64,000 bases of DNA, from contig NZ_JAPEPX010000001.1 in assembly GCF_026339935.1 (NCBI RefSeq), forward strand, positions 4,583,501 through 4,647,500, in the 5' to 3' direction. Made by a program: the position numbers and the translations under genes. How positions within the stretch are numbered: position 1 is the first letter of the stretch; each line of letters begins with the position of its first letter. This document shows, piece by piece, positions 1-64,000 of the stretch. This DNA is from Streptomyces sp. NBC_01551. Lineage in GTDB: Bacteria; Actinomycetota; Actinomycetes; Streptomycetales; Streptomycetaceae. The notes beneath the pieces were generated by a model. It was given only the letters and a program-made list of their open reading frames with translations, made no database searches and was not told the DNA's origin.

Positions 1-1845
1 ACCGCCGAGGCCAAGCCGAAGCGCCGCGCCACCAGCAAGGCCCGTACGGGTGAGGTCGCCGCCGAGGCGCCCGCCGAGAAGACCGCCGCGCCGGCGCAGA
101 TCGAGATCCCCGGCCAGCCGGCCAGCGACGACGCCCCCGTCGGCGAGCGCCGCCGCCGTCGGGCCACGGCCCCCTCCGGCAGCCCGGAGTCCTCGGCCCC
201 CGCCGCCGTGCAGGTCGAGCAGAAGACCGAGACCGTGCCGGCCGCCGCCGCGCCGGCCGAGACCAAGGCCGAGGCCGCCACCGCCGTCTCCGCCCCGCAG
301 GGCCAGGAGGCCGGCGAGGGCCGCGGCCGCCGGGACCGCCGCGACCGCGGTGACCGTGCCGAGCGCGGCGACCGTCAGGGCCGCCGTGACCGCGGTGCCA
401 AGGCCGACGACCAGGGCCAGGGTGCCCAGGGTCAGGGCGGCCAGGGCCAGGGCCAGGCCGGTCAGGGCCAGCAGCAGGGTGGCCAGGGTCAGGGCGGTCG
501 TCAGGACCGTGCCGACCGTGCCGACCGCCAGCAGCAGGGCGGCCGTCAGGGCCAGCAGGGCCGTCAGGACCGCCAGGACAACGGCCCGCAGGACGACTTC
601 GACGGCGAGGACGGCCGTCGCGGCCGTCGCGGCCGCTACCGCGACCGCCGAGGCCGTCGCGGGCGCGACGAGTTCGCCCCGAACGAGCCGCAGGTCGCCG
701 ACGACGACGTCCTGATCCCCGTCGCGGGCATCCTCGACATCCTCGACAACTACGCGTTCATCCGGACCTCGGGCTACCTGCCCGGCCCGAACGACGTGTA
801 CGTCTCCCTCGCCCAGGTCCGCAAGGCCGGTCTGCGCAAGGGCGACCACACCACCGGTGCCGTGCGCCAGCCCAAGGACGGCGAGCGCCGCGAGAAGTTC
901 AACGCGCTCGTGCGCCTGGACTCGGTGAACGGCATGGCGCCCGAATCCGGCCGCGGCCGCCCGGAGTTCCAGAAGCTGACCCCGCTGTACCCCCAGGACC
1001 GGCTCCGTCTGGAGACCGACCCGGGCGTGCTGACGACCCGCATCATCGACCTCGTGTCGCCGATCGGCAAGGGCCAGCGAGGCCTGATCGTGGCCCCGCC
1101 GAAGACCGGCAAGACCATGATCATGCAGGCGATCGCCAACGCGATCACCACCAACAACCCCGAGTGCCACCTGATGGTCGTCCTGGTCGACGAGCGTCCG
1201 GAAGAGGTCACCGACATGCAGCGGTCGGTCAAGGGCGAGGTCATCTCCTCGACCTTCGACCGCCCGGCCGAGGACCACACCACCGTCGCCGAGCTGGCCA
1301 TCGAGCGCGCCAAGCGTCTCGTCGAGCTGGGTCACGACGTGGTCGTCCTGCTGGACTCCATCACCCGCCTGGGCCGCGCGTACAACCTCGCGGCGCCCGC
1401 CTCCGGCCGCATCCTGTCCGGTGGTGTCGACTCGACCGCGCTGTACCCGCCGAAGCGCTTCTTCGGTGCCGCGCGCAACATCGAGGACGGCGGCTCGCTG
1501 ACCATCCTGGCCACCGCGCTGGTCGACACCGGCTCGCGCATGGACGAGGTGATCTTCGAGGAGTTCAAGGGCACCGGCAACATGGAGCTCAAGCTCGACC
1601 GGAAGCTCGCCGACAAGCGCATCTTCCCGGCCGTCGACGTCGACCCGTCGGGCACCCGCAAGGAGGAGATCCTCCTCAACGCGGAGGAGCTCGCCATCGT
1701 CTGGAAGCTGCGCCGGGTGCTGCACGCGCTCGACTCGCAGCAGGCGATCGAGCTGCTGCTCGACAAGATGAAGCAGACGAAGTCGAACGCCGAGTTCCTG
1801 ATGCAGATCGCGAAGACGACTCCGGCGGGCAAGAACGACGACTGA
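1..1845 (+). CDS. rho: Transcription termination factor Rho (5' end outside window)
   Basis: RNA-dependent hexameric ATPase that terminates transcription. The frame is open from base 1 with no start, so the N-terminus is missing; 614 codons are visible. About bases 300-600 encode a Gln/Gly/Arg/Asp-rich low-complexity stretch, the disordered insertion typical of actinobacterial Rho. It is followed by the cold-shock-like RNA-binding part ([18 protein letters not shown]) and the RecA-like core, with Walker A PPKTGKT near base 1100 and the [11 protein letters not shown] segment near 1357. The C-terminus is intact and is followed 22 bases later by a strong hairpin. Identification is secure; only the true start cannot be seen. 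Confidence 0.97.
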
Positions 1846-1867
1846 TCCGTCGCCGCACCGCACCACC

Positions 1868-1905
1868 GAGACCGCCCCCACCGCAGCCGCGGCGGGGGCG
1901 GTCTC
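1868..1905 (+). terminator. Terminator hairpin after rho
   Basis: A perfect 12-bp stem (1868-1879 with 1894-1905, arm GAGACCGCCCCC) closes a 14-base loop just after the rho stop. There is no U tract, as is usual for Streptomyces terminators. Confidence 0.8.
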
Positions 1906-2242
1906 GCGTTTCCCGGACCCCTGCCCACAGCCCTGTCCGGATCCCTGCCCACACCTCCGTCCGGATCCCCGTCCGCACCCCCGCCCACGTGCGAGCTGTG
2001 ACACATTCCGGGCCCGCGGCAGTCCTCGTACGCCCGCCCGCGCGGCCCCGGGAACCCGCAGGTGGACGGGGGGATCACGCGGTGCCACGGCCACGTGTGC
2101 GGCTCCTCGGCCCCGCCCGGCGGGGCGTCGGCCGGGTGGGGCCGTGGAACCCTGGAGGCTCTCAGGCCGTCTGTGTCTGCGGACAGCGGGGTGGAAAGAG
2201 GGCCGAACCGGCCGGGAACCCGGACTCAGGACTGAGGAGAGC

Positions 2243-3346
2243 ATGAGCCAGGACACCACGGGCCAGGGGGGCCACCGCACCGCCGGACGGCGCCGGCGCA
2301 AACCGGCGGCGCGTCGCAGGGCACTGACCGTCGCCGCGTGGAGCGCGGCCGGTGTGGTCCTCGTCGGCGGGGCCGGGCTCGGGTACTTCTACTTCAAGTT
2401 CAACGGGAACCTGAAGACCGTCGACATCGACTCGGCGCTCGGCACCGACCGGCCGCAGAACGTGGACAACGGCTCGATGGACATCCTCGTCCTCGGCTCG
2501 GACTCCCGCGGCGGCGCCAACGCCGAGTACGGCAAGGACGACGGCGGCTCCGCCCGCTCCGACACCGCGATGATCATCCACCTGTACGAGGGGCACGAGA
2601 AGGCCAGCGTGGTCTCCATACCGCGCGACACGATGGTCAACCGTCCGTCCTGTCCCACCCCCGGCGGCAAGACCGATCCCGGCAGCACGCGGTCCATGTT
2701 CAACGAGTCGTTCACCATCGGCGGGGCCGCCTGCGCGGTCAAGACCGTCGAGAAGATGTCGGGGATCCGCATGGACCACTACATCGAGGTCGACTTCACC
2801 GGCTTCAAGAAGATCATCGACAAGCTCGGCGGCGTCGAGGTCACCACCACCAAGCCGATCAAGGACGGTGCCAGCCACCTCGACCTGGCGGCCGGCACCA
2901 ACAAACTCAACGGAGAGCAGGCCCTCGGCCTCGTCCGCACCCGCAAGAGCGTCGGCGACGGCAGCGACCTGGGTCGAATACAGCTCCAGCAGGCCTTCAT
3001 CAAGGCCCTGATCAAGCAGGTCAAGGGCATCGGGGTGTTCGACAACCCCAAGCGGCTGCTCGACGTCGCCGACACCGCCACCAAGGCGATCACCACCGAC
3101 AAGTCCCTCGGCGACGTGAAATCCCTCATGGGCTTCGCCCAGGGCCTCCAGGGCATCGACGCCCAGGACATGCAGATGATCACCCTTCCGGTGGCCGGGG
3201 ACCCGCGTGACGTCAACCGCGTGGTCCCGCTCACCAAGGAGTCCAAGATGGTCTGGGACTCCCTCCTGGCCGACAAGCCGATCCCCGCCGAGGCCACCGA
3301 GAACTCGGCCGGCGACAAGGGCACGGCCGGCTCGATCGTCCAGTAG
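2243..3346 (+). CDS. LytR-CpsA-Psr (LCP) family cell-wall glycopolymer ligase
   Basis: LCP enzymes transfer lipid-linked glycopolymers to peptidoglycan on the outer face of the membrane. The protein has 367 residues: a basic cytoplasmic N-terminus (Arg/Lys-rich to about residue 26), one transmembrane helix at about 28-50, then the LCP domain. Visible LCP motifs are DILVLGSDSRGG (80-91), SIPRDTMV (125-132) and the late RTRKSVGDGSDLGRIQ segment that carries the conserved arginines. The ATG at 2243 is chosen because GGAGAG lies just upstream; an in-frame start at 2144 would add a segment with no ribosome site. It stands alone between rho and rpmE. The exact glycopolymer cannot be read from sequence. 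Confidence 0.9.
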   Translation: MSQDTTGQGGHRTAGRRRRKPAARRRALTVAAWSAAGVVLVGGAGLGYFYFKFNGNLKTVDIDSALGTDRPQNVDNGSMDILVLGSDSRGGANAEYGKDDGGSARSDTAMIIHLYEGHEKASVVSIPRDTMVNRPSCPTPGGKTDPGSTRSMFNESFTIGGAACAVKTVEKMSGIRMDHYIEVDFTGFKKIIDKLGGVEVTTTKPIKDGASHLDLAAGTNKLNGEQALGLVRTRKSVGDGSDLGRIQLQQAFIKALIKQVKGIGVFDNPKRLLDVADTATKAITTDKSLGDVKSLMGFAQGLQGIDAQDMQMITLPVAGDPRDVNRVVPLTKESKMVWDSLLADKPIPAEATENSAGDKGTAGSIVQ

Positions 3347-3369
3347 GCCCAGGTCAGGGGCGCCTCGGG

Positions 3370-3396
3370 AGCGGCCGGAATAGATGCCGGCCCGCT
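3370..3396 (+). terminator. Probable terminator after the LCP gene
   Basis: AGCGGCCGG pairs with CCGGCCCGCT, with one bulged C, around an 8-base loop, 24 bases after the stop codon. It separates the LCP gene from the rpmE promoter. Confidence 0.5.
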
Positions 3397-3423
3397 GCCG
3401 TTGAGTCAGGCGTCCTCAGAATT

Positions 3424-3451
3424 TTGACAGGCGGCCCGGTCCTGGCAGACT
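3424..3451 (+). promoter_or_regulatory. Candidate housekeeping promoter of rpmE
   Basis: A consensus -35 box TTGACA (3424-3429) is followed after 16 bases by CAGACT (3446-3451), which differs from the common Streptomyces -10 TAGACT at one position. It lies about 75 bases before the rpmE start. The -35 match is strong; the -10 and start site are inferred. Confidence 0.5.
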
Positions 3452-3527
3452 GGTCTGTCGGCCCCGGTTCACGCAGTGCGCAATTCGGCTCCTGCGACCC
3501 GGCGCCCTCCCGAATCTAGGAGACACC

Positions 3528-3743
3528 TTGAAGCGCGATGTTCACCCCGAGTACGTCGAGACCCAGGTCAGCTGCACCTGCGGCGCGTCGTTCACCACTC
3601 GTAGCACCCTGACCGAAGGCACCATCCGTGCCGAGGTCTGCTCCGAGTGCCACCCGTTCTACACGGGCAAGCAGAAGATCCTCGACACCGGTGGCCGTGT
3701 CGCCCGCTTCGAGGCCCGCTTCGGCAAGGCTGCGCAGAAGTAG
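3528..3743 (+). CDS. rpmE: 50S ribosomal protein bL31, zinc-binding type
   Basis: Structural protein of the large ribosomal subunit, 71 residues, normal length. It carries the zinc-ligand pattern of the C+ form: Cys at CTCG (16-18 region) and CSEC (36-39 region). Such forms bind zinc and are often replaced by a zinc-free paralogue under zinc limitation (family knowledge). The start is a TTG with CTAGGAG a few bases upstream; no ATG fits. Its position between an LCP gene and prfA matches the usual actinobacterial order. Confidence 0.95.
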
Positions 3744-3854
3744 CGCGCTTCCGGCGCCGGATCCCGGCTGTGCCCTGTCCATACGGGGGCAGCCGGACCG
3801 GCGCCTTTGTCGTCCCGCAGCCCTTTTTCGTACTTTTCACCCCAGGAGCCCCCG

Positions 3855-4934
3855 ATGTTCGAGGCGGTCGAGGAACTGATCGGCGAGCACGCCGATCTTG
3901 AGAAGAAGCTCGCCGACCCTTCGGTCCACTCGGATCAGGCCAACGCGCGCAAGCTCAACAAGCGCTACGCGGAGCTGACCCCGATCGTCGCGACCTTCCG
4001 TGCCTGGAAGCAGTCCGCCGAGGACATCGAGACGGCCAAGGAGTTCGCGGCCGACGACCCCGACTTCGCGGCCGAGGTCAAGGAACTGAGCGCGCAGCGC
4101 GAGGAGCTCACCGAGAAGCTCCGCCTGCTGCTCGTTCCGCGCGACCCCAGCGACGACAAGGACGTGCTCCTGGAGGTCAAGGCCGGCGCGGGCGGCGACG
4201 AGTCCGCCCTGTTCGCGGGCGACCTGCTGCGCATGTACCTGCGCTACGCCGAGCGCGTGGGCTGGAAGACCGAGATCATCGACGCCACCGAGTCCGAGCT
4301 CGGCGGCTACAAGGACGTCCAGGTCTCCGTCCGCACCAAGGGCGGCAACGGTGCGACCGAGCCCGGCCAGGGCGTCTGGGCCCGCCTGAAGTACGAGGGC
4401 GGCGTGCACCGCGTCCAGCGCGTTCCGGCCACCGAGTCGCAGGGCCGCATCCACACCTCCGCCGCCGGCGTGCTCGTCACCCCGGAGGCCGAGGAGGTCG
4501 AGGTCGAGATCAACATGAACGACCTCCGCATCGACGTGTACCGCTCCTCCGGCCCCGGCGGCCAGTCCGTCAACACCACCGACTCGGCCGTGCGCATCAC
4601 GCACATCCCGACCGGTGTGGTCGCCTCCTGCCAGAACGAGAAGAGCCAGCTCCAGAACAAGGAGCAGGCCATGCGCATCCTGCGCTCGCGCCTGCTGGCC
4701 GCCGCCCAGGAAGCCGCCGAGCAGGAGGCCTCCGACGTGCGCCGCAGCCAGGTGCGCAGCGTGGACCGCTCCGAGAAGATCCGTACGTACAACTACCCGG
4801 AAAACCGGATCTCGGACCACCGGACCGGCTTCAAGGCGTACAACTTGGACCAGGTGCTCGACGGGGACCTCGACCCGGTCATCCAGGCTTGCGTCGACAC
4901 CGACTCCGCCGCCAAGCTCGCGGCCGCGCACTGA
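3855..4934 (+). CDS. prfA: Peptide chain release factor 1
   Basis: Recognises UAA and UAG stop codons in the ribosome and triggers peptide release. The 359 residues match the family length. The stop-codon-reading tripeptide PAT is at 191-193 and the catalytic GGQ loop is at 235-237 ([10 protein letters not shown]). The Gln of GGQ is the residue methylated by PrmC, whose gene follows 43 bases later. The ATG at 3855 is preceded by AGGAG; the frame stays open upstream but that part is not conserved. Confidence 0.97.
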
Positions 4935-4977
4935 CCCTCGCTCCACCCCCCGTACGACAGCAGCCCGGAGGACCAGC

Positions 4978-5823
4978 GTGAACTTGCTGCTTGCCGAGGT
5001 GGCCCAAGCCACCCAGCGGCTGGCCGCCGCCGGCGTGCCCTCACCGCGCTTCGACGCGGAGGAGCTCGCCGCCTTCGTGCACGGCGTCAAACGGGGGGAA
5101 CTGCACCACGTCAAGGACACGGACTTCGACGCCCGCTACTGGGAGGCCGTCGCCCGCCGCGAGGCGCGCGAGCCGCTCCAGCACATCACCGGCCGCGCCT
5201 TCTTCCGGTACCTGGAACTCCAGGTCGGGCCCGGGGTGTTCGTGCCCCGGCCCGAGACCGAGTCCGTCGTGGACTGGGCCATACACGCGGTCCGGGCGAT
5301 GGACGTCGTCGAGCCGATGATCGTGGACCTGTGCACCGGCTCGGGCGCCATCGCGCTGGCCATGGCGCAGGAGGTGCCGCGCTCGCGCGTGCACGCCGTC
5401 GAGCTGTCCGAGGAAGCGCTGCGGTGGACCCGCAAGAACGCCGAGGGCTCGCGGGTCACCGTCCACCAGGGTGACGCGCTCAGCGCGCTGCCCGAGCTGG
5501 ACGGCCAGGTCGACCTCGTCATCTCGAACCCGCCGTACATCCCGCTCACCGAGTGGGAGTACGTCGCCCCCGAGGCCCGCGACCACGATCCGGAGATGGC
5601 GCTCTTCTCCGGCGAGGACGGCCTCGACACCATCCGCGGCATCGAGCGCACCGCGCACCGGCTGCTGCGGCCCGGCGGCATCGTCGTCATCGAGCACGCC
5701 GACACCCAGGGCGGCCAGGTGCCGTGGATCTTCGCCGAGGAACGCGGCTGGGCCGACGCGGCCGACCACCCGGACCTCAACAACCGCCCGCGCTTCGCGA
5801 CCGCCCGCAAGGCCCTGCCGTGA
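4978..5823 (+). CDS. prmC: Release factor glutamine methyltransferase PrmC (HemK)
   Basis: Uses S-adenosylmethionine to N5-methylate the Gln of the GGQ motif in release factors. 281 residues: N-terminal helical release-factor-binding part (about 1-85), then a Rossmann methyltransferase with the SAM loop [10 protein letters not shown] (117-126) and the substrate-glutamine motif NPPY (184-187). The start is GTG with CCGGAGGA just upstream. It lies directly after its substrate gene prfA, a widely conserved pairing. Confidence 0.95.
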
Positions 5824-5872
5824 CGGGCACGACCTTTCCCGCCACCCCCCTGCTGCACGAGGAGTCCCGCTG

Positions 5873-6520
5873 ATGGCCCGGCGATACGACTGCAACGACG
5901 CGACGGACCGCAAGACGGGACTGCGCGAAGCCGCGTCCGCCGTGCGCCGCGGCGAGCTCGTCGTGCTGCCCACCGACACCCTGTACGGGATCGGCGCGGA
6001 CGCCTTCAGCGCGGAGGCGGTCGGTGACCTGCTCGCCGCCAAGGGCCGGGGCCGCAACATGCCCACCCCTGTCCTCATCGGCTCCCCGAACACCCTGCAC
6101 GGCCTGGTCACGGACTTCTCCGAGCAGGCGTGGGAGCTCGTCGACGCGTTCTGGCCGGGCGCGCTGACGCTCGTCGCCAAGCACCAGCCGTCGCTGGCGT
6201 GGGACCTGGGCGAGACCCGCGGGACCGTGGCCGTACGGATGCCGCTGCACCCCGTCGCGATCGAGCTGCTGACCGAGGTCGGGCCGATGGCGGTGTCCTC
6301 GGCGAACCTGACCGGGCACCCGGCGCCGGAGGACTGCGACGCGGCGCGCGAGATGCTGGGCGACTCGGTGTCCGTGTACCTGGACGGCGGGCCGACTCCG
6401 GGGATCCAGCCGTCCTCGATCGTCGACGTCACCGGGAAGGTTCCCGTCCTGCTGCGTGAGGGGGCGCTGACCGCCGAGCAGCTGCGGGAGGTCGTACCCG
6501 ACCTCGAGGTGGCCCCGTGA
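5873..6520 (+). CDS. L-threonylcarbamoyladenylate synthase (TsaC/Sua5/YrdC family)
   Basis: Makes threonylcarbamoyl-AMP from threonine, bicarbonate and ATP, the first step of the t6A modification of ANN-decoding tRNAs. The 215 residues form a single YrdC domain: the VLPTDTLYGIGADAF nucleotide site (about 31-45), the KGRGRNMP loop, and SSANLTGHPAP near residue 141. There is no extra C-terminal Sua5 domain, so it is of the short TsaC type. The ATG at 5873 follows GAGGAG. Its stop overlaps the next gene as GTGA, implying coupled translation. Confidence 0.93.
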   Translation: MARRYDCNDATDRKTGLREAASAVRRGELVVLPTDTLYGIGADAFSAEAVGDLLAAKGRGRNMPTPVLIGSPNTLHGLVTDFSEQAWELVDAFWPGALTLVAKHQPSLAWDLGETRGTVAVRMPLHPVAIELLTEVGPMAVSSANLTGHPAPEDCDAAREMLGDSVSVYLDGGPTPGIQPSSIVDVTGKVPVLLREGALTAEQLREVVPDLEVAP

Positions 6521-7173
6521 GCCCTGAGGGGCGTGGCATAGCAAGCGGGCATTCCCTGGCCCCGGCCGGGGGAGCGACCTTCCGCATCCTCCACGTCAGC
6601 ACCGGCAACGTGTGCCGCTCGCCCATCACCGAGCGGCTGACGCGGCATGCGCTCTCGCACCGGCTGGGCGGCCTCGTGACCGGGGACCTCATCGTCGAGA
6701 GCGCCGGCACGTGGGGGCACGAGGGAGCGCCCATGGAGGCGAACGCGGCGGCCGTGCTGGCCGACTTCGGCGCGGACGCGTCGGGGTTCACCGGGCGCGA
6801 GCTGCTGGACGAGCACGTCATACGCGCGGACCTGGTCCTCACGGCGACCCGTGACCACCGGGCGCAGGTCATCTCGATGGGCCATTCGGCGGGCCTGCGC
6901 ACCTTCACGCTGAAGGAGTTCACCCGGCTGGTACGGGCGATAGATCCGGCCACGCTGCCGCCGCTGGACGACGGGATGGCCGAGCGGGCGCGCGCGCTGG
7001 TGCGGGCCGCCGCCGCGCTGCGCGGCTGGCTGCTGGCGCCGTCCCCCGACGCCGACGAGGTGTACGACCCGTACGGCGCCCCGATCACCTTCTTCCGCTC
7101 GATCGGCGACGAGATCAACCAGGCGCTGGACCCCGTCGTCACGGCCCTGACGGGCGTCACCGCGCCGCACTGA
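6517..7173 (+). CDS. Low-molecular-weight tyrosine phosphatase homologue lacking the catalytic cysteine
   Basis: The fold is clear: P-loop VSTGNVCRSP (residues 27-36), then ESAGTWGHEGAPM, and a late DPYG with the usual general-acid Asp. In the family the P-loop reads C-x5-R and the first Cys is the nucleophile. Here that position is Ser28 (codon AGC at 6598-6600), while Cys33 and Arg34 are kept. At 218 residues it is longer than the usual 140-160. It either works with a serine, acts without catalysis, or is not a phosphatase. The start GTG overlaps the preceding stop, so it is probably co-translated with the TsaC-like gene. Confidence 0.85.
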   Translation: MSPEGRGIASGHSLAPAGGATFRILHVSTGNVCRSPITERLTRHALSHRLGGLVTGDLIVESAGTWGHEGAPMEANAAAVLADFGADASGFTGRELLDEHVIRADLVLTATRDHRAQVISMGHSAGLRTFTLKEFTRLVRAIDPATLPPLDDGMAERARALVRAAAALRGWLLAPSPDADEVYDPYGAPITFFRSIGDEINQALDPVVTALTGVTAPH

Positions 7174-7345
7174 GGCTGCGGGCGCACCGCTCGGCCGAAG
7201 GGCCGGGAGGGCCCCCGGGAGCGCCGTGCGAGGCCGTTCTGCGGTGCCTTGCGCCGTACAGGGGCCGACCGGGCCCGGCCGAGGGGCGTGAGAGGCACCC
7301 GGGGAATAGGGTGGCGATACCGGTTCACCCCTCGGGAGTCGCGCC

Positions 7346-8590
7346 ATGAGCGTCATCACCCAGCCGACGGACCTGCTGCGACAGCAGGACCCGCAGATGG
7401 CCGACGTGCTCGCGGGGGAGGCTCGCAGGCAGGCGGACACGCTCCAGCTGATCGCCGCCGAGAACTTCACCTCGCCCGCCGTGCTCGCGGCCCTCGGCTC
7501 CGCGCTCGCCAACAAGTACGCCGAGGGCTACCCCGGCGCCCGCCACCACGGCGGCTGCGAGTACGCGGACCTGGCCGAACGGACCGCCGTCGAGCGCGCC
7601 AGGGCGCTGTTCGGCGTCGAGCACGCCAATGTGCAGCCCCACTCCGGATCATCCGCCGTGCTGGCCGCCTACGCCGCGTTGCTGCGCCCCGGGGACACCG
7701 TCCTCGCGATGGGCCTCCCCTACGGCGGGCACCTCACCCACGGGTCGCCCGCCAATTTCTCCGGGCGCTGGTTCGACTTCGTCGGGTACGGGGTCGACGC
7801 CGAGACGGGCCTGATCGACTACGAGCAGGTGCAGGACCTCGCCCGCGCGCACCGCCCCAAGGCGATCGTCTGTGGCTCGATCTGCTACCCCCGCCACCCC
7901 GAGTACTCCGTGTTCCGCGAGATCGCCGACGAGGTCGGCGCGTACCTGATCGCCGACGCCGCGCACCCGATCGGGCTCGTCGCGGGCGGCGCGGCCCCCA
8001 GCCCCGTCCCGTACGCCGACATCGTCTGCGCGACCACGCACAAGGTGCTGCGCGGCCCGCGCGGCGGGATGATCCTGTGCGGCGCCGAGTTCGCGGAGCG
8101 CATCGACCGGGCGGTGTTCCCCTTCACCCAGGGCGGCGCCCAGATGCACACCATCGCCGCCAAGGCCGTCGCCTTCGGCGAGGCCGCCGGGCCGGCGTTC
8201 ACCACGTACGCCCACCGGGTCGTCGCGAACGCGCGGGTGCTGGCCGACGAGCTGGAGGCACACGGCTTCCTGCTCACGACCGGCGGCACCGACACCCACC
8301 TGATCAGCGCCGACCCGGCCCCGCTGGGCCTGGACGGGCCGACCGCGCGCGGCCGGCTGGCCGCCGCCGGGATCGTCCTCGACACCTGCGCCCTGCCGTA
8401 CGGGGACCAGCGCGGCATCCGTCTCGGGACGGCGGCGGTGACCACCCAGGGGATGGGGGAGCGGGAGATGGTCCGGATCGCCGAGCTGTTCACCGCGGCC
8501 CTGGCCGGGGGCGACGGCGGCGACGCGGCGGCCGGGACCCGGGCGGATGTCGGCGAGCTCACGGTGGAATTTCCCCCGTACGGGGTTTAA
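7346..8590 (+). CDS. glyA: Serine hydroxymethyltransferase
   Basis: PLP enzyme interconverting serine and glycine with tetrahydrofolate, feeding one-carbon metabolism in the cytoplasm. 414 residues, normal length. Motifs: NKYAEGYPGARHHGGCEYAD (56-75), DAAHPIGLVAGG (204-215) and the PLP-lysine segment ATTHKVLRGPRGG with Lys233. The ATG at 7346 has GGGAG upstream. Streptomyces carry more than one glyA-like gene, and which one is the main isozyme cannot be told from here. Confidence 0.95.
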   Translation: MSVITQPTDLLRQQDPQMADVLAGEARRQADTLQLIAAENFTSPAVLAALGSALANKYAEGYPGARHHGGCEYADLAERTAVERARALFGVEHANVQPHSGSSAVLAAYAALLRPGDTVLAMGLPYGGHLTHGSPANFSGRWFDFVGYGVDAETGLIDYEQVQDLARAHRPKAIVCGSICYPRHPEYSVFREIADEVGAYLIADAAHPIGLVAGGAAPSPVPYADIVCATTHKVLRGPRGGMILCGAEFAERIDRAVFPFTQGGAQMHTIAAKAVAFGEAAGPAFTTYAHRVVANARVLADELEAHGFLLTTGGTDTHLISADPAPLGLDGPTARGRLAAAGIVLDTCALPYGDQRGIRLGTAAVTTQGMGEREMVRIAELFTAALAGGDGGDAAAGTRADVGELTVEFPPYGV

Positions 8591-8706
8591 AGAGGGCAAG
8601 CAGGACGTAGTGCAACCGCGCTACCGGCCCCTCGCGTCCTCGGAGCGGGGGACATCGCAGCTAATGTGTGGGGCTGAGATGGCCGGCGATACATCTGGGG
8701 CAGCCC

Positions 8707-10041
8707 GTGCGTGAATATCTGCTGACGCTTTGCGTCACGGTCGCGGTGACCTACCTGCTCACCGGGCCCGTGCGGAAGTTCGCGATCGCCGTCGGGGCGA
8801 TGCCCGCGATCCGGGCCCGTGACGTGCACCGCGAGCCGACACCGCGGCTCGGCGGCATCGCCATGTTCGGCGGCCTGTGCGCCGGCCTGCTGGTCGCCGA
8901 CCACCTGCAGAACCTCAACGGCGTCTTCGAGCTCTCGAACGAACCGCGGGCGCTGCTCTCCGGGGCGGCGCTGATCTGGCTGGTGGGCGTCCTCGACGAC
9001 AAGTTCGAGATCGACGCCCTGATCAAGCTCGGCGCACAGATGATCTCCGCCGGTGTGATGGTCATGCAGGGTCTGACGATCCTGTGGATCCCGGTCCCCT
9101 TCATCGGCACGGTCGCGCTGACCCAGTGGCAGGGCAACCTGCTCACCGTGGCCCTCGTGGTGATCACCATCAACGCGGTGAACTTCGTGGACGGCCTCGA
9201 CGGCCTGGCCGCCGGCATGGTCTGCATCGCCTCCTGCGCGTTCTTCCTCTACGCGTACCGGATCTGGTTCGGCTACGGGATCGAGGCGGCCGCCCCGGCG
9301 ACCCTCTTCGCGGCGATCCTGATGGGCATGTGCCTCGGCTTCCTGCCGCACAACATGCACCCCGCCCGCATCTTCATGGGCGACTCCGGCTCGATGCTCA
9401 TCGGACTGGTGCTGGCCGCCGGCGCGATCTCCATGACCGGCCAGGTGGACCCGGACGCGATGGCCCTGTTCGCGGGTGGTGAGCGCAACGCGACGCACGC
9501 GATGCTGCCGGTCTTCATGCCGCTGCTGCTGCCGCTGACGATCATCGCCATCCCGATGGCGGACCTGATCCTGGCCGTCGTCCGGCGCACCTGGAACGGC
9601 CAGTCCCCGTTCGCCGCCGACCGCGGGCACCTGCACCACCGCCTGCTGGAGCTCGGCCACTCGCACAGCCGCGCGGTGCTGATCATGTACTTCTGGTCGG
9701 GCCTGATCGCCTACGGCGCGGTGGCCTACTCAGTGCACTCCACCTCGATGTGGATCGTGCTCGGCATCGCCGCCCTGAGCGCCGTCGGCCTGATCCTGCT
9801 GCTCCTGCCGCGCTTCACCCCGCGCGTCCCGCGCTGGGCGCAGGGCGTCGTCCCGCCGCGCTACCGGTACTCGGCCCGGCGGGCGGAGGCCGCCGCCGAG
9901 GCGGCCGCACGCGAGGCCACGGGCACCGAGCCGACCCCGGCCCGCCCGGTGGTGGCGGGCGTCTCCGGCGTCAACGGAGCGACCGCCGTGGGCCCCCGCT
10001 CGCGCTTCCCCGACCGGCGGAAGGCCGAATCCACCCGCTGA
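8707..10041 (+). CDS. WecA/MraY-family polyprenyl-phosphate sugar-1-phosphate transferase
   Basis: Integral membrane enzyme that joins a UDP-sugar (probably UDP-GlcNAc) to a polyprenyl phosphate, starting a cell-surface glycan. 444 residues with about ten hydrophobic helices. Family motifs are visible: REPTPRLGG, the Asp pair VGVLDDKFE, NAVNFVDGLDGLAAG, HPARIFMGDSGS and the cytoplasmic HLHHRLLELGHSHS loop that is typical of WecA rather than MraY. The C-terminal 60 residues are Ala/Arg-rich and probably cytoplasmic. The GTG at 8707 follows GGGG weakly. It sits just before the atp operon, ending in its own terminator. Confidence 0.9.
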   Translation: MREYLLTLCVTVAVTYLLTGPVRKFAIAVGAMPAIRARDVHREPTPRLGGIAMFGGLCAGLLVADHLQNLNGVFELSNEPRALLSGAALIWLVGVLDDKFEIDALIKLGAQMISAGVMVMQGLTILWIPVPFIGTVALTQWQGNLLTVALVVITINAVNFVDGLDGLAAGMVCIASCAFFLYAYRIWFGYGIEAAAPATLFAAILMGMCLGFLPHNMHPARIFMGDSGSMLIGLVLAAGAISMTGQVDPDAMALFAGGERNATHAMLPVFMPLLLPLTIIAIPMADLILAVVRRTWNGQSPFAADRGHLHHRLLELGHSHSRAVLIMYFWSGLIAYGAVAYSVHSTSMWIVLGIAALSAVGLILLLLPRFTPRVPRWAQGVVPPRYRYSARRAEAAAEAAAREATGTEPTPARPVVAGVSGVNGATAVGPRSRFPDRRKAESTR

Positions 10042-10111
10042 CGAGCGGCGGTGGACGACAGGTGGCGGAACCGAGAATTTCAGGGGCCGATCAGATCGGC
10101 CGATGACCCGG

Positions 10112-10141
10112 CGTGGGCCCCGGCGAGAGCCGGGGCCCACG
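10112..10141 (+). terminator. Terminator after the WecA-like gene
   Basis: A perfect 13-bp stem (10112-10124 with 10129-10141, arm CGTGGGCCCCGGC) has a GAGA tetraloop. It separates the glycan gene from the ATP synthase operon. Confidence 0.8.
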
Positions 10142-10475
10142 GTCGTGTGCGGTCAAGTCCGCGCGTCAACCGTCCCCGATCGAGCGCGCTTACCCTGGTG
10201 CGCATTTAGGACGCGAAGTCCCAATACCAGACAAGACGGCTCGCTGTCGCGCACACACGGGCGCGTTCACTCTCATGTGTGACAGTCAGCACACGGACCA
10301 GGTAAAGCTCTCATCAAATAGTTTGTGATACCGTTCACTAAACCCGGCGACAGAGCCGAAGGACCGTAGTGCGACGGTCCCTTGGCCCGAGGCGATCTCT
10401 CGGACCGGGCTTACGCTCGTCCCGTACGAGTCCCGTACGAGTCCGTGCCCCCACCACCACGCGGAGCAACCCGCC
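10142..10475 (+). other. Leader region of the ATP synthase operon
   Basis: 334 bases without a gene. Unlike its surroundings it contains an AT-richer patch (about 10,300-10,340) that includes the CRP-like palindrome listed separately. GTGACA (10279-10284) followed 18 bases later by TAAAGC is a weak promoter candidate. Nothing else recognisable was seen. Confidence 0.6.
10324..10339. promoter_or_regulatory. CRP-like palindrome upstream of the atp operon
   Basis: TGTGATACCGTTCACT matches the CRP/FNR-family consensus TGTGA-N6-TCACA at nine of ten specified bases. It lies about 137 bases before atpI in an AT-rich pocket where a promoter would be expected. Binding by a cAMP receptor protein is inferred, not shown. 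Confidence 0.45.
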
Positions 10476-10913
10476 ATGCGGTCAGATGACGTCCGATCCC
10501 TCCTGCACATCGCCGTACCCACAGCTGTAGCCGGCGCACTCGCGACGGTCATCAGCGCGTTGGTCGTCGGCGGCAAGGGAGCGATCGGTGCCGTCGTCGC
10601 GACGCTGCTGGTGATCGTGCTCATGGGGGCCGGCCTGATCGGTATGCAACGCACGGCGAAATCGCTCCCGCATCTCTTCCAGGCAATGGGGCTCATGCTC
10701 TACGCCGCAGAGATTCTGGCGCTCTTCATCTTCCTCGCCGCGTTCAAGAACACCGATCTGTTCCACCCCAAGGCCTTCGCGATCACGCTCGTCGCCACCA
10801 CCCTCGTGTGGACCGGCGCACAGACGCGTGCTCACATGAAGGCCAAGATCCTTTACGTCGAACCGGACTCGTCGAAGGGCGACAAGCCCGGGAACTCGGG
10901 TCCGAAGTCGTGA
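10476..10913 (+). CDS. atpI: ATP synthase protein I (AtpI-like)
   Basis: 145 residues with four predicted membrane helices (about 10-31, 36-53, 69-87 and 97-113) and a charged C-terminal tail. AtpI proteins head atp operons and assist assembly of the c-ring in the membrane. Sequence conservation in this family is weak; the call rests on position as first gene before atpB and on the membrane topology. The ATG at 10476 follows CGGAG. A 228-base gap separates it from atpB. Confidence 0.85.
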   Translation: MRSDDVRSLLHIAVPTAVAGALATVISALVVGGKGAIGAVVATLLVIVLMGAGLIGMQRTAKSLPHLFQAMGLMLYAAEILALFIFLAAFKNTDLFHPKAFAITLVATTLVWTGAQTRAHMKAKILYVEPDSSKGDKPGNSGPKS

Positions 10914-11141
10914 AGGGTAGGGCCGGGATAAGTGCGCGTTCGGGATCCTGCTATCGTCCGGTGCCAACTACTGCGGCACTGCGGGCGCGGGCATCTGAGC
11001 TGACGCCTGTCCCATCGCGAGGCTCGATGCCTGACTGCCGCCCCACCATCCGTAACACCAGTCCAGTGCCGAACCGCGGCTGCGCGCCGCGCCGACACAA
11101 CGAGGTTGCCGTACCTATGCGCCACGCTGAAGGAGCCCGCG

Positions 11142-11966
11142 GTGAGTGCTGCTGACATGACGCTCGCCTTCGATATCAATTGTCATTTCGAAGACGGCAC
11201 TGGCTGCGGCTTCCCGGGCCCGACCTTGTACTCGTTCCTGTTCAAGCCGATCTTCGGTGACGCGGACAGCAACCTGTACTTCAACAAGACGATGCTGCTG
11301 GCCCTGCTGGGCTCCGTCATCATCGTCGGCTTCTTCTGGGCTGCGTTCCGGAAGCCGAAGGTCGTCCCGGGCAAGCTGCAGATGGTCGCCGAGGCGGGCT
11401 ACGACTTCGTGCGCCGCGGCATCGTCTACGAGACGCTTGGTAAGAAGGAAGGCGAGAAGTACGTCCCCTTCATGGTCGCGACGTTCTTCTTCGTCTGGAT
11501 CATGAACCTGTGGTCGATCATTCCGCTCGCCCAGTTCCCGGTGACCGCCGTCATCGCGTACCCGGCCGGGCTCGCCGCGATCATCTACGTGATGTGGATG
11601 TCGGTGACCTTCAAGCGTCACGGCTTCGTCGGCGGCTTCAAGAACCTGACGGGCTACGACAAGTCCCTCGGCCCGATCCTGCCGATGGTCATGGTCATCG
11701 AGTTCTTCTCGAACGTCATCGTCCGGCCCTTCACCCACGCGGTCCGACTGTTCGCGAACATGTTCGCCGGTCACACCCTGCTGCTGCTGTTCACCATCGC
11801 CAGCTGGTACCTGCTGAACGGGATCGGCATCGCGTACGCGGGCGTCTCGTTCGTCATGGTCATCGTGATGACCGCGTTCGAGCTCTTCATCCAGGCTGTC
11901 CAGGCGTACGTCTTCGTCCTCCTGGCCTGCAGCTTCCTGCAGGGCGCGCTCGCCGAGCACCACTGA
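11142..11966 (+). CDS. atpB: ATP synthase Fo subunit a
   Basis: Membrane stator subunit that forms the two proton half-channels next to the c-ring. 274 residues with five to six transmembrane helices. The essential arginine is Arg202 in the conserved HAVRLFANMFAGH segment. The start is GTG at 11142, preceded by GAAGGAG; upstream in-frame starts lack such a site. It is followed after 80 bases by atpE. Confidence 0.96.
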   Translation: MSAADMTLAFDINCHFEDGTGCGFPGPTLYSFLFKPIFGDADSNLYFNKTMLLALLGSVIIVGFFWAAFRKPKVVPGKLQMVAEAGYDFVRRGIVYETLGKKEGEKYVPFMVATFFFVWIMNLWSIIPLAQFPVTAVIAYPAGLAAIIYVMWMSVTFKRHGFVGGFKNLTGYDKSLGPILPMVMVIEFFSNVIVRPFTHAVRLFANMFAGHTLLLLFTIASWYLLNGIGIAYAGVSFVMVIVMTAFELFIQAVQAYVFVLLACSFLQGALAEHH

Positions 11967-12046
11967 GCTCAGCCTGCCCCTGCAACCCCCCCGAATCGTC
12001 CGGTGGCCAACCCCCACCGGTCCATGAAAGAGAAGGAAGAACTGGC

Positions 12047-12271
12047 ATGTCCCAGACCCTTGCTGCCGTCGAAGGTTCCCTCAGCTCCGTCGGTTACGGC
12101 CTGGCGGCCATCGGCCCCGGCGTCGGCGTCGGCATCATCTTCGGTAACGGCACGCAGGCTCTCGCCCGTCAGCCCGAGGCTGCCGGTCTGATCCGCGCCA
12201 ACCAGATCCTCGGCTTCGCCTTCTGTGAGGCGCTCGCCCTCATCGGTCTGGTCATGCCGTTCGTCTACTAA
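12047..12271 (+). CDS. atpE: ATP synthase Fo subunit c
   Basis: Rotor ring proteolipid, 74 residues forming a helical hairpin. The cytoplasmic loop carries ARQPE (40-44), and the proton-binding carboxylate is Glu61 in FCEALALIG of the second helix. A strong GAGAAGGAAG ribosome site precedes the ATG at 12047, in keeping with the multiple copies needed per enzyme. Confidence 0.97.
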   Translation: MSQTLAAVEGSLSSVGYGLAAIGPGVGVGIIFGNGTQALARQPEAAGLIRANQILGFAFCEALALIGLVMPFVY

Positions 12272-12313
12272 GACGAACCCAACGACTAGTCCGAACCGAC
12301 GAAAGGCACTGAT

Positions 12314-12856
12314 GTGAACCTCCTGGTTCTCGCGGCCGAGGAGCCGGGTAACCCCCTCGTTCCGCCGATCCCCGAGCTCGTCATCGGTCTTCTCGCCTTC
12401 GTCATCGTCTTCGGTTTCCTCGCCAAGAAGCTCCTCCCGAACATCAACAAGGTTCTGGAAGAGCGTCGCGAGCAGATCGAGGGCGGTATCACGAAGGCCG
12501 AGGATGCTCAGGCCGAGGCTCAGAGCGTCCTGGAGCAGTACAAGGCCCAGCTCGCCGAAGCCCGGCACGACGCCGCGCGCCTGCGCCAGGAAGCGCTGGA
12601 GCAGGGCACTGCGCTCAAGGAAGAACTGCGCGCAGAGGGCCAGCGGCAGCGTGAGGAGATCATCGCTGCCGGCCACGCCCAGATCGAGGCCGACCGCAAG
12701 GCCGCCTCTCAGGCGCTGCGTCAGGACGTGGGCAAGCTCGCCACCGACCTGGCCGGAAAGCTCGTCGGCGAGTCCCTTGAGGACCACGCCCGGCAGAGCC
12801 GCACGATCGACCGCTTCCTCAGCGAACTCGAGGAGAAGGCCGAGGCGGCCCGATGA
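12314..12856 (+). CDS. atpF: ATP synthase Fo subunit b
   Basis: Peripheral stalk subunit, 180 residues: one N-terminal membrane helix (about 19-40), then a long charged helix rich in Glu, Ala, Gln and Arg that dimerises along the stalk. The start is GTG at 12314 after GAAAGG; the overlapping ATG two bases earlier runs straight into a stop. Its end overlaps atpH as ATGA, implying coupled translation. Confidence 0.95.
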   Translation: MNLLVLAAEEPGNPLVPPIPELVIGLLAFVIVFGFLAKKLLPNINKVLEERREQIEGGITKAEDAQAEAQSVLEQYKAQLAEARHDAARLRQEALEQGTALKEELRAEGQRQREEIIAAGHAQIEADRKAASQALRQDVGKLATDLAGKLVGESLEDHARQSRTIDRFLSELEEKAEAAR

Positions 12857-13668
12857 ACGGAGCGAGCCGCGAGGCGCTGGCCTCCGCGCGCGAGCGTCTC
12901 GACGCGCTGACGGACAACACGTCCGTCGACGCGGCGAAGCTCGCCGGTGAGCTGGCTGCCGTCACCGCGCTGCTCGACCGTGAGGTCTCGCTGCGTCGGG
13001 TCATCACGGACCCGGCGCAGTCCGGCGAGGCCAAGGCCGAGCTGGTCGGTCGACTGCTGGCGGGCCAGGTGGGCGGCGAAGCCCTCGACCTGGTGTCCGG
13101 CATGGCCCGGTCCCGCTGGTCGCAGTCCCGTGACCTGGTGGACTCGCTTGAGGAGCTGGCGAACACCGCCGACCTCACGGCGGCCCAGCAGGCCGGCGCG
13201 CTCGACGACGTCGAGGACGAGCTGTTCCGGTTCGGCCGGATCGTCGCCTCGAACACCGGGCTGCGCTCCGCGCTGACCGACCGGGCGGCCACCGTCTCCG
13301 CCAAGAGCGAGCTGCTGCGCAGCCTGCTCGGCGGCAAGGCGAGCGCCGTCACCGAGCGTCTGGTCACGCGTCTCGTCGCCCACCCGCGTGGACGTAGCCT
13401 GGAAGCGGGACTCGAGTCCCTTTCCGTGCTCGCCGCGGAGCGCCGCAACCGCATGGTCGCCACCGTGACCACCGCGGTTCCGCTCAGCGACGTGCAGAAG
13501 CAGCGTCTCGGCGCGGTGCTGGCCAAGCTGTACGGCCGCGAGATGCACCTGAACCTCGACGTGGACCCCGAGGTCCTCGGCGGGATCTCGGTGCGAGTCG
13601 GCGACGAGGTCATCGACGGCACCATCGCGGACCGCCTCGCAGAGGCGTCCCGCCGCATGGCCGGCTGA
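12853..13668 (+). CDS. atpH: ATP synthase F1 subunit delta
   Basis: Joins the peripheral stalk to the top of the alpha3-beta3 head. At 271 residues it is about 90 longer than the E. coli protein, which is normal for actinobacteria. The C-terminal half carries the OSCP-like conserved stretch around VDPEVLGGISVRVGDEVIDG (about 235-254). It overlaps atpF by four bases. Confidence 0.95.
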   Translation: MNGASREALASARERLDALTDNTSVDAAKLAGELAAVTALLDREVSLRRVITDPAQSGEAKAELVGRLLAGQVGGEALDLVSGMARSRWSQSRDLVDSLEELANTADLTAAQQAGALDDVEDELFRFGRIVASNTGLRSALTDRAATVSAKSELLRSLLGGKASAVTERLVTRLVAHPRGRSLEAGLESLSVLAAERRNRMVATVTTAVPLSDVQKQRLGAVLAKLYGREMHLNLDVDPEVLGGISVRVGDEVIDGTIADRLAEASRRMAG

Positions 13669-13735
13669 CCAGCCACCAATAGAACAACGCATTCCTAGCG
13701 GCCCGGTTGGGCCGTGCAGAACTTGCAGAAGATTC

Positions 13736-13752
13736 CTGGGGGTCGCCCCCAG
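13736..13752 (+). other. Small hairpin between atpH and atpA
   Basis: CTGGGGG-TCG-CCCCCAG is a perfect 7-bp stem with a 3-base loop in the 129-base atpH-atpA gap. It may tune mRNA stability or translation of atpA. I read it as an intra-operon element, because atpA has its own strong ribosome site (AAGGAGAG) downstream. Confidence 0.5.
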
Positions 13753-13797
13753 ACCCCTAAGAAGCTTCAGGCCCAACAAGGAGAGCAGGGAACCCAG

Positions 13798-15393
13798 ATG
13801 GCGGAGCTCACGATCCGGCCGGAGGAGATCCGGGACGCACTGGAGAACTTTGTCCAGTCGTACCAGCCGGACGCGGCCTCGCGCGAGGAGGTCGGAACGG
13901 TCAGCGTTGCCGGCGACGGCATCGCGAAGGTGGAGGGCCTGCCCTCCGCCATGGCGAACGAGCTGCTGAAGTTCGAGGACGGCACCCTCGGTCTCGCCCT
14001 CAACCTCGAGGAGCGCGAGATCGGTGCGGTCGTCCTCGGCGAGTTCAGCGGTATCGAGGAGGGCCAGCCGGTGCAGCGCACCGGTGAGGTGCTCTCCGTC
14101 GGCGTCGGCGAGGGCTACCTCGGCCGCGTTGTCGACCCGCTCGGCAACCCGATCGACGGTCTCGGCGAGATCGCGACCGAGGGCCGCCGCGCCCTCGAGC
14201 TGCAGGCCCCGGGCGTCATGGTCCGCAAGTCGGTCCACGAGCCCATGCAGACCGGCTACAAGGCCATCGACGCGATGGTCCCCGTCGGCCGTGGCCAGCG
14301 TCAGCTGATCATTGGCGACCGTCAGACCGGCAAGACCGCGCTGGCCGTCGACACGATCATCAACCAGCGCGACAACTGGCGCTCGGGCGACGTGAACAAG
14401 CAGGTCCGCTGCATCTACGTCGCCATCGGCCAGAAGGGCTCGACCATCGCGTCCGTTCGCGGCGCCCTGGAAGACGCCGGTGCGCTCGAGTACACGACGA
14501 TCGTCGCCGCCCCGGCGTCCGACCCGGCCGGCTTCAAGTACCTGGCGCCGTACACCGGTTCCGCCATCGGCCAGCACTGGATGTACGCAGGCAAGCACGT
14601 CCTGATCATCTTCGACGACCTGTCGAAGCAGGCCGACGCCTACCGCGCCGTGTCGCTGCTGCTGCGCCGCCCGCCGGGCCGTGAGGCCTACCCGGGTGAC
14701 GTCTTCTACCTGCACTCCCGTCTGCTGGAGCGCTGCGCGAAGCTGTCCGACGACATGGGTGCCGGTTCGATGACCGGTCTGCCGATCGTCGAGACCAAGG
14801 CGAACGACGTGTCGGCGTTCATCCCGACCAACGTCATCTCCATCACCGACGGCCAGTGCTTCCTGGAGTCCGACCTGTTCAACGCGGGCCAGCGCCCGGC
14901 GCTGAACGTCGGTATCTCGGTCTCCCGCGTCGGTGGCTCCGCCCAGCACAAGGCCATGAAGCAGGTTTCCGGCCGTCTGCGCCTGGACCTCGCCCAGTAC
15001 CGTGAGCTGGAGGCGTTCGCCGCCTTCGGTTCCGACCTGGACGCCGCTTCGAAGGCTTCGCTGGAGCGCGGCAAGCGCCTGGTCGAGCTGCTGAAGCAGG
15101 GCCAGTACCAGCCGATGCCCGTCGAGGAGCAGGTCGTCTCCGTCTGGGCCGGCACCACCGGCAAGATGGACGACGTCCCTGTCAACGACATCCGTCGCTT
15201 CGAGTCGGAGCTGCTGGAGCACCTGCGCCGCGAGCGCAAGGACCTCCTCACCTCCATCGCCGACGGCGGCAAGATGTCGGACGACACGCTGACGTCGATC
15301 GCTGACGCCATCGCTTCCTTCAAGCGCCAGTTCGAGACCTCGGACGGCAAGCTCCTGGGCGAGGACGCACCGGCCGTCAACGTCTCCAAGTGA
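13798..15393 (+). CDS. atpA: ATP synthase F1 subunit alpha
   Basis: Non-catalytic nucleotide-binding subunit of the F1 head, 531 residues. The beta-barrel domain is at about 25-95, Walker A GDRQTGKT at 173-180, and the nucleotide-binding core continues through [11 protein letters not shown]. The ATG at 13798 follows AAGGAGAGCAGGG. The long C-terminal region after about residue 500 is typical of actinobacterial alpha subunits. Confidence 0.97.
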
Positions 15394-15413
15394 CGACGGA
15401 AGGGACCTGACTC

Positions 15414-17773
<2,360 letters not shown>

Positions 17774-17779
17774 TCCGGC

Positions 17780-17872
17780 GCGCTCCGCGAGGAGCGCATC
17801 CGGTCGCAGGCCGCCAGCGAACGCTGACAGTGTCTGCGTACGGAGAGGGGCGGGTGTGTCCCGTCCCTCTCC
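17780..17872 (+). other. Two hairpins directly after atpD
   Basis: The first is a 7-bp stem GCGCTCC-GCGA-GGAGCGC (17780-17797). The second is a strong 13-bp stem containing one G-U pair (17842-17854 with 17860-17872, loop TGTGT). They lie inside the atpDC intergenic region, upstream of the atpC ribosome site. They could act as a partial terminator or RNA processing barrier that lowers epsilon output. Confidence 0.6.
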
Positions 17873-17897
17873 CCACGCCCATTAGAATTTGACCCAA

Positions 17898-17919
17898 CAC
17901 CCGGCCGACCCGCCGGGTG
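17898..17919 (+). other. Hairpin just before the atpC ribosome site
   Basis: CACCCGGC (17898-17905) pairs perfectly with GCCGGGTG (17912-17919) around CGACCC. It ends about eight bases before the GAGGAG of atpC, so its folding could limit ribosome access. Confidence 0.5.
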
Positions 17920-17937
17920 GTGACCCGAGGAGCCACC

Positions 17938-18312
17938 TTGGCTGCTGAGCTGCACGTCGAGCTGGTCGCGGCGGACCGCAATGTCTGGTCCGGCGAGGCC
18001 ACCCTTGTTGTCGCCCGCACCACGTCCGGCGACATCGGCGTCATGCCCGGTCACCAGCCGCTTCTCGGTGTGCTGGAATCGGGCCCGGTGACCATCCGCA
18101 CCAGCGAGGGCAACACTGTCGTCGCCGCGGTGCACGGCGGTTTCATCTCGTTCGCGGACAACAAGCTGTCCCTGCTGGCCGAGATCGCCGAGCTCGCGGA
18201 CGAGATTGACGTCCAGCGGGCGGAGCGGGCACTGGAGCGCGCGAAGTCGGAGGCCGATGCGGCCGCCGAGCGTCGCGCCGATGTCCGTCTGCGCGCGGTA
18301 ACGGGGCACTGA
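17938..18312 (+). CDS. atpC: ATP synthase F1 subunit epsilon
   Basis: Rotor foot and regulatory subunit, 124 residues: an N-terminal beta-sandwich (about 1-85, with GDIGVMPGHQPLLGVLESG) and a short two-helix C-terminal part. The start is TTG at 17938 after CGAGGAG; an in-frame GTG at 17917 is possible but has no ribosome site and lies in the hairpin. The gap of 164 bases from atpD is the largest within the core atpBEFHAGDC part of the operon. Confidence 0.94.
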   Translation: MAAELHVELVAADRNVWSGEATLVVARTTSGDIGVMPGHQPLLGVLESGPVTIRTSEGNTVVAAVHGGFISFADNKLSLLAEIAELADEIDVQRAERALERAKSEADAAAERRADVRLRAVTGH

Positions 18313-18335
18313 GCCCCTTACCGAAGAGTGTGCGT

Positions 18336-18385
18336 CCTCAGCCGCGGTCCGTTCCGGAATTTTCCGGACCGGGTCGCGGCTGAGG
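18336..18385 (+). terminator. Terminator of the atp operon
   Basis: CCTCAGCCGCG (18336-18346) pairs with CGCGGCTGAGG (18375-18385), an 11-bp perfect outer stem. Further pairing GGTCC/GGACC lies inside. It starts 24 bases after the atpC stop. Confidence 0.75.
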
Positions 18386-18434
18386 CGATGCAGGTGCTTT
18401 TTTGGTATGTAGCTTTCGATGAGCGAGGAGGTCG

Positions 18435-18887
18435 GTGAAGATGCTCCTCGCTCTGCTTGTGAGCGGCCTGGTCGTAGCCCTGGTGGTGATCGGGCTCTTT
18501 GTGTTCGGTCTGCGCCGCAGGCTCATCCAGCGGTCCGGCGGCACCTTCGACTGCAGCCTGCGCTGGGGCGTGTCGGAGAAGCCCGACGTCTCCGGCAAGG
18601 GCTGGGTGTACGGGGTGGCCCGCTACAGCGGTGACCGCATCGAGTGGTTCCGCGTGTTCAGCTACGCGCCGCGGCCGCGCCGGCTGCTGGAGCGCTCCTC
18701 CATCGAGGTGGTCTCCCGCCGCGCCCCCGAGGGCGAGGAGGAGCTGGCGCTGCTGTCCGACGCCGTCGTGCTCGGCTGTCTCCACCGGGGGACGCGCCTG
18801 GAGCTGGCGATGAGCGAGGACGCGCTGACCGGGTTCCTGGCGTGGCTGGAGGCGGCGCCTCCCGGCCAGCGGGTGAACGTGGCCTGA
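18435..18887 (+). CDS. DUF2550 family membrane-anchored protein
   Basis: About 150 residues: one N-terminal membrane helix (about 4-25), then a soluble domain with the family pattern GTFDCSLRW, a Trp/Tyr-rich GWVYGVARYSGDRIEWFRVFSYAPRPRR stretch and a conserved late hydrophobic segment. This family follows the atp operon in most actinobacteria; its role is unknown. The start is GTG at 18435 after GAGGAGG; an ATG two codons later is also possible. Confidence 0.85.
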   Translation: MKMLLALLVSGLVVALVVIGLFVFGLRRRLIQRSGGTFDCSLRWGVSEKPDVSGKGWVYGVARYSGDRIEWFRVFSYAPRPRRLLERSSIEVVSRRAPEGEEELALLSDAVVLGCLHRGTRLELAMSEDALTGFLAWLEAAPPGQRVNVA

Positions 18888-18922
18888 GCGGCCCGACCGG
18901 CCTGATCGCCTGAAGACGTGAG

Positions 18923-18964
18923 GAAGCCGGGGAGACGGGGGGCGGACCCCGTCTCCCCGGCTTC
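18923..18964. terminator. Bidirectional terminator between DUF2550 gene and chiC
   Basis: A perfect 18-bp stem (18923-18940 with 18947-18964, six-base loop) lies between two convergent genes. It ends 28 bases from the chiC stop. Confidence 0.85.
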
Positions 18965-18992
18965 GTCGTTCACCGGGTCCGGTGTGTGGGGG

Positions 18993-20837
18993 TTACTGGA
19001 GACCGGTGTGGATCGCGCCCGCGAGTTCGCCGTTGGCAGTGTCGCCGCTGAACTCCCAGAAGAAGGCGCCCCTCAGGCCCTGCTGCTTCGTCCAGGCCAT
19101 CTTCCCGGCGACCGTGGCGGGGGTGTCGTAGCTCCACCAGTTGCTGCCGCACTTGGCGTAGGCCGTGCCGGCGATGGTGCCGGTGCTCGGGCAGCTGTTC
19201 TTGAGCACCTTGTAGTCCTCGATGCCCTGCTCGTACGTGCCGGGGGCCGGACCGGTGGCCGTGCCGCCGGGGGTCGCCTGGGTGACGCCGGTCCAGCCGC
19301 GCCCGTAGAAGCCGATACCGAGGTTGAGCTTCGAGCCGGCGATGCCCTTGCCCTTGAGCTTGGTGATGGCGGCCTCGGAGTTGAAGCCGTCCTGCGGGAT
19401 GCCGGAGTAGGCGGTGAGCGGGGAGTGCGGGGCGGTCGGGCCCTGCGCCGCCCAGGCGCCGAAGAAGTCGTACGTCATGACGTTGTAGAAGTCGACGTAC
19501 TGGGCCGCGCCCGCGTAGTCGGCCGCGTCCAGCTTTCCGCCGTTCGAGCCGTCGGCGGAGATGGCGGCGGTGACCAGGTTGCCCGCGCCGAACTTGGCGC
19601 GCATGGCCTGCATCATGTTCTTGAGGGAGGCCGCGCCGCTGGTGTCGCAGGACAGGCCGCAGGCGTTCGGGTACTCCCAGTCCAGGTCGATCCCGTCGAA
19701 CACGTCGGCCCAGCGCGGGTCCTCGACCAGGTCGTAGCAGGACTGGGCGAAGGCGGTGGGGTTCTGCGCGGCCTGGCCGAAGCCGCCGGACCAGGTCCAG
19801 CCGCCGAAGGACCACAGGACCTTGATGTTCGGGTACTGCTTCTTCAGCTTGCGCAGCTGGTTGAAGTTGCCGCGTAGCGGCTGGTCCCAGGTGTCGGCGA
19901 CGCCGTCGACGCTCTGGTCGGCGGTGTAGGCCTTGTCGTAGTCGGCGTAGGAGTCGCCGATGGTGCACTTGCCGTTCTGGACGTTGCCGAAGGCGTAGTT
20001 GATGTGGGTGATCTTCCCGGCGGAGCCGGAGGTGACGAGGTTCTTCACGTGGTAGTTGCGCTGGTAGACGCCCCAGTTGGTGAAGTAGCCGAGCTTGACC
20101 TTGCCGCCCGGGTCAGGCGGGACGGTGCCGCCGGGGGTGGTGACCGAGAGGGAGCCCGAGGAGGGCCCGGTCTGGTCGACGGTGTCACGGGCGGTGACGG
20201 TGTAGGTGTACGCCGTGCCCTTGGTCAGGCCCGAGTCGCCGTAGCTGGTGCCGGTGACCGTCGTGAGCTTGGTGCCGCCCCGGTAGACGTCGTAGTTCTT
20301 GACGCCCTTGTCGTCGGTGGCCGCGGACCAGTTCAGGGTCAGCGCGTTCTCGGTGACGTTGCTCGCGGTGGGGGTGCCGGGTGCGGAGGGCGGGTTGTCG
20401 CCGGGCTGGCTGCCGCCGTCACAGGAGGCCCCGTTGATCTTGCAGCCGCCGGGGGCGCCGGGGCCGGCGCCGTTGAAGCCGAAGCTGATGCTGGCACCGG
20501 GGGACAGGGTGCCGTTCCAGCCGACGTTCTTGCCGGTCCAGTGGGTGCCGGAGCTGGTGACGGTGGCGTCCCAGGCCGAGGTCACAGTGGTGCCGGCCGG
20601 GTAGTCCCACTCGACGGTCCAGCTGCTGATCGTGGTGGTGCCGGTGTTCTTCACCGTCCACTTGCCCTCGAAGCCGGAGCCCCAGTCGGAGACCTTCGTG
20701 TACGTCGCCGTCGCGGAGGCCGCGGCCTCGGCGGGGCCGGCGAGGGCCACCAGCCCGGCGATCGGCAGGGCGAAGGCGGCCAGGGTCGCGGCCACCCTTC
20801 TGAACAGTCGAACGCGTTGCGGGGGTGCTGTGCTCAA
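18993..20837 (-). CDS. chiC: Secreted family 18 chitinase with CBM2 and FnIII domains
   Basis: Hydrolyses chitin outside the cell. 614 residues: signal peptide 1-38 (basic, hydrophobic, ending GPAEA), a cellulose/chitin-binding CBM2-type module about 40-145 with conserved Trp residues, a fibronectin III module about 152-235, and a GH18 barrel from about 246. The active-site motif DGIDLDWE is at 381-388, with catalytic Glu388. The start is TTG at 20837 because GGAGG lies six bases upstream; the frame is open further but has no such site. It has its own chitin-type promoter and lies just downstream of its likely regulators. The symbol follows the S. coelicolor chiC arrangement, from memory. Confidence 0.93.
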   Translation of the reverse strand: MSTAPPQRVRLFRRVAATLAAFALPIAGLVALAGPAEAAASATATYTKVSDWGSGFEGKWTVKNTGTTTISSWTVEWDYPAGTTVTSAWDATVTSSGTHWTGKNVGWNGTLSPGASISFGFNGAGPGAPGGCKINGASCDGGSQPGDNPPSAPGTPTASNVTENALTLNWSAATDDKGVKNYDVYRGGTKLTTVTGTSYGDSGLTKGTAYTYTVTARDTVDQTGPSSGSLSVTTPGGTVPPDPGGKVKLGYFTNWGVYQRNYHVKNLVTSGSAGKITHINYAFGNVQNGKCTIGDSYADYDKAYTADQSVDGVADTWDQPLRGNFNQLRKLKKQYPNIKVLWSFGGWTWSGGFGQAAQNPTAFAQSCYDLVEDPRWADVFDGIDLDWEYPNACGLSCDTSGAASLKNMMQAMRAKFGAGNLVTAAISADGSNGGKLDAADYAGAAQYVDFYNVMTYDFFGAWAAQGPTAPHSPLTAYSGIPQDGFNSEAAITKLKGKGIAGSKLNLGIGFYGRGWTGVTQATPGGTATGPAPGTYEQGIEDYKVLKNSCPSTGTIAGTAYAKCGSNWWSYDTPATVAGKMAWTKQQGLRGAFFWEFSGDTANGELAGAIHTGLQ

Positions 20838-20949
20838 GGGTGCTCCTCCGTAGGTCCGTCGCGGTCGTGGGGACGACCGTGACATGGGGGTGGGACCTGC
20901 GCCGCCCGTGAGCACGCTTGTCATGGCACGCTCACCACAGTTTCCGGTG

Positions 20950-20991
20950 AGAGTAGAAAGGTCTGGACCAAGCGTCAAGAGGTCCAGACCT
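20950..20991 (-). promoter_or_regulatory. chiC promoter with chitinase-type 12-bp repeats
   Basis: On the minus strand, TTGACG (20973-20978) and TACTCT (20950-20955) are separated by exactly 17 bases. The pair is interleaved with two 12-bp elements: AGGTCTGGACCT (20980-20991) just upstream of the -35 box, and TGGTCCAGACCT (20959-20970) inside the spacer. TGGTCCAGACCT is the direct-repeat element known from Streptomyces chitinase promoters, tied to chitin induction and glucose repression (established for the family). Confidence 0.85.
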
Positions 20992-21015
20992 CATGGGTTC
21001 GGGGCGGCTTCAGCC

Positions 21016-21684
21016 CTACTCCTGGAGGCCCAACTCCTGTGCCAGTACGGCCGCTTGGACCCGGCTGCGCAGCTCCAGCTTCCCCAGCAGCCTGCTGACG
21101 TGCGTCTTCACCGTGGCCTCCGCCATCTCCAGACGCCCCGCGATCTCCGCGTTCGACAACCCTTCGCCCAGGCAGCCCAGCACCTCCCGCTCCCGCCGGG
21201 TCAGGGACGCCACCGCCGCCGCCGTCTCCGGCGGGGTCGGCGGCCGTACCGCCCGCGGCGCCGCGAACTCCGCGATCAGCCGCCGGGTCACCGCCGGGGC
21301 GATCAGGCCCTCCCCGCGCGCGACCGTCCGTACCGCCGCGATCAGCTCCGCCGCGTCCGCGTTCTTCAGCAGGAAGCCCGCCGCGCCGGCGCGCAGCGCC
21401 CCGAACACGTACTCGTCCAGGTCGAAGGTGGTCAGCACCAGGACGTCCGCCAGGCCCTCCGCGACCACCTGGCGGGTGGCCGAGACCCCGTCGAGCCTCG
21501 GCATCTGCACGTCCATGAGGACCAAGTCCGGCCGCAACTCCCGGGCCAGGCGCACCGCCTCCTCGCCGTCCGCCGCCTCGCCGACCACCTCGATGTCGCC
21601 CGCGCTGCGCAGGATCAGCACCAGGCCCGCCCGTACCGCGCTCTGGTCCTCGGCCACCAGGACCCTGACGCCCCGCCCGTTCAT
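21016..21684 (-). CDS. chiR: NarL/LuxR-type response regulator of chitinase (ChiR-like)
   Basis: 222 residues: receiver domain with acidic pocket AEDQ (11-14), phospho-acceptor Asp58 (VLMDVQMPRLDG) and Lys107, then a LuxR-type helix-turn-helix (SLTRREREVLGCLGEGLSNAEIA, about 162-184, to KTHVSRLLGKL). The ATG at 21684 overlaps the kinase stop as ATGA, so the pair is co-translated. Its position immediately upstream of chiC matches the chiS-chiR-chiC arrangement described in S. coelicolor. Chitin responsiveness is inferred from that. Confidence 0.88.
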   Translation of the reverse strand: MNGRGVRVLVAEDQSAVRAGLVLILRSAGDIEVVGEAADGEEAVRLARELRPDLVLMDVQMPRLDGVSATRQVVAEGLADVLVLTTFDLDEYVFGALRAGAAGFLLKNADAAELIAAVRTVARGEGLIAPAVTRRLIAEFAAPRAVRPPTPPETAAAVASLTRREREVLGCLGEGLSNAEIAGRLEMAEATVKTHVSRLLGKLELRSRVQAAVLAQELGLQE

Positions 21685-22865
21685 CCGGACACCGCCCTCT
21701 CCTCGGCGGGCAGCGAGGCCCGCACCTGCCAAACCGTTCCCGCCGCGCCCGCCGCGAACTCCCCGCCCAGCAGCTCGGCGCGCTCGCGCATGCCGATCAG
21801 GCCCGCCCCGGAGCCGGGCGCGCGGGGGCCCGGCCGGTCCCCGTACGGCGAGTCCACCCGTACGGTCAGCAGCCCCCCGGCGCGTGCCACCTCGACCCGG
21901 ACCGCGCCCGGCGCGGCGTGCTTGAGGGCGTTGGTCAGCGACTCCTGGACGATGCGGTACGCCGCCAGCTCCACCGGCGCCGGCAGCGGCTCCCCGGGCG
22001 GCCTGCGGTCGTCCAGTACGAAGTCCAGGCCGCTGGCGCAGCCGTTGGTACGGGCCTGGGCGATCAGGCTGTCGAGCCCGTCCAGCGAGGGCACGGCCCC
22101 GGCCTCCGGCCCGGCCCCGGCCTCCCTCAGCAGTCCGATCAGACGGCGCATTTCGGCCAGCCCCTGCACGCTGTTCTCGCGGATCACCCCGAGCGCCTCG
22201 CGGCTGGTGGCGGGGGAGTCGATGGACAGCGCGGCGGTGGAGTGGATCGCGATGGCCGACAGGTGGTTCGCCACCATGTCGTGCAGCTCCCGCGCCATCC
22301 GGGCGCGCTCGGCGGCCACTGCCTGGGCCCGGTCCATCTCGGCCAGCAGCGTGGTCTGCTCGGCGCGCAGCCGGGCGGCGTCGGCGGCCTCGCGGTGATT
22401 GCGCAGGGTGGCGCCGGTCAGGGCCGGGCCGAAGGTCACGATGCCGGTGATCACGCCGATCAGCAGTGACTGCGGGGTGCGCAGCCAGGCCACGGCCGCG
22501 ATCGTGACGGCGACGGTGAGCAGGCCCGTGGCGACTGGGAGTACGCGGGCCAGCGCGGGTTTGCCGTAGACGACGGCCGCGTACATCAGGTCGGTGAAGA
22601 TCACGACGGTGGCCAGATTTCCCACCGTGAACTGGTCGGCGATCAGGCAGGCGGCGCCGACGGGCAGCGTCACGGCGGGCGCGGTGCGGCGCAGCAGCTC
22701 CATCGACCCGATGACCGTGAGCGGGACCAGGGCGGCCCAGTCGGGGAGGGAGTCCCGGGCGCCGTTGTTGTGGACGCCCAGGGACCACAGCAGCGCGCCC
22801 GCGAGCACGCTGAACACGGCGAGCAGGACGTCGTCGCGGTGGGGGCGCAGGCTCTCGCGGATCAC
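21681..22865 (-). CDS. chiS: Sensor histidine kinase of the chitinase system (ChiS-like)
   Basis: HisKA_3-type kinase, about 394 residues. It has five to six hydrophobic helices over about the first 170 residues with very short loops, hence a membrane-embedded sensor. The dimerisation/phospho-acceptor helix ARMARELHDMVANHLS and an ATPase domain (YRIVQESLTNALKHA, then GAGLIGMRERAELLGG) follow. The start is uncertain: GTG at 22865 has GGATGGG upstream and is preferred, while GTGs at 22880 and 22964 would extend it by 5 or 33 residues. Partner: the overlapping ChiR-like regulator. Confidence 0.85.
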   Translation of the reverse strand: MIRESLRPHRDDVLLAVFSVLAGALLWSLGVHNNGARDSLPDWAALVPLTVIGSMELLRRTAPAVTLPVGAACLIADQFTVGNLATVVIFTDLMYAAVVYGKPALARVLPVATGLLTVAVTIAAVAWLRTPQSLLIGVITGIVTFGPALTGATLRNHREAADAARLRAEQTTLLAEMDRAQAVAAERARMARELHDMVANHLSAIAIHSTAALSIDSPATSREALGVIRENSVQGLAEMRRLIGLLREAGAGPEAGAVPSLDGLDSLIAQARTNGCASGLDFVLDDRRPPGEPLPAPVELAAYRIVQESLTNALKHAAPGAVRVEVARAGGLLTVRVDSPYGDRPGPRAPGSGAGLIGMRERAELLGGEFAAGAAGTVWQVRASLPAEERAVSG

Positions 22866-23050
22866 GGTCCCATCCAACACCGTGGGGCGCGGCGCGGCCT
22901 CGACGCCGGGGCGGAGGCCGCGGGGCGCCGCAGTACATCGAAGGGTGCAGTCACGGTTCGTCACCGGTGACGACGATCCGGCCGGAATCGGACGGGACGC
23001 TGGACGAGGAAGTCAGAGAACCGACCGATACCGAGTGAACGGAGAGACCC

Positions 23051-23626
23051 GTGCTCGTCGCCCTGATCCTGATCTGTGAGATCGCCTTCTGGGTGCTGCT
23101 GGCCGGCGGACTCGCCCTGCGCTACCTCGCGAAGATGCCGAGGCTGGGCGCGGCGGTCCTGCTGTGCGAGCCGCTGCTGGAGCTGGTGCTGCTGGTGGTC
23201 ACGACCCTGGACCTCAAGAACGGCGGGGAGCCGAGCTGGAAGCACGGCCTCGCCGCCCTGTACATCGGCTACACCGTGGGTTTCGGCCACTACACCGTGA
23301 AGTGGCTCGACGCTCACGCCGCGTACCGCTTCGCCGGCGGGCCGAAGCCGGCCGGCGCCGGGTACGGCAAGGCGCGGGCCGTCCACGAATGGAAGCTGTG
23401 GGGCCGGACCGTGCTCGCGGCGGCGGTCGCGACGGGGCTGCTCCAGGCCGCGATCTGGTACGTCGGCGACGCGGCCGACACGGGCTCGCTCCAGTCCTGG
23501 CAGTACGCCGCGCTGCGGGTGGTCGCCATCCACGCCGTCATCGCCGCGACGTACTCGATCTGGCCGCGCAAGGCCCCGGCGGGCGCGGACGCGCAGGACC
23601 GCGCCGACGAGCCGGTGAAGCGGTAG
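23051..23626 (+). CDS. Integral membrane protein of unknown function
   Basis: 191 residues with about five membrane helices (about 1-22, 36-54, 69-87, 117-137 and 149-165). Notable conserved-looking residues are the HYTVKWLDAHAAYRF segment and WKLWGR. The GTG start at 23051 follows GGAGAGACC directly. It is divergent from chiS and convergent with the cobalamin adenosyltransferase gene, so it is probably monocistronic. I do not recognise a functional family. Confidence 0.75.
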   Translation: MLVALILICEIAFWVLLAGGLALRYLAKMPRLGAAVLLCEPLLELVLLVVTTLDLKNGGEPSWKHGLAALYIGYTVGFGHYTVKWLDAHAAYRFAGGPKPAGAGYGKARAVHEWKLWGRTVLAAAVATGLLQAAIWYVGDAADTGSLQSWQYAALRVVAIHAVIAATYSIWPRKAPAGADAQDRADEPVKR

Positions 23627-23644
23627 CGGACCCGGTGCTCGCCC

Positions 23645-23709
23645 AGTGCTGTGGCCGGAAAGGTTCACCGGGTCGCGGCGCCCCGGCAAGCCTTTCCGGC
23701 CACAGCACT
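23645..23709. repeat. 65-bp element with 19-bp perfect inverted ends
   Basis: AGTGCTGTGGCCGGAAAGG (23645-23663) is the exact reverse complement of 23691-23709, around a 27-base centre that has its own CCGGG/CCCGG pairing. It lies between convergent genes and contains the last two bases of the adenosyltransferase stop codon. It can act as a bidirectional terminator. Its length and symmetry also suggest a small mobile or REP-like repeat. Confidence 0.8.
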
Positions 23710-24280
23710 AGCGCTCGCCGCCCGGCACCCAGAGCACGTCCCCGACCTCCTTGTTGGCCGTACGCGCCAGGATGAACAGGAGGTCGGAGAGCCGGTTCAG
23801 GTAGGTCGCGGTCAGCGGGTTCATCACCTCGCCGTGCACCTCCAGCGCCGCCCACGTCGAGCGCTCGGCCCGCCGGACCACCGTGCAGGCCTGGTGCAGC
23901 AGGGCGGCGCCGGGCGTTCCGCCGGGGAGGATGAAGCTGCGCAGCTTCTCCAGCTCCTCGTTGAAGCGGTCGCAGTCCGCCTCCAGCTTGTCCACGTAGA
24001 ACTGCTCGACGCGCAGCGGCGGGTACTCCGGCTCCTCGACCACCGGGGTGCACAGGTCCGCGCCGACGTCGAACAGGTCGTTCTGCACCCGGACCAGGAC
24101 CTTGACGACATCGGCCGGCAGCGAGCCGAGCGCGATCGCCGTCCCGATGGCCGCGTTCGCCTCGTTGGCGTCGGCGTAGGCGGAGATCCGCAGGTCGGTC
24201 TTGGCCGTACGGCTCATGTCGCCGAGCGCGGTCGTGCCCTTGTCGCCGGTGCGGGTGTAGATGCGCGTGAGGTTCACCAT
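23708..24280 (-). CDS. PduO-type ATP:cob(I)alamin adenosyltransferase
   Basis: Transfers the adenosyl group of ATP to cob(I)alamin, making coenzyme B12 for mutases such as the icmA product in this window. 190 residues forming the usual helical bundle: the ATP-binding N-terminus TRTGDKGTTALGD (9-21), the RRAER segment and the C-terminal NRLSDLLFILAR. The ATG at 24280 starts directly at the family N-terminus. The stop codon lies within the end of the 65-bp inverted-repeat element. Confidence 0.93.
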   Translation of the reverse strand: MVNLTRIYTRTGDKGTTALGDMSRTAKTDLRISAYADANEANAAIGTAIALGSLPADVVKVLVRVQNDLFDVGADLCTPVVEEPEYPPLRVEQFYVDKLEADCDRFNEELEKLRSFILPGGTPGAALLHQACTVVRRAERSTWAALEVHGEVMNPLTATYLNRLSDLLFILARTANKEVGDVLWVPGGER

Positions 24281-24629
24281 GCGGCCAGAGTAGTGAGGCC
24301 CGCCGGGAAATCGCACGCGGTGCCGCCTCCGTCGCGCTGGACGAGTTCCGGGACGATCCGCACCATCCGGGCGAGTCGTGGCCCGTCGAGGAGGACGCAC
24401 AGGTGCGAGACCGCGCCTCGGGCACGCCGAGACGGCGGCGCGCGAGGCGGCGCGACTGCGGGCGATCGAGGCGGGGTTGACGGACGCGGACGGCTGAGCC
24501 GTACCAGTGTGATGTCCGTCATCTGAGACGTGACGCGTGTTACTTCAGGGTCACACTGCCGTCCCCGGGCGCTAGTCTCCGGCCGAGAGGCTACGAGACT
24601 GGGCCGTTTTGAAGAACGTGGGGTGTGCA
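24281..24629 (+). other. Intergenic region with possible gene remnant
   Basis: No intact gene. In + frame 1, bases 24301-24423 read as a plausible coding stretch (LDEFRDDPHHPGESWPVEED). From about 24423 the coding-like signal moves to frame 3 (HAETAAREAARLRAIEAG, stop at 24495). This could be a frameshifted relic or chance in GC-rich DNA. The rest probably holds the Hbd promoter; no clear box was seen. Confidence 0.35.
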
Positions 24630-25478
24630 GTGGCTGGGAAGCTCGCCGTCATCGGTGCCGGACTGATGGGTTCCGGGATCGCGCAGGTCTCCGCTCAGGC
24701 GGGTTGGGACGTCGTGCTGCGCGATGTCACCGACGCCGCGCTGACCCGGGGTACGGACGGAATCAAGGCCTCGTACGACAAGTTCGTCTCCAAGGGCAAG
24801 ATGACGGCCGAGGACGCGGAGGCCGCGCTCGCCCGCATCTCCACGACCACCGACCTCGACGCGGTCGCCGACGTCGACATCGTCGTCGAGGCCGTCTTCG
24901 AGAAGCTCGAGGTCAAGCACGAGATCTTCCGCACGCTCGACAAGCTCGTCCGCGAGGACGCGATCCTGGCGTCCAACACCTCCGCCATCCCGATCACCAA
25001 GATCGCGGCCGTGACGGAGCGTCCGGAGCGGGTCGTCGGCGCGCACTTCTTCTCGCCCGTCCCGATGATGCAGCTGTGCGAGCTGGTGCGCGGCTACAAG
25101 ACGAGCGACGAAACCCTCGCCACCACGCGGGCGTTCGCCGAGTCCGTCGGCAAGACCTGCATCGTCGTCAACCGCGACGTCGCCGGCTTCGTGACGACCC
25201 GTCTGATCTCCGCGCTGGTCGTCGAGGCCGCGAAGCTGTACGAATCGGGCGTCGCCTCCGCCGAGGACATCGACATCGCCTGCAAGCTGGGCTTCGGCCA
25301 CGCGATGGGGCCGCTGGCCACCGCCGACCTCACCGGCGTCGACATCCTGCTGCACGCCACCAGCAACATCTACACCGAGTCGCAGGACGAGAAGTTCGCG
25401 CCGCCGGAGCTCATGCGCCGCATGGTCGACGCGGGCGACATCGGCCGCAAGAGCGGCCAGGGCTTCTACAAGCACTGA
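24630..25478 (+). CDS. 3-hydroxybutyryl-CoA dehydrogenase
   Basis: NAD(P)-dependent oxidoreductase of acetoacetyl-CoA/3-hydroxybutyryl-CoA, used in fatty-acid, butyrate or ethylmalonyl-CoA pathway metabolism. 282 residues, normal length: Rossmann motif GAGLMGSGIAQ (9-19), the conserved SNTSAIPIT near 118-126, the HFFSPVPMMQLCELV catalytic-His segment, and the C-terminal helical domain with GFGHAMGPLATADLTGVD. The GTG at 24630 starts exactly at the family N-terminus (VAGKLAVIG); an in-frame TTG at 24609 is less likely. Confidence 0.93.
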   Translation: MAGKLAVIGAGLMGSGIAQVSAQAGWDVVLRDVTDAALTRGTDGIKASYDKFVSKGKMTAEDAEAALARISTTTDLDAVADVDIVVEAVFEKLEVKHEIFRTLDKLVREDAILASNTSAIPITKIAAVTERPERVVGAHFFSPVPMMQLCELVRGYKTSDETLATTRAFAESVGKTCIVVNRDVAGFVTTRLISALVVEAAKLYESGVASAEDIDIACKLGFGHAMGPLATADLTGVDILLHATSNIYTESQDEKFAPPELMRRMVDAGDIGRKSGQGFYKH

Positions 25479-25533
25479 GCACCAGTTCGAACGCCCGCAC
25501 CCCATGGGGTGAATTAGGTATCGGTTCGCTCAC

Positions 25534-25587
25534 GGTCGGCAACTTCACCGCCCCGGAGGCAGTCAGTTGCAGTGAGAGTTGCCGACC
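25534..25587 (+). other. Inverted repeat before the STAS gene
   Basis: GGTCGGCAACT (25534-25544) and AGTTGCCGACC (25577-25587) form a perfect 11-bp stem around 32 bases. It could be the terminator of the dehydrogenase gene or a leader structure for the STAS gene 46 bases downstream. Confidence 0.5.
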
Positions 25588-25632
25588 ACGGACCAATCGG
25601 ACCATACGTACGCGGGACTGCCGGGAGTACAC

Positions 25633-25956
25633 ATGCACATCAGGGGCGACCACGCCGAACTCGCTGTCGGGGGCCGCCTCGACGTGCGCAGCGCGGCGGA
25701 CGCCCGTACGGCCCTGCACACCGCCCTCGACGACGGGCGCGGCGACCTCGTGCTGGACCTGACCGGGCTCGACTCCTGGGACGCCACCGGTCTCGGCGTG
25801 ATCATGGGCGCCCACCGCAGGGCCGGCCGGTCCGGCCGGCGCCTCGTCCTGCGCGGGGTGCCGCCCCAGATGCAGCGGCTCCTCGTCGCCACCCGCCTGC
25901 ACCGGATCCTCTCGATCGAGGGCGGGCTGGAAGCGGAGTCCCTGCCGCGCGTGTGA
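25633..25956 (+). CDS. STAS-domain anti-sigma-factor antagonist-like protein
   Basis: 107 residues forming one STAS domain: a beta-strand/loop LDLTGLDSWDATGLGVIMGAHRRA, where the phosphorylatable Ser/Thr of SpoIIAA-type proteins would be Thr in DATGLG, then RLVLRGVPPQMQRLL. Such proteins bind anti-sigma kinases. The ATG at 25633 follows GGGAG. An in-frame TTG at 25579 would add 18 codons whose third positions are unusually A/T-rich (CAA, CAT, GGA, GTA), so I reject it. No anti-sigma kinase is encoded nearby. Confidence 0.82.
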   Translation: MHIRGDHAELAVGGRLDVRSAADARTALHTALDDGRGDLVLDLTGLDSWDATGLGVIMGAHRRAGRSGRRLVLRGVPPQMQRLLVATRLHRILSIEGGLEAESLPRV

Positions 25957-26145
25957 TCACCGTGTGTGGCCTTGACAGCAGAAACGTAACGGAACGGCCG
26001 TTGAGGCCCCCCTGCGGTACCGGCGCGACCGGGCACCGTCTAGGGTCGGGCGGAAAACCGGACCAGTAGCGACTGCGGCGTGTGCGAGCGACGGCCGGGC
26101 GGGACGACGGCGGCGACGCGATCGGCGCGATCGGGAGACTGGGTC

Positions 26146-28785
26146 ATGGAGCGTGCACAGGGACAGGCCGATCCGGCGGAACCCCATGCGGGGCCCGCGC
26201 GGGTGGTCACGCTGACGGCCGGTGACTTCGCCCTGACGGTGAACCCCGTCGACGGCAGCGAGATCGAGCCGGTTCGCCCCGGCGCGCAGCCCGGCCGGCC
26301 CGTCAAGCGCGGCCCGGCCTCCCGCGCCGCGCGCGACACGGCCGCCCGGCCGCCCGTACTCCCCGGAGCCACCGCCTCCACCCGGCTGCTGCCGGCGCGC
26401 GAGGAGGAGCGGGAGCGTCTCGTACGCCTCCTCTCGCACGGGCGTTCCGTCCGCCTCACCGGCCCCTCCGGTTCCGGCCGTTCCGTGCTGCTCGACGCGG
26501 TCGCCGCCGACTGCGCGGACGTCGCGCCCGACGGGGTCGTACGGCTCTCGGGGTACGGGCAGCAGCAGCCGGGCGAGCTGCTCCACGCGCTGTACGCCGC
26601 CGTGTACGAGGCGCCGGACGGTCGGCCCGTACGGCCCGACCGGGAGGAACTGCTCGCCCGGGTGCGGGAGATAGGGGCCGTCGTCCTCCTCGACGACCTG
26701 GAGATGGGTGGGAGCGCCCTCGACGAGCTGCTGCGCGCCACCCCCGAATGCGCCTACCTGCTGGCCGCCACCCCGGACACCAAGGCGCCCTCCGACGACT
26801 CGCACCTGGAGGAGGTCTTCCTCACGGGCCTCGGGCGGGCCGACTCCGTCGAGTTCCTGGAGGCGGGCGTCGGCCGGGCGCTGACCGAGGAGGAGATCGC
26901 CTGGGCGGGGGACCTGCGCTTCGCCTCGGAGGGGTTGCCGCTGCGCTTCGTACAGGCGGCGGCGCTGCTGCGGCAGCGCGACGAGCTCAACGGCTCCTCG
27001 GCCGACGATGACGACGACGAGCCCGGGGTGTTCGAGGAGCGCCCGCGGGACGCGGCGTTCGTACCGCTGCCCACGCTCGCCGAGGGCGCGGCCCCGGCGG
27101 AGCTGCTGGCCTCGCGGGTGAGCGAGTCGGCGCGGGCGGTCCTGCGGATCGCGTGCGCGCTGGGCGGGGAGCTGCCGCACCACGCGCACCTGCCGGCGCT
27201 GGTGGGGGACACCCACGCCGACGCGGCGGTGGCGGAGCTGCTGGGCTGCGGGCTGCTGACGCCGGTCGGGACGCGGTACCGGCTGGCCGCGGGGGTCGCG
27301 CGGCAGCTGGAGGAGGTCGGCTACGGGGACCCGGCCGCCGAGGAGGCCCGTACGGCCGCCCGGCACTACGCCTGGTGGACCGGGCACGCCTCGGTGACGC
27401 CGGAGCGGGTCGCGGCGGAGGCGGACGCGGTGCTGGCGGCGCTGGTCGGCGCGGACGTGGTCGCGGCGGTGCTACTGGCGCGGACGGCGGCCCCGGCGTT
27501 CGCGGCGTCGCTGCACTGGGAGGCGTGGGAGCGGGTGCTGCGGTCCGGGGCGGAGGCCGCGCGGAAGGCGGGCGAGGTCGCGGAGCAGGCGTACTTCCAC
27601 CACGAGCTGGGCGTACTCGCGCTGTGCGAGGGGCGGCTGGACCGGGCGCGGGCGGAGCTGGAGGCGTCGATCGGGCTGAAGGGGGCGCTGGCCGACAAGC
27701 GGGGGACCGTGGCGGGGCGGCGGGCGCTGGCGCTCGTCACCGACCGCGAGGCGGCGGGCGCGGGGGCGGCTTCGCCGCCGTTGCGGTTGGCTCCGCCGGT
27801 CGCTCCGCCGGTCGCTCCGCCGGTCGCTCCGCCGGTCGCTCCGCCGGTCGCTCCGCCGGGGGGTGCGTCGGGCGCTGCTGCGTCGGGTGCCCAGGCCGGC
27901 CCGGGTGTCCGGGCTCTTCCCGCCGGGGCGGGTGCCCTGGCGGGCCCGGGTGACGTGGGTGCGTCGGGCGCTGCCGCGTCGGGTGTTCAGGCCGGCCCGG
28001 GTCTTCAGGCCCTTTCCGCCGGCCCGGGTGGCCTGGCGGGCCCTGGTGGCCTGGGTGCTCCCGGGCTTCCCGCCGGCTCGGGTGCTCCGGGTGGTCCGGC
28101 CGGCCCGGGTGGTGTGAAGGGGGCGGAGGCCGTGACGGCCGTGACGGCCGTGGTTCCGGGGGTGCGGCGGGGTGCGCCGGCGAACCTGGCGGAGGTGTTC
28201 TCGGAGCCGTTCCCGCTGTCGCTGAAGCCGTCTCCGGCGCCGGCGCTGGCACCGCCGGTCCCCGAGCCGGGGGCGGGGTCCCGGAAGCGGTCGGTGCTGC
28301 TGGCGGCGGCCGGGGCGCTGACGGTGGCCGCGCTGGGCACGGTGGTGGCGCTGGCGATGGGCTCCGGGGACGAGGAGACACCGGCGGGGCCGGGGCCGAA
28401 GGTGTCGGCGACGACGCCGGACGTTCCGGCGGCGGGTACGGACACGGGTACTTCCGCCGAGCCGGGAGGGAACGATTCTGCCGCGGAGCCGGGGACGGCG
28501 GCGGAGGCCGAACCCGGGGACGACGCGGAGCCGGGGGCGTCGACGTCGGGGGAGGGGGCGGCCGCTCCCGCGCCGGGGGTCAGCCGGGGGCCGAGCGCGA
28601 AGCCGTCGGGTGGGGGCGGGCCGACTCGGAAGCCGCCGGTGACTCCGCCGAAGACTTCGCCGGTTGCGTCGCCTCCGCAGACGTCGGAGTCCCCGAAGCC
28701 GACTCCGACGCAGACCGTCACGCCGACGACCCCGGCCCCGACGACATCGGCCCCGACACCGACCGAGCCCGGGACCGGCACGTAG
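26146..28785 (+). CDS. Large membrane-anchored NTPase-like protein with altered Walker A
   Basis: 879 residues of unknown function. Order: variable N-terminus (1-80); NTPase-like domain with P-loop GPSGSGRS (106-113), where the invariant Lys is Arg112, and Walker B VVLLDDL (179-185), followed by winged-helix/TPR-like helices to about 535; a Pro/Ala/Gly-rich linker with DNA-level tandem repeats (about 549-690); one transmembrane helix (716-738); and a Ser/Thr/Pro/Gly-rich tail to the end. Topology suggests a cytoplasmic STAND-like ATPase with an extracellular wall-spanning tail. The ATG at 26146 is preceded by CGGGAG. It follows the STAS gene after 189 bases. Confidence 0.8.
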   Translation: MERAQGQADPAEPHAGPARVVTLTAGDFALTVNPVDGSEIEPVRPGAQPGRPVKRGPASRAARDTAARPPVLPGATASTRLLPAREEERERLVRLLSHGRSVRLTGPSGSGRSVLLDAVAADCADVAPDGVVRLSGYGQQQPGELLHALYAAVYEAPDGRPVRPDREELLARVREIGAVVLLDDLEMGGSALDELLRATPECAYLLAATPDTKAPSDDSHLEEVFLTGLGRADSVEFLEAGVGRALTEEEIAWAGDLRFASEGLPLRFVQAAALLRQRDELNGSSADDDDDEPGVFEERPRDAAFVPLPTLAEGAAPAELLASRVSESARAVLRIACALGGELPHHAHLPALVGDTHADAAVAELLGCGLLTPVGTRYRLAAGVARQLEEVGYGDPAAEEARTAARHYAWWTGHASVTPERVAAEADAVLAALVGADVVAAVLLARTAAPAFAASLHWEAWERVLRSGAEAARKAGEVAEQAYFHHELGVLALCEGRLDRARAELEASIGLKGALADKRGTVAGRRALALVTDREAAGAGAASPPLRLAPPVAPPVAPPVAPPVAPPVAPPGGASGAAASGAQAGPGVRALPAGAGALAGPGDVGASGAAASGVQAGPGLQALSAGPGGLAGPGGLGAPGLPAGSGAPGGPAGPGGVKGAEAVTAVTAVVPGVRRGAPANLAEVFSEPFPLSLKPSPAPALAPPVPEPGAGSRKRSVLLAAAGALTVAALGTVVALAMGSGDEETPAGPGPKVSATTPDVPAAGTDTGTSAEPGGNDSAAEPGTAAEAEPGDDAEPGASTSGEGAAAPAPGVSRGPSAKPSGGGGPTRKPPVTPPKTSPVASPPQTSESPKPTPTQTVTPTTPAPTTSAPTPTEPGTGT
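27790..27861 (+). repeat. 12-bp tandem repeats in the NTPase gene
   Basis: Five exact head-to-tail copies of GCTCCGCCGGTC plus a sixth imperfect copy encode repeated Ala-Pro-Pro-Val. The array is in frame and so can change length without frameshift. Confidence 0.9.
27862..28053 (+). repeat. Two 96-bp direct repeats in the NTPase gene
   Basis: Bases 27862-27957 and 27958-28053 encode two similar 32-residue units (GASGAAASG, AGPG, AL-GPG pattern), a Gly/Ala-rich linker duplicated in frame right after the 12-bp array. Confidence 0.8.
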
Positions 28786-29069
28786 CCCCTGCGGCGCCGC
28801 TGCCGGGGGCGCCGCCCCCGAACCCCCGCGCCTCAAACGCCGGCGGGGCTGGAGTGGGCGGGGCCGGATTTGCCGGGGTGGCGGCGCTGTCGGGGGCCGG
28901 CCCCGAGCCCCCGTGCCTTCAAACGCTCGCGCCGCTGGAGCGGGCGGCGCCGGAATCGCCGGCGGGGCTGGAGTGGCCGGGGGCCGGCCCCGAGGCCCCG
29001 TGCCTCAAACGCCGGCCGGGCCGGTGAGGCTGAAAATGGGTGGCGGCTGGGGGCGGTGGAGCGGGGTGG
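28786..29069. repeat. Repeat-rich intergenic region of Streptomyces type
   Basis: 284 bases between convergent genes without a gene. The phrase CTCAAACGCC or CTTCAAACGCTC recurs three times (about 28831, 28918 and 29002), each near GGCGGGGCTGGAGTGG-like or GGCCGG-rich palindromic tracts such as GGGGGCCGGCCCC. This resembles the family of intergenic repeats frequent after Streptomyces genes and can form strong hairpins ending both transcripts. Confidence 0.65.
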
Positions 29070-29741
29070 TCAGAACAGGCGGAGCTTGTCGTCCTCGATG
29101 CCGCGGAGGGCGTTGTAGTCCAGGATGACGCAGTCCATGCCGCGGTCCGTCGCCAGGACGCGGGCCTGGGGCTTGATCTCCTGGGCCGCGAAGACGCCCC
29201 GGACCGGGGCCAGGTGCGGGTCGCGGTTGAGGAGTTCCAGGTAGCGGGTCAGCTGCTCGACGCCGTCGATCTCCCCGCGCCGCTTGATCTCCACCGCCAC
29301 CGTCGCGCCGGAGGCGTCCCGGCACAGGATGTCCACCGGGCCGATCGCCGTCATGTACTCGCGGCGGATCAGCGTGTAGCCCTCGCCCAGCGTGTCGATG
29401 CGGTCCGCGAGGAGCTCCTGGAGGTGTGCCTCGACGCCGTCCTTGATGAGGCCCGGGTCGATGCCCAGCTCGTGGGAGGAGTCGTGGAGGACTTCCTCCA
29501 TGGTGATGATGAGCTTCTCACCCGCCTTGTTGACCACCGTCCACACGCCGGCCTCGTCTCCGCTCCCCTCCTTGAGGGTGCACGGCGGCGACATCCAGTT
29601 GAGCGGTTTGTACGCCCGGTCGTCCGCGTGGATCGAGACACTGCCGTCGGCCTTCACGAGGATCAGACGGGGTGCCGAGGGCAGATGGGCGGTGAGCCGA
29701 CCCGCGTAGTCGACGGAGCAGCGGGCAATGACGAGACGCAT
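29070..29741 (-). CDS. nucS: Mismatch-specific endonuclease NucS/EndoMS
   Basis: Cuts both strands at mismatches and gives actinobacteria, which lack MutS/MutL, a replication-linked mismatch repair. 223 residues: N-terminal DNA-binding/dimerisation domain, then a RecB-like nuclease with Asp137 (GPVDILCRD) and Glu151-x-Lys153 ([12 protein letters not shown]). The protein ends in DDKLRLF, the type of hydrophobic tail reported to dock on the beta clamp. The ATG at 29741 matches the family start MRLVIARC; upstream in-frame codons lack support. Confidence 0.95.
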
Positions 29742-29961
29742 GGTCGGCAACGCTACTCGACCGACGGGCCTCCACGCGATTCGCCCCTGAAAGCCCCGTT
29801 CGCCGATGGCGCGTTGTATGCGCATTCTCCTGGTGCGGTACCCCCGGGGCGCCTACCGTGGTTAGCGGGAGGTTGCCGAGCGTGCACACTGCGTCGCGGC
29901 CTCCCTCCCTGCCCGTAAGACTCCGGCAACCCAGACGGCCGGGGTCACGAGAGGAGAACCC

Positions 29962-30354
29962 ATGTCGCTCGACGTCTCACCGGCCCTACTCGAACAGGCC
30001 GAGCGAGGCGAGGTCGACGAAGCCGCCTTCGTCGACTGCGTCCGGACCTCCCTGCCTTACGCATGGGAGATGATCAGCTCGCTGGTGGCCCAGCTCAAGG
30101 TGGACGGCGGACAGTTCGCCGACAACCAGACGCCGCCGCCGGACGAGCAGGCGCGCGGCCAGCTGCTGCGCGCTCTCGCCAGTGACGCGATACGCGGGGC
30201 GCTGCAGCGGCACTTCGGAGTGCGCCTTGCCTTCCAGAACTGTCACCGGGTGGCGGTGTTCCCGCTGGACTCCTCGGTTGACGACCGGCTGGCGAAGTTC
30301 ACCTCGATCCGCGGCCAGCTGCTCAACCAGTCGCCCGAACTGCGGGACTGCTAG
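29962..30354 (+). CDS. Conserved actinobacterial protein of the SCO5389 family
   Basis: 130 residues, predicted mostly helical and soluble, no known motif. Two cysteines (Cys40 near the start and Cys94 in QNCHRVAVFPL) and the C-terminal SPELRDC are visible. The ATG at 29962 has GAGGAGAACCC upstream. Divergent from nucS, convergent with the LLM oxidoreductase gene, so monocistronic. Function unknown. Confidence 0.82.
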   Translation: MSLDVSPALLEQAERGEVDEAAFVDCVRTSLPYAWEMISSLVAQLKVDGGQFADNQTPPPDEQARGQLLRALASDAIRGALQRHFGVRLAFQNCHRVAVFPLDSSVDDRLAKFTSIRGQLLNQSPELRDC

Positions 30355-30381
30355 TCGTACAGGCACAGGTACAGGTACTTC

Positions 30382-30431
30382 GCTGCCGCTCCGTATCGCG
30401 GGAGGTGCGTGTCTGATACCGGAGCGGCAGC
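30382..30431. terminator. Bidirectional terminator between convergent genes
   Basis: GCTGCCGCTCC (30382-30392) pairs with GGAGCGGCAGC (30421-30431), extended by GTATC/GATAC after one bulged base. It lies between the stops at 30354 and 30444. Confidence 0.75.
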
Positions 30432-30443
30432 CCGGCGCCGGCC

Positions 30444-31475
30444 TCAGCCGAGGCGGGGGAGGACCTCGGCGCCGAGGCGCCGTACGTTCTCCTCCGTCGC
30501 GGCGAGATCGCCCGATCCCTCCGTGAGCAGGGCGAACCTGGTGATGCCGGTACGTTCGGACGTCGCCGCCAGCCGGTCCGCCGCGAGCCGCGGCGTGCCG
30601 ACGGGGTGCAGCCGGCACAGCAGCTCCGTGTACGCGACCGGGTCGCGCATCGCGCGCTCCCGGCCGTCCACCGTCACATGGGCGTCCAGGCCCACCTTGA
30701 ACCAGCCCGGCATCGCCTTCAGCAGGGTCTCGCGGGCGTCCGCCGACCGGTCCGCCAGCTGGCAGACGCCCGCCGACACGTGCCCCGGATCGCGCACCAG
30801 GTCCGCCGGGTGGCCCGCCGCGAGGGCGGTCCGCCGCCACAGCGCGACCATGCCGGCCTTGTCCTCGTCCCCGCAGTGCATGCCCAGCAGCATCGGCAGC
30901 CCCCGCTCGGCTGCCAGTCGTACCGAGCTCGGCGACGTGCACGCGACGATCACTTCCGGCCCAGTCCCGTCACCGTCCAGCGCCTCCGCCGGACGCGGTA
31001 CGACGGCCACCTCGCGGAACCCGTGCCGCTCGCCGGCGGCCGCCACGCGGGGCTCGGTCAGCCAGCGCCGCAGCAGGTCCAGATCCTCCGGGAAGCCGTT
31101 CTCGTACGAGTCGAGGCCGCCCCCGAACACCTCCAGGTCCACCCACGGCCCGCCGCGCCCGACGCCGAGGCTGAAGCGGCCGCCGGAGGTCAGGTGCAGC
31201 AGCGCCGCCTGCTCGCCGAGGGCCACCGGATGCGTGTTCGGCAGCACGGTCACCGCAGTGCCGACCCGCAGCCGCCGGGTCCGGCCGAGCAGCAGGGCCG
31301 CCAGGGTCACCGCCGAGGGGCAGACCCCGTACGGGACGAAGTGGTGCTCGGCCAGCCAGACCGCGTCCAGTCCGGCCTCCTCGGCCACCTCCGCGGTCCG
31401 TACCGCCCGGTGCAGCGGCTCCCCTTGTCCCTGACCCGGGAACTGGGCCGCCAGTACAAACGCTCCTACGCGCAT
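30444..31475 (-). CDS. LLM-class (luciferase-like) flavin-dependent oxidoreductase
   Basis: 343 residues in a TIM-barrel fold typical of bacterial luciferase-like monooxygenases. Visible features: WLAEHHFVPYG (40-50), the RLRVGTAVTVLPNTHPVALGEQAA strand-loop, and SGGRFSLGVGRGGP for flavin phosphate binding. The cofactor is FMN or F420 and the substrate is unknown. The ATG at 31475 is preceded by GAGGAGG on the minus strand; the longer frame upstream has no such signal. Confidence 0.88.
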   Translation of the reverse strand: MRVGAFVLAAQFPGQGQGEPLHRAVRTAEVAEEAGLDAVWLAEHHFVPYGVCPSAVTLAALLLGRTRRLRVGTAVTVLPNTHPVALGEQAALLHLTSGGRFSLGVGRGGPWVDLEVFGGGLDSYENGFPEDLDLLRRWLTEPRVAAAGERHGFREVAVVPRPAEALDGDGTGPEVIVACTSPSSVRLAAERGLPMLLGMHCGDEDKAGMVALWRRTALAAGHPADLVRDPGHVSAGVCQLADRSADARETLLKAMPGWFKVGLDAHVTVDGRERAMRDPVAYTELLCRLHPVGTPRLAADRLAATSERTGITRFALLTEGSGDLAATEENVRRLGAEVLPRLG

Positions 31476-31704
31476 CGCCCTTAGCCTCCTCGTGGCTGAC
31501 GCGGCCTCCCCCAGGTGGACCGGTTTCCTTACTGGCAACAACGTCTGACACGTGCCAAAGGCACGGCCTGACAGGAAAGTTATTGAGATTGTCGGGCCAG
31601 TCCGTTCATTGCCCCGGTCTCTGTCAGCCACCCTGCGGGTACCCGGGCTCGCTGCGCGTAGTCTGGGAGAAAGTCACTTCCGTACGCGCCTTCGTGAGGT
31701 ATAC

Positions 31705-32064
31705 GTGTCACCGCGCCACAACCGCCCCAGGGGCGGCGGGAATCCAGCCGACCGTTCCGAGTCCGGCTCCGGTCCGGGCCCGGGGCAGGGCGCGGGGGGC
31801 ATGGACCGGTACGGGCTGGAGCGGACCGAGGAGTACCAGGGCGAGCAGTGGAAGGTCCGGCACGTCGCGGGCGCCAGCGCGGCCGGCAAGCGCTACCGCT
31901 GCCCGGGCTGCGACCAGGAGATCCCTTCGGGCACCCCGCACCTGGTGGCCTGGCCCGAGTACGGCGGCGTGGACGACCGGCGGCACTGGCACAAGGCCTG
32001 CTGGAACGCGAAGGACCGCCGCACCTCGCGGGTGCAGCGGTCCAGGAACGCGCCGAAGTACTGA
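31705..32064 (+). CDS. Small treble-clef zinc-finger-like protein
   Basis: 119 residues. A Gly/Pro/Ser-rich N-terminus (1-40) is followed by a compact domain with Cys-x2-Cys (RYRCPGCDQEI) and His-x2-Cys (RHWHKACW), with a further His between them. The spacing resembles a PARP/HNH-type zinc finger without nuclease residues. The C-terminus is basic and may bind nucleic acid. The GTG at 31705 follows GAGGT. Such proteins are often annotated ATP/GTP-binding without evidence; I see no P-loop. Confidence 0.7.
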   Translation: MSPRHNRPRGGGNPADRSESGSGPGPGQGAGGMDRYGLERTEEYQGEQWKVRHVAGASAAGKRYRCPGCDQEIPSGTPHLVAWPEYGGVDDRRHWHKACWNAKDRRTSRVQRSRNAPKY

Positions 32065-32084
32065 GAAGGACGTCCGGGGTCGGC

Positions 32085-32963
32085 CTACACGTCCCGGCGG
32101 CCCACCACCACGTACGAGGCCGCCACCGCGGCGCCGGTCAGCACCAGGATCAGCGTCATCTGCGCCGCGTCGCCCGGCACCGCGCCGAACTCGTCGTTGC
32201 CCTTGGCCGCCCCGGTCATGCCGAACAGCTGCATCAGCGCCACCGGGGCGTTGTACTGGAGGAGGGCGTTCCCGATCGCCTTCCCGGCCTCCCAGATGCT
32301 GAGCACCGCCCCTATCACCGGCGGCAGCGTGACGAGGCCGATCATCGCGGCGATCGCCCCGGCCGAGTGCCGCAGCAGCGCTCCCAGCGCCAGCGCGAGC
32401 ACCCCGAGCAGCGTGACGTAGAGGCTGCCGAGCAGCGCGCCCGTCCACTCGGAGGCGCTGTGCGGCCCGGATCCGGGTCCGCTGTGCACGATGGTGGCCG
32501 CGAGCGTGACCACGAAGACCGAGGCCGAGGTGGCCAGGAACGCGGTGAACGAGAAGACGATGTACTTCGCGGTGAGCACCCGGTGCCGCTCGGGGGCGGC
32601 GGTGAAGGTGGTGCGGATCAGCCCGGTGCCGTGCTCCGAGGTCATGGTCAGCACCCCGAGCACCATCACCGACAGCTGCCCGATCAGCAGGCCGAAGATC
32701 GCCGGGGTGGTGAAGGGGATGCTGGAGTAGTCGATGTTGTCGGTCTGGACGACGAAGAGCAGCCCGATGCCGACGACGGTCACCACCAGCAGGCTCAGCG
32801 TCCACACCGTGGAGCGGACCGAGGTCAGCTTGGTCCACTCCGAGGCCAGGGCGTGCCCCAGGTGCGGCCGGGTGGTGGGCAGCGGGGAGCTGTAGCCCGG
32901 CTGCCGGTCCGCGGTCGTCGTGGGGCCGCTCGTCGCGGGGCCGGTCTTCGCGGGGCCGGTCAT
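32085..32963 (-). CDS. ABC-2 type transporter permease (second pair)
   Basis: 292 residues: cytoplasmic N-terminus with the typical ASEWTKLTSVRSTVWTL entry, then six membrane helices, ending with VVGRRDV. The ATG overlaps the stop of the upstream ATPase gene (ATGA), so the two form one transporter. It is paralogous to the permease at 34265-35044 (shared EWTKxxSxxSTxWTL, EHGTGLIRTT / EYSTGMIRTS). Substrate unknown. Confidence 0.88.
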   Translation of the reverse strand: MTGPAKTGPATSGPTTTADRQPGYSSPLPTTRPHLGHALASEWTKLTSVRSTVWTLSLLVVTVVGIGLLFVVQTDNIDYSSIPFTTPAIFGLLIGQLSVMVLGVLTMTSEHGTGLIRTTFTAAPERHRVLTAKYIVFSFTAFLATSASVFVVTLAATIVHSGPGSGPHSASEWTGALLGSLYVTLLGVLALALGALLRHSAGAIAAMIGLVTLPPVIGAVLSIWEAGKAIGNALLQYNAPVALMQLFGMTGAAKGNDEFGAVPGDAAQMTLILVLTGAAVAASYVVVGRRDV

Positions 32964-34087
32964 CGGGAGTCCTCGGGCTGGGTCGGGGTGGTGTTCTTCG
33001 CGGCTCCGGCGAGCTCGCCGGGATCGCTCGGCATCAGGAAGGGCGCTCCGCCCGCTCCGGGCGGGGGAGGCGCGAAGAACCCCGATTTGGGCACCTCGGG
33101 GGCGGCCGGCCCGTCCTCCCACTCCGGGACGGTCAGCGGCTCCGGCTCCCACAGCTCCGCCCGCGGGTCGTCGGTGGAGGTGTACTCGACGGAGGACTGG
33201 GTCATCCGCATGTACGCCTCCTCCAGCGAGGCCCGGTGCGGGGACAGCTCCCACAGCCGTACGCCGGCCTGGTGCGCCAGGTCGGAGATGGCGGGCAGCT
33301 CCAGCCCGGTCACCCGCAGCGCCCCGTCGGGCTCCTGGAGCACCCGGCCGCCCGCCTTGGTCAGGGCGGTACCCAGGGTGTTCCGGCCGTCAGCGTCGGT
33401 CTCGGCCGCGCGCACCCGGGCGAATCCGGCCGAGTTGTGCGTGATGAAGTCCTGGGTGCCCATGTCGGCCAGCAGCCGGCCCCGGCCGATCACGATGAGG
33501 TGGTCGGCGGTCAGCGCCATCTCGCTCATCAGGTGCGAGGAGACGAAGACGGTCCGGCCCTCGGCGGCGAGCTGCTTCATGAGGTTGCGGACCCAGAGGA
33601 TGCCCTCAGGGTCGAGGCCGTTGACCGGCTCGTCGAAGAGCAGCACCTGCGGGTCGCCGAGGAGGGCGGTGGCGATGCCGAGCCGCTGGCCCATGCCGAG
33701 CGAGAAGCCCTTCGTACGCTGGCGGGCCACGTCCTGGAGGCCGACGACGCCCAGGACCTCGTCGACCCGCTTCTCGGGGATCCCGGAGAGCTGGGCGACC
33801 GACAGGAGGTGGGTGCGGGCCCGCCGGCCGCCGTGCACGGCCTTGGCGTCGAGCAGGGCCCCGACGTGCCGCTGGGCGTTCGGAAGGTCCCGGAACGGCG
33901 CGCCGTTGATCGTGACATGACCGGAGGTGGGCCGGTCGAGCCCGACGATCATGCGCATGGTGGTGGACTTCCCGGAGCCGTTGGGCCCCAGGAATCCGGT
34001 GACGTGACCAGGCCTGACCTGGAAGGACAGCTGGTCGACGGCGGTCTTGGCGCCGAAGCGCTTGGTCAGGCCGACTGCCTCGATCAT
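32960..34087 (-). CDS. ABC transporter ATP-binding protein (second pair)
   Basis: 375 residues: Walker A GPNGSGKST near 35-43, signature FSLGMGQRLGIA, Walker B LLFDEPVNGLDPEG, switch His in SSHLMSEM. After about residue 300 there is an acidic/Pro-rich extension that its paralogue lacks. The ATG at 34087 follows AAGGGGCAG. Partner: the overlapping permease. Confidence 0.92.
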   Translation of the reverse strand: MIEAVGLTKRFGAKTAVDQLSFQVRPGHVTGFLGPNGSGKSTTMRMIVGLDRPTSGHVTINGAPFRDLPNAQRHVGALLDAKAVHGGRRARTHLLSVAQLSGIPEKRVDEVLGVVGLQDVARQRTKGFSLGMGQRLGIATALLGDPQVLLFDEPVNGLDPEGILWVRNLMKQLAAEGRTVFVSSHLMSEMALTADHLIVIGRGRLLADMGTQDFITHNSAGFARVRAAETDADGRNTLGTALTKAGGRVLQEPDGALRVTGLELPAISDLAHQAGVRLWELSPHRASLEEAYMRMTQSSVEYTSTDDPRAELWEPEPLTVPEWEDGPAAPEVPKSGFFAPPPPGAGGAPFLMPSDPGELAGAAKNTTPTQPEDSR

Positions 34088-34226
34088 GGTTCTGCCCCTT
34101 ACCAGGCCGGGACGACTCTCGCCCGCGTAAGGATTAAGAGGATAACGACTCCCGTGCGGTTCCATCCGGGAGCGATCCCTGAGCTTCCCCTGAGACCGTC
34201 CCGGGGATCTCCCGTAGTACGCCGGA

Positions 34227-34246
34227 CGTCCGCCTCAAGGCGGACG
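34227..34246 (-). terminator. Hairpin between the two ABC transporter pairs
   Basis: CGTCCGCC-TCAA-GGCGGACG is a perfect 8-bp stem 19 bases after the first permease stop. It probably separates the two transporter units. Confidence 0.6.
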
Positions 34247-34264
34247 CGCCCGCCGCCCGGTCCG

Positions 34265-35044
34265 TCAGGCGTCCCGGTTCTTGAGGACCAGGTAGCCCCC
34301 GAGTACGGAAGCCGCCACCCACAGGACCATGATCCCGAGGCCGCCCCACGGGCCGTACGGCGTCTCGCCTCTGTCCATCGCCCCGGGAACCACCTGCATG
34401 ATCTTGGAGCCGGCCTGGTCGGGGAGGTACTGGGCGACCTTGCGGGTGGCGGACACCCCGTTGAGGATCCTGGAGATCAGCAGGAAGAACGGGACCAGGA
34501 TGCAGATCGCCAGCACCGAGCTGCGCAGCATCGTGGCCACGCCCATCGAGAACAGCGCGATCAGCGCCATGTAGAGCCCTGCGCCGATCACGGCGCGCAG
34601 GACGCCCTCCTCGCCGATGTCGATGCTGCGCTCGCCCAGGACGGCCTGTCCCAGGAAGAAGGACAGGAAGCTGGTCGCGAGGCCCACGGCCAGCGCCAGC
34701 GCGGTGGCGACGGTGAGCTTGCCGAAGAGCAGCTGCGCGCGCTGCGGTACGGCGGCGAGCGAGGTGCGGATCATGCCGGTGCTGTACTCGGTGCCGACCA
34801 CCAGCACGCCGAAGATGATCATCGCCAGCTGGCCGAGGGTCATGCCGGCGAAACTCGCCAGGGTCGGATCGAAGGTGAGCTGCTGCTGCTTCGGCAAGTC
34901 GTCGAAGGTGGCGTTGAAGAGCGCGCAGAGCCCGGAGCTGACCCCGACGGTGACGACCAGGGCGGCGACCAGGGTCCAGGTCGTGGAGGCGACCGTACGG
35001 ATCTTGGTCCACTCGGAGTTGAGGACGGCGGGGAAAGCGGACAT
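34265..35044 (-). CDS. ABC-2 type transporter permease (first pair)
   Basis: 259 residues with six membrane helices. The N-terminus SAFPAVLNSEWTKIRTVAS and the inner loop GTEYSTGMIRTSLAAVPQR are typical. The ATG at 35044 is two bases after the ATPase stop. A GTG at 35050 overlapping that stop is an alternative; the AAGGGCGG spacing favours the ATG. Paralogue of the permease at 32085-32963. Confidence 0.88.
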   Translation of the reverse strand: MSAFPAVLNSEWTKIRTVASTTWTLVAALVVTVGVSSGLCALFNATFDDLPKQQQLTFDPTLASFAGMTLGQLAMIIFGVLVVGTEYSTGMIRTSLAAVPQRAQLLFGKLTVATALALAVGLATSFLSFFLGQAVLGERSIDIGEEGVLRAVIGAGLYMALIALFSMGVATMLRSSVLAICILVPFFLLISRILNGVSATRKVAQYLPDQAGSKIMQVVPGAMDRGETPYGPWGGLGIMVLWVAASVLGGYLVLKNRDA

Positions 35045-35046
35045 GG

Positions 35047-36063
35047 TCACTTTCCGCCCTTGCGCGTCGCCTCGAACCCGGCGCCCCAGGCGGGGACGTC
35101 GGCCGGCCGGGCCGGATTGTCGGCCGCCATTCCCGCGGGCACGCCGGTGGTGCCCGGAGCGTGGGCGTGGTACTCGACGGAGTCCGCCGTCATGCGCATG
35201 AACGCTTCCTCCAGTGAGGCCCGTTGCGGGCTGAGTTCGTGGAGCACGATCTGGTGCCGGGCGGCCAGCTCCCCGAGCCGCTCGGCGGCCACGCCGTCGA
35301 TCTCCAGGGTGCCGGTGGCCGGGACGCTGATGGCGTCGATTCCCTCCGCGTGCAGCACTCCCTTCAGCCGCTCCAGCTGCGGGGAGCGAACGCGCACGTA
35401 ACTGCGGGAGTTCCGCTGGATGAAATCGGCCATCGACAAGTCGGCGAGCAGCTTTCCCTGACCGATCACGACCAAATGGTCTGCGGTCAGTGCCATTTCG
35501 CTCATCAGGTGAGACGAAACGAAGATCGTCCTTCCCTCTCCTGCCAGCCCTTTCATGAGATTCCTGATCCAGAGAATTCCCTCGGGATCCAGACCATTGA
35601 CGGGTTCGTCGAACATGAGGATCTCCGGATCACCGAGCAGTGCGGCGGCGATTCCCAGCCGCTGCCCCATGCCGAGCGAAAATCTTTTCGACTTCTGCCG
35701 GGCCACGGCCGTCAGACCGACCAGGTCCAGCACCTCGTCGACCCGGCGCGCGGGGATGCGGTTCGCCTGGGCGAGGCAGAGCAGGTTGTTGTACGCGCTG
35801 CGGCCGCCGTGCATGGCCTTCGCGTCCAGCAGCGCCCCGATGTACTTCAGGGGCTCCGGCAGGTCCCGGTAGTGCTTCCCGTCGATCCTGACGGTGCCGC
35901 TGGTCGGGTTGTCGAGGTCCAGCATCATGCGCATGGTCGTGGACTTGCCGGCCCCGTTGGGGCCGAGGAAGCCGGTGACCACCCCTGGCCGGACCTGGAA
36001 GCTGAGGTCGTCCACGGCGAGCTTGGCGCCGAATCGCTTGGTAAGTCCCTCAAGCTCGATCAT
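35047..36063 (-). CDS. ABC transporter ATP-binding protein (first pair)
   Basis: 338 residues: Walker A GPNGAGKST (35-43), signature FSLGMGQRLGIAAALLG, Walker B ILMFDEPVNGLDPEG, switch SSHLMSEM. It closely resembles the ATPase at 32960-34087, showing a tandem gene-pair duplication. It lies downstream of filP behind a strong terminator, so it probably starts its own transcript. Codon usage around 35,400-35,690 is less GC-biased at third positions than its neighbours. Confidence 0.92.
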   Translation of the reverse strand: MIELEGLTKRFGAKLAVDDLSFQVRPGVVTGFLGPNGAGKSTTMRMMLDLDNPTSGTVRIDGKHYRDLPEPLKYIGALLDAKAMHGGRSAYNNLLCLAQANRIPARRVDEVLDLVGLTAVARQKSKRFSLGMGQRLGIAAALLGDPEILMFDEPVNGLDPEGILWIRNLMKGLAGEGRTIFVSSHLMSEMALTADHLVVIGQGKLLADLSMADFIQRNSRSYVRVRSPQLERLKGVLHAEGIDAISVPATGTLEIDGVAAERLGELAARHQIVLHELSPQRASLEEAFMRMTADSVEYHAHAPGTTGVPAGMAADNPARPADVPAWGAGFEATRKGGK

Positions 36064-36079
36064 TGGCTCACGCTAGAAC

Positions 36080-36129
36080 GCCCGAGGGCCCCACGCCACC
36101 GCACAACGGGTGGCACGGGGCCCTCGGGC
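36080..36129 (-). terminator. Terminator of filP
   Basis: A perfect 13-bp outer stem GCCCGAGGGCCCC (36080-36092 with 36117-36129) encloses a second 6-bp stem GCCACC/GGTGGC (36095-36100 with 36109-36114). It lies between the filP stop and the next minus-strand gene. Confidence 0.8.
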
Positions 36130-36189
36130 ACACTGTTCCGCCGCCGTTCCCCTACCGGAGAGCAGGCACGGCTCGTACGGCTCGAACGA

Positions 36190-37128
36190 CTAGCGGCTCT
36201 GCTGCGCCGGAACGCCGCGGGTGACCGGCTCGTCGTCGACGATCGGGTTGGCGGCGGCGACGGCCGCGCCCGTCAGCGTCGCCAGCATCTCGCGGACGTT
36301 GGTCAGCTGGGCGTTGATCGAGTCGCGGCGGTTGGTGAGCGCCGCCAGCTCGCGCTCGGACTCGCTGCGGATCCGGTCGGCCTTGGCGTTGGCGTCGGCC
36401 ACGATGTCCTCGGCCTGGCGCTGCGCGGTCTCCACGGTCTGGCGGGCCCGGCGCTCGGCGTCCGTACGCAGCTTCTCGGCCTCCAGGCGCAGCTGCTCGG
36501 CGCGGTGCTCGATCTCCGCGAGGCGCTTCTCGGCCTTGGCCTGGCGGGAGGCGAGGTCACGCTCGGACTGCTCGCGGCGCTTGGCCAGGTTGGTCTCGAA
36601 GTCCGCGGCGGCCTGGGCGGCCTTGGCGCGGGTCTCCTCGAAGAGCGCGTCCGCCTCCTCGCGCTTGGAGGCCGCGTCCTTCTGGGCCTCGGAGCGCAGG
36701 GTGGCCGAATCGGCCTTGGCCTTCTCGACAATACGGACGCCCTCGTCCTCCGCCTTCGACTTGCGGTCGGCGGCGAACGACTCGGCGTCGTTGCGCACCT
36801 GCTGGGCGGCCGACTCGGCGAGCTCACGGTGCTGCTCGGCCGCGCGACGGGCCTCCTCGCGCAGGTCCTTCGCCTCCTCCTCGGCCAGGCGCAGGATCTT
36901 CTCGACCCGGGCGCCGAGGCCGGCGTACGACGGCTCGGCGTCGCTCACCTGGGCCTGGGCGTTCTGCGTCTCGAGGTGCAGTTCCTCGATCCGCTTTTCC
37001 AGAGAGTTGATACGGCCAAGTGCGCTGTCGCGGTCGGACACCAGCTTGGTAATGCGGTCGTCCACCTGACCGCGGTCGTAACCACGCCGCACGAGCTCGA
37101 AGCCGAAGGGGGAGTGAGAGTCGCTCAT
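36190..37128 (-). CDS. filP: Filament-forming coiled-coil protein FilP
   Basis: 312 residues, almost entirely coiled coil (Ala/Glu/Arg/Lys-rich from about 25 to 290), with a short N-terminal DivIVA-like part (SPFGFELVRRGYDRGQVDDRI) and a non-coiled C-terminus. In Streptomyces, FilP forms intermediate-filament-like networks below the hyphal tip and works with Scy and DivIVA. It lies directly downstream of scy on the same strand, as in S. coelicolor. Old annotations call it a cellulose-binding protein; nothing here supports that role. Confidence 0.92.
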   Translation of the reverse strand: MSDSHSPFGFELVRRGYDRGQVDDRITKLVSDRDSALGRINSLEKRIEELHLETQNAQAQVSDAEPSYAGLGARVEKILRLAEEEAKDLREEARRAAEQHRELAESAAQQVRNDAESFAADRKSKAEDEGVRIVEKAKADSATLRSEAQKDAASKREEADALFEETRAKAAQAAADFETNLAKRREQSERDLASRQAKAEKRLAEIEHRAEQLRLEAEKLRTDAERRARQTVETAQRQAEDIVADANAKADRIRSESERELAALTNRRDSINAQLTNVREMLATLTGAAVAAANPIVDDEPVTRGVPAQQSR

Positions 37129-37322
37129 GGGGTTCCTGTCGAATGAGACCGGTGAGGTGCTACGTGAGGTGTTAGGGGAATCCTAGGCGCCCAGACGGCG
37201 TGTCATCGAGTCAATCCCCGTTTGATCTGGACAATGACACCCCTTTTGAGTGGCAAGGCGGCGGAATGCTTGTCACCCGTTCGTGTGAACCTTCATCAGG
37301 CGCACACAATCACGGGTCTCGA

Positions 37323-40300
37323 CTAGCCCTCTGACGCCTTACCACCCGAACGAGTGGAACCCGCTGTCGCGCCGGCCTTCACGCCCCCCGCGCCCTGGCC
37401 GCCGACTCCGGGCTTCGCGCCACCCGAAGGCGCCTCGAATGATTCCAACGCCTCAAGAACGTCCTGGACACGGGAGATCTCCGCCTGAATGTCCTCGCGC
37501 CTGCGCACCAGGACCTCCAGCTCACGCCGCCCCTCCTCGACGAGCCGCTCCGCCTCCGCCCTGGCCTCCGCCAGCGTCGACTCGACCTCGCGGACCACGC
37601 CGGCCTTCTTCTGCTCGGCCTCCTTCAGCAGCGTCTCCGCCTTGCGGACCGCCGCGATGCGGACCTTGCTCGCCTCGCTGCTCGCGTCCGACACCAGCGC
37701 CTTGGCCTTCGCCTCGGCCTCCACGCTCTGCTCGGTCGCCGCGCGCACGAGCTTGTCCACGCGCTCGCCGGCCGACTTCATCTGCTCGGCCGACTCCCGG
37801 CGCGCACGCTCGTGCAGCTCCTCGACCTCGCCCTCGACGCGGGCGCGCAGCTCCTCCGCCCGCTCTCTTATGGCCGACGCGTCCGTCCGCGCGCCGACCA
37901 GCAGCTCGTCCGCGTCCGTACGGGCCTTCTCCACCAGGGAGTTGCCCTCGATCGTCGCCTCCGAGGTGATCCGCGCGGCCTCCTTGCGCGCCGCGTCGAC
38001 CATCGCGTCCGCCTGCTCCTCGGCCGCCGTGGTGGCGGCGAGGGCCTGCTGCTGCGCGTCGGAGGTCAGCTTCTCGGCCTCCGCCGAGGCCTCGGTGATG
38101 AGCCGGTCCACCTGCTCCGCGGCCTCGGTACGGCGCTTGTTGGCCGCCTCGCGCGCCTCGTCCAGCATCCGCTCGGACTCGGTACGGGCCTGCGTACGGG
38201 TGCGCTCCGCCTCGCTCGCGGCCGCCGCCTTGACCCGCTCGGCCTCCGACCGGGTACGGGTCGCGTGCTCCTGCGCCGAGGCCAGGGCCTCCGACGCCTC
38301 CGCGCGCAGCCGCTCCGCCTCGGTGGCGGCCTCGCCGACCGTGCGCTCGTTGTCCTTGCGGGTCTGCTCGACGAGCTTGTCCGCCTCGGACGCCGCCTCG
38401 GTGATGAGCCGGTCCGCCTGCTCGGCGGCCTCGCTGCGCAGCCGGTTCGCCGCCTCGCGCGCCTCGTCGAGGGTCTGCTCGGACTCCCGCTCGGCGCTCT
38501 CCAGCGTCTCGCTCGCCGCGACCGTGACCCGCTCGGCCTCCGCGGTGGCCTCGCCGATGATCCGGCCGCCCTCCGCGCGGGCCTCGTCCAGGGACCGGGC
38601 CGCCTCCGTGCGCAGCCGCTCGGCCTCCGCCGCCGCCTCGCCGACCGTGGCCTCGTTGGCCACGCGCGTCTCGTCGACCAGCCGGTCGCCCTCGGTACGG
38701 GCGTCGACCAGGATCCGCGCCGCGTCCCGCTCGGCCGCGGCCATCGTCTCGGCCGCCTGCTTCGTGAGCCGCTCGGCCTTCGCCGTCGCCTCGCCGACCG
38801 TGGCCTCGTTCGCGGCGCGCGTCTCCTGCGTGAGCCGCTCGGCCTCGGACGCGGCCTCGGTGATGAGCCGGTCCGCCTGCTCGGCGGCCTCGCTGCGCAG
38901 CCGGTTGGCCTCGGAGCGCGCCTCGTCCAGGGTGCCCGCCGCCTCGGCGCGGGTGGCGTCGGCCGCCAGGGCCGCCTCGGTGGTCAGCCGCTCGGCCTCC
39001 GCCGCCGCCTCGCCGACCGTCACCGCGTTCGCGGCCTCGGTCTCGTCGGTCAGCCGCTTGGCCTCCGCCGTCGCCTCGGCGACGATCCGGCCGCCCTCCG
39101 AGCGGGAGGCCTCCAGGGACTCCGCCGCCTCGCCGCGGATGCGGTTCGCGTCGTCCCGGGCGTCCGCGCGGGTACGGGTCGCGTCGCGCTCGGCCGCGGC
39201 CAGCGCGTCCGTCGCCTCGGTACGCACCCGCTGCGCGTACTCCGCGGTGTCGGTGCGCAGCTGCTCCGCCTCGGCGATCGCGTCGCCGACCGTGCGCTCG
39301 GCCAGCGCCTTCGCCGCGTCCGTCTCGGCCCGCGCCTCGGCGCGGATCCGGTTGGCGTCCCCGGTGGCGCGCTCGCGCTCGTCGTAGGCGTCCGCGCGGA
39401 CGCGGGCGGCCTCGGCCTCCGCCTCCGTCGTCGTACGCTCCGCCGCGTGCTCGGCGGCGCTGCGCAGCCCGGCGATCTCCTCCTCGGCCTGCTCGTGCAG
39501 CCCGGCCACGGAGTCCCGCACCTGCTGCGCGGTGGCCTCGGCCGCCGACACGACCTCCGACGCGCGCCGCTCGGCCTCCTCGGTCAGCCAGACCGCCTCG
39601 GCCTGCGCCTCCTCGGAGCGCTTGCGGGCCTGCGCCAGCAGTTCCTCGCTCTGCTCACGGGCCTGCGCCCGCTCGTTGCCCGCGTCCGTGCGGGCCGCGG
39701 CCAGCGTCTCCTCGGCCTCGCGGCGGCGCCGGGCGGCCTCCTCCTGGGCGGCGGCCAGCGCCTCCGCGGCCTCCGCGGAGACCCGCTCCGCGGCGGCCTT
39801 CGCCTCCGCGCGCAGCCGGTCCGCCGTCTCCTGGGCCTCGGAGCGCACCCGCTCCGCCTCGGCCTCGGCCTCGCCGCGCAGCCGTACGGCCACCTGCTCG
39901 GCCTCGGCGCGCACCCGGCCGGCGTCCTGCGCCGCCTCGGTGCGCAGTTGGTCGGCCTCCGCCTCCGACTGCGTCTGGAGGGTGCGGATCCGCTCCGCCG
40001 ACTCGGCACGCAGCCGGTCGTTCTCCTCGGTCGTCTCCCGGCGGATGTTCTCCGCCGCCGCGCGGGCGTCGCGCAGCGTCTGCTCGGCGGTGGACAGCCG
40101 GCCCTCGGCGTCGGTGTGCAGCCGCACGAGCTCCTCGTCGGCCTCCGCCCGCTTCGCGGCCAGCGCCTGCTCGGTCTGCTCGCGCCGCTCGCGCGCCGCC
40201 GCGTCGGCCTCGGCCCGGACTGCCTCCGCCTGCTCCTCGGCCTCCGCGCGCAGCCGCTCGGCCTCGGCGCGGGTGCGCTCCAGGGTCTCCTCGGCCTGCC

Positions 40301-41858
40301 GGCGCAGCGTGGTGGCCCGCTCGACGGCCTCGGCGCGGACCCGCTCGCTCTCGGCGCTCGCCCCGCCGCGCAGCTCGTCCGCGTCCGCCTTGGCCTTGCC
40401 CAGCAGCTCCTCGGCGGTCTTGGCCGCCTCCTCGATCTGCTGGACCGCCTCGCGGCGGGCCTCGCCCCGGATCCGCTCGCCCTCGGCGACGGCCTCGGCG
40501 CGCAGCTGCTCGGCCTCGCCGCGCAGCCGCCGGGCCTCCTCCTGGAGTTCGACCGTGCGGGCCCGGTACTCCTCGGTGTCGTCCTTCGCGGCGCCCTTGA
40601 GCTCGTCGGCTGTGGCCGCCGCCTGGGCGCGCAGCCGCTCCGCCTCGGACTCCGCCTCGCGGCGGATCCGCTCGGCCTCCTCGGACGCGGCGCGGGTCGT
40701 CGCCCGGGCGTCCTCCGAGGCCTTGTTCAGTACGTCCTCGGCCGTGCGGGCCGCCTTCGCCAGCTGCGCCGCGGTGTCCTCGGCGGCCGCGGCACGCGCC
40801 TGCTCGCCGGCCTCGGTGCGCATCCGCTCCACGGCGGCGCGGGCGTCGGCCAGGGTCTGCTCGGCCTCCGCCTTGAGGACCTCGGCATCCTTGGTGGCCT
40901 CGCCGACCAGCCGGGCGACCTGCTCCTTGGCGGTCCGGGTGCGCTGCTCGTTGACGGACTCGGCCGAGGACAGCTGCCGGGCGGCGCTCTCCTTGGCGTC
41001 CGCGAGCAGCTTCTCGGCCTCGGCGCGGGCCGTGCGCAGCGCCCCGTCGGCCTCTTGGACGCGGGCCTCGGCCACCCGGCCGAGGTCCAGGGTCTGCTGC
41101 CGGGTCTGCTCGGCCTCGGCGGAGGTGGTGGAACGCAGCCGCTCCGCGTGCTCGCTGGCCTCCTGGGCCTGCGAGGACGCGGCGGTGAGCAGCCGCTCGG
41201 CCTCCTTGCGGGCGCGCAGCAGCGTGTTCTCGGCCTCGGCGCGGGCGGCCTCGGCGTCGGAGGTCAGCCGGCGGCGGGCCTCCTCGGCGAGCCGGGCGGC
41301 CTCGGAGCGGGCGGCGTTCAGCGCCTGCTCGGACTCGGCCCGGGACTCCTCCATGAGCCGGCGCGCCTGCGCCTCGGTACGGGCGCGCAGCTGCTCGGCC
41401 CACGCCACGTTCTCGTTGACGTGCGCCTCGACGGTCTGGCGGCGCTCGTTGAGCTCCTGGTCCAGCCGCTGGCGCCGGTTTACGGCCTCGGTGTGCAGCT
41501 CGGCCTGCAGGCGCGCCTGGTGCTCGGCGTGCTCCTGCAGGATGCGCTGGGTCTGCGCCCGGGCGTCGCGCAGTTCGCGCTCGGCGTCGGAGCGCATCTG
41601 GTCGGCCTGGATCTGGGCATTGCGGAGCAGCTGCTCCGCCTGGTAGCCCATGTCCGCACTGTCGTAGGCCGGACGGGACGCCAGGCTGCGGCGTACCTCG
41701 TGGAGCTTGGCCCGCAACACCTCGACCTGGTACCCCAGGTCCTCGGCGTGCTGGACGGCCTTCCCGCGCTCCTTCTTCAGCCGCTCCATCTCGGCTTCGA
41801 AGCGCGAGAGATGGTCGGCTTCAGCCTGATGGCTCTCCTGGCTTTCGTAGCCCCGCAC
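37323..41858 (-). CDS. scy: Polarity scaffold protein Scy, giant coiled coil
   Basis: 1511 residues, nearly all coiled coil, organising the tip-polarity complex with DivIVA and FilP. After an N-terminal heptad segment (to about 140) it is built of a 51-residue repeat. DNA copies of one repeat segment lie exactly 306 and 459 bases apart (2 and 3 units of 51 codons). The C-terminus beyond about residue 1475 is non-coiled, Gly-rich. The GTG at 41858 (VRGYESQE) has GGATGGG upstream; a TTG at 41900 is less likely. It appears longer than the roughly 1,326 residues I recall for S. coelicolor. Confidence 0.93.
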   Translation of the reverse strand: MRGYESQESHQAEADHLSRFEAEMERLKKERGKAVQHAEDLGYQVEVLRAKLHEVRRSLASRPAYDSADMGYQAEQLLRNAQIQADQMRSDAERELRDARAQTQRILQEHAEHQARLQAELHTEAVNRRQRLDQELNERRQTVEAHVNENVAWAEQLRARTEAQARRLMEESRAESEQALNAARSEAARLAEEARRRLTSDAEAARAEAENTLLRARKEAERLLTAASSQAQEASEHAERLRSTTSAEAEQTRQQTLDLGRVAEARVQEADGALRTARAEAEKLLADAKESAARQLSSAESVNEQRTRTAKEQVARLVGEATKDAEVLKAEAEQTLADARAAVERMRTEAGEQARAAAAEDTAAQLAKAARTAEDVLNKASEDARATTRAASEEAERIRREAESEAERLRAQAAATADELKGAAKDDTEEYRARTVELQEEARRLRGEAEQLRAEAVAEGERIRGEARREAVQQIEEAAKTAEELLGKAKADADELRGGASAESERVRAEAVERATTLRRQAEETLERTRAEAERLRAEAEEQAEAVRAEADAAARERREQTEQALAAKRAEADEELVRLHTDAEGRLSTAEQTLRDARAAAENIRRETTEENDRLRAESAERIRTLQTQSEAEADQLRTEAAQDAGRVRAEAEQVAVRLRGEAEAEAERVRSEAQETADRLRAEAKAAAERVSAEAAEALAAAQEEAARRRREAEETLAAARTDAGNERAQAREQSEELLAQARKRSEEAQAEAVWLTEEAERRASEVVSAAEATAQQVRDSVAGLHEQAEEEIAGLRSAAEHAAERTTTEAEAEAARVRADAYDERERATGDANRIRAEARAETDAAKALAERTVGDAIAEAEQLRTDTAEYAQRVRTEATDALAAAERDATRTRADARDDANRIRGEAAESLEASRSEGGRIVAEATAEAKRLTDETEAANAVTVGEAAAEAERLTTEAALAADATRAEAAGTLDEARSEANRLRSEAAEQADRLITEAASEAERLTQETRAANEATVGEATAKAERLTKQAAETMAAAERDAARILVDARTEGDRLVDETRVANEATVGEAAAEAERLRTEAARSLDEARAEGGRIIGEATAEAERVTVAASETLESAERESEQTLDEAREAANRLRSEAAEQADRLITEAASEADKLVEQTRKDNERTVGEAATEAERLRAEASEALASAQEHATRTRSEAERVKAAAASEAERTRTQARTESERMLDEAREAANKRRTEAAEQVDRLITEASAEAEKLTSDAQQQALAATTAAEEQADAMVDAARKEAARITSEATIEGNSLVEKARTDADELLVGARTDASAIRERAEELRARVEGEVEELHERARRESAEQMKSAGERVDKLVRAATEQSVEAEAKAKALVSDASSEASKVRIAAVRKAETLLKEAEQKKAGVVREVESTLAEARAEAERLVEEGRRELEVLVRRREDIQAEISRVQDVLEALESFEAPSGGAKPGVGGQGAGGVKAGATAGSTRSGGKASEG
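38095..38906 (-). repeat. 51-codon repeat copies inside scy
   Basis: The 65-base segments 38383-38447 and 38842-38906 differ at one base and lie 459 bases apart. A more divergent copy starts with GTGATGAGCCGGTCC at 38095, 306 bases before its counterpart at 38401. These are exact multiples of 153 bases, so unequal exchange between units would keep frame. Confidence 0.85.
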
Positions 41859-41993
41859 AGCGCGGTCCCATCCGTCCCCTGGTCGCAAGCTCACTCCCAA
41901 TTGAGCATCGCTCGCCCGCTGAACGACGCCCCCGGGGGAATGGTGTCAGATGGGGGCAGGGTCCACAGGCCCCGACCCCGTCTCCGCACCGAA

Positions 41994-42028
41994 CCCCGGC
42001 CGAGCCACGGCCACTCTACCGGCCGGGG
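41994..42028 (-). terminator. Probable terminator of the epimerase gene
   Basis: CCCCGGCC (41994-42001) and GGCCGGGG (42021-42028) form an 8-bp perfect stem with a 19-base loop, 22 bases beyond the stop at 42050 and before scy. Confidence 0.5.
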
Positions 42029-42049
42029 AATCGGGCCATCAGTGATCCG

Positions 42050-42478
42050 TCAGTGCTCGGGGTTGGAGGTGACCAGTTCGGTGAGGACTCCGTGGCAGTC
42101 CTTGGGGTGGAGGAAGGTGATGGAAGAGCCCATGGAACCGGTGCGCGGCTGGTCGTACAGGACCCGGACGCCCTTGCCGCGGATGGCCTCCGAGTCGCCC
42201 TGGACGTCCTCGGTGCCGAACGCGATGTGGTGGACCCCCTCACCGTTCTTGGCCAGCCACTTGCCGACCGCGGAGTCCTCGCGGGTGGGCTCCAGGAGCT
42301 GGAGGTACGAGGCCCCGCCGTCGGAGGTCTCGTTGATCTTGAGCATGGCCTCGCGGACGCCCTGCTCCTCGTTGACCTCGGAGTGGAACACCTCGAACCC
42401 GTAGGTGGCACGGTAGAACTCGACAGTCTTGTCCAGGTCGAAGCAGGCGATCCCGATGTGGTCGATTCTTGTCAGCAT
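42050..42478 (-). CDS. mce: Methylmalonyl-CoA epimerase
   Basis: Interconverts the 2R and 2S isomers of methylmalonyl-CoA, linking propionyl-CoA carboxylation and the B12-dependent mutase. 142 residues as two VOC (glyoxalase-fold) modules. Metal ligands are visible: His7 (DHIGIA), the Glu in LQLLEP, the His in GVHHIAFGT and the late Glu in VLTELV. The ATG at 42478 matches the family start [10 protein letters not shown]. It is divergent from the thiolase and meaB genes. Confidence 0.93.
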
Positions 42479-42615
42479 GGGACCAGTGCACCGCCGAGGA
42501 GGGTGGTCACGCAACGTGCCAGCGATCACACCGACTGCCGGGTGACGGGGCGGGTACCGCTCAGTACATTCAGGTAAACCCTCGTTCACTCCTCATCTGC
42601 AAGGGGCTGTGCCTC

Positions 42616-43830
42616 ATGTCCGGAACGAACAACACCACGTCAGTGATCGTCGCAGGGGCCCGCACGCCCATGGGGCGGCTGCTCGGCTCGCTGAAGTCCT
42701 TCTCGGGCGCCGACCTCGGCGGCTTCGCCATCAAGTCCGCGCTGGAGCGGGCCGGGATCTCCGGCGACCAGGTCCAGTACGTGATCATGGGCCAGGTGCT
42801 CCAGGCCGGCGCGGGCCAGATCCCCGCCCGCCAGGCCGCGGTCAAGGCCGGCATCCCCATGAACGTGCCCGCGCTCACCGTGAACAAGGTGTGCCTCTCG
42901 GGCCTGGACGCCATCGCGCTGGCCGACCAGCTGATCCGCGCCGGTGAGTTCGACATCGTGGTCGCCGGCGGCCAGGAGTCCATGACCAACGCCCCGCACC
43001 TGCTCCCGAAGTCCCGCGAGGGCTACAAGTACGGCGCCATCGAGATGCTCGACGCCATGGCGTACGACGGTCTCACCGACGCGTTCGAGAACATCCCGAT
43101 GGGGCTGTCCACCGAGCACCACAACACCCTCCTCGGCATCGAGCGCGCCCCGCAGGACGAGTTCTCGGCGCTCTCGCACCAGAAGGCCGCCGCGGCGCAG
43201 AAGAACGGCGTCTTCGACGCCGAGATCACCCCCGTCGAGATCCCGCAGCGCAAGGGCGACCCGGTCGTCTTCGCGCACGACGAGGGCGTCCGCCCGGAGA
43301 CCACGGCCGAGTCCCTGGCCAAGCTGCGCCCGGCCTTCACCAAGGACGGCACCATCACCGCCGGAAGCTCCTCCCAGATCAGCGACGGCGCCGCCGCCGT
43401 GGTCGTGATGAGCAAGGCGAAGGCCGAGGAGCTGGGCCTGGAGTGGCTCGCCGAGATCGGAGCCCACGGCAACGTGGCCGGCCCGGACAACTCGCTGCAC
43501 CCGCAGCCGACGAACGCCATCCTGCACGCCCTGAAGAAGGACGGCCTGGAGGTCGGTGACCTGGACCTCATCGAGATCAACGAGGCCTTCGCGGCGGTCG
43601 CCGTCCAGTCGGTCAAGGACCTCGGCGTGTCCCCGGAAAAGGTGAACGTCAACGGTGGCGCCATCGCGCTGGGCCACCCGATCGGCATGTCCGGCGCCCG
43701 CGTGGTGCTGCACCTGGCGCTGGAGCTCAAGCGCCGCGGCGGCGGCATCGGCGCGGCCGCGCTGTGCGGCGGCGGCGGCCAGGGCGACGCGCTGATCGTC
43801 CGCGTGCCCGGCAACGGCGCGAAGGCGTAG
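42616..43830 (+). CDS. Acetyl-CoA C-acetyltransferase (thiolase)
   Basis: Condenses two acetyl-CoA to acetoacetyl-CoA or does the reverse thiolysis. 404 residues: nucleophilic Cys in [11 protein letters not shown] (near 95), GGQESM, the His in [14 protein letters not shown], and the second catalytic Cys in [11 protein letters not shown]. The ATG at 42616 is preceded by AAGGGG. It is followed 11 bases later by meaB, and they probably share a transcript. The product fits the 3-hydroxybutyryl-CoA dehydrogenase at 24,630. Confidence 0.94.
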
Positions 43831-43841
43831 GTGCTGCTCGG

Positions 43842-44804
43842 ATGACGACGGTGGACGTCCCCACGCTGGTGGCGCAGGCCCGCGAGGGCCGGCCGCGGGC
43901 CGTGGCCCGGCTGATCTCACTGGTCGAGGGGGCGTCCCCGCAACTGCGCGAGGTGATGGCGGCCCTGGCCCCGCTGACCGGCGGGGCGTACGTGGTGGGC
44001 CTGACCGGCTCCCCGGGCGTGGGCAAGTCCACGTCCACCTCGGCGCTGGTGTCGGCCTACCGCAAGGCCGGCAAGCGCGTCGGCGTGCTCGCCGTGGACC
44101 CGTCCTCGCCGTTCAGCGGGGGCGCGCTCCTCGGCGACCGGGTGCGGATGTCGGACCACGCCTCGGACCCGGGGGTCTACATCCGCTCCATGGCCACCCG
44201 CGGCCACCTGGGCGGCCTCGCGTGGGCCGCCCCGCAGGCGATCCGGGTGCTGGACGCGGCCGGCTGCGAGGTGATCCTGGTCGAGACGGTCGGGGTCGGG
44301 CAGTCGGAGGTGGAGATCGCCTCGCAGGCCGACACCTCGGTGGTGCTGCTGGCCCCCGGGATGGGCGACGGGATCCAGGCCGCGAAGGCGGGCATCCTGG
44401 AGATCGGCGACGTGTACGTGGTGAACAAGGCGGACCGGGACGGCGCGGACGCCACCGCCCGGGAGCTGAACCACATGCTGGGCCTGGGCGAGGCCCGGGG
44501 CCGGGACGACTGGCGGCCGCCGATCGTCAAGACGGTCGCAGCGCGCGGGCAGGGCATCGACGAGCTGGTCGAGGCGCTGGAGAAGCACCGGGAGTGGATG
44601 GACAAGCGCGGGGTGCTGGCCGAGCGCCGCACGGCCCGGGCGGCCCGCGAGGTCGAGACCATCGCTGTGACGGCCCTGCGGGCCCGGATGGCCGATCTGC
44701 ACGGCGACGCGCACCTCGACGCGCTGGCCGCCCGGGTCGCGACGGGCGAGCTGGACCCGTACGCGGCCTCGGACGCGCTGCTGGCGACGCTGACGGAGGC
44801 CTGA
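43842..44804 (+). CDS. meaB: Acyl-CoA mutase-associated G-protein MeaB
   Basis: GTPase chaperone that loads adenosylcobalamin into acyl-CoA mutases and protects them from inactivation. 320 residues: Walker A GSPGVGKS (56-63), switch II/metal site ETVGVGQSE, base-recognition NKAD, and the C-terminal dimerisation helices. The likely client in this window is IcmA or a methylmalonyl-CoA mutase elsewhere. The ATG at 43842 lies 11 bases after the thiolase stop. Confidence 0.94.
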   Translation: MTTVDVPTLVAQAREGRPRAVARLISLVEGASPQLREVMAALAPLTGGAYVVGLTGSPGVGKSTSTSALVSAYRKAGKRVGVLAVDPSSPFSGGALLGDRVRMSDHASDPGVYIRSMATRGHLGGLAWAAPQAIRVLDAAGCEVILVETVGVGQSEVEIASQADTSVVLLAPGMGDGIQAAKAGILEIGDVYVVNKADRDGADATARELNHMLGLGEARGRDDWRPPIVKTVAARGQGIDELVEALEKHREWMDKRGVLAERRTARAAREVETIAVTALRARMADLHGDAHLDALAARVATGELDPYAASDALLATLTEA

Positions 44805-44817
44805 GCGGCCCCTGGGC

Positions 44818-44868
44818 ACACGCGAGCGCCGCGCCCCGGTTCCTTCCCGGGGCGCGGCGCTCGCGTGT
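44818..44868. terminator. Very strong bidirectional terminator between meaB and the bL37 gene
   Basis: A perfect 22-bp stem (44818-44839 with 44847-44868) has a 7-base loop. It starts 13 bases after the meaB stop and ends 16 bases from the convergent bL37 stop. Confidence 0.88.
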
Positions 44869-44884
44869 CCGTACGGCGCAGCGG

Positions 44885-44959
44885 TCAGGCGTTGGGACGC
44901 TTGCCGTGGTTCGCCTTCTTCTTCTTGCGTGCTCGCTTCTTGTTGCCGCGCTTGGCCAT
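44885..44959 (-). CDS. 24-residue ribosomal protein bL37
   Basis: A tiny, extremely basic peptide: it begins MAKRGNKKR, has an Arg/Lys run in the middle and ends ANHGKRPNA. This matches the actinobacterial large-subunit protein bL37 seen in mycobacterial ribosome structures (from memory). The ATG at 44959 has GAGGGAG upstream. A TAGACT -10 box lies at 45002-45007 on the same strand. It is too short for most gene finders. Confidence 0.85.
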   Translation of the reverse strand: MAKRGNKKRARKKKKANHGKRPNA

Positions 44960-45001
44960 GACGCCACTCCCTCGAAGATCGGGGTAATCCGGGCGTTCGC
45001 C

Positions 45002-45007
45002 AGTCTA
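45002..45007 (-). promoter_or_regulatory. Candidate -10 box of the bL37 gene
   Basis: TAGACT on the minus strand matches the common Streptomyces housekeeping -10 box, 43 bases before the ATG. No convincing -35 box was seen at 16-19 bases upstream. Confidence 0.4.
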
Positions 45008-45032
45008 GGGGCGCCGGGTCCGCCGCGCAGGC

Positions 45033-45614
45033 TCAGTTGTCGTTCTCGTCGTCGTCGTTCTCGTCGTTGTCCGAGTCCGACGAGGACACGGTGGCCTTGC
45101 CGGTCGTGGGATCGACGTGGACGTTCTTGGTGTCGCCGTTGGCGGACTTGATCTCCACGTTCCAGTAGTCGGAGCCGCCGTTGCCGTCGTCGTCCCAGTC
45201 CACCGACTGGACCTGGCCGGGATGGGCCTTGACGGCCGCCTTGATCGCCTGCTGGGCGGTGACCTTCGCGGCGAGCAGTTGCTTCTGCTCACCGGAGTCG
45301 TCGTCACCGTCGTCGTCCGCGTTCTCGGTGAAGACCTTGCCGCTGCGGGTGTCGACCGTCAGCTCGGCGTGCGTACCGTTCTTGCCGATCACGTCGACGT
45401 GCCAGACCGGGCCGTCCTTGTCGAGGGACTCGACGGTGCCGGGATAGTGCTTCACGGCCGCCGCGGCCGCTCCCGCGGCGTCGACGTCGACGCGCGCCGC
45501 CGCGGCGGAGCCGGTTCTGGCCGCGTCGGAGGGGGACGCGGCGACGGCCGCGGCCGGGCCCCCCACCATCAGGACCACGGCCGCGGCCGTCGAGATGTAC
45601 GCGTTGCGCTGCAT
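45033..45614 (-). CDS. Secreted PepSY-domain protein
   Basis: 193 residues: signal peptide about 1-27 (ending PAAAVAASPS), then two PepSY modules (about 50-95 and 108-170), each with the pattern AxxAAVxxxPGxVxSxDxD...WxVxVxxxNGxxxxxxVDxxTGK. The C-terminus is a run of Asp/Asn/Glu. PepSY domains are thought to bind or inhibit peptidases outside the cell. The ATG at 45614 has GAGGAGG upstream; the frame opens further but without a signal. Confidence 0.87.
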   Translation of the reverse strand: MQRNAYISTAAAVVLMVGGPAAAVAASPSDAARTGSAAAARVDVDAAGAAAAAVKHYPGTVESLDKDGPVWHVDVIGKNGTHAELTVDTRSGKVFTENADDDGDDDSGEQKQLLAAKVTAQQAIKAAVKAHPGQVQSVDWDDDGNGGSDYWNVEIKSANGDTKNVHVDPTTGKATVSSSDSDNDENDDDENDN

Positions 45615-45720
45615 GGCTGACCTCCTCGGGCCGGCCGGGGCGCTTACGGTTGCTCGGCGGGCGGCCGGCGAGTGGGCGATACGGCCCATTCTCCGGGAAA
45701 CCCGCACGGACGGCGCGCGG

Positions 45721-46206
45721 TCAGCCCTTGCCGCGGTTGGTCCGCAGGTGGTCGGCCACCGGGTTCAGCGACTCCCGCAGCGCCGCGAGGGCCTCCGGGG
45801 ACAGCAGGTCGATGAAGTGCCGGCGGACGGACGCCACGTGGTGCGGGGCGACCTTCCGCATGAGCTCCATGCCCTCGTCGGTGAGCACCGCGAACAGGCC
45901 GCGGCGGTCGGACTCGCAGTTCACCCGGCGGACGAGGCCGGCCGCCTCCATCCGGGTGATCTGGTGGGACAGCCGGCTCTTGGACTGCAGCGTCGACGTC
46001 GCGAGGTCGCTCATCCGCATCCGCAGTCCCTCGGACTCCGAAAGGTTCACGAGGATCTCGTAGTCGTTATTGGTGAGTCCGAAGGGCTGGAGATCCTTTT
46101 CCAGCTGGTGCATCAGCAGTCTGCTGACGTCCAGATGGGTGCGCCAGGCGCACTGCTCGGCGTCGGTCAGCCAGCGCGTGGCCGTCTCGGTCTCCATGGT
46201 CTCCAT
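45721..46206 (-). CDS. MarR-family transcriptional regulator
   Basis: 161 residues: dimerisation helices at both ends and a winged helix (NDYEILVNLSES, RMRMSDLATSTLQSKSRLSHQITRMEAAGLVRRVNCESDRRG). It lies between the PepSY gene and the AIM24 triplet on the same strand. The AT-richer stretch upstream (46207-46250) may hold its operator, but no clean palindrome was identified. Ligand and targets unknown. The ATG at 46206 is taken; ATG 46197 is also possible. Confidence 0.88.
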   Translation of the reverse strand: METMETETATRWLTDAEQCAWRTHLDVSRLLMHQLEKDLQPFGLTNNDYEILVNLSESEGLRMRMSDLATSTLQSKSRLSHQITRMEAAGLVRRVNCESDRRGLFAVLTDEGMELMRKVAPHHVASVRRHFIDLLSPEALAALRESLNPVADHLRTNRGKG

Positions 46207-46276
46207 GAATGAACTCTACCTAAGAAGTTGAATTACGTACAAAAACAGGAAGATCTGCGGTCGCTCCCGCGGGCGC

Positions 46277-47107
46277 TCACAGGCCGAGGCGCCGCTGCAG
46301 GTCACCCAGCTGTCCGGGCATCCGCGGAACGCCCAGCTGGCCACCCTGGCCACCCTGGCCGCCGTGGCCACCGCCGTACCCGGCACCCGGGACCCCGGCG
46401 GACTCCGCGCCCCCGACGGCGCCGATCGCCTGCTCCGCCATCAGCATCTCCGAGGACTGGAGCAGGACCGTCCCCGCGCCCACGAACTCGAACTGGTGCT
46501 CCTCGCCCGAGTTGCCGCCGATGCCCGTCAGCGAGCGCAGGCCGCCCATCACTCCCGTCATGTAGCCGTGGTCGTAGTGGTGGCACGGCGAAGGGCAGTC
46601 GGCCCAGCCCACCAGCGCCTGCGGGTCCACGCGCAGCGGAGGCTCCATGAACACCACTGGTCCGTTGGACGCCGCCACGAACTTTCCGGTTCCGATCAGC
46701 GTCAGGAAGCCCGGCACGATGGACTGCTTCAGCGCCAGCGTCGGCTGGTAGGCCAGCAGGTTGCCCGACCGGATCGTCAGGTTCCCATTGTCCAGGTCGT
46801 ACGAGTTCACGTCGAACGCGCGGTCGGCCAGCAGCATCTTGCCCTGGCCCTCGGCCACCACCCAGTCGGCGGCGTGCATCGGCGAGTGGAAGCTGGTGCG
46901 CAGCAGCCGGTCGAAGCGGCCGTTGCCCACGCCGTTGAACTCGATGCGCCCGTAGTACGAGATCATCTTGCCCTTCTGCAGGAACCACTGGCTCCCCTTG
47001 AGCTCCACGCAGAAGGTGTACGGGTTCACGTTGTCGTCGGAGGGCAGGGAGTACGGGTCGAACACGGTCGGGCCGCCAGGCCCACCGGGCACGGGTCCAA
47101 AATTCAC
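46277..47107 (-). CDS. AIM24-family protein, third of three
   Basis: 276 residues: an AIM24/TerD-like beta-sandwich fold of unknown function (KMISYYGRIEFNGVGNG, LLAYQPTLALKQSIVPG, GEEHQFEFVGAGTVLLQSSE). A C-terminal Gly/Gln-rich tail (about 230-265) is unique to this copy. The GTG start overlaps the preceding stop (GTGA), so the three copies are translated as a unit. Confidence 0.85.
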   Translation of the reverse strand: MNFGPVPGGPGGPTVFDPYSLPSDDNVNPYTFCVELKGSQWFLQKGKMISYYGRIEFNGVGNGRFDRLLRTSFHSPMHAADWVVAEGQGKMLLADRAFDVNSYDLDNGNLTIRSGNLLAYQPTLALKQSIVPGFLTLIGTGKFVAASNGPVVFMEPPLRVDPQALVGWADCPSPCHHYDHGYMTGVMGGLRSLTGIGGNSGEEHQFEFVGAGTVLLQSSEMLMAEQAIGAVGGAESAGVPGAGYGGGHGGQGGQGGQLGVPRMPGQLGDLQRRLGL

Positions 47108-47754
47108 AGCTTCTCCTCCGAGGCCTGCACGTACACGGCGCCCTGGCCGGACAGCTCCAGCTGGAACGCCTCACCCGAACCGCGTCCCACCATGTCCCGC
47201 CAGCCGAGCGCGGCGGAGAGCTTGTTGCGGACCTCGCCGTGGTGGGCGACGTACGCCTGCGGGTCCACGTGCACCGGGCGCTGGGGGGTGATGGGGAGTT
47301 CGATGACCCCGCCGTGGGCCATCACGGCGACCGAGCCGTGGCCCTTGAGGGTCGTGGTGAACAGGCCCTGGCCGGTCACCTGGCCACGCACCATGCCCAT
47401 GACACCGCCCTGCGAGCCCATGAACATCGTGCCCTGCTGGAGGGTGCCGTCGAAGGCCAGCAGCCGGTCGGCCTCGACGTAGAGCGTCTCGCCGGTCAGG
47501 CTGATCACCTGGATGTGGTGGCCGCCGTGGCCGAACATCACGGTGCCGCTGCCCTCGACCGTCATCAGCGGGGTCTGCTCGTTCGCCACCCGGCGGCCGA
47601 TCATGCCCATCACCCCGCCCTGACCGCCCGTCAGGCTCGGGGTGAAGGAGACGTCGCCGCGGTACGCGAGCATCGCGCCGCGCTGGCTGTACATCTTCTG
47701 CCCCGGGATCACCTGGGCCTCGACCATTTTGGAGTTGATCTCGCGGAACGGCAT
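47104..47754 (-). CDS. AIM24-family protein, second of three
   Basis: 216 residues. Repeated short hydrophobic beta-strands with Gly turns: MLAYRGDVSFTPSLTGGQGGVMGM, LYVEADRLLAFDGTLQQGTMFMG, GLFTTTLKGHGSVAVMAHGG, RGSGEAFQLELSGQGAVYVQASE. The ATG at 47754 shares one base with the upstream stop (TGATG). Clearly paralogous to the first copy. Confidence 0.87.
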   Translation of the reverse strand: MPFREINSKMVEAQVIPGQKMYSQRGAMLAYRGDVSFTPSLTGGQGGVMGMIGRRVANEQTPLMTVEGSGTVMFGHGGHHIQVISLTGETLYVEADRLLAFDGTLQQGTMFMGSQGGVMGMVRGQVTGQGLFTTTLKGHGSVAVMAHGGVIELPITPQRPVHVDPQAYVAHHGEVRNKLSAALGWRDMVGRGSGEAFQLELSGQGAVYVQASEEKL

Positions 47755-48392
47755 CAGACGTCGCCCCCGATGGTGTTGCGCTCGCTGGGCTGCACGTACA
47801 CCAGGCCCTCGCCCTCGAAGCGGATCTGGAACGCCTCGCCGGAGCCCTCGCCGATCAGCGTGCGGAAGTTCACGCCGGACTGGAAGGACTGCTGGAGGTT
47901 GCCGGTGTGCGCGATGTACGCCCCCGGGTCGACGGAGAGCGGGTACTGGGCGCTGACGCGCAGCACCACCGCCGGGCCGTCCGACATGATCGCCGCCTGC
48001 CCGGTGCCCTCGACGGTCGTGGTGAACAGGCCGTTGCCCGTCGCCCCGCCGCGCAGGCCGGTGAAGGTGGTGCCGGTGCGCAGCCCCGCGTCGGTGCACA
48101 GCAGGTTGCTGGACTCCACGTAGAGCTTCTCGCCGCGCAGGTCGACGAGGTTGATCTCGCTCGCGCGGTCGGCGAAGAAGCAGGTGCCGTGCCCCTGCAC
48201 TTCCATCACGGTCATCTGCTCGCCGGTCAGCCGGCGGGTCACCATGCCGCGGAGGCCTTCGCCACCGCCGGTCATCTTCTTGAAGGCCATCTGTCCGTCG
48301 TACGCGACCATGGAGCCGTTCTTCGCTTTCACGGCGTCCCCGGTCAGGTCGACGGCGAGCACCTTGCTGCCTTTAAGTCGGAACTGAGCCAC
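47754..48392 (-). CDS. AIM24-family protein, first of three
   Basis: 212 residues, same fold and motifs as the next gene (MVAYDGQMAFKKMTGGGEG, LYVESSNLLCTDAGLRTGTTF, NGLFTTTVEGTGQAAIM, GEGSGEAFQIRFEGEGLVYVQPSE). It is the first gene of the triplet, divergent from a DUF3817 gene. The mitochondrial namesake affects cristae organisation; the bacterial role is not established. Confidence 0.87.
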   Translation of the reverse strand: MAQFRLKGSKVLAVDLTGDAVKAKNGSMVAYDGQMAFKKMTGGGEGLRGMVTRRLTGEQMTVMEVQGHGTCFFADRASEINLVDLRGEKLYVESSNLLCTDAGLRTGTTFTGLRGGATGNGLFTTTVEGTGQAAIMSDGPAVVLRVSAQYPLSVDPGAYIAHTGNLQQSFQSGVNFRTLIGEGSGEAFQIRFEGEGLVYVQPSERNTIGGDV

Positions 48393-48527
48393 GGGATGAC
48401 GTTATCGGCAGCGGGCGGCCCCGAACAGGGCCTCGTGGCCGATATGCGCCACACTCGGGCACCAACGGCCGTGCCGGGCCCCCTTCCGCGGCCCCGCCGG
48501 CCACCGCGCGCGCCGACCGGGACCCGG

Positions 48528-48547
48528 GTCAAGATCCCGCAAAGCGG
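48528..48547 (+). promoter_or_regulatory. Promoter motif shared by the two DUF3817 genes (copy 1)
   Basis: GTCAAGATCCCGCAAAGCGG matches 54122-54141 at 18 of 20 bases. It lies 46 bases before the GTG of the first DUF3817 gene. GTCAAG probably serves as the -35 region; the following TGAGACACT could contain the -10 box. Confidence 0.45.
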
Positions 48548-48592
48548 CTGAGACACTGGAACGGACCTCCAGCCCCGTCCCGAAGGTTCCAC

Positions 48593-48937
48593 GTGGACAT
48601 CAAGACCGCCTCCGCCCTGCACCGGCTGCGCCTCATCTCCGTTCCGGAGGCGCTCTCCTTCCCGGCCCTGCTGATCTTCGGTTCGCTGCTGAGCCGGATC
48701 TCGGACGTCGACTACCTGATGATGCCGCTGGGGGCCCTGCACGGGGTCCTGTTCGTCATCTACGTGGTCTTCCTGCTGGATGTCTGGAACCGGGCCAAGT
48801 GGCCGCTGAAGAAGGCGGCCCTGTTCTTCGTCCTGGCGCTGGTGCCGTTCGGCGGCCTCTACGGCGACAAGCTGCTCAAGCGCGAAGAGGCGGACAGCGT
48901 CATCGCGGCCCGCGCGCGCGAGGCGGCCGAAGCGTGA
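48593..48937 (+). CDS. DUF3817 membrane protein (copy 1)
   Basis: 114 residues with three membrane helices (about 17-36, 43-62 and 72-90). The family signature [26 protein letters not shown] is present. Function unknown. The start is GTG at 48593 with GAAGG upstream. Its stop overlaps the next gene as GTGA. A paralogue lies at 54,160. Confidence 0.85.
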
Positions 48938-49230
48938 TCGTCGCGTTCTCGGTGACCCCGCTGGGGGTCGGTGAAGAGGTCGGCGAGTACGTGGCCGCCG
49001 CGGTCCGCGTCGTGCGCGAGTCGGGTCTCCCGAACCGCACCGACGCCATGTTCACCACGATCGAGGGCGAGTGGGACGAGGTGATGGACGTGGTCAAGCG
49101 TGCCGTCGCCGCGGTGGAGGAGCGCGCGCCGCGGGTCTCCTTCATCCTGAAGGCGGACATCCGCCCGGGCGTCTCCGACGGCATGACGTCCAAGATCGAG
49201 ACGGTCGAACGCCACCTGGCCGGAGGCTGA
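48934..49230 (+). CDS. MTH1187/YkoF-family thiamine-binding protein
   Basis: 98 residues with the ferredoxin-like fold of the family: [30 protein letters not shown] at the N-terminus and [17 protein letters not shown] in the middle. Members bind thiamine or related pyrimidines. The GTG start overlaps the DUF3817 stop, so they are co-translated. Confidence 0.87.
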
Positions 49231-49263
49231 CGCAGTCACGGCACGCCGGCCGGGCGCCGTCCC

Positions 49264-50490
49264 TCACGCCGGCAACACCCACGCCGCCGCGAGGGCCGGC
49301 CCGAAGGCGCCGCCCAGTTGGTAGCAGAGCGTGAAGAGGCCGATCGCGGTGGGGCGCCCGCCCTCGGGCGCGGTCGACGCGGCGTGCGTCGAGAGGACGG
49401 CGTTCGCCGCGGCCGCGGTGAAGACCCCCGTGGCGAGGGCGGCGAGCAGCAGCGGGCCCGACGAGACGAACGCCGCGAGCAGCGCGGCCAGCGTGCCCGC
49501 GCCGACCAGGACCGTCCGTACGGCCACCCGACCGATCCGCGCCGAGGCCGCGGCCAGCAGCCAGGACAGCGCGGACCCGGCGAGCAGCGCCAGCAGTTGG
49601 CCCGCCCCGGCCGCGCCGCGCTCCCAGCCCGCGCGGTCGGCGAGCAGCCGTGACACGGAGAACAGCACGGTGAAGTAGGACGTCGACAGGGTCAGGGCCA
49701 GCAGCGCGGAGCCGACGAACAGCGGCGTACGGAGCAGCCCGGCGGGGACGAACCCCTCGGGCCTCCTGCGTACGTGCAGCGCGAGCGCCGTCGCGGTGAC
49801 GGCGGCCCCGCCGAGCGCGGGCAGCGGCGCCGCCGGCAGCAGGACCAGGGCCGTGGCCAGCGCGGTCAGCAACCCGGCGCCCCGTACGTCGAACCGGCCC
49901 TCGGCGGGCAGCGGCGCCTTCGCGTACCGGCTCACCGCCGGGACCGCGAGCAGCGCGAGCACCGACACCGCGAGCGCGAGCCGCCAGGAGGCGGCCTGTG
50001 ACAGCCGCGCCCCGAGCAGCGGGCCGACCGCGCCGACCATGCCGAACCCGGCGGTGATGACGCCCATCCGGCGGGCGGTGCCGGCGAGGCTCATCGCGCA
50101 GGCGGCCAGCCCGGCGCCACCCGCGGCCTGCCCGGCCCGGCCGGCGAGGGTGAGCGGCAGCCACGGGGAGACGGCGACCAGCGCCGTGCCCGCCAGGACC
50201 AACGCGGTGCACAGCCGCAGCGTGGTCCGCAGGCCGCGCCGCCTCAGCAGCCCGGCGAGCAGCGGGGTGCTGACGGCGACGGCCCAGCCGAAGGCGGTGA
50301 CCAGCCAGCCCGCCGCGGCGGCGCCCGCCCCGAACGAGCGGGCCATGTCCGGGAGGATCAGCACCGGCGCGTTGGCCCCGGCGGCGAGCGGGGTGGCGAG
50401 CAGGGCCAGCCAGTGGACGGGGACGGGGCCCGGCCGCGCGGCGACGGGCCGGGTGCTCGCGCGGACGGCACTGATCGTGGGCAGGGGCAT
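49264..50490 (-). CDS. MFS transporter, probable drug efflux
   Basis: 408 residues with about twelve membrane helices. MFS motif A-like GLLRRRGLRTTLR lies between helices 2 and 3, and helix 5 carries GMVGAVGPLLGA, resembling drug-antiporter motif C. The ATG at 50490 is used. It is divergent from a MarR regulator, with three operator-like sites in the shared region, so the substrate probably controls its own export. Confidence 0.87.
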   Translation of the reverse strand: MPLPTISAVRASTRPVAARPGPVPVHWLALLATPLAAGANAPVLILPDMARSFGAGAAAAGWLVTAFGWAVAVSTPLLAGLLRRRGLRTTLRLCTALVLAGTALVAVSPWLPLTLAGRAGQAAGGAGLAACAMSLAGTARRMGVITAGFGMVGAVGPLLGARLSQAASWRLALAVSVLALLAVPAVSRYAKAPLPAEGRFDVRGAGLLTALATALVLLPAAPLPALGGAAVTATALALHVRRRPEGFVPAGLLRTPLFVGSALLALTLSTSYFTVLFSVSRLLADRAGWERGAAGAGQLLALLAGSALSWLLAAASARIGRVAVRTVLVGAGTLAALLAAFVSSGPLLLAALATGVFTAAAANAVLSTHAASTAPEGGRPTAIGLFTLCYQLGGAFGPALAAAWVLPA

Positions 50491-50525
50491 GCGGCGTCGC
50501 TCCGATTCATCTCAGAACTCAGAAT

Positions 50526-50582
50526 CTCAACGTTGAGATAAAACAACGCCATTACCTCAACGTCAAGTGTCTTAACGTTGAG
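50526..50582. promoter_or_regulatory. Three MarR operators between the MFS and MarR genes
   Basis: CTCAACGTTGAG (50526-50537), CTCAACGTCAAG (50556-50567) and CTTAACGTTGAG (50571-50582) are near-identical 12-bp palindromes with centres 30 and 15 bases apart. The first extends to a perfect 16-bp palindrome (50524-50539). The outer halves of the last two form a 13-bp inverted repeat (50551-50563 with 50575-50587). Confidence 0.8.
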
Positions 50583-50635
50583 GTAATCTTCGTGAGGTCG
50601 GCGGGCACGCGTACGGAACGGGAGTGGTGAGCCGG

Positions 50636-51136
50636 ATGAGCGACATGGTGGAGGCGATCCTCGGCCAGTGGACGGCCGAGCGTCCCGATCTGACCGAGGA
50701 CCTGTGGCCCATCGAGACGCTGGCCCGCGTGCAGCGGATGAACCGGATCATCGAGAAGGGGCTCAAGGCCTTCGCCGCCGAACGCGGCCTGGAGGTCGGG
50801 GAGTTCGACGTACTGGCCACCCTGCGCCGGTCGGGTCCCCCGTACGCCCTCACCGCGGGCGCCCTCATCGGCGCCGCCATGGTCACCTCCGGCGCGATCA
50901 CCCATCGCATCGACCGCATGGAGGCCAAGGGCCTGGTCGAGCGGGTCCGCGACGAGGGCGACCGGCGCTCGGTGCTGATCCGGCTGACGGATCGCGGCCG
51001 CGAGGTCATGGAGGAGCTGATGGACGCGCACCTGCGCCACTACGCCGAACTCCTCGCCCCGCTCGACCGCGAGACCTGCGCCACCGTCGCCACCGCCCTG
51101 CGCACCCTGCTGGAGGCGCACGGCGACAAGCCGTAG
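50636..51136 (+). CDS. MarR-family regulator of the divergent MFS gene
   Basis: 166 residues with a winged helix (EFDVLATLRRSG, TAGALIGAAMVTSGAITHRIDRMEAKGLVERVRDEGDRRSVLI). It probably represses itself and the transporter through the three palindromes upstream. The ATG at 50636 is preferred; GTGs at 50624 and 50627 are in frame but too close to the GGGAG. Confidence 0.88.
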   Translation: MSDMVEAILGQWTAERPDLTEDLWPIETLARVQRMNRIIEKGLKAFAAERGLEVGEFDVLATLRRSGPPYALTAGALIGAAMVTSGAITHRIDRMEAKGLVERVRDEGDRRSVLIRLTDRGREVMEELMDAHLRHYAELLAPLDRETCATVATALRTLLEAHGDKP

Positions 51137-51166
51137 CCCCGGGGGCTCTGCCGCGCGGGGCTACGG
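51131..51166. terminator. Bidirectional terminator overlapping two stop codons
   Basis: CCGTAGCCCCG (51131-51141) pairs perfectly with CGGGGCTACGG (51156-51166). The stem contains the TAG stops of both convergent genes. Confidence 0.75.
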
Positions 51167-52159
51167 CTCGAAGGTCCCCGTCGTCAGTGCGATCGCCAGC
51201 GGAGTGCGCTCGTAGTGGATCTGGTGCCCGTGCCGGGCCGAGATGAGCAGGCCCGCCCCGTGCAGGGCCTTCAGGTGTGCCGACACCGTGGACGGGGCCA
51301 GCCCCAGCCGGTGCGCGAGGGCCGTCGTCGAGGCCGGCTCCGTCAGGGCGCACAGCACGTCGGCGCGGGCCCGCCCCAGCAGCCGGGCCAGCGCCTGCGG
51401 GGTCGGGCCGGCCGAGGCCGTCCACAGCGCGCCGATGCCCCGGGCCGGGTAGACGAGCGTCGGCTGCCAGGGCGGGTCGTAGCCGCCGACCACCTCCGGC
51501 CAGACGAACGCGCTCGGCATCAGCAGCAACCCCTGCCCGTCCAGGGAGCGGTCGTGGTGGGTCGGGCGCCGGATGGTCAGCGTGCCGTCGCACCAGCCGA
51601 GGTCCGGGTGGAGGCCGTCGAACAGCGCCTCCAGGCCGCCCGCCGCCAGCCGGCGCGAGTGGAACAGGACGTCCGCCTCCAGCAGCCCGCGCAGCCGCGG
51701 CCAGTGCGGGGCGATCAGGGCGGCCCACGCCTGCTCGTACAGGTCGGCCAACTCCCGTACCGCACGGGCCGGATCCGCGAGCATCCGCTGCCCGATGTCG
51801 CTCTCCAGGGCGCCCGGGGTGCACACGAGCGCGCGCCGCAGGTCCTCGCGCACGGCCTCCGGATCGGCGGCGCAGGCGCCCCGTACCCGGGTCAGCTCCT
51901 CCTCCAGCGTGACCGAGGGCCCCAGCGGCGGCGGGCTCAGGAAGTCCGGGTTGTGCCCGCTGCGCGGCATCAGCAGCCACAGCGGTCGCAGGTCCAGCCC
52001 GTCGGCGGCCGCCCGGATCTGCCGCAGCCAGGGCAGGTGGTACGCCTGCCGGTGCGGGCGCTGGAGGGTCCGCACCGCCTCCTGGGTCTCCCAGCGCGGG
52101 GAGATGGCGAACCGGCAGCGCAGCAGGTCACCCGGCCCGAACCGGAAGTGGAACCCCAT
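51161..52159 (-). CDS. ArsR-type winged-helix regulator with DUF5937-like N-terminus
   Basis: 332 residues. The first 240 are a helical domain (FRFGPGDLLRCRFAISPRWE) of the type seen in a Streptomyces regulator family. The C-terminal 80 are a winged helix (ARADVLCALTEPASTTALAHRLGLAPSTVSAHLKALHGAGLL). The ATG at 52159 follows GGGGAG. It is divergent from an MFS exporter, its likely target. Confidence 0.85.
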   Translation of the reverse strand: MGFHFRFGPGDLLRCRFAISPRWETQEAVRTLQRPHRQAYHLPWLRQIRAAADGLDLRPLWLLMPRSGHNPDFLSPPPLGPSVTLEEELTRVRGACAADPEAVREDLRRALVCTPGALESDIGQRMLADPARAVRELADLYEQAWAALIAPHWPRLRGLLEADVLFHSRRLAAGGLEALFDGLHPDLGWCDGTLTIRRPTHHDRSLDGQGLLLMPSAFVWPEVVGGYDPPWQPTLVYPARGIGALWTASAGPTPQALARLLGRARADVLCALTEPASTTALAHRLGLAPSTVSAHLKALHGAGLLISARHGHQIHYERTPLAIALTTGTFEP

Positions 52160-52252
52160 CGGCGCGCGCTCCCCGCTCTCCCGCCGTCCGGATGATTCGG
52201 ACCTGGCCGAATCTCTGTCGCCCGCCACCGTAGCCCGCCCAGGCTGTGCGGC

Positions 52253-53536
52253 ATGTCAACCGTCAACCAGGCGCAGGACCAGGTGCAGGCGCAGACCCAA
52301 GCCCCCGGCGCCGCCGGCTACCGCACGGTGTTCCGGATCCGGGAGTTCCGGGCCGTCTTCGCCGCGCACCTGCTGTCCGTACTCGGCGTCGTCATCGCCG
52401 AGATCTCCCTCACCGTCCTCGTCTACCGCCTCACCGGCTCACCCCTGATGAGCGCGCTCACCTTCGCCCTCGGCTTCCTCCCCTACGCCCTCGGCGGCAC
52501 CCTGCTCGCAGGGATCGCCGACCGGTACCCCGCCCGCCGCGTGCTCGTCACCTGCGACCTCGTCTGCGCCGCCTGCGCCGCCGCGATGGTCCTGCCGGGC
52601 ACCCCGGTCGCGGGGATCCTCGTCCTGCGGTGCGCCATGGCCTTCGTCGCCCCGCTGTTCCAGGGCACCCGCGCCGCCTCCCTCGCCGACATCCTCGGCT
52701 CCGGCGACCCCTTCGTCCTCGGCCGCTCGCTGCTGCGCATGGTGGCCCAGAGCGCCCAGCTCATCGGCTTCGGGCTCGGCGGACTGCTGCTCACCGTCCT
52801 CGCACCGCGCGGAGCGATCGCCCTCACCGCCGCCGGATTCCTCGGCTCCGCGCTGCTGCTGAGGCTCGGCACCCGGGCCCGGCCCGCCCGGGTGGTGGCG
52901 GCCGCCGCCCGGATGTCCGTACGGACGGGCTTGCGGGCCGTGCTCGGGGACCGCCGGATGCGGGCGCTCACCCTGCTGTTCTGGCTGCCGCCCCTCTTCG
53001 TCGTCGTCCCGGAGGCGCTGCTCGCCCCGTACGCCGACGGCATCGGCGCCGGCACCGTCGCGCTCGGGCTGCTGATGTGCGCGCAGCCCGTCGGCGCCAT
53101 CGCGGGTGAACTCTGGGCGGGATCCGCGCTCACCGCCCGAACGCGTACACGGATCGTGATCCCGCTCGCCACCGCCGGACTGCTGCCGCTGCTCGTCTAC
53201 GCGGTCCGGCCGGGGGTGCCGGTCCTGCTCGGCACGCTGCTGGTCACGGGGCTCGCCCACGCGTACACCCTCGGGCTCGACCAGATGTACGTGGACGCCG
53301 TCCCCGAGGAACTGCGCGGCCGGGCGATGACCCTGCTCAGCACCGGCCTGATGACCTTCCAGGGCGTCGGCATGGCGCTGGCGGGCCTCGCCGCCGAGTT
53401 CGTCCCCGTCCACGTGGTCGTCACGGCGGCCGCGCTCCTCGGCACGGCGGTCGTCGCGCTGCTGTTCACCGAACTGCGGATCGCGGCCCGGCGGTCGCCC
53501 GATTCGAGGGATGAGACGGGGCTCCCCGCCAAATGA
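52253..53536 (+). CDS. MFS transporter (macrolide-efflux-like)
   Basis: 427 residues with twelve membrane helices; the N-terminal half has the pattern of MFS_3/enterobactin-exporter proteins (GIADRYPARRVLVTCDL, then FLGSALLLR). The ATG at 52253 lies 93 bases from the divergent regulator start, leaving a short shared promoter region. Substrate not identifiable. Confidence 0.87.
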   Translation: MSTVNQAQDQVQAQTQAPGAAGYRTVFRIREFRAVFAAHLLSVLGVVIAEISLTVLVYRLTGSPLMSALTFALGFLPYALGGTLLAGIADRYPARRVLVTCDLVCAACAAAMVLPGTPVAGILVLRCAMAFVAPLFQGTRAASLADILGSGDPFVLGRSLLRMVAQSAQLIGFGLGGLLLTVLAPRGAIALTAAGFLGSALLLRLGTRARPARVVAAAARMSVRTGLRAVLGDRRMRALTLLFWLPPLFVVVPEALLAPYADGIGAGTVALGLLMCAQPVGAIAGELWAGSALTARTRTRIVIPLATAGLLPLLVYAVRPGVPVLLGTLLVTGLAHAYTLGLDQMYVDAVPEELRGRAMTLLSTGLMTFQGVGMALAGLAAEFVPVHVVVTAAALLGTAVVALLFTELRIAARRSPDSRDETGLPAK

Positions 53537-53557
53537 CCGCCCGGTAGGGTCTGATGC

Positions 53558-54067
53558 GTGCCCAAGCCGCTCAGTCTCCCCTTCGACCCCATCGCCCGCG
53601 CCGACGAGCTCTGGCAGCAGCGCTGGGGGCCGGTGCCCTCGATGGCCGCCATCACCTCGATCATGCGCGCGCACCAGATCCTGCTCGCCGAGGTCGACGC
53701 GGTCGTCAAACCGTACGGACTGACCTTCGCGCGGTACGAGGCGCTGGTGCTGCTCACCTTCTCCAAGGCCGGTGAGCTGCCGATGTCGAAGATCGGCGAG
53801 CGCCTGATGGTGCACCCGACCTCGGTGACGAACACGGTGGACCGGCTGGTCCGCTCCGGCCTCGTCGACAAGCGCCCCAACCCGAACGACGGGCGCGGCA
53901 CCCTGGCCTCCATCACGGACAAGGGCCGCGAGGTGGTCGAGGCGGCCACCAAGGACCTGATGGAGATCGACTTCGGGCTCGGTGCGTACGACGAGGAGGA
54001 GTGCGCGGAGATCTTCGCGCTCCTGCGCCCCCTGCGGGTGGCCGCCGCCGACTTCGAGGAGAAGTAG
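53558..54067 (+). CDS. MarR-family regulator, AbsC-like
   Basis: 169 residues: winged helix with LTFARYEALVLLTFSKAGELPMSKIGERLMVHPTSVTNTVDRLVRSGLVDKRPNPNDGRG. By gene neighbourhood it corresponds to S. coelicolor absC, a MarR regulator tied to zinc and antibiotic production (from memory). The start is GTG at 53558. The following DUF3817 gene has its own promoter. Confidence 0.87.
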   Translation: MPKPLSLPFDPIARADELWQQRWGPVPSMAAITSIMRAHQILLAEVDAVVKPYGLTFARYEALVLLTFSKAGELPMSKIGERLMVHPTSVTNTVDRLVRSGLVDKRPNPNDGRGTLASITDKGREVVEAATKDLMEIDFGLGAYDEEECAEIFALLRPLRVAAADFEEK

Positions 54068-54121
54068 CGGGAGCGGGAGAGGTGGGGGAGCGGCCGAGCA
54101 GCCGAAGTCACCCGGCCCCAC

Positions 54122-54152
54122 GTCAAGATCGCGCAAAACGGACGGCTAGGCT
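54122..54152 (+). promoter_or_regulatory. Promoter of the second DUF3817 gene, probably leaderless
   Basis: GTCAAGATCGCGCAAAACGG (54122-54141) is the copy of the 48528 motif. TAGGCT (54147-54152) is a good -10 box. It ends seven bases before the ATG, so transcription would start at or next to the start codon, giving a leaderless mRNA. Confidence 0.6.
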
Positions 54153-54159
54153 CGTTCGC

Positions 54160-54489
54160 ATGAAACGAAGCGTGCTGACCCGCTACCGCGTCATGGCCTA
54201 CGTGACGGCGGTCATGCTCCTGATCCTCTGTGCCTGCATGGTGGCGAAGTACGGCTTCGACACCGGCGCCGACCTGACCTTCGCGGTCTCGCAGGCCCAC
54301 GGTGTGCTGTTCATGATCTACCTGGTGTTCGCCTTCGACCTGGGCTCCAAGGCGAAGTGGCCGTTCGGCAAGCTCCTGTGGGTCCTCCTGTCGGGCACGA
54401 TCCCGCTGGCCGCCTTCTTCGTCGAGCGCACGATCCGCGCCGAGGTCGAGCCGCTCGTCGAGGGCGGCCTGGCCACCGCCAAGGCCTGA
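54160..54489 (+). CDS. DUF3817 membrane protein (copy 2)
   Basis: 109 residues with three membrane helices (about 10-29, 40-60 and 70-88) and the family signature AHGVLFMIYLVFAFDLGSKAKWPFGK. Paralogue of the gene at 48,593; both follow the same promoter motif. The ATG at 54160 has no ribosome site but sits at the predicted transcription start. Confidence 0.85.
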   Translation: MKRSVLTRYRVMAYVTAVMLLILCACMVAKYGFDTGADLTFAVSQAHGVLFMIYLVFAFDLGSKAKWPFGKLLWVLLSGTIPLAAFFVERTIRAEVEPLVEGGLATAKA

Positions 54490-54518
54490 CCCCTCAGCCC
54501 TCCCCGGGCACTCCCACC

Positions 54519-54548
54519 CGAAGCCCGTCGCAGCAGCGGCGGGCTTCG
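54519..54548 (+). terminator. Terminator after the second DUF3817 gene
   Basis: CGAAGCCCG (54519-54527) pairs with CGGGCTTCG (54540-54548), 30 bases beyond the stop. The remaining 258 bases before the next gene hold GC-rich palindromes but no identifiable gene; they are presumably the leader of the wall-hydrolase gene. Confidence 0.7.
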
Positions 54549-54806
54549 TCGTGTTCGAGCTCAGCAGGGCTGGACGGCTTGGGCCAGGACCGGATTCGGC
54601 CAGTGGGAAGGCCTGGATCCGCCCCCGATCGACGGCGAAGATCTTCACATCGGCAGCGAGGAGCGGCCGAGGGAACCGGGACCGGCGCCACCGCGGGGCG
54701 CCCCTGGATCCGTGGTCCGGGGCACGTGTGACCGGGCCGCTCGGGGCTCCGTAGAGCCCACCGCTCCGCCTTCCCACCACTCGTGCTCAACCTTCGGGGG
54801 TTCCTC

Positions 54807-56108
54807 ATGCCTGCTTTCGGGCGCCTGGCCGCACTGACGGCCGCCGCGGCGGTCAGTTCTTCCGTCATCGTCTTCGCCGGCTCCACGTCCGCCACCGCGG
54901 CCAGTGTCGCCACCTGGGACAAGGTCGCCCAGTGCGAGAGCTCGGGGAACTGGGCGATCAACACGGGCAACGGCTACTACGGCGGTCTGCAGTTCTCCCT
55001 CTCCACCTGGCGGGCGTACGGCGGCTCGACGTACGCCTCCTACCCGCACCAGGCCACGAAGAAGGAGCAGATCCTCACCGCGGAGAAGGTGCTGGCCGGT
55101 CAGGGCCCCGGGGCCTGGCCCAGCTGCGGGCGCTCGGCCGGGCTCGGCAGTGACCACGCCAACCCCTACCCCGAGGCGCCGAAGCCGCAGACGCCGGCCG
55201 CGTCCTGGAAGTCGCAGGTGCTGGTCGAATCCGGTGGCGGGCTGTTCCACGCGACGCGGTTCGACAACGGGACGTGGACGCGGTTCGGCAACGTCCTCGG
55301 CGAGACGACCGTACCGGGCGGGGTGCGGTCGATCTCCGAGGCGGGCATCGACGGGGACACCCACGTCCTGGCGGTCGGCAACGACGGGAAGCTCTTCCAC
55401 AGCGTCAGGTCCGCCGACCGGACCTGGACCGCTTTCGGCAACGTCCACACGGCGGCGGGCGCCCTGACGAACGTCACCCAGGTGACGTCGGCGTCGATCG
55501 GCGGCGACCTGCACGTGGCCGTGGTGGCGGACGGCTCGGTCTACCACACGGTCCGGTACGCGAACGGTACGTGGGCGCCGTTCGGCAAGGTCGACCAGCC
55601 CGGCGGCGGCGCGGTCACCAAGGTGGCGATCGCCCGTACCGGCAACGACCTCCAGGTCGTGGCCCTGAGAGGCGGGGTGCTCCAGCACACCGTCCGCACC
55701 TCGGACGGGAACTGGACGGCGTGGGGCAACGCCTCGGCCGAGTCGGGCGCGGCGGCGGCCGGGATCACGTCGATCGACGACGTCGCGGTGGCCGGCACCG
55801 GTGCCGGTGACCTCCAGCTGGTGGTGACCGCGAACGGCGGCACGAAGCAGTTCCACGGCGCCCGCTACGGCAACGGCACCTGGACCGGCTTCAACGACCT
55901 GGGTTCCGTGTTCCCGGGCGTCACCGTCACCGACGTCGCGGCAGCGGCGGTCAACAACGAGATGCAGGCGGCGTTCGTGACGACCGACGGCCGGGTCCTG
56001 CACACGATCCGCCACACCGACGCCACCTGGACGGCCGCGGGCTCCGTGGACCTGGCCGGTGTCAGCGGCGACCACACCGGCATCGCCATCACCGCCACCT
56101 ACAACTGA
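54807..56108 (+). CDS. Secreted Rpf-type transglycosylase with C-terminal beta-propeller
   Basis: 433 residues. Signal peptide to about 32. The resuscitation-promoting-factor domain (34-108) has the catalytic Glu44 (AQCESSGNW) and its disulphide-forming Cys; it cleaves glycan strands of peptidoglycan during germination and growth. Residues 133-433 are six repeats of about 45-52 residues with the pattern HxxR(x5)W(x3)G, read as a beta-propeller, possibly lectin-like. The ATG at 54807 follows GGGGG; GTG 54783 is an alternative. The propeller is shared with the next gene. Confidence 0.9.
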
Positions 56109-56143
56109 CCGGCTCGCACACCACACGCTTCGGGGGGAATCCC

Positions 56144-57640
56144 ATGTCCGTCACCACCCTCACCACCGTCAGCCGTCGAGCCGTGTCGTCCGCGACCGGT
56201 CTGGTACTCGCGGCCACCGGCCTCGTCGCCTTCGCGGCGTCCCCTTCCTACGCCGCGGGGCCCACGTACCAAATGCCCTTCGGCTGCGGCCAGTCGTGGC
56301 TCGGCAGCACCCGCGCCGGGCACAGCCCCTCCACGCTGGCGATCGACTGGACGCACGGCGGGAGCACCCACGGCCAGCCGGTGCTCGCCAGCGCCGACGG
56401 CACCATCAGCATCGCGGACACGCTGACCAACTCCGACGGTTCGTACCGCAGTTACGGCAAGTACGTCGTGATCGACCACGGCGGCGGCTGGAAGACCCTG
56501 TACGCCCACCTCGACGACTACAACGTCACGGAGGGCGCGCGGATCTCCCGCGGCCAGCAGATCGGCCACGTCGGCAACACCGGCAACTCCAGCGGAGCGC
56601 ACCTGCACTACGAGCAGAAGTACGACGGGCAGGTCAAGCAGGCCACCTTCAACGGCAGCCCCTTCAACACGGGGAACCTGACCAGCAAGAACTGCGACAC
56701 CGCGCCGGAGCAGCCGCCGGCCGCGCCGAAGCAGTGGCGGGCCCAGGTCGCGGTGGAGTCCGGCGGCGGGATCTACCACGGCGTCCGCAATGCCGACCGT
56801 ACGTGGACCGCGTTCGGCGACGTGGAATCGCAGGGCGGGGAAGTCCCCACCGGGGTGCGGTCGATCTCCGAGTCGGGCATCGACGGGGACACCCACGTCC
56901 TGGCGGTCAGCAACGAGGGCAAGCTCTACCACACCATCCGGTTCGCCGATCAGTCGTGGGGCGGCTTCCGCGATGTACACGCCGTCGCGGGGCCGTTGAC
57001 GAACGTCACGCAGGTGACGTCGGCGTCGATCGGCGGTGATCTGCACGTCGCGGTGGTGGCGGACGGCTCGGTCTACCACACCATCCGGTACGCGAACGGT
57101 ACGTGGGCGCTGTTCGGGAAGGTCGACCAGCCGGCCGGGGGTGCGGTCACGAAGGTGGCGATCGCCGGTTCGGGCTCGAACCTCCAGATGGCCGCGCTGA
57201 CCGGCGGGGTGCTCCAGCACACCGTCCGCAAGGCGGACGGCAGCTGGACGGCGTGGGGCAACGTCTCCGTCGAGACGGGCGCCGCGGCGGCCGGGATCAC
57301 CTCCATCGACGACGTCGCCCTCGCCTCGACCGGTGCCGGTGACCTCCAGCTGGTGGTGGCCGCGAACGGCGGCACCAAGCAGTTCCACGGCGCCCGCTAC
57401 GGAAACGGCACCTGGACCGGCTTCAACGACCTGGGCTCCGTGGTCTCCGGCGTGACCGTGACCGACGTCGCCGCGGCGCAGGTGGACGGCGAGATGCAGG
57501 CCGCGTTCGTCGCCACCGACGGCCGGATCCTGCACACGATCCGCCACACCGACGGCACCTGGTCGGCCGCGGGCTCCGTGGACCTGACCGGCGTCAGCGG
57601 CGACCACACCGGCATCGCGATCACCGGCACCTACAACTGA
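56144..57640 (+). CDS. Secreted M23 metallopeptidase with the same C-terminal beta-propeller
   Basis: 498 residues. Signal peptide to about 38. LytM/M23 domain (about 45-180) with zinc/catalytic residues His60 and Asp68 (HSPSTLAID), His122 (YAHLD) and His153-x-His155 (GAHLHYE). Such enzymes cut peptide cross-links of peptidoglycan. After a Pro-rich linker, residues 198-498 are the six-blade propeller nearly identical to the preceding gene. The gap to the upstream gene is only 35 bases, so they are probably co-transcribed. Confidence 0.92.
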   Translation: MSVTTLTTVSRRAVSSATGLVLAATGLVAFAASPSYAAGPTYQMPFGCGQSWLGSTRAGHSPSTLAIDWTHGGSTHGQPVLASADGTISIADTLTNSDGSYRSYGKYVVIDHGGGWKTLYAHLDDYNVTEGARISRGQQIGHVGNTGNSSGAHLHYEQKYDGQVKQATFNGSPFNTGNLTSKNCDTAPEQPPAAPKQWRAQVAVESGGGIYHGVRNADRTWTAFGDVESQGGEVPTGVRSISESGIDGDTHVLAVSNEGKLYHTIRFADQSWGGFRDVHAVAGPLTNVTQVTSASIGGDLHVAVVADGSVYHTIRYANGTWALFGKVDQPAGGAVTKVAIAGSGSNLQMAALTGGVLQHTVRKADGSWTAWGNVSVETGAAAAGITSIDDVALASTGAGDLQLVVAANGGTKQFHGARYGNGTWTGFNDLGSVVSGVTVTDVAAAQVDGEMQAAFVATDGRILHTIRHTDGTWSAAGSVDLTGVSGDHTGIAITGTYN

Positions 57641-57654
57641 CCGATCAGCCGATG

Positions 57655-57686
57655 AGGGCCCGGGACGAAAATCCGTCCCGGGCCCT
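57655..57686 (+). terminator. Rho-independent terminator after the hydrolase pair
   Basis: AGGGCCCGGGACG (57655-57667) pairs perfectly with 57674-57686 and is followed by TTTG, the most classical terminator in the window. Confidence 0.85.
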
Positions 57687-57747
57687 TTGTGCTGGTCAGG
57701 GCGGTGCGCACGGGCCGGCGGCGGACTGCCGGAGGTTTGCCATCGAC

Positions 57748-57771
57748 ATTTACTAGGACGTCCTAGTAAAT
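57748..57771. promoter_or_regulatory. Perfect 24-bp palindrome at the icmA start
   Basis: ATTTACTAGGAC is followed directly by its exact reverse complement, ending seven bases before the ATG. A repressor bound there would block both promoter and ribosome access. It differs from the palindrome upstream of the neighbouring tetR gene, so the regulator may lie elsewhere. Confidence 0.8.
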
Positions 57772-57778
57772 TCGAAGC

Positions 57779-59479
57779 ATGGATGCTGACGCCATCGAGG
57801 AGGGCCGCCGCCGCTGGCAGGCCCGTTACGACAAGGCCCGCAAGCGTGAGGCCGACTTCACCACTCTCTCCGGCGATGCCGTCGATCCGGTCTACGGGCC
57901 CCGGCCCGGCGACGCGTACGAGGGCTTCGAGCGCATCGGGTGGCCGGGTGAGTACCCGTACACCCGAGGGCTGCACGCCACCGGCTACCGGGGGCGGACC
58001 TGGACCATCCGGCAGTTCGCCGGGTTCGGGAACGCCGAGCAGACCAACGAGCGCTACAAGATGATCCTGGCCGCCGGCGGTGGCGGGCTCTCCGTCGCCT
58101 TCGACATGCCGACCCTCATGGGGCGCGACTCCGACGACCCCCGCTCGCTCGGCGAGGTCGGCCACTGCGGGGTCGCCATCGACTCCGCCGCCGACATGGA
58201 GGTCCTGTTCAAGGACATCCCGCTCGGTGACGTGACCACCTCGATGACGATCTCCGGGCCCGCCGTGCCCGCCTTCTGCATGTACCTGGTCGCCGCCGAG
58301 CGGCAGGGCGTGGACCCGGCCGTGCTGAACGGCACGCTCCAGACCGACATCTTCAAGGAGTACATCGCCCAGAAGGAGTGGCTCTTCGAGCCCGAGCCGC
58401 ACCTTCGCCTCATCGGCGACCTCATGGAGTACTGCGCCAAGGGCATCCCGGCGTACAAGCCGCTGTCCGTCTCCGGCTACCACATCCGCGAGGCCGGGGC
58501 CACGGCCGCGCAGGAGCTCGCGTACACCCTCGCCGACGGCTTCGGGTACGTCGAGCTCGGCCTCTCGCGCGGCATGGACGTGGACGTCTTCGCGCCCGGC
58601 CTGTCCTTCTTCTTCGACGCGCACCTCGACTTCTTCGAGGAGATCGCCAAGTTCCGCGCCGCCCGCCGGATCTGGGCGCGCTGGATGAAGGAGGTCTACG
58701 GGGCCAAGAGCGACAAGTCGATGTGGCTGCGCTTCCACACCCAGACCGCCGGCGTCTCGCTGACCGCGCAGCAGCCCTACAACAACGTCGTGCGCACCGC
58801 CGTCGAGGCGCTGGCGGCCGTCCTCGGAGGCACGAACTCGCTGCACACCAACGCCCTCGACGAGACCCTCGCGCTGCCGAGCGAGCAGGCGGCCGAGATC
58901 GCCCTGCGCACCCAGCAGGTGCTGATGGAGGAGACCGGCGTCGCCAACGTCGCCGACCCGCTGGGCGGCGCCTGGTACGTCGAGCAGCTCACCGACCGCA
59001 TCGAGGCCGACGCCGAGAAGATCTTCGACCAGATCAAGGAGCGCGGCCTGCGCGCCCACCCGGACGGGCAGCACCCGATCGGGCCGATCACCTCGGGCAT
59101 CCTGCGCGGCATCGAGGACGGCTGGTTCACCGGCGAGATCGCCGAGTCGGCCTTCCAGTACCAGCGTTCGCTGGAGAAGGGCGACAAGCGGGTCGTCGGC
59201 GTCAACGTCCACCACGGCTCGGTCACCGGCGACCTGGAGATCCTCCGGGTCAGCCACGAGGTGGAGACCGTACAGGTACGCGAACTCGCCGCCCGCAAGT
59301 CCCGGCGCGACGACGCGAAGGTCACGGCGTCGCTCAAGACCATGCTGGAGGCCGCGCGGGACGGGTCGAACATGATCCCGGCCATGCTGGACGCGGTCCG
59401 GGCCGAGGCGACCCTCGGCGAGATCTGCAACGTGCTGCGCGACGAGTGGGGCACGTACACGGAGCCGCCCGGCTTCTAG
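57779..59479 (+). CDS. icmA: Isobutyryl-CoA mutase large subunit
   Basis: Adenosylcobalamin-dependent interconversion of isobutyryl-CoA and n-butyryl-CoA, supplying valine-derived carbon to polyketides. 566 residues, the known IcmA length. The substrate pocket has Phe80 and Gln198, where methylmalonyl-CoA mutases have Tyr and Arg, which distinguishes the two (literature knowledge). No B12-binding DxHxxG domain is present; it should sit on a separate small subunit, not in this window. No ribosome site is evident before the ATG at 57779, which follows the 24-bp palindrome. Confidence 0.94.
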
Positions 59480-59493
59480 AGCCCGGCGGAACC

Positions 59494-59550
59494 GGCAACG
59501 GGGCGGGGCGTCCGCGCGGGAGGACCGCGCGGGCGCCCCGCCCCGTTGCC
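59494..59550. terminator. 26-bp bidirectional terminator between icmA and tetR
   Basis: Stem 59494-59519 with 59525-59550 has a single G-U pair and a GAGGA loop. It begins 15 bases after the icmA stop and ends 35 bases from the tetR stop. Confidence 0.88.
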
Positions 59551-59584
59551 GTGCGCGGGGCGCGGTCAGGCCGGCCAGGCGCGG

Positions 59585-60235
59585 TCAGGCCGGCGGGGTG
59601 CCCTGGAGGCCGTGCATCAGGAGTGCCGTGAAGGTGGCGACCCAGAACTCGTCCACCGGCTCGGAGCTGACCAGCGCGCGGTGCACCACCGTGCCGGCGA
59701 TCACATCGAAGATCAGGTCCGTGGTGTGGCCCGCGACGGAGTCGTCCTCCTCGTAAGGGAGTTCGCCGCGGGCCTGCGCCCGTTCGCGACCCAGTACGAC
59801 GAGACGTTTCTGCCGGTCCACGATCGCCGACCGGATCCGGTCGCGCAGCGCCTCGTCCCGGGTGGACTCCGCGACCACCGCCATCAGGGCCGTACGGGCC
59901 TCCGGGCGGCGCAGCAGCTCCGCGAACTGGAGCACCACGTACTCGATGTCGGCTTCGAGGGAGCCCCGGTCGGGCAGTTCGAGGGAGTCGAAGAGCTCGG
60001 CGACGGCGTCCACGACCAGTTCGTTCTTGCCCGCCCAGCGCCGGTACAGGGTCGTCTTCGCGACGCCCGCGCGGGCCGACACGTCGCCCATCGTCAGCTT
60101 CGACCAGCCCAGCTCGACCAGTGCGTCCCTGGTGGCGGCGAGGATCGCCGCGTCCGCAGCGGCGCTGCGGGGGCGTCCGGTGCGGCCGGGTGGGGAGCTG
60201 ATGCCGGGGCTGGGGTTGCGCATGGCGGTGACCAT
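59585..60235 (-). CDS. TetR-family transcriptional regulator
   Basis: 216 residues. After a Pro-rich N-terminus comes the TetR helix-turn-helix (LGWSKLTMGDVSARAGVAKTTLYRRWAGKNEL, about 42-74) and a helical ligand domain. A perfect operator-type palindrome lies between this gene and the divergent thioredoxin gene. ATG 60235 is used; ATG 60223 is also possible. Confidence 0.88.
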   Translation of the reverse strand: MVTAMRNPSPGISSPPGRTGRPRSAAADAAILAATRDALVELGWSKLTMGDVSARAGVAKTTLYRRWAGKNELVVDAVAELFDSLELPDRGSLEADIEYVVLQFAELLRRPEARTALMAVVAESTRDEALRDRIRSAIVDRQKRLVVLGRERAQARGELPYEEDDSVAGHTTDLIFDVIAGTVVHRALVSSEPVDEFWVATFTALLMHGLQGTPPA

Positions 60236-60309
60236 ACCCGCCGGTAGGGGAACCGGCCCGGGCCTTGACGGTGTGGTTCAGATCACGGGGCGCGGCGGCC
60301 CGCGGGGAG

Positions 60310-60332
60310 TTACGCTACGGCTCGTAGCGTAA
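60310..60332. promoter_or_regulatory. TetR-type operator between tetR and the thioredoxin gene
   Basis: TTACGCTACG (60310-60319) and CGTAGCGTAA (60323-60332) are exact reverse complements with a 3-base centre, the usual shape of a TetR-family site. It probably controls both divergent genes. Confidence 0.75.
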
Positions 60333-60505
60333 GAGCGACAACCACGCGAAGGCTACTGGCGCCAGGTGGGGACCCGGCGCCGCAAGGCAGCACTGGCAGG
60401 ACCGTAGGACCAGCACAACCTGCACGACAAGAGGTGGGGCCGGATCGGGGCGGCAATTCGCGCGATCCTTTTCGTCGGCGCGCGCACTCGGGGGAGGATG
60501 TACGC

Positions 60506-61504
60506 ATGCAGCCCAGAAACATGTCCATGAGCGGCGTCGTCGACCTCGCCGCGGTGAAAGCGGCCGGCGAGGCCAAGGCGAAGGCCGAGCAGGCGCGGGC
60601 CGAGTCGGCCCGGCAGGGCGGGGGCGGCGCGGGTTCCGCGGCCGCCGGCGCCGTGCCGCCGTCCGCGCTCGTCATCGACGTAGACGAGGCCGGCTTCGAA
60701 CGCGACGTACTCCAGCTCTCCAACGAGGTCCCGGTCGTCCTCGACTTCTGGGCCGAGTGGTGCGAGCCCTGCAAGCAGCTCAGCCCGCTGCTGGAGCGCC
60801 TGACCTTCGAGGCGGCCGGCCGTGTCGTCCTCGCGAAGATCGACGTCGACGCCAACCAGATGCTGATGCAGCAGTTCGGCATCCAGGGCATCCCGGCCGT
60901 CTTCGCCGTGGTCGCGGGCCAGGTGCTGCCGCTGTTCCAGGGCGTGGTGCCCGAGCAGCAGATCCGCGAGACGCTCGCCCAGCTGGTCCAGGTCGCCGAG
61001 GAGCGCTTCGGCCTCGTCGGCCTCCAGGTCGACCCCGGCGCCGAGGGAGCCCCCGCCGCCGCGACCCCGGCCGCGCCCCAGGCCGGTCCGTACGACGCGC
61101 TGCTGGAGGCGGCCGTCGTGGCGCTGGACGCCGGTGACCTCGCCGGCGCGGTGCAGGCGTACAAGAACGTACTCGCCGACGACCCGGCGAACACCGAGGC
61201 GAAGCTGGGGCTGGCCCAGGCCGAGCTGCTCGCCCGGGTGCAGCACATGAACCCGCAGGCGGTGCGCGAGGCGGCCGCCGCCAATCCGCGCGATCCGCAG
61301 GCGCAGATCGCCGCGGCCGACCTGGATCTGGTCGGCGGGCACGTGGAGGACGCCTTCGGGCGCCTCGTCGACACGGTACGGGTGACGGCGGGCGACGACC
61401 GCGACGCCGTACGGGTCCGCCTGCTGGAACTGTTCGAGGTCATCGGGGCCGACGACCCGCGGGTGGCGAAGGCGCGCACGGCGCTCGCCCGCGTGCTGTT
61501 CTAG
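60506..61504 (+). CDS. Thioredoxin-domain TPR protein (YbbN/CnoX-like)
   Basis: 332 residues: Ala-rich N-terminal extension (1-60), thioredoxin fold with the redox pair WCEPCK (near 87-92) and cis-Pro GIPAV, then TPR-like helices (about 205-332; FGLVGLQVD linker). YbbN proteins act as chaperones/chaperedoxins that pass clients to folding machines. The ATG at 60506 has GGGGAGG upstream. Regulation is probably shared with the divergent tetR. Confidence 0.9.
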   Translation: MQPRNMSMSGVVDLAAVKAAGEAKAKAEQARAESARQGGGGAGSAAAGAVPPSALVIDVDEAGFERDVLQLSNEVPVVLDFWAEWCEPCKQLSPLLERLTFEAAGRVVLAKIDVDANQMLMQQFGIQGIPAVFAVVAGQVLPLFQGVVPEQQIRETLAQLVQVAEERFGLVGLQVDPGAEGAPAAATPAAPQAGPYDALLEAAVVALDAGDLAGAVQAYKNVLADDPANTEAKLGLAQAELLARVQHMNPQAVREAAAANPRDPQAQIAAADLDLVGGHVEDAFGRLVDTVRVTAGDDRDAVRVRLLELFEVIGADDPRVAKARTALARVLF

Positions 61505-62068
61505 GACCCGCCGATTTATTGACACGTAGGTAAACAGCGGCCGCGTTTTGCCAAAACTTGGTAAATGCGGCCGCTGTTACTGCGAGTAAGACGAACCCCG
61601 TGAACTGTCCGGTTGGTTCACTCTTCCCCCGTTCTGTCGTGGCCTTGGGTGACACCCTGCGTGGCCCCTCGACGGCGGGGGGTCGCACTGTGGTTATCCA
61701 CCCGTTACCCGCCAGTAACGAACCCCCTTGTGCCCCGGCCTGGAATGGACCACGATCGGCGACGCTCGGTCCTTCCCGCAGAGCCGCTCATCCGGAGCCG
61801 CGGTGGAGGGTCCCCACCGAGCCGGCCAGTGGCAGTGCCACCGGCCGTGGGACAGGGGGGTCTCTGCCACACCGGCAGGGCCTGTCCTCCAGGTTGCGCG
61901 AACGCGTGGCCCAGTGGTTGTCGCTCGGGGGTGAACGCCGGTGTATCGGACGCGGCTCGGCGCCGCGGCTCGGCCGCCTGCGCTCCTTCCCGAGGACGTA
62001 GCACTTCTCCCATCCCAGGACGGGTACGGCCCGGACCGGAGATGTACGTCCGAGAAGGAGGAACGAAA
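61505..62068 (+). other. Long intergenic leader before the DUF6230 operon
   Basis: 564 bases without a supported gene. It contains the terminator hairpin at 61533-61578, the partial palindrome GTTAC-N6-GTAAC (61704-61719), and a GTGGCA-G-TGCCAC hairpin near 61829-61841. Open frames here have poor codon bias. It likely holds the DUF6230 promoter and leader. Confidence 0.6.
61533..61578 (+). terminator. Terminator after the thioredoxin gene
   Basis: AACAGCGGCCGC (61533-61544) pairs perfectly with 61567-61578, and an inner CCAA-AAC-TTGG stem sits in the loop. Confidence 0.8.
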
Positions 62069-62707
62069 ATGAGTTCTCAGGTTCGTGGCGGGACCAGATG
62101 GAAGCGCTTCGCGCTCGTCATGGTGCCGAGCATCGCGGCGACCGCCGCGGTCGGTGTGGGTCTGGCGCAGGGTGCCCTCGCGGCGTCCTTCAGCGTCTCC
62201 GGCCAGGACTTCAAGGTCTCGGCCGACAAGCTCGACGGTGACAACCTCATCCAGTACGGCGGCATTGCCGAGGGTCACGACCTCAAGGGCAACGCGGCGC
62301 ACCACCCGGTGACCATCTCCGGGTTCAGCCACGCCGAGATCACCAACATGTGCCAGTCGCTGGTGACCCCGACTCCGCTGGGCAACATCACGCTGCAGCT
62401 GCGGACGGGCCACAAGGGCAAGCCGGCCGTCGCCGACAACATCTACCTGGATGTTGCCGAGCTCGACACCGACGCCGAGTTCAAGAACCTGGACATCGGT
62501 GTCGCCGTGGGCGACGCGAGCCACAAGACCAAGCCGCAGGCCGGTACGGTCGCGAGCCCGTACGCGTTCTCCCAGCGCGCCGACAAGGCGATTCTGACGA
62601 ACGTGCGCCAGAAGGCGTGGGCGACGACGGCGGGCACGTTCAAGCTGCCCGACCTCAAGCTGCGCCTGCTCGGCGGCGACCAGCCGTGCTACCAGGACGA
62701 GAAGTAA
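62069..62707 (+). CDS. DUF6230 family secreted protein
   Basis: 212 residues: basic start, then a signal/anchor segment (about 14-38, ending QGALAASF). The exported domain has beta-strand character with three Cys (near 90 and 207) and no catalytic signature. Homologues have been called cholesterol esterase, which nothing here supports. AAGGAGGA directly precedes the ATG. First gene of an apparent three-gene operon. Confidence 0.85.
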   Translation: MSSQVRGGTRWKRFALVMVPSIAATAAVGVGLAQGALAASFSVSGQDFKVSADKLDGDNLIQYGGIAEGHDLKGNAAHHPVTISGFSHAEITNMCQSLVTPTPLGNITLQLRTGHKGKPAVADNIYLDVAELDTDAEFKNLDIGVAVGDASHKTKPQAGTVASPYAFSQRADKAILTNVRQKAWATTAGTFKLPDLKLRLLGGDQPCYQDEK

Positions 62708-62820
62708 TCCGTCCCGGAGTGTGACCGGACGGGCGGTCGGCGGCGGCAGCGGCCGTCTCCTCCCGCCCGTCCGGGCTCCGAATAGTTCTCCGTACCACCG
62801 TTTCCAGGGAGCTGTAGTCC

Positions 62821-63420
62821 ATGAACCACCAGGCCCCGGTCTACGTTCGCCGCTCTGATGATGCTCTGCTCACCGTGGCGTATTACCACTTCTACGCCTG
62901 GCGCGGCCGCCGTCCCTTCTGGGCAGGCCTGTTCATGATCTTCGGTGGTTTCCCGATCGCGTACTACCCGTACGCGGACGTCCGGTTGGGCAACATCACC
63001 CTTGCCATGGCCACGACGGCCGGCTCAGGTTCGCTGATCATCGGTGTCCTGCTGGCCGTGCTGGGGCTGGCGCTCTGGTTCCAGGCGAGCATCCGCGTCT
63101 TCGCCGGAGTCGCCTCGATCCTGCTCGCGCTGGTGTCGCTGCCGGTGTCGAACCTCGGCGGCTTCTTCGTGGGCTTCCTGTTCGCCATGGTCGGCGGCGC
63201 CCTGGCGCTGTCGTGGGTCCCGGGCAAGCCCGCCGACGCGGCGCAGACGACGGCGGAGGCGACGGCGCCCGCGCCGGCGCCGGAACCGGTGGTCGACATG
63301 AGCAAGGCCGACGCGATGGCGGGCGGCATCCAGGGCGTCCCGGCCCCCCGCGACTCGGAGACGGCACACGCGAGCGAGACGACTGCCCACGCCGATGGCG
63401 GGAGGAACAGTGCGGGGTGA
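62821..63420 (+). CDS. DUF6114 membrane protein
   Basis: 199 residues: cytoplasmic start with WRGRRPFWAG, four membrane helices (about 34-57, 65-86, 92-108 and 112-130), then an Ala/Pro/Glu-rich soluble tail. DUF6114 genes commonly follow DUF6230 genes in Streptomyces (family knowledge). The end overlaps the next gene by eleven bases. Confidence 0.85.
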   Translation: MNHQAPVYVRRSDDALLTVAYYHFYAWRGRRPFWAGLFMIFGGFPIAYYPYADVRLGNITLAMATTAGSGSLIIGVLLAVLGLALWFQASIRVFAGVASILLALVSLPVSNLGGFFVGFLFAMVGGALALSWVPGKPADAAQTTAEATAPAPAPEPVVDMSKADAMAGGIQGVPAPRDSETAHASETTAHADGGRNSAG

Positions 63421-64000
63421 CGAGACGCAGCGGGGCGTGGCCCCAGGCGCAGAGTCCCGTGAAAGAAAGGGCCCGCGCCACGCGGCGCCCAGGAAGACGC
63501 TGCTGAACAAGATCCAGATACCCGTCGGCAAGACGATGGCGCTGGCGGCCATGCCGACCGCCGTCTTCGTCGGGATGGGCATGGCCCCCAAGCTGGCCGT
63601 GGCCGACGACAAGGAGATCCCCTTCGCGCCCGGGCCGTGCGTGACGCGGTCCGACGAACCCGCGGAGTCCGCGTCCCCGTCGCCCTCCACGTCGGCTTCG
63701 CCGAGTACGTCGCCCAGCGCGACCCCCTCGCCGAGCGCGTCCGCGTCGAAGCCGAAGCCGGGCGTGAGCCCGTCGGCGCCGAAGCCGTCCGCGAGCACGT
63801 CGGTGTCGAAGCCGCCGGCCAAGCCGGCCGATCCGCCGCCGGCGGCGAAGCAGACGACCCCGACCCCGTCGGCCTCGGCGTCCGCGTCCAAGCAGGCGAA
63901 CCCGCTGGACCCGCTGGGGCTCGGCGACAAGCTCAAGGGCCTCGTCGACGAGCTCGGCCGGCCGCTGACGGACGCGAAGGCGACGGCCACCCCGACGCCC
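63410..64000 (+). CDS. Membrane-anchored Ser/Pro/Thr-rich protein (3' end outside window)
   Basis: The frame is open from GTG 63410 (GGAGG five bases upstream) to the window end, 197 codons. A basic segment (LNKIQIPVGK) leads into one hydrophobic helix (about 44-64), then a low-complexity stretch of Ser, Pro, Ala, Lys and Thr (about 88-175), then LDPLGLGDKLKGLVDELGRP. It looks like a wall-spanning or surface protein of the DUF6230/DUF6114 operon. Function unknown. Confidence 0.75.
   Translation, partial: MRGDETQRGVAPGAESRERKGPRHAAPRKTLLNKIQIPVGKTMALAAMPTAVFVGMGMAPKLAVADDKEIPFAPGPCVTRSDEPAESASPSPSTSASPSTSPSATPSPSASASKPKPGVSPSAPKPSASTSVSKPPAKPADPPPAAKQTTPTPSASASASKQANPLDPLGLGDKLKGLVDELGRPLTDAKATATPTP

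Follow-up and report, generated by a model that had tools for sequence, protein, structure and literature searches.

Analysis of a 64,000-nucleotide stretch of the Streptomyces sp. NBC_01551 genome (hereafter the window) revealed two adjacent genes, coding for an Rpf-like transglycosylase and an M23 endopeptidase, whose secreted products carry the same C-terminal six-bladed propeller, probably a sugar-binding domain of lectin type. Sequence comparison with related genomes indicates that gene conversion, and not recent duplication, keeps the copies of this domain alike, because the grouping of blades 3-6 follows the genome or clade and that of blade 1 the division between Rpf and M23/CHAP enzymes, and because relatives have long identical tracts. 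With about even confidence, we propose that the pair belongs to a secreted set of lectin-addressed wall hydrolases, in which conversion homogenises the address domain that they share.

Table 1. Features of the Rpf-M23 locus; positions are those of the window.
Feature	Position	Strand	Details and basis
Rpf-like secreted transglycosylase gene	54807..56108	+	433 aa; PF06737 at residues 32-107, E 2.5e-34
Rpf catalytic domain	54900..55127	+	residues 32-107; Pfam match
Six-bladed propeller, Rpf protein	55203..56105	+	residues 133-433; AlphaFold2, pLDDT mostly >90 from residue 127
Rpf copy, blades 3-6 and closing strand (homogenised part)	55464..56105	+	residues 220-433; identities, fourfold sites, trees
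Intergenic gap, Rpf/M23	56109..56143	+	35 nt; purine-rich stretch ahead of the M23 ATG, by eye
M23 secreted endopeptidase gene	56144..57640	+	498 aa; PF01551 at residues 75-163, E 2e-24; PDB M23 matches
M23 domain (Pfam extent)	56366..56632	+	profile positions 11-92 of 96
Six-bladed propeller, M23 protein	56732..57637	+	residues 197-498; AlphaFold2
M23 copy, blades 3-6 and closing strand (homogenised part)	56996..57637	+	identities, fourfold sites, trees
Probable transcription terminator (hairpin and short T run)	57654..57687	+	34 nt, 3' of the M23 gene; folding

The start of the Rpf gene was placed at ATG 54807, the longest ORF beginning at GTG 54783. Arranged head to tail on the + strand, the two genes are likely co-transcribed as a single unit. 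Folding of the RNA from 57641 to 57700 gave -44.1 kcal/mol (z -7.0); despite the strong hairpin at 57654-57687, no terminator-like site was found in the region by consensus scan. The consensus scan returned no promoter-like site ahead of the Rpf gene either, the single such site of the region preceding a mutase gene, and an RNA-family scan of 54000-58000 found no riboswitch, its two matches belonging to unrelated families and lying far under the gathering scores. As judged by eye from the translations, MFS-like and MarR-like genes are located upstream of the pair and an acyl-CoA-mutase-like gene downstream. A perfect 24-nt palindrome (57748-57771), which overlaps the promoter-like hexamers and ends 7 nt ahead of the mutase ATG (57779), is conserved ahead of the mutase gene of S. 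bambusae and is probably the operator of a regulator.

Both proteins scored over the gathering cut-offs of their Pfam families, with 118.2 bits against 27 for the Rpf protein (PF06737) and 86 bits against 28.7 for the M23 protein (PF01551). An earlier note, made from the letters alone, had described two adjacent wall-enzyme genes with unrelated catalytic domains; the genes, their order, their strand and the two families were all confirmed. The Rpf protein aligns to M. tuberculosis RpfE (4cge, E 3.2e-24), including the QCES motif with its glutamate, which is presumably the catalytic residue; it misses the NCBIfam equivalogs for Rpf (105.2 of 180 bits) and RpfC (97.6 of 200 bits), and its catalytic part was poorly modelled by AlphaFold2 (pLDDT <50, mixed alignment). 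In M23 peptidases the usual first zinc motif is HxxxD. An HLH motif is seen in the M23 protein; the candidate first His/Asp motif, with a spacing unlike the usual one, falls outside the Pfam match, as a consequence of the part of the profile that this match covers (Table 1).

Alignment found the common C-terminal domain at the coordinates where it had been placed, with identities of 78% for protein and 82.6% for DNA over the ~300 C-terminal residues; the initial description of the two tails as nearly identical was an overstatement. When the linker is included, local alignment gives 242 identical residues out of 322 aligned pairs (75%; DNA 81%). The similarity is far above chance (E 1.1e-148 in the own-genome search), and no copy of this propeller beyond the two was found in the focal genome at E 0.001. 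Identity is unevenly distributed, being 0.51, 0.65, 0.94, 0.75, 0.90 and 0.84 from blade 1 to blade 6. The long identical DNA run reported around 55481-55550 is in fact made of separate runs of 26, 29 and 27 bp; the longest run of the pair measures 35 bp, a length that for these two genes is evidence of nothing, since codon-shuffled sequences have a mean of 33.9 bp and 806 out of 2000 reach 35 bp.

The six HxxR...W repeats and the closing strand, from which a closed propeller had been proposed, are present, and AlphaFold2, a structure prediction being one of the checks suggested in the earlier note, confidently returned a six-bladed propeller in both proteins, with most residues at pLDDT >90. 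Foldseek placed lectins of the PLL family at the top (E 1.5e-13) and AAL second. The focal propeller alone has no match among PDB sequences at E up to 1; a 16-row profile matches the lectin CV39L by sequence (E 1.1e-5), and a distant member of the family, P0063, matches PLL4 (E 2.3e-14). Weaker matches of the profile to a GH59 chain (0.037) and to RCC1 (0.12-0.14) were taken as chance. The NCBIfam model NF052348, beta propeller lectin, gave 50.9 and 38.8 bits, under its curated cut-off of 200 bits; a third, weak match to this model in the focal genome (C1:3310981, L045:3849-6698) is found in a papain-like protein (by eye) with a different propeller.

The best Foldseek matches, the PLL/PHL lectins of Photorhabdus and CV39L (PMC6943638, PMC5584973), share the repeat register of the focal propeller together with a weak sequence homology, but they have seven blades, while both models of the focal propellers have six. 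PLL-type lectins bind fucose or O-methylated sugars and have a hydrophobic site with paired aromatics. In the register inferred here, the first candidate position of this pair is occupied by Tyr, Phe or His in at least 36 of 57 rows for blades 1-5 and in 1 of 57 for blade 6, and the second by Phe, Trp or Tyr in at least 43 of 57 rows for blades 1-5; the polar galactose site of PLL-type lectins is, by sequence, not kept. The six-bladed fucose lectins of AAL type have 12-15% identity to the focal propeller, and searches by sequence did not match them even at E 1.

The propeller is not confined to the two enzymes. Its presence on both a glycan cutter and a peptide cutter, already proposed in the earlier note, is supported, and the search for other catalytic partners that the same note had suggested found CHAP, NlpC/P60-like and S1-like carriers. 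Classified by partner domain, the 64 homologues comprise 20 S1-like, 14 M23, 11 Rpf, 8 NlpC/P60-like and 6 CHAP proteins, plus 5 left unassigned by the script, one of which (P0036) is CHAP by its Pfam label; 57 of the 64 were used in one comparison set and 50 in another. The S1-like domains, which correspond to trypsin domains of UmbA type, look catalytically dead from their residues: the Ser195 position is Thr or Ala in 20 out of 20, and His57 is absent from all 18 in which the motif could be read. The one S1-like carrier compared with solved structures, P0042, matches chain C of the umbrella-toxin entry 8W20 (8w20_C, E 1.2e-47).

In the umbrella toxins of Streptomyces, the UmbA lectins serve as address arms (PMC11062931, PMC13274773); they bind wall polymers of target Streptomyces and include six-bladed propellers (PMC13274773), two of which recognise teichuronic-acid-like wall polymers of the target species (PMC13274773, PMC11062931). 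UmbA4 is reported to bind through blade 4 and through the region between blades 5 and 6 (PMC13274773); by analogy, these would be the homogenised blades of the focal propeller, if the blade numbering corresponds. The focal propeller family accompanies a UmbA-type, apparently dead trypsin domain in 20 of the 64 homologues, but UmbA proteins have an N-terminal trypsin-like adaptor where the focal proteins have active-type Rpf and M23 hydrolase domains instead. Neither a UmbA-type trypsin domain (E 0.001) nor a UmbC/ALF repeat over the cut-off (one match, 19.6 versus 25.4 bits; 150 of 230 candidates scored) was found in the focal genome, so that the propeller is there present only on wall hydrolases; conversely, G038 and NBC_00249 hold both kinds of carrier, wall hydrolases and S1-like proteins. 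Wall hydrolases bearing such a lectin are not described in the available text of the umbrella-toxin papers (PMC13274773, PMC11062931), and among the matches listed from the open-licence literature none concerned Rpf, M23 or CHAP enzymes with a propeller, or conversion between the binding domains of such enzymes.

The distribution of the propeller is narrow: it was found in 22 of 392 genomes of the genus at E 1e-40, and in 18 of 293 genomes of the order, belonging to 2 of 9 genera, at E 1e-20. Besides the focal genome, nine of the 22 were classified by partner domain, seven of them from retrieved loci. Hydrolases occur together with an S1-like carrier in G038 and G173, wall hydrolases in G083 and G185, and the S1-like carrier alone in five genomes, G015, G074 and G077 (these from retrieved loci) and G075 and G167. 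The reading-frame lengths of G333 agree with those of S. bambusae. Matches were also obtained in 10 of 72,556 plasmid records, including three S. xanthophaeus plasmids with an M23-propeller gene; in one of these (NZ_CP108630.1, L093; gene at 4318-5568) genes for a RICIN-domain protein and a phospholipase A2 lie nearby. A phage origin was rejected, as 50,697 phage records gave no match.

The order Rpf-M23-CHAP, with a propeller on each protein, occurs in four genomes read as DNA, namely G038, NBC_00249 (also G173), S. antimicrobicus and S. bambusae, and propeller proteins of all three kinds are found in S. goshikiensis, where the contigs given for the Rpf and CHAP proteins are equal in length. 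The S. bambusae neighbourhood is the focal one, with MFS, MarR, the triad, mutase, TetR and thioredoxin-like genes, the CHAP gene being located between M23 and mutase. At the focal locus the CHAP gene is absent, the single CHAP match of the genome being elsewhere; G466 is also without it, although its near relatives G038 and NBC_00249 retain it, and the simplest reading is that CHAP was lost twice independently. In the remaining clades the hydrolase set is located elsewhere in the genome. A polysaccharide cluster with a WcaF-type acetyltransferase adjoins the genes in NBC_00249, Isolate_45 and G466, and in G466 this cluster also includes a WcaI-like glycosyltransferase and a tyrosine-autokinase-like protein. 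A conserved membrane protein (L088:10243-11766), polymerase-like by eye and with no match in Pfam or NCBIfam, adjoins the tandem in three relatives; its homologue in the focal genome lies ~42 kb downstream, and 62 of 199 genus genomes have one. In Streptomyces sp. NBC_00435 (L037), CHAP-like and Rpf proteins with the propeller, 83% alike within the genome, adjoin Rpf and CHAP-like proteins devoid of it.

Concerted evolution was analysed in seven genomes from four clades, with trees of 19 rows from which other dyads and partial or single copies (L037, L049, L050, L051, L089) were left out. For blades 3-6, identity is 0.90-0.94 within a genome (17 pairs) versus 0.59-0.69 for the same enzyme between clades (43 pairs); for blade 1, it is 0.62 within a genome versus 0.75 for the same enzyme between clades. 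Fourfold sites of the six genomes with DNA agree, differences in blades 3-6 being 0.15-0.23 within a genome versus 0.38-0.53 for the same enzyme between clades, and the within-genome values from blade 1 to blade 6 are 0.36, 0.29, 0.19, 0.16, 0.15 and 0.23. In the tree of residues 130-200 the seven Rpf rows all fall together (100/100), opposite the M23 and CHAP rows, which are not separated from each other (M23 as one clade, p 0.017). The four clades are recovered by the tree of residues 220-433 (98/96 to 100/100), in which a single clade is rejected both for Rpf (p 4e-39) and for M23 (p 1e-57). The identity matrix served to define clades A and B, so their recovery in the tree is not independent; the enzyme tests are. 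Copies group by genome in S. antimicrobicus, S. bambusae and S. goshikiensis, but only partly in the clade of G038, NBC_00249 and G466. The two focal copies group with the S. goshikiensis ones, to which the focal M23 copy is closer than it is to its Rpf neighbour (99/96); homogenisation in the focal genome is therefore seen at the clade level only, together with S. goshikiensis, and by this sequence evidence the exchange is older in the focal lineage.

Of the 14 within-genome pairs for which DNA was available, 11 were tested for identical tracts. The longest, of 638 bp in S. antimicrobicus (Rpf/M23), 302 bp in NBC_00249 (Rpf/CHAP) and 279 bp in G038 (M23/CHAP), were each reached in 0 of 2000 shuffles; overall six pairs gave 0, four others gave 1, 16, 39 and 63, and the focal pair 806. 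The NlpC-Rpf dyads of Kitasatospora aureofaciens and Streptomyces sp. CBMA291 are, as judged from identities, not homogenised (56-60% within a genome, 81-87% for the same enzyme between genomes); the tract of one is reached in 1298 of 2000 shuffles and that of the other (28 bp) in 18 of 2000, so that a little exchange is possible in these dyads. In five comparisons between distant clades dN/dS was 0.36-0.51 for blades 3-6, 0.11 and 0.24 for the Rpf catalytic domain, 0.63 and 0.52 for M23 and 0.30 for CHAP, and seven close comparisons gave 0.10-0.41 for blades 3-6; no clear diversifying selection emerged.

In the proposed mechanism the Rpf and M23 enzymes, and in relatives also CHAP, would each bear the same predicted lectin-type propeller, which would dock them on a glycopolymer of a streptomycete wall; once docked, they may act jointly, as in the coordinated remodelling at one site suggested in the earlier note, opening the peptidoglycan through different bonds. 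Conversion between the tandem genes would overwrite blades 3-6, leading to one binding surface per genome, and the surface of these blades differs by ~35% between clades.

The likeness of the two copies had originally been ascribed to recent duplication or gene conversion. Conversion stands, on the basis of the trees and of the long tracts in relatives rather than of the runs in the focal pair. A recent tandem duplication of the propeller in the focal lineage, which would account for two similar copies lying side by side, is very improbable: four other, divergent genomes show this arrangement too and have a third enzyme in it, Rpf is still apart from M23/CHAP in blade 1, and the tree of residues 130-200 contradicts it. 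Conversion could also be neutral, arising simply because similar tandem sequences recombine, with no selection for a common surface. This explanation falls only a little short of an even chance, as within a genome protein similarity increases in parallel with synonymous similarity and the exchange is strongest in the middle of the stretch and weaker at its edges, as predicted by edge decay. However, it leaves unexplained the presence of the same module on at least three unrelated hydrolases, and no such homogenisation is seen in the two NlpC-Rpf dyads, though their copies are perhaps too different to recombine.

As for function, the propeller might be a scaffold binding a protein, either a partner or its own enzyme as an inhibitor, and no lectin at all; this is improbable, because both the Foldseek ranking and the profile search point to lectins, and because the propeller is otherwise carried mainly by proteins resembling UmbA, which have a lectin as their C-terminal domain. 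If a lectin, its target may be the walls of other streptomycetes, towards which we lean at slightly under even confidence, because the module is accessory, located at varied loci and on plasmids, and common to toxin address arms. Remodelling of the producer's own wall, in which the propeller would bind the own wall polymer or exopolysaccharide and hold Rpf and M23 at growing or germinating walls, is nearly as likely, given the role of Rpf in germination and the adjoining polysaccharide genes. In S. coelicolor the accessory domains of Rpf and Swl enzymes are usually LysM and others. These hydrolases, of the same class as the focal Rpf, have a role in spore wall turnover, and Rpf and SwlA mutants germinate more slowly; the accessible text of that study does not mention a propeller (PMC5693915). 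Further points in favour of self remodelling are the polysaccharide cluster adjoining the genes in NBC_00249, Isolate_45 and G466 and the membrane-protein homologue downstream in the focal genome, but the latter is weak, since many genomes of the genus have the protein and relatedness is a confounder. Moreover, the rarity and patchiness of the propeller, at varied loci and on plasmids, are unlike a core wall function. A more specific form of the attack reading, a secreted antibacterial lysin battery in which three cutters, one for glycan strands, one for peptides and a CHAP enzyme, share an umbrella-toxin-type lectin address on a competitor's wall glycopolymer and conversion re-addresses them all together when one copy changes, recombination synchronising target specificity, appears unlikely.

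The CHAP partner, the UmbA link and the lectin fold family could not be seen from the letters on which the earlier note was based. The lectin-addressed hydrolase set proposed here joins two fields, that of wall hydrolases, usually held to act on the producer's wall, and that of umbrella-toxin lectins, which choose the target species through wall glycopolymers. It also offers a natural case of conversion maintaining the likeness of a binding domain on chemically different enzymes, whose catalytic domains and first blade remain distinct. If the propeller binds such a polymer, the question of whether accessory Streptomyces enzymes of Rpf type serve growth or attack would become directly testable.
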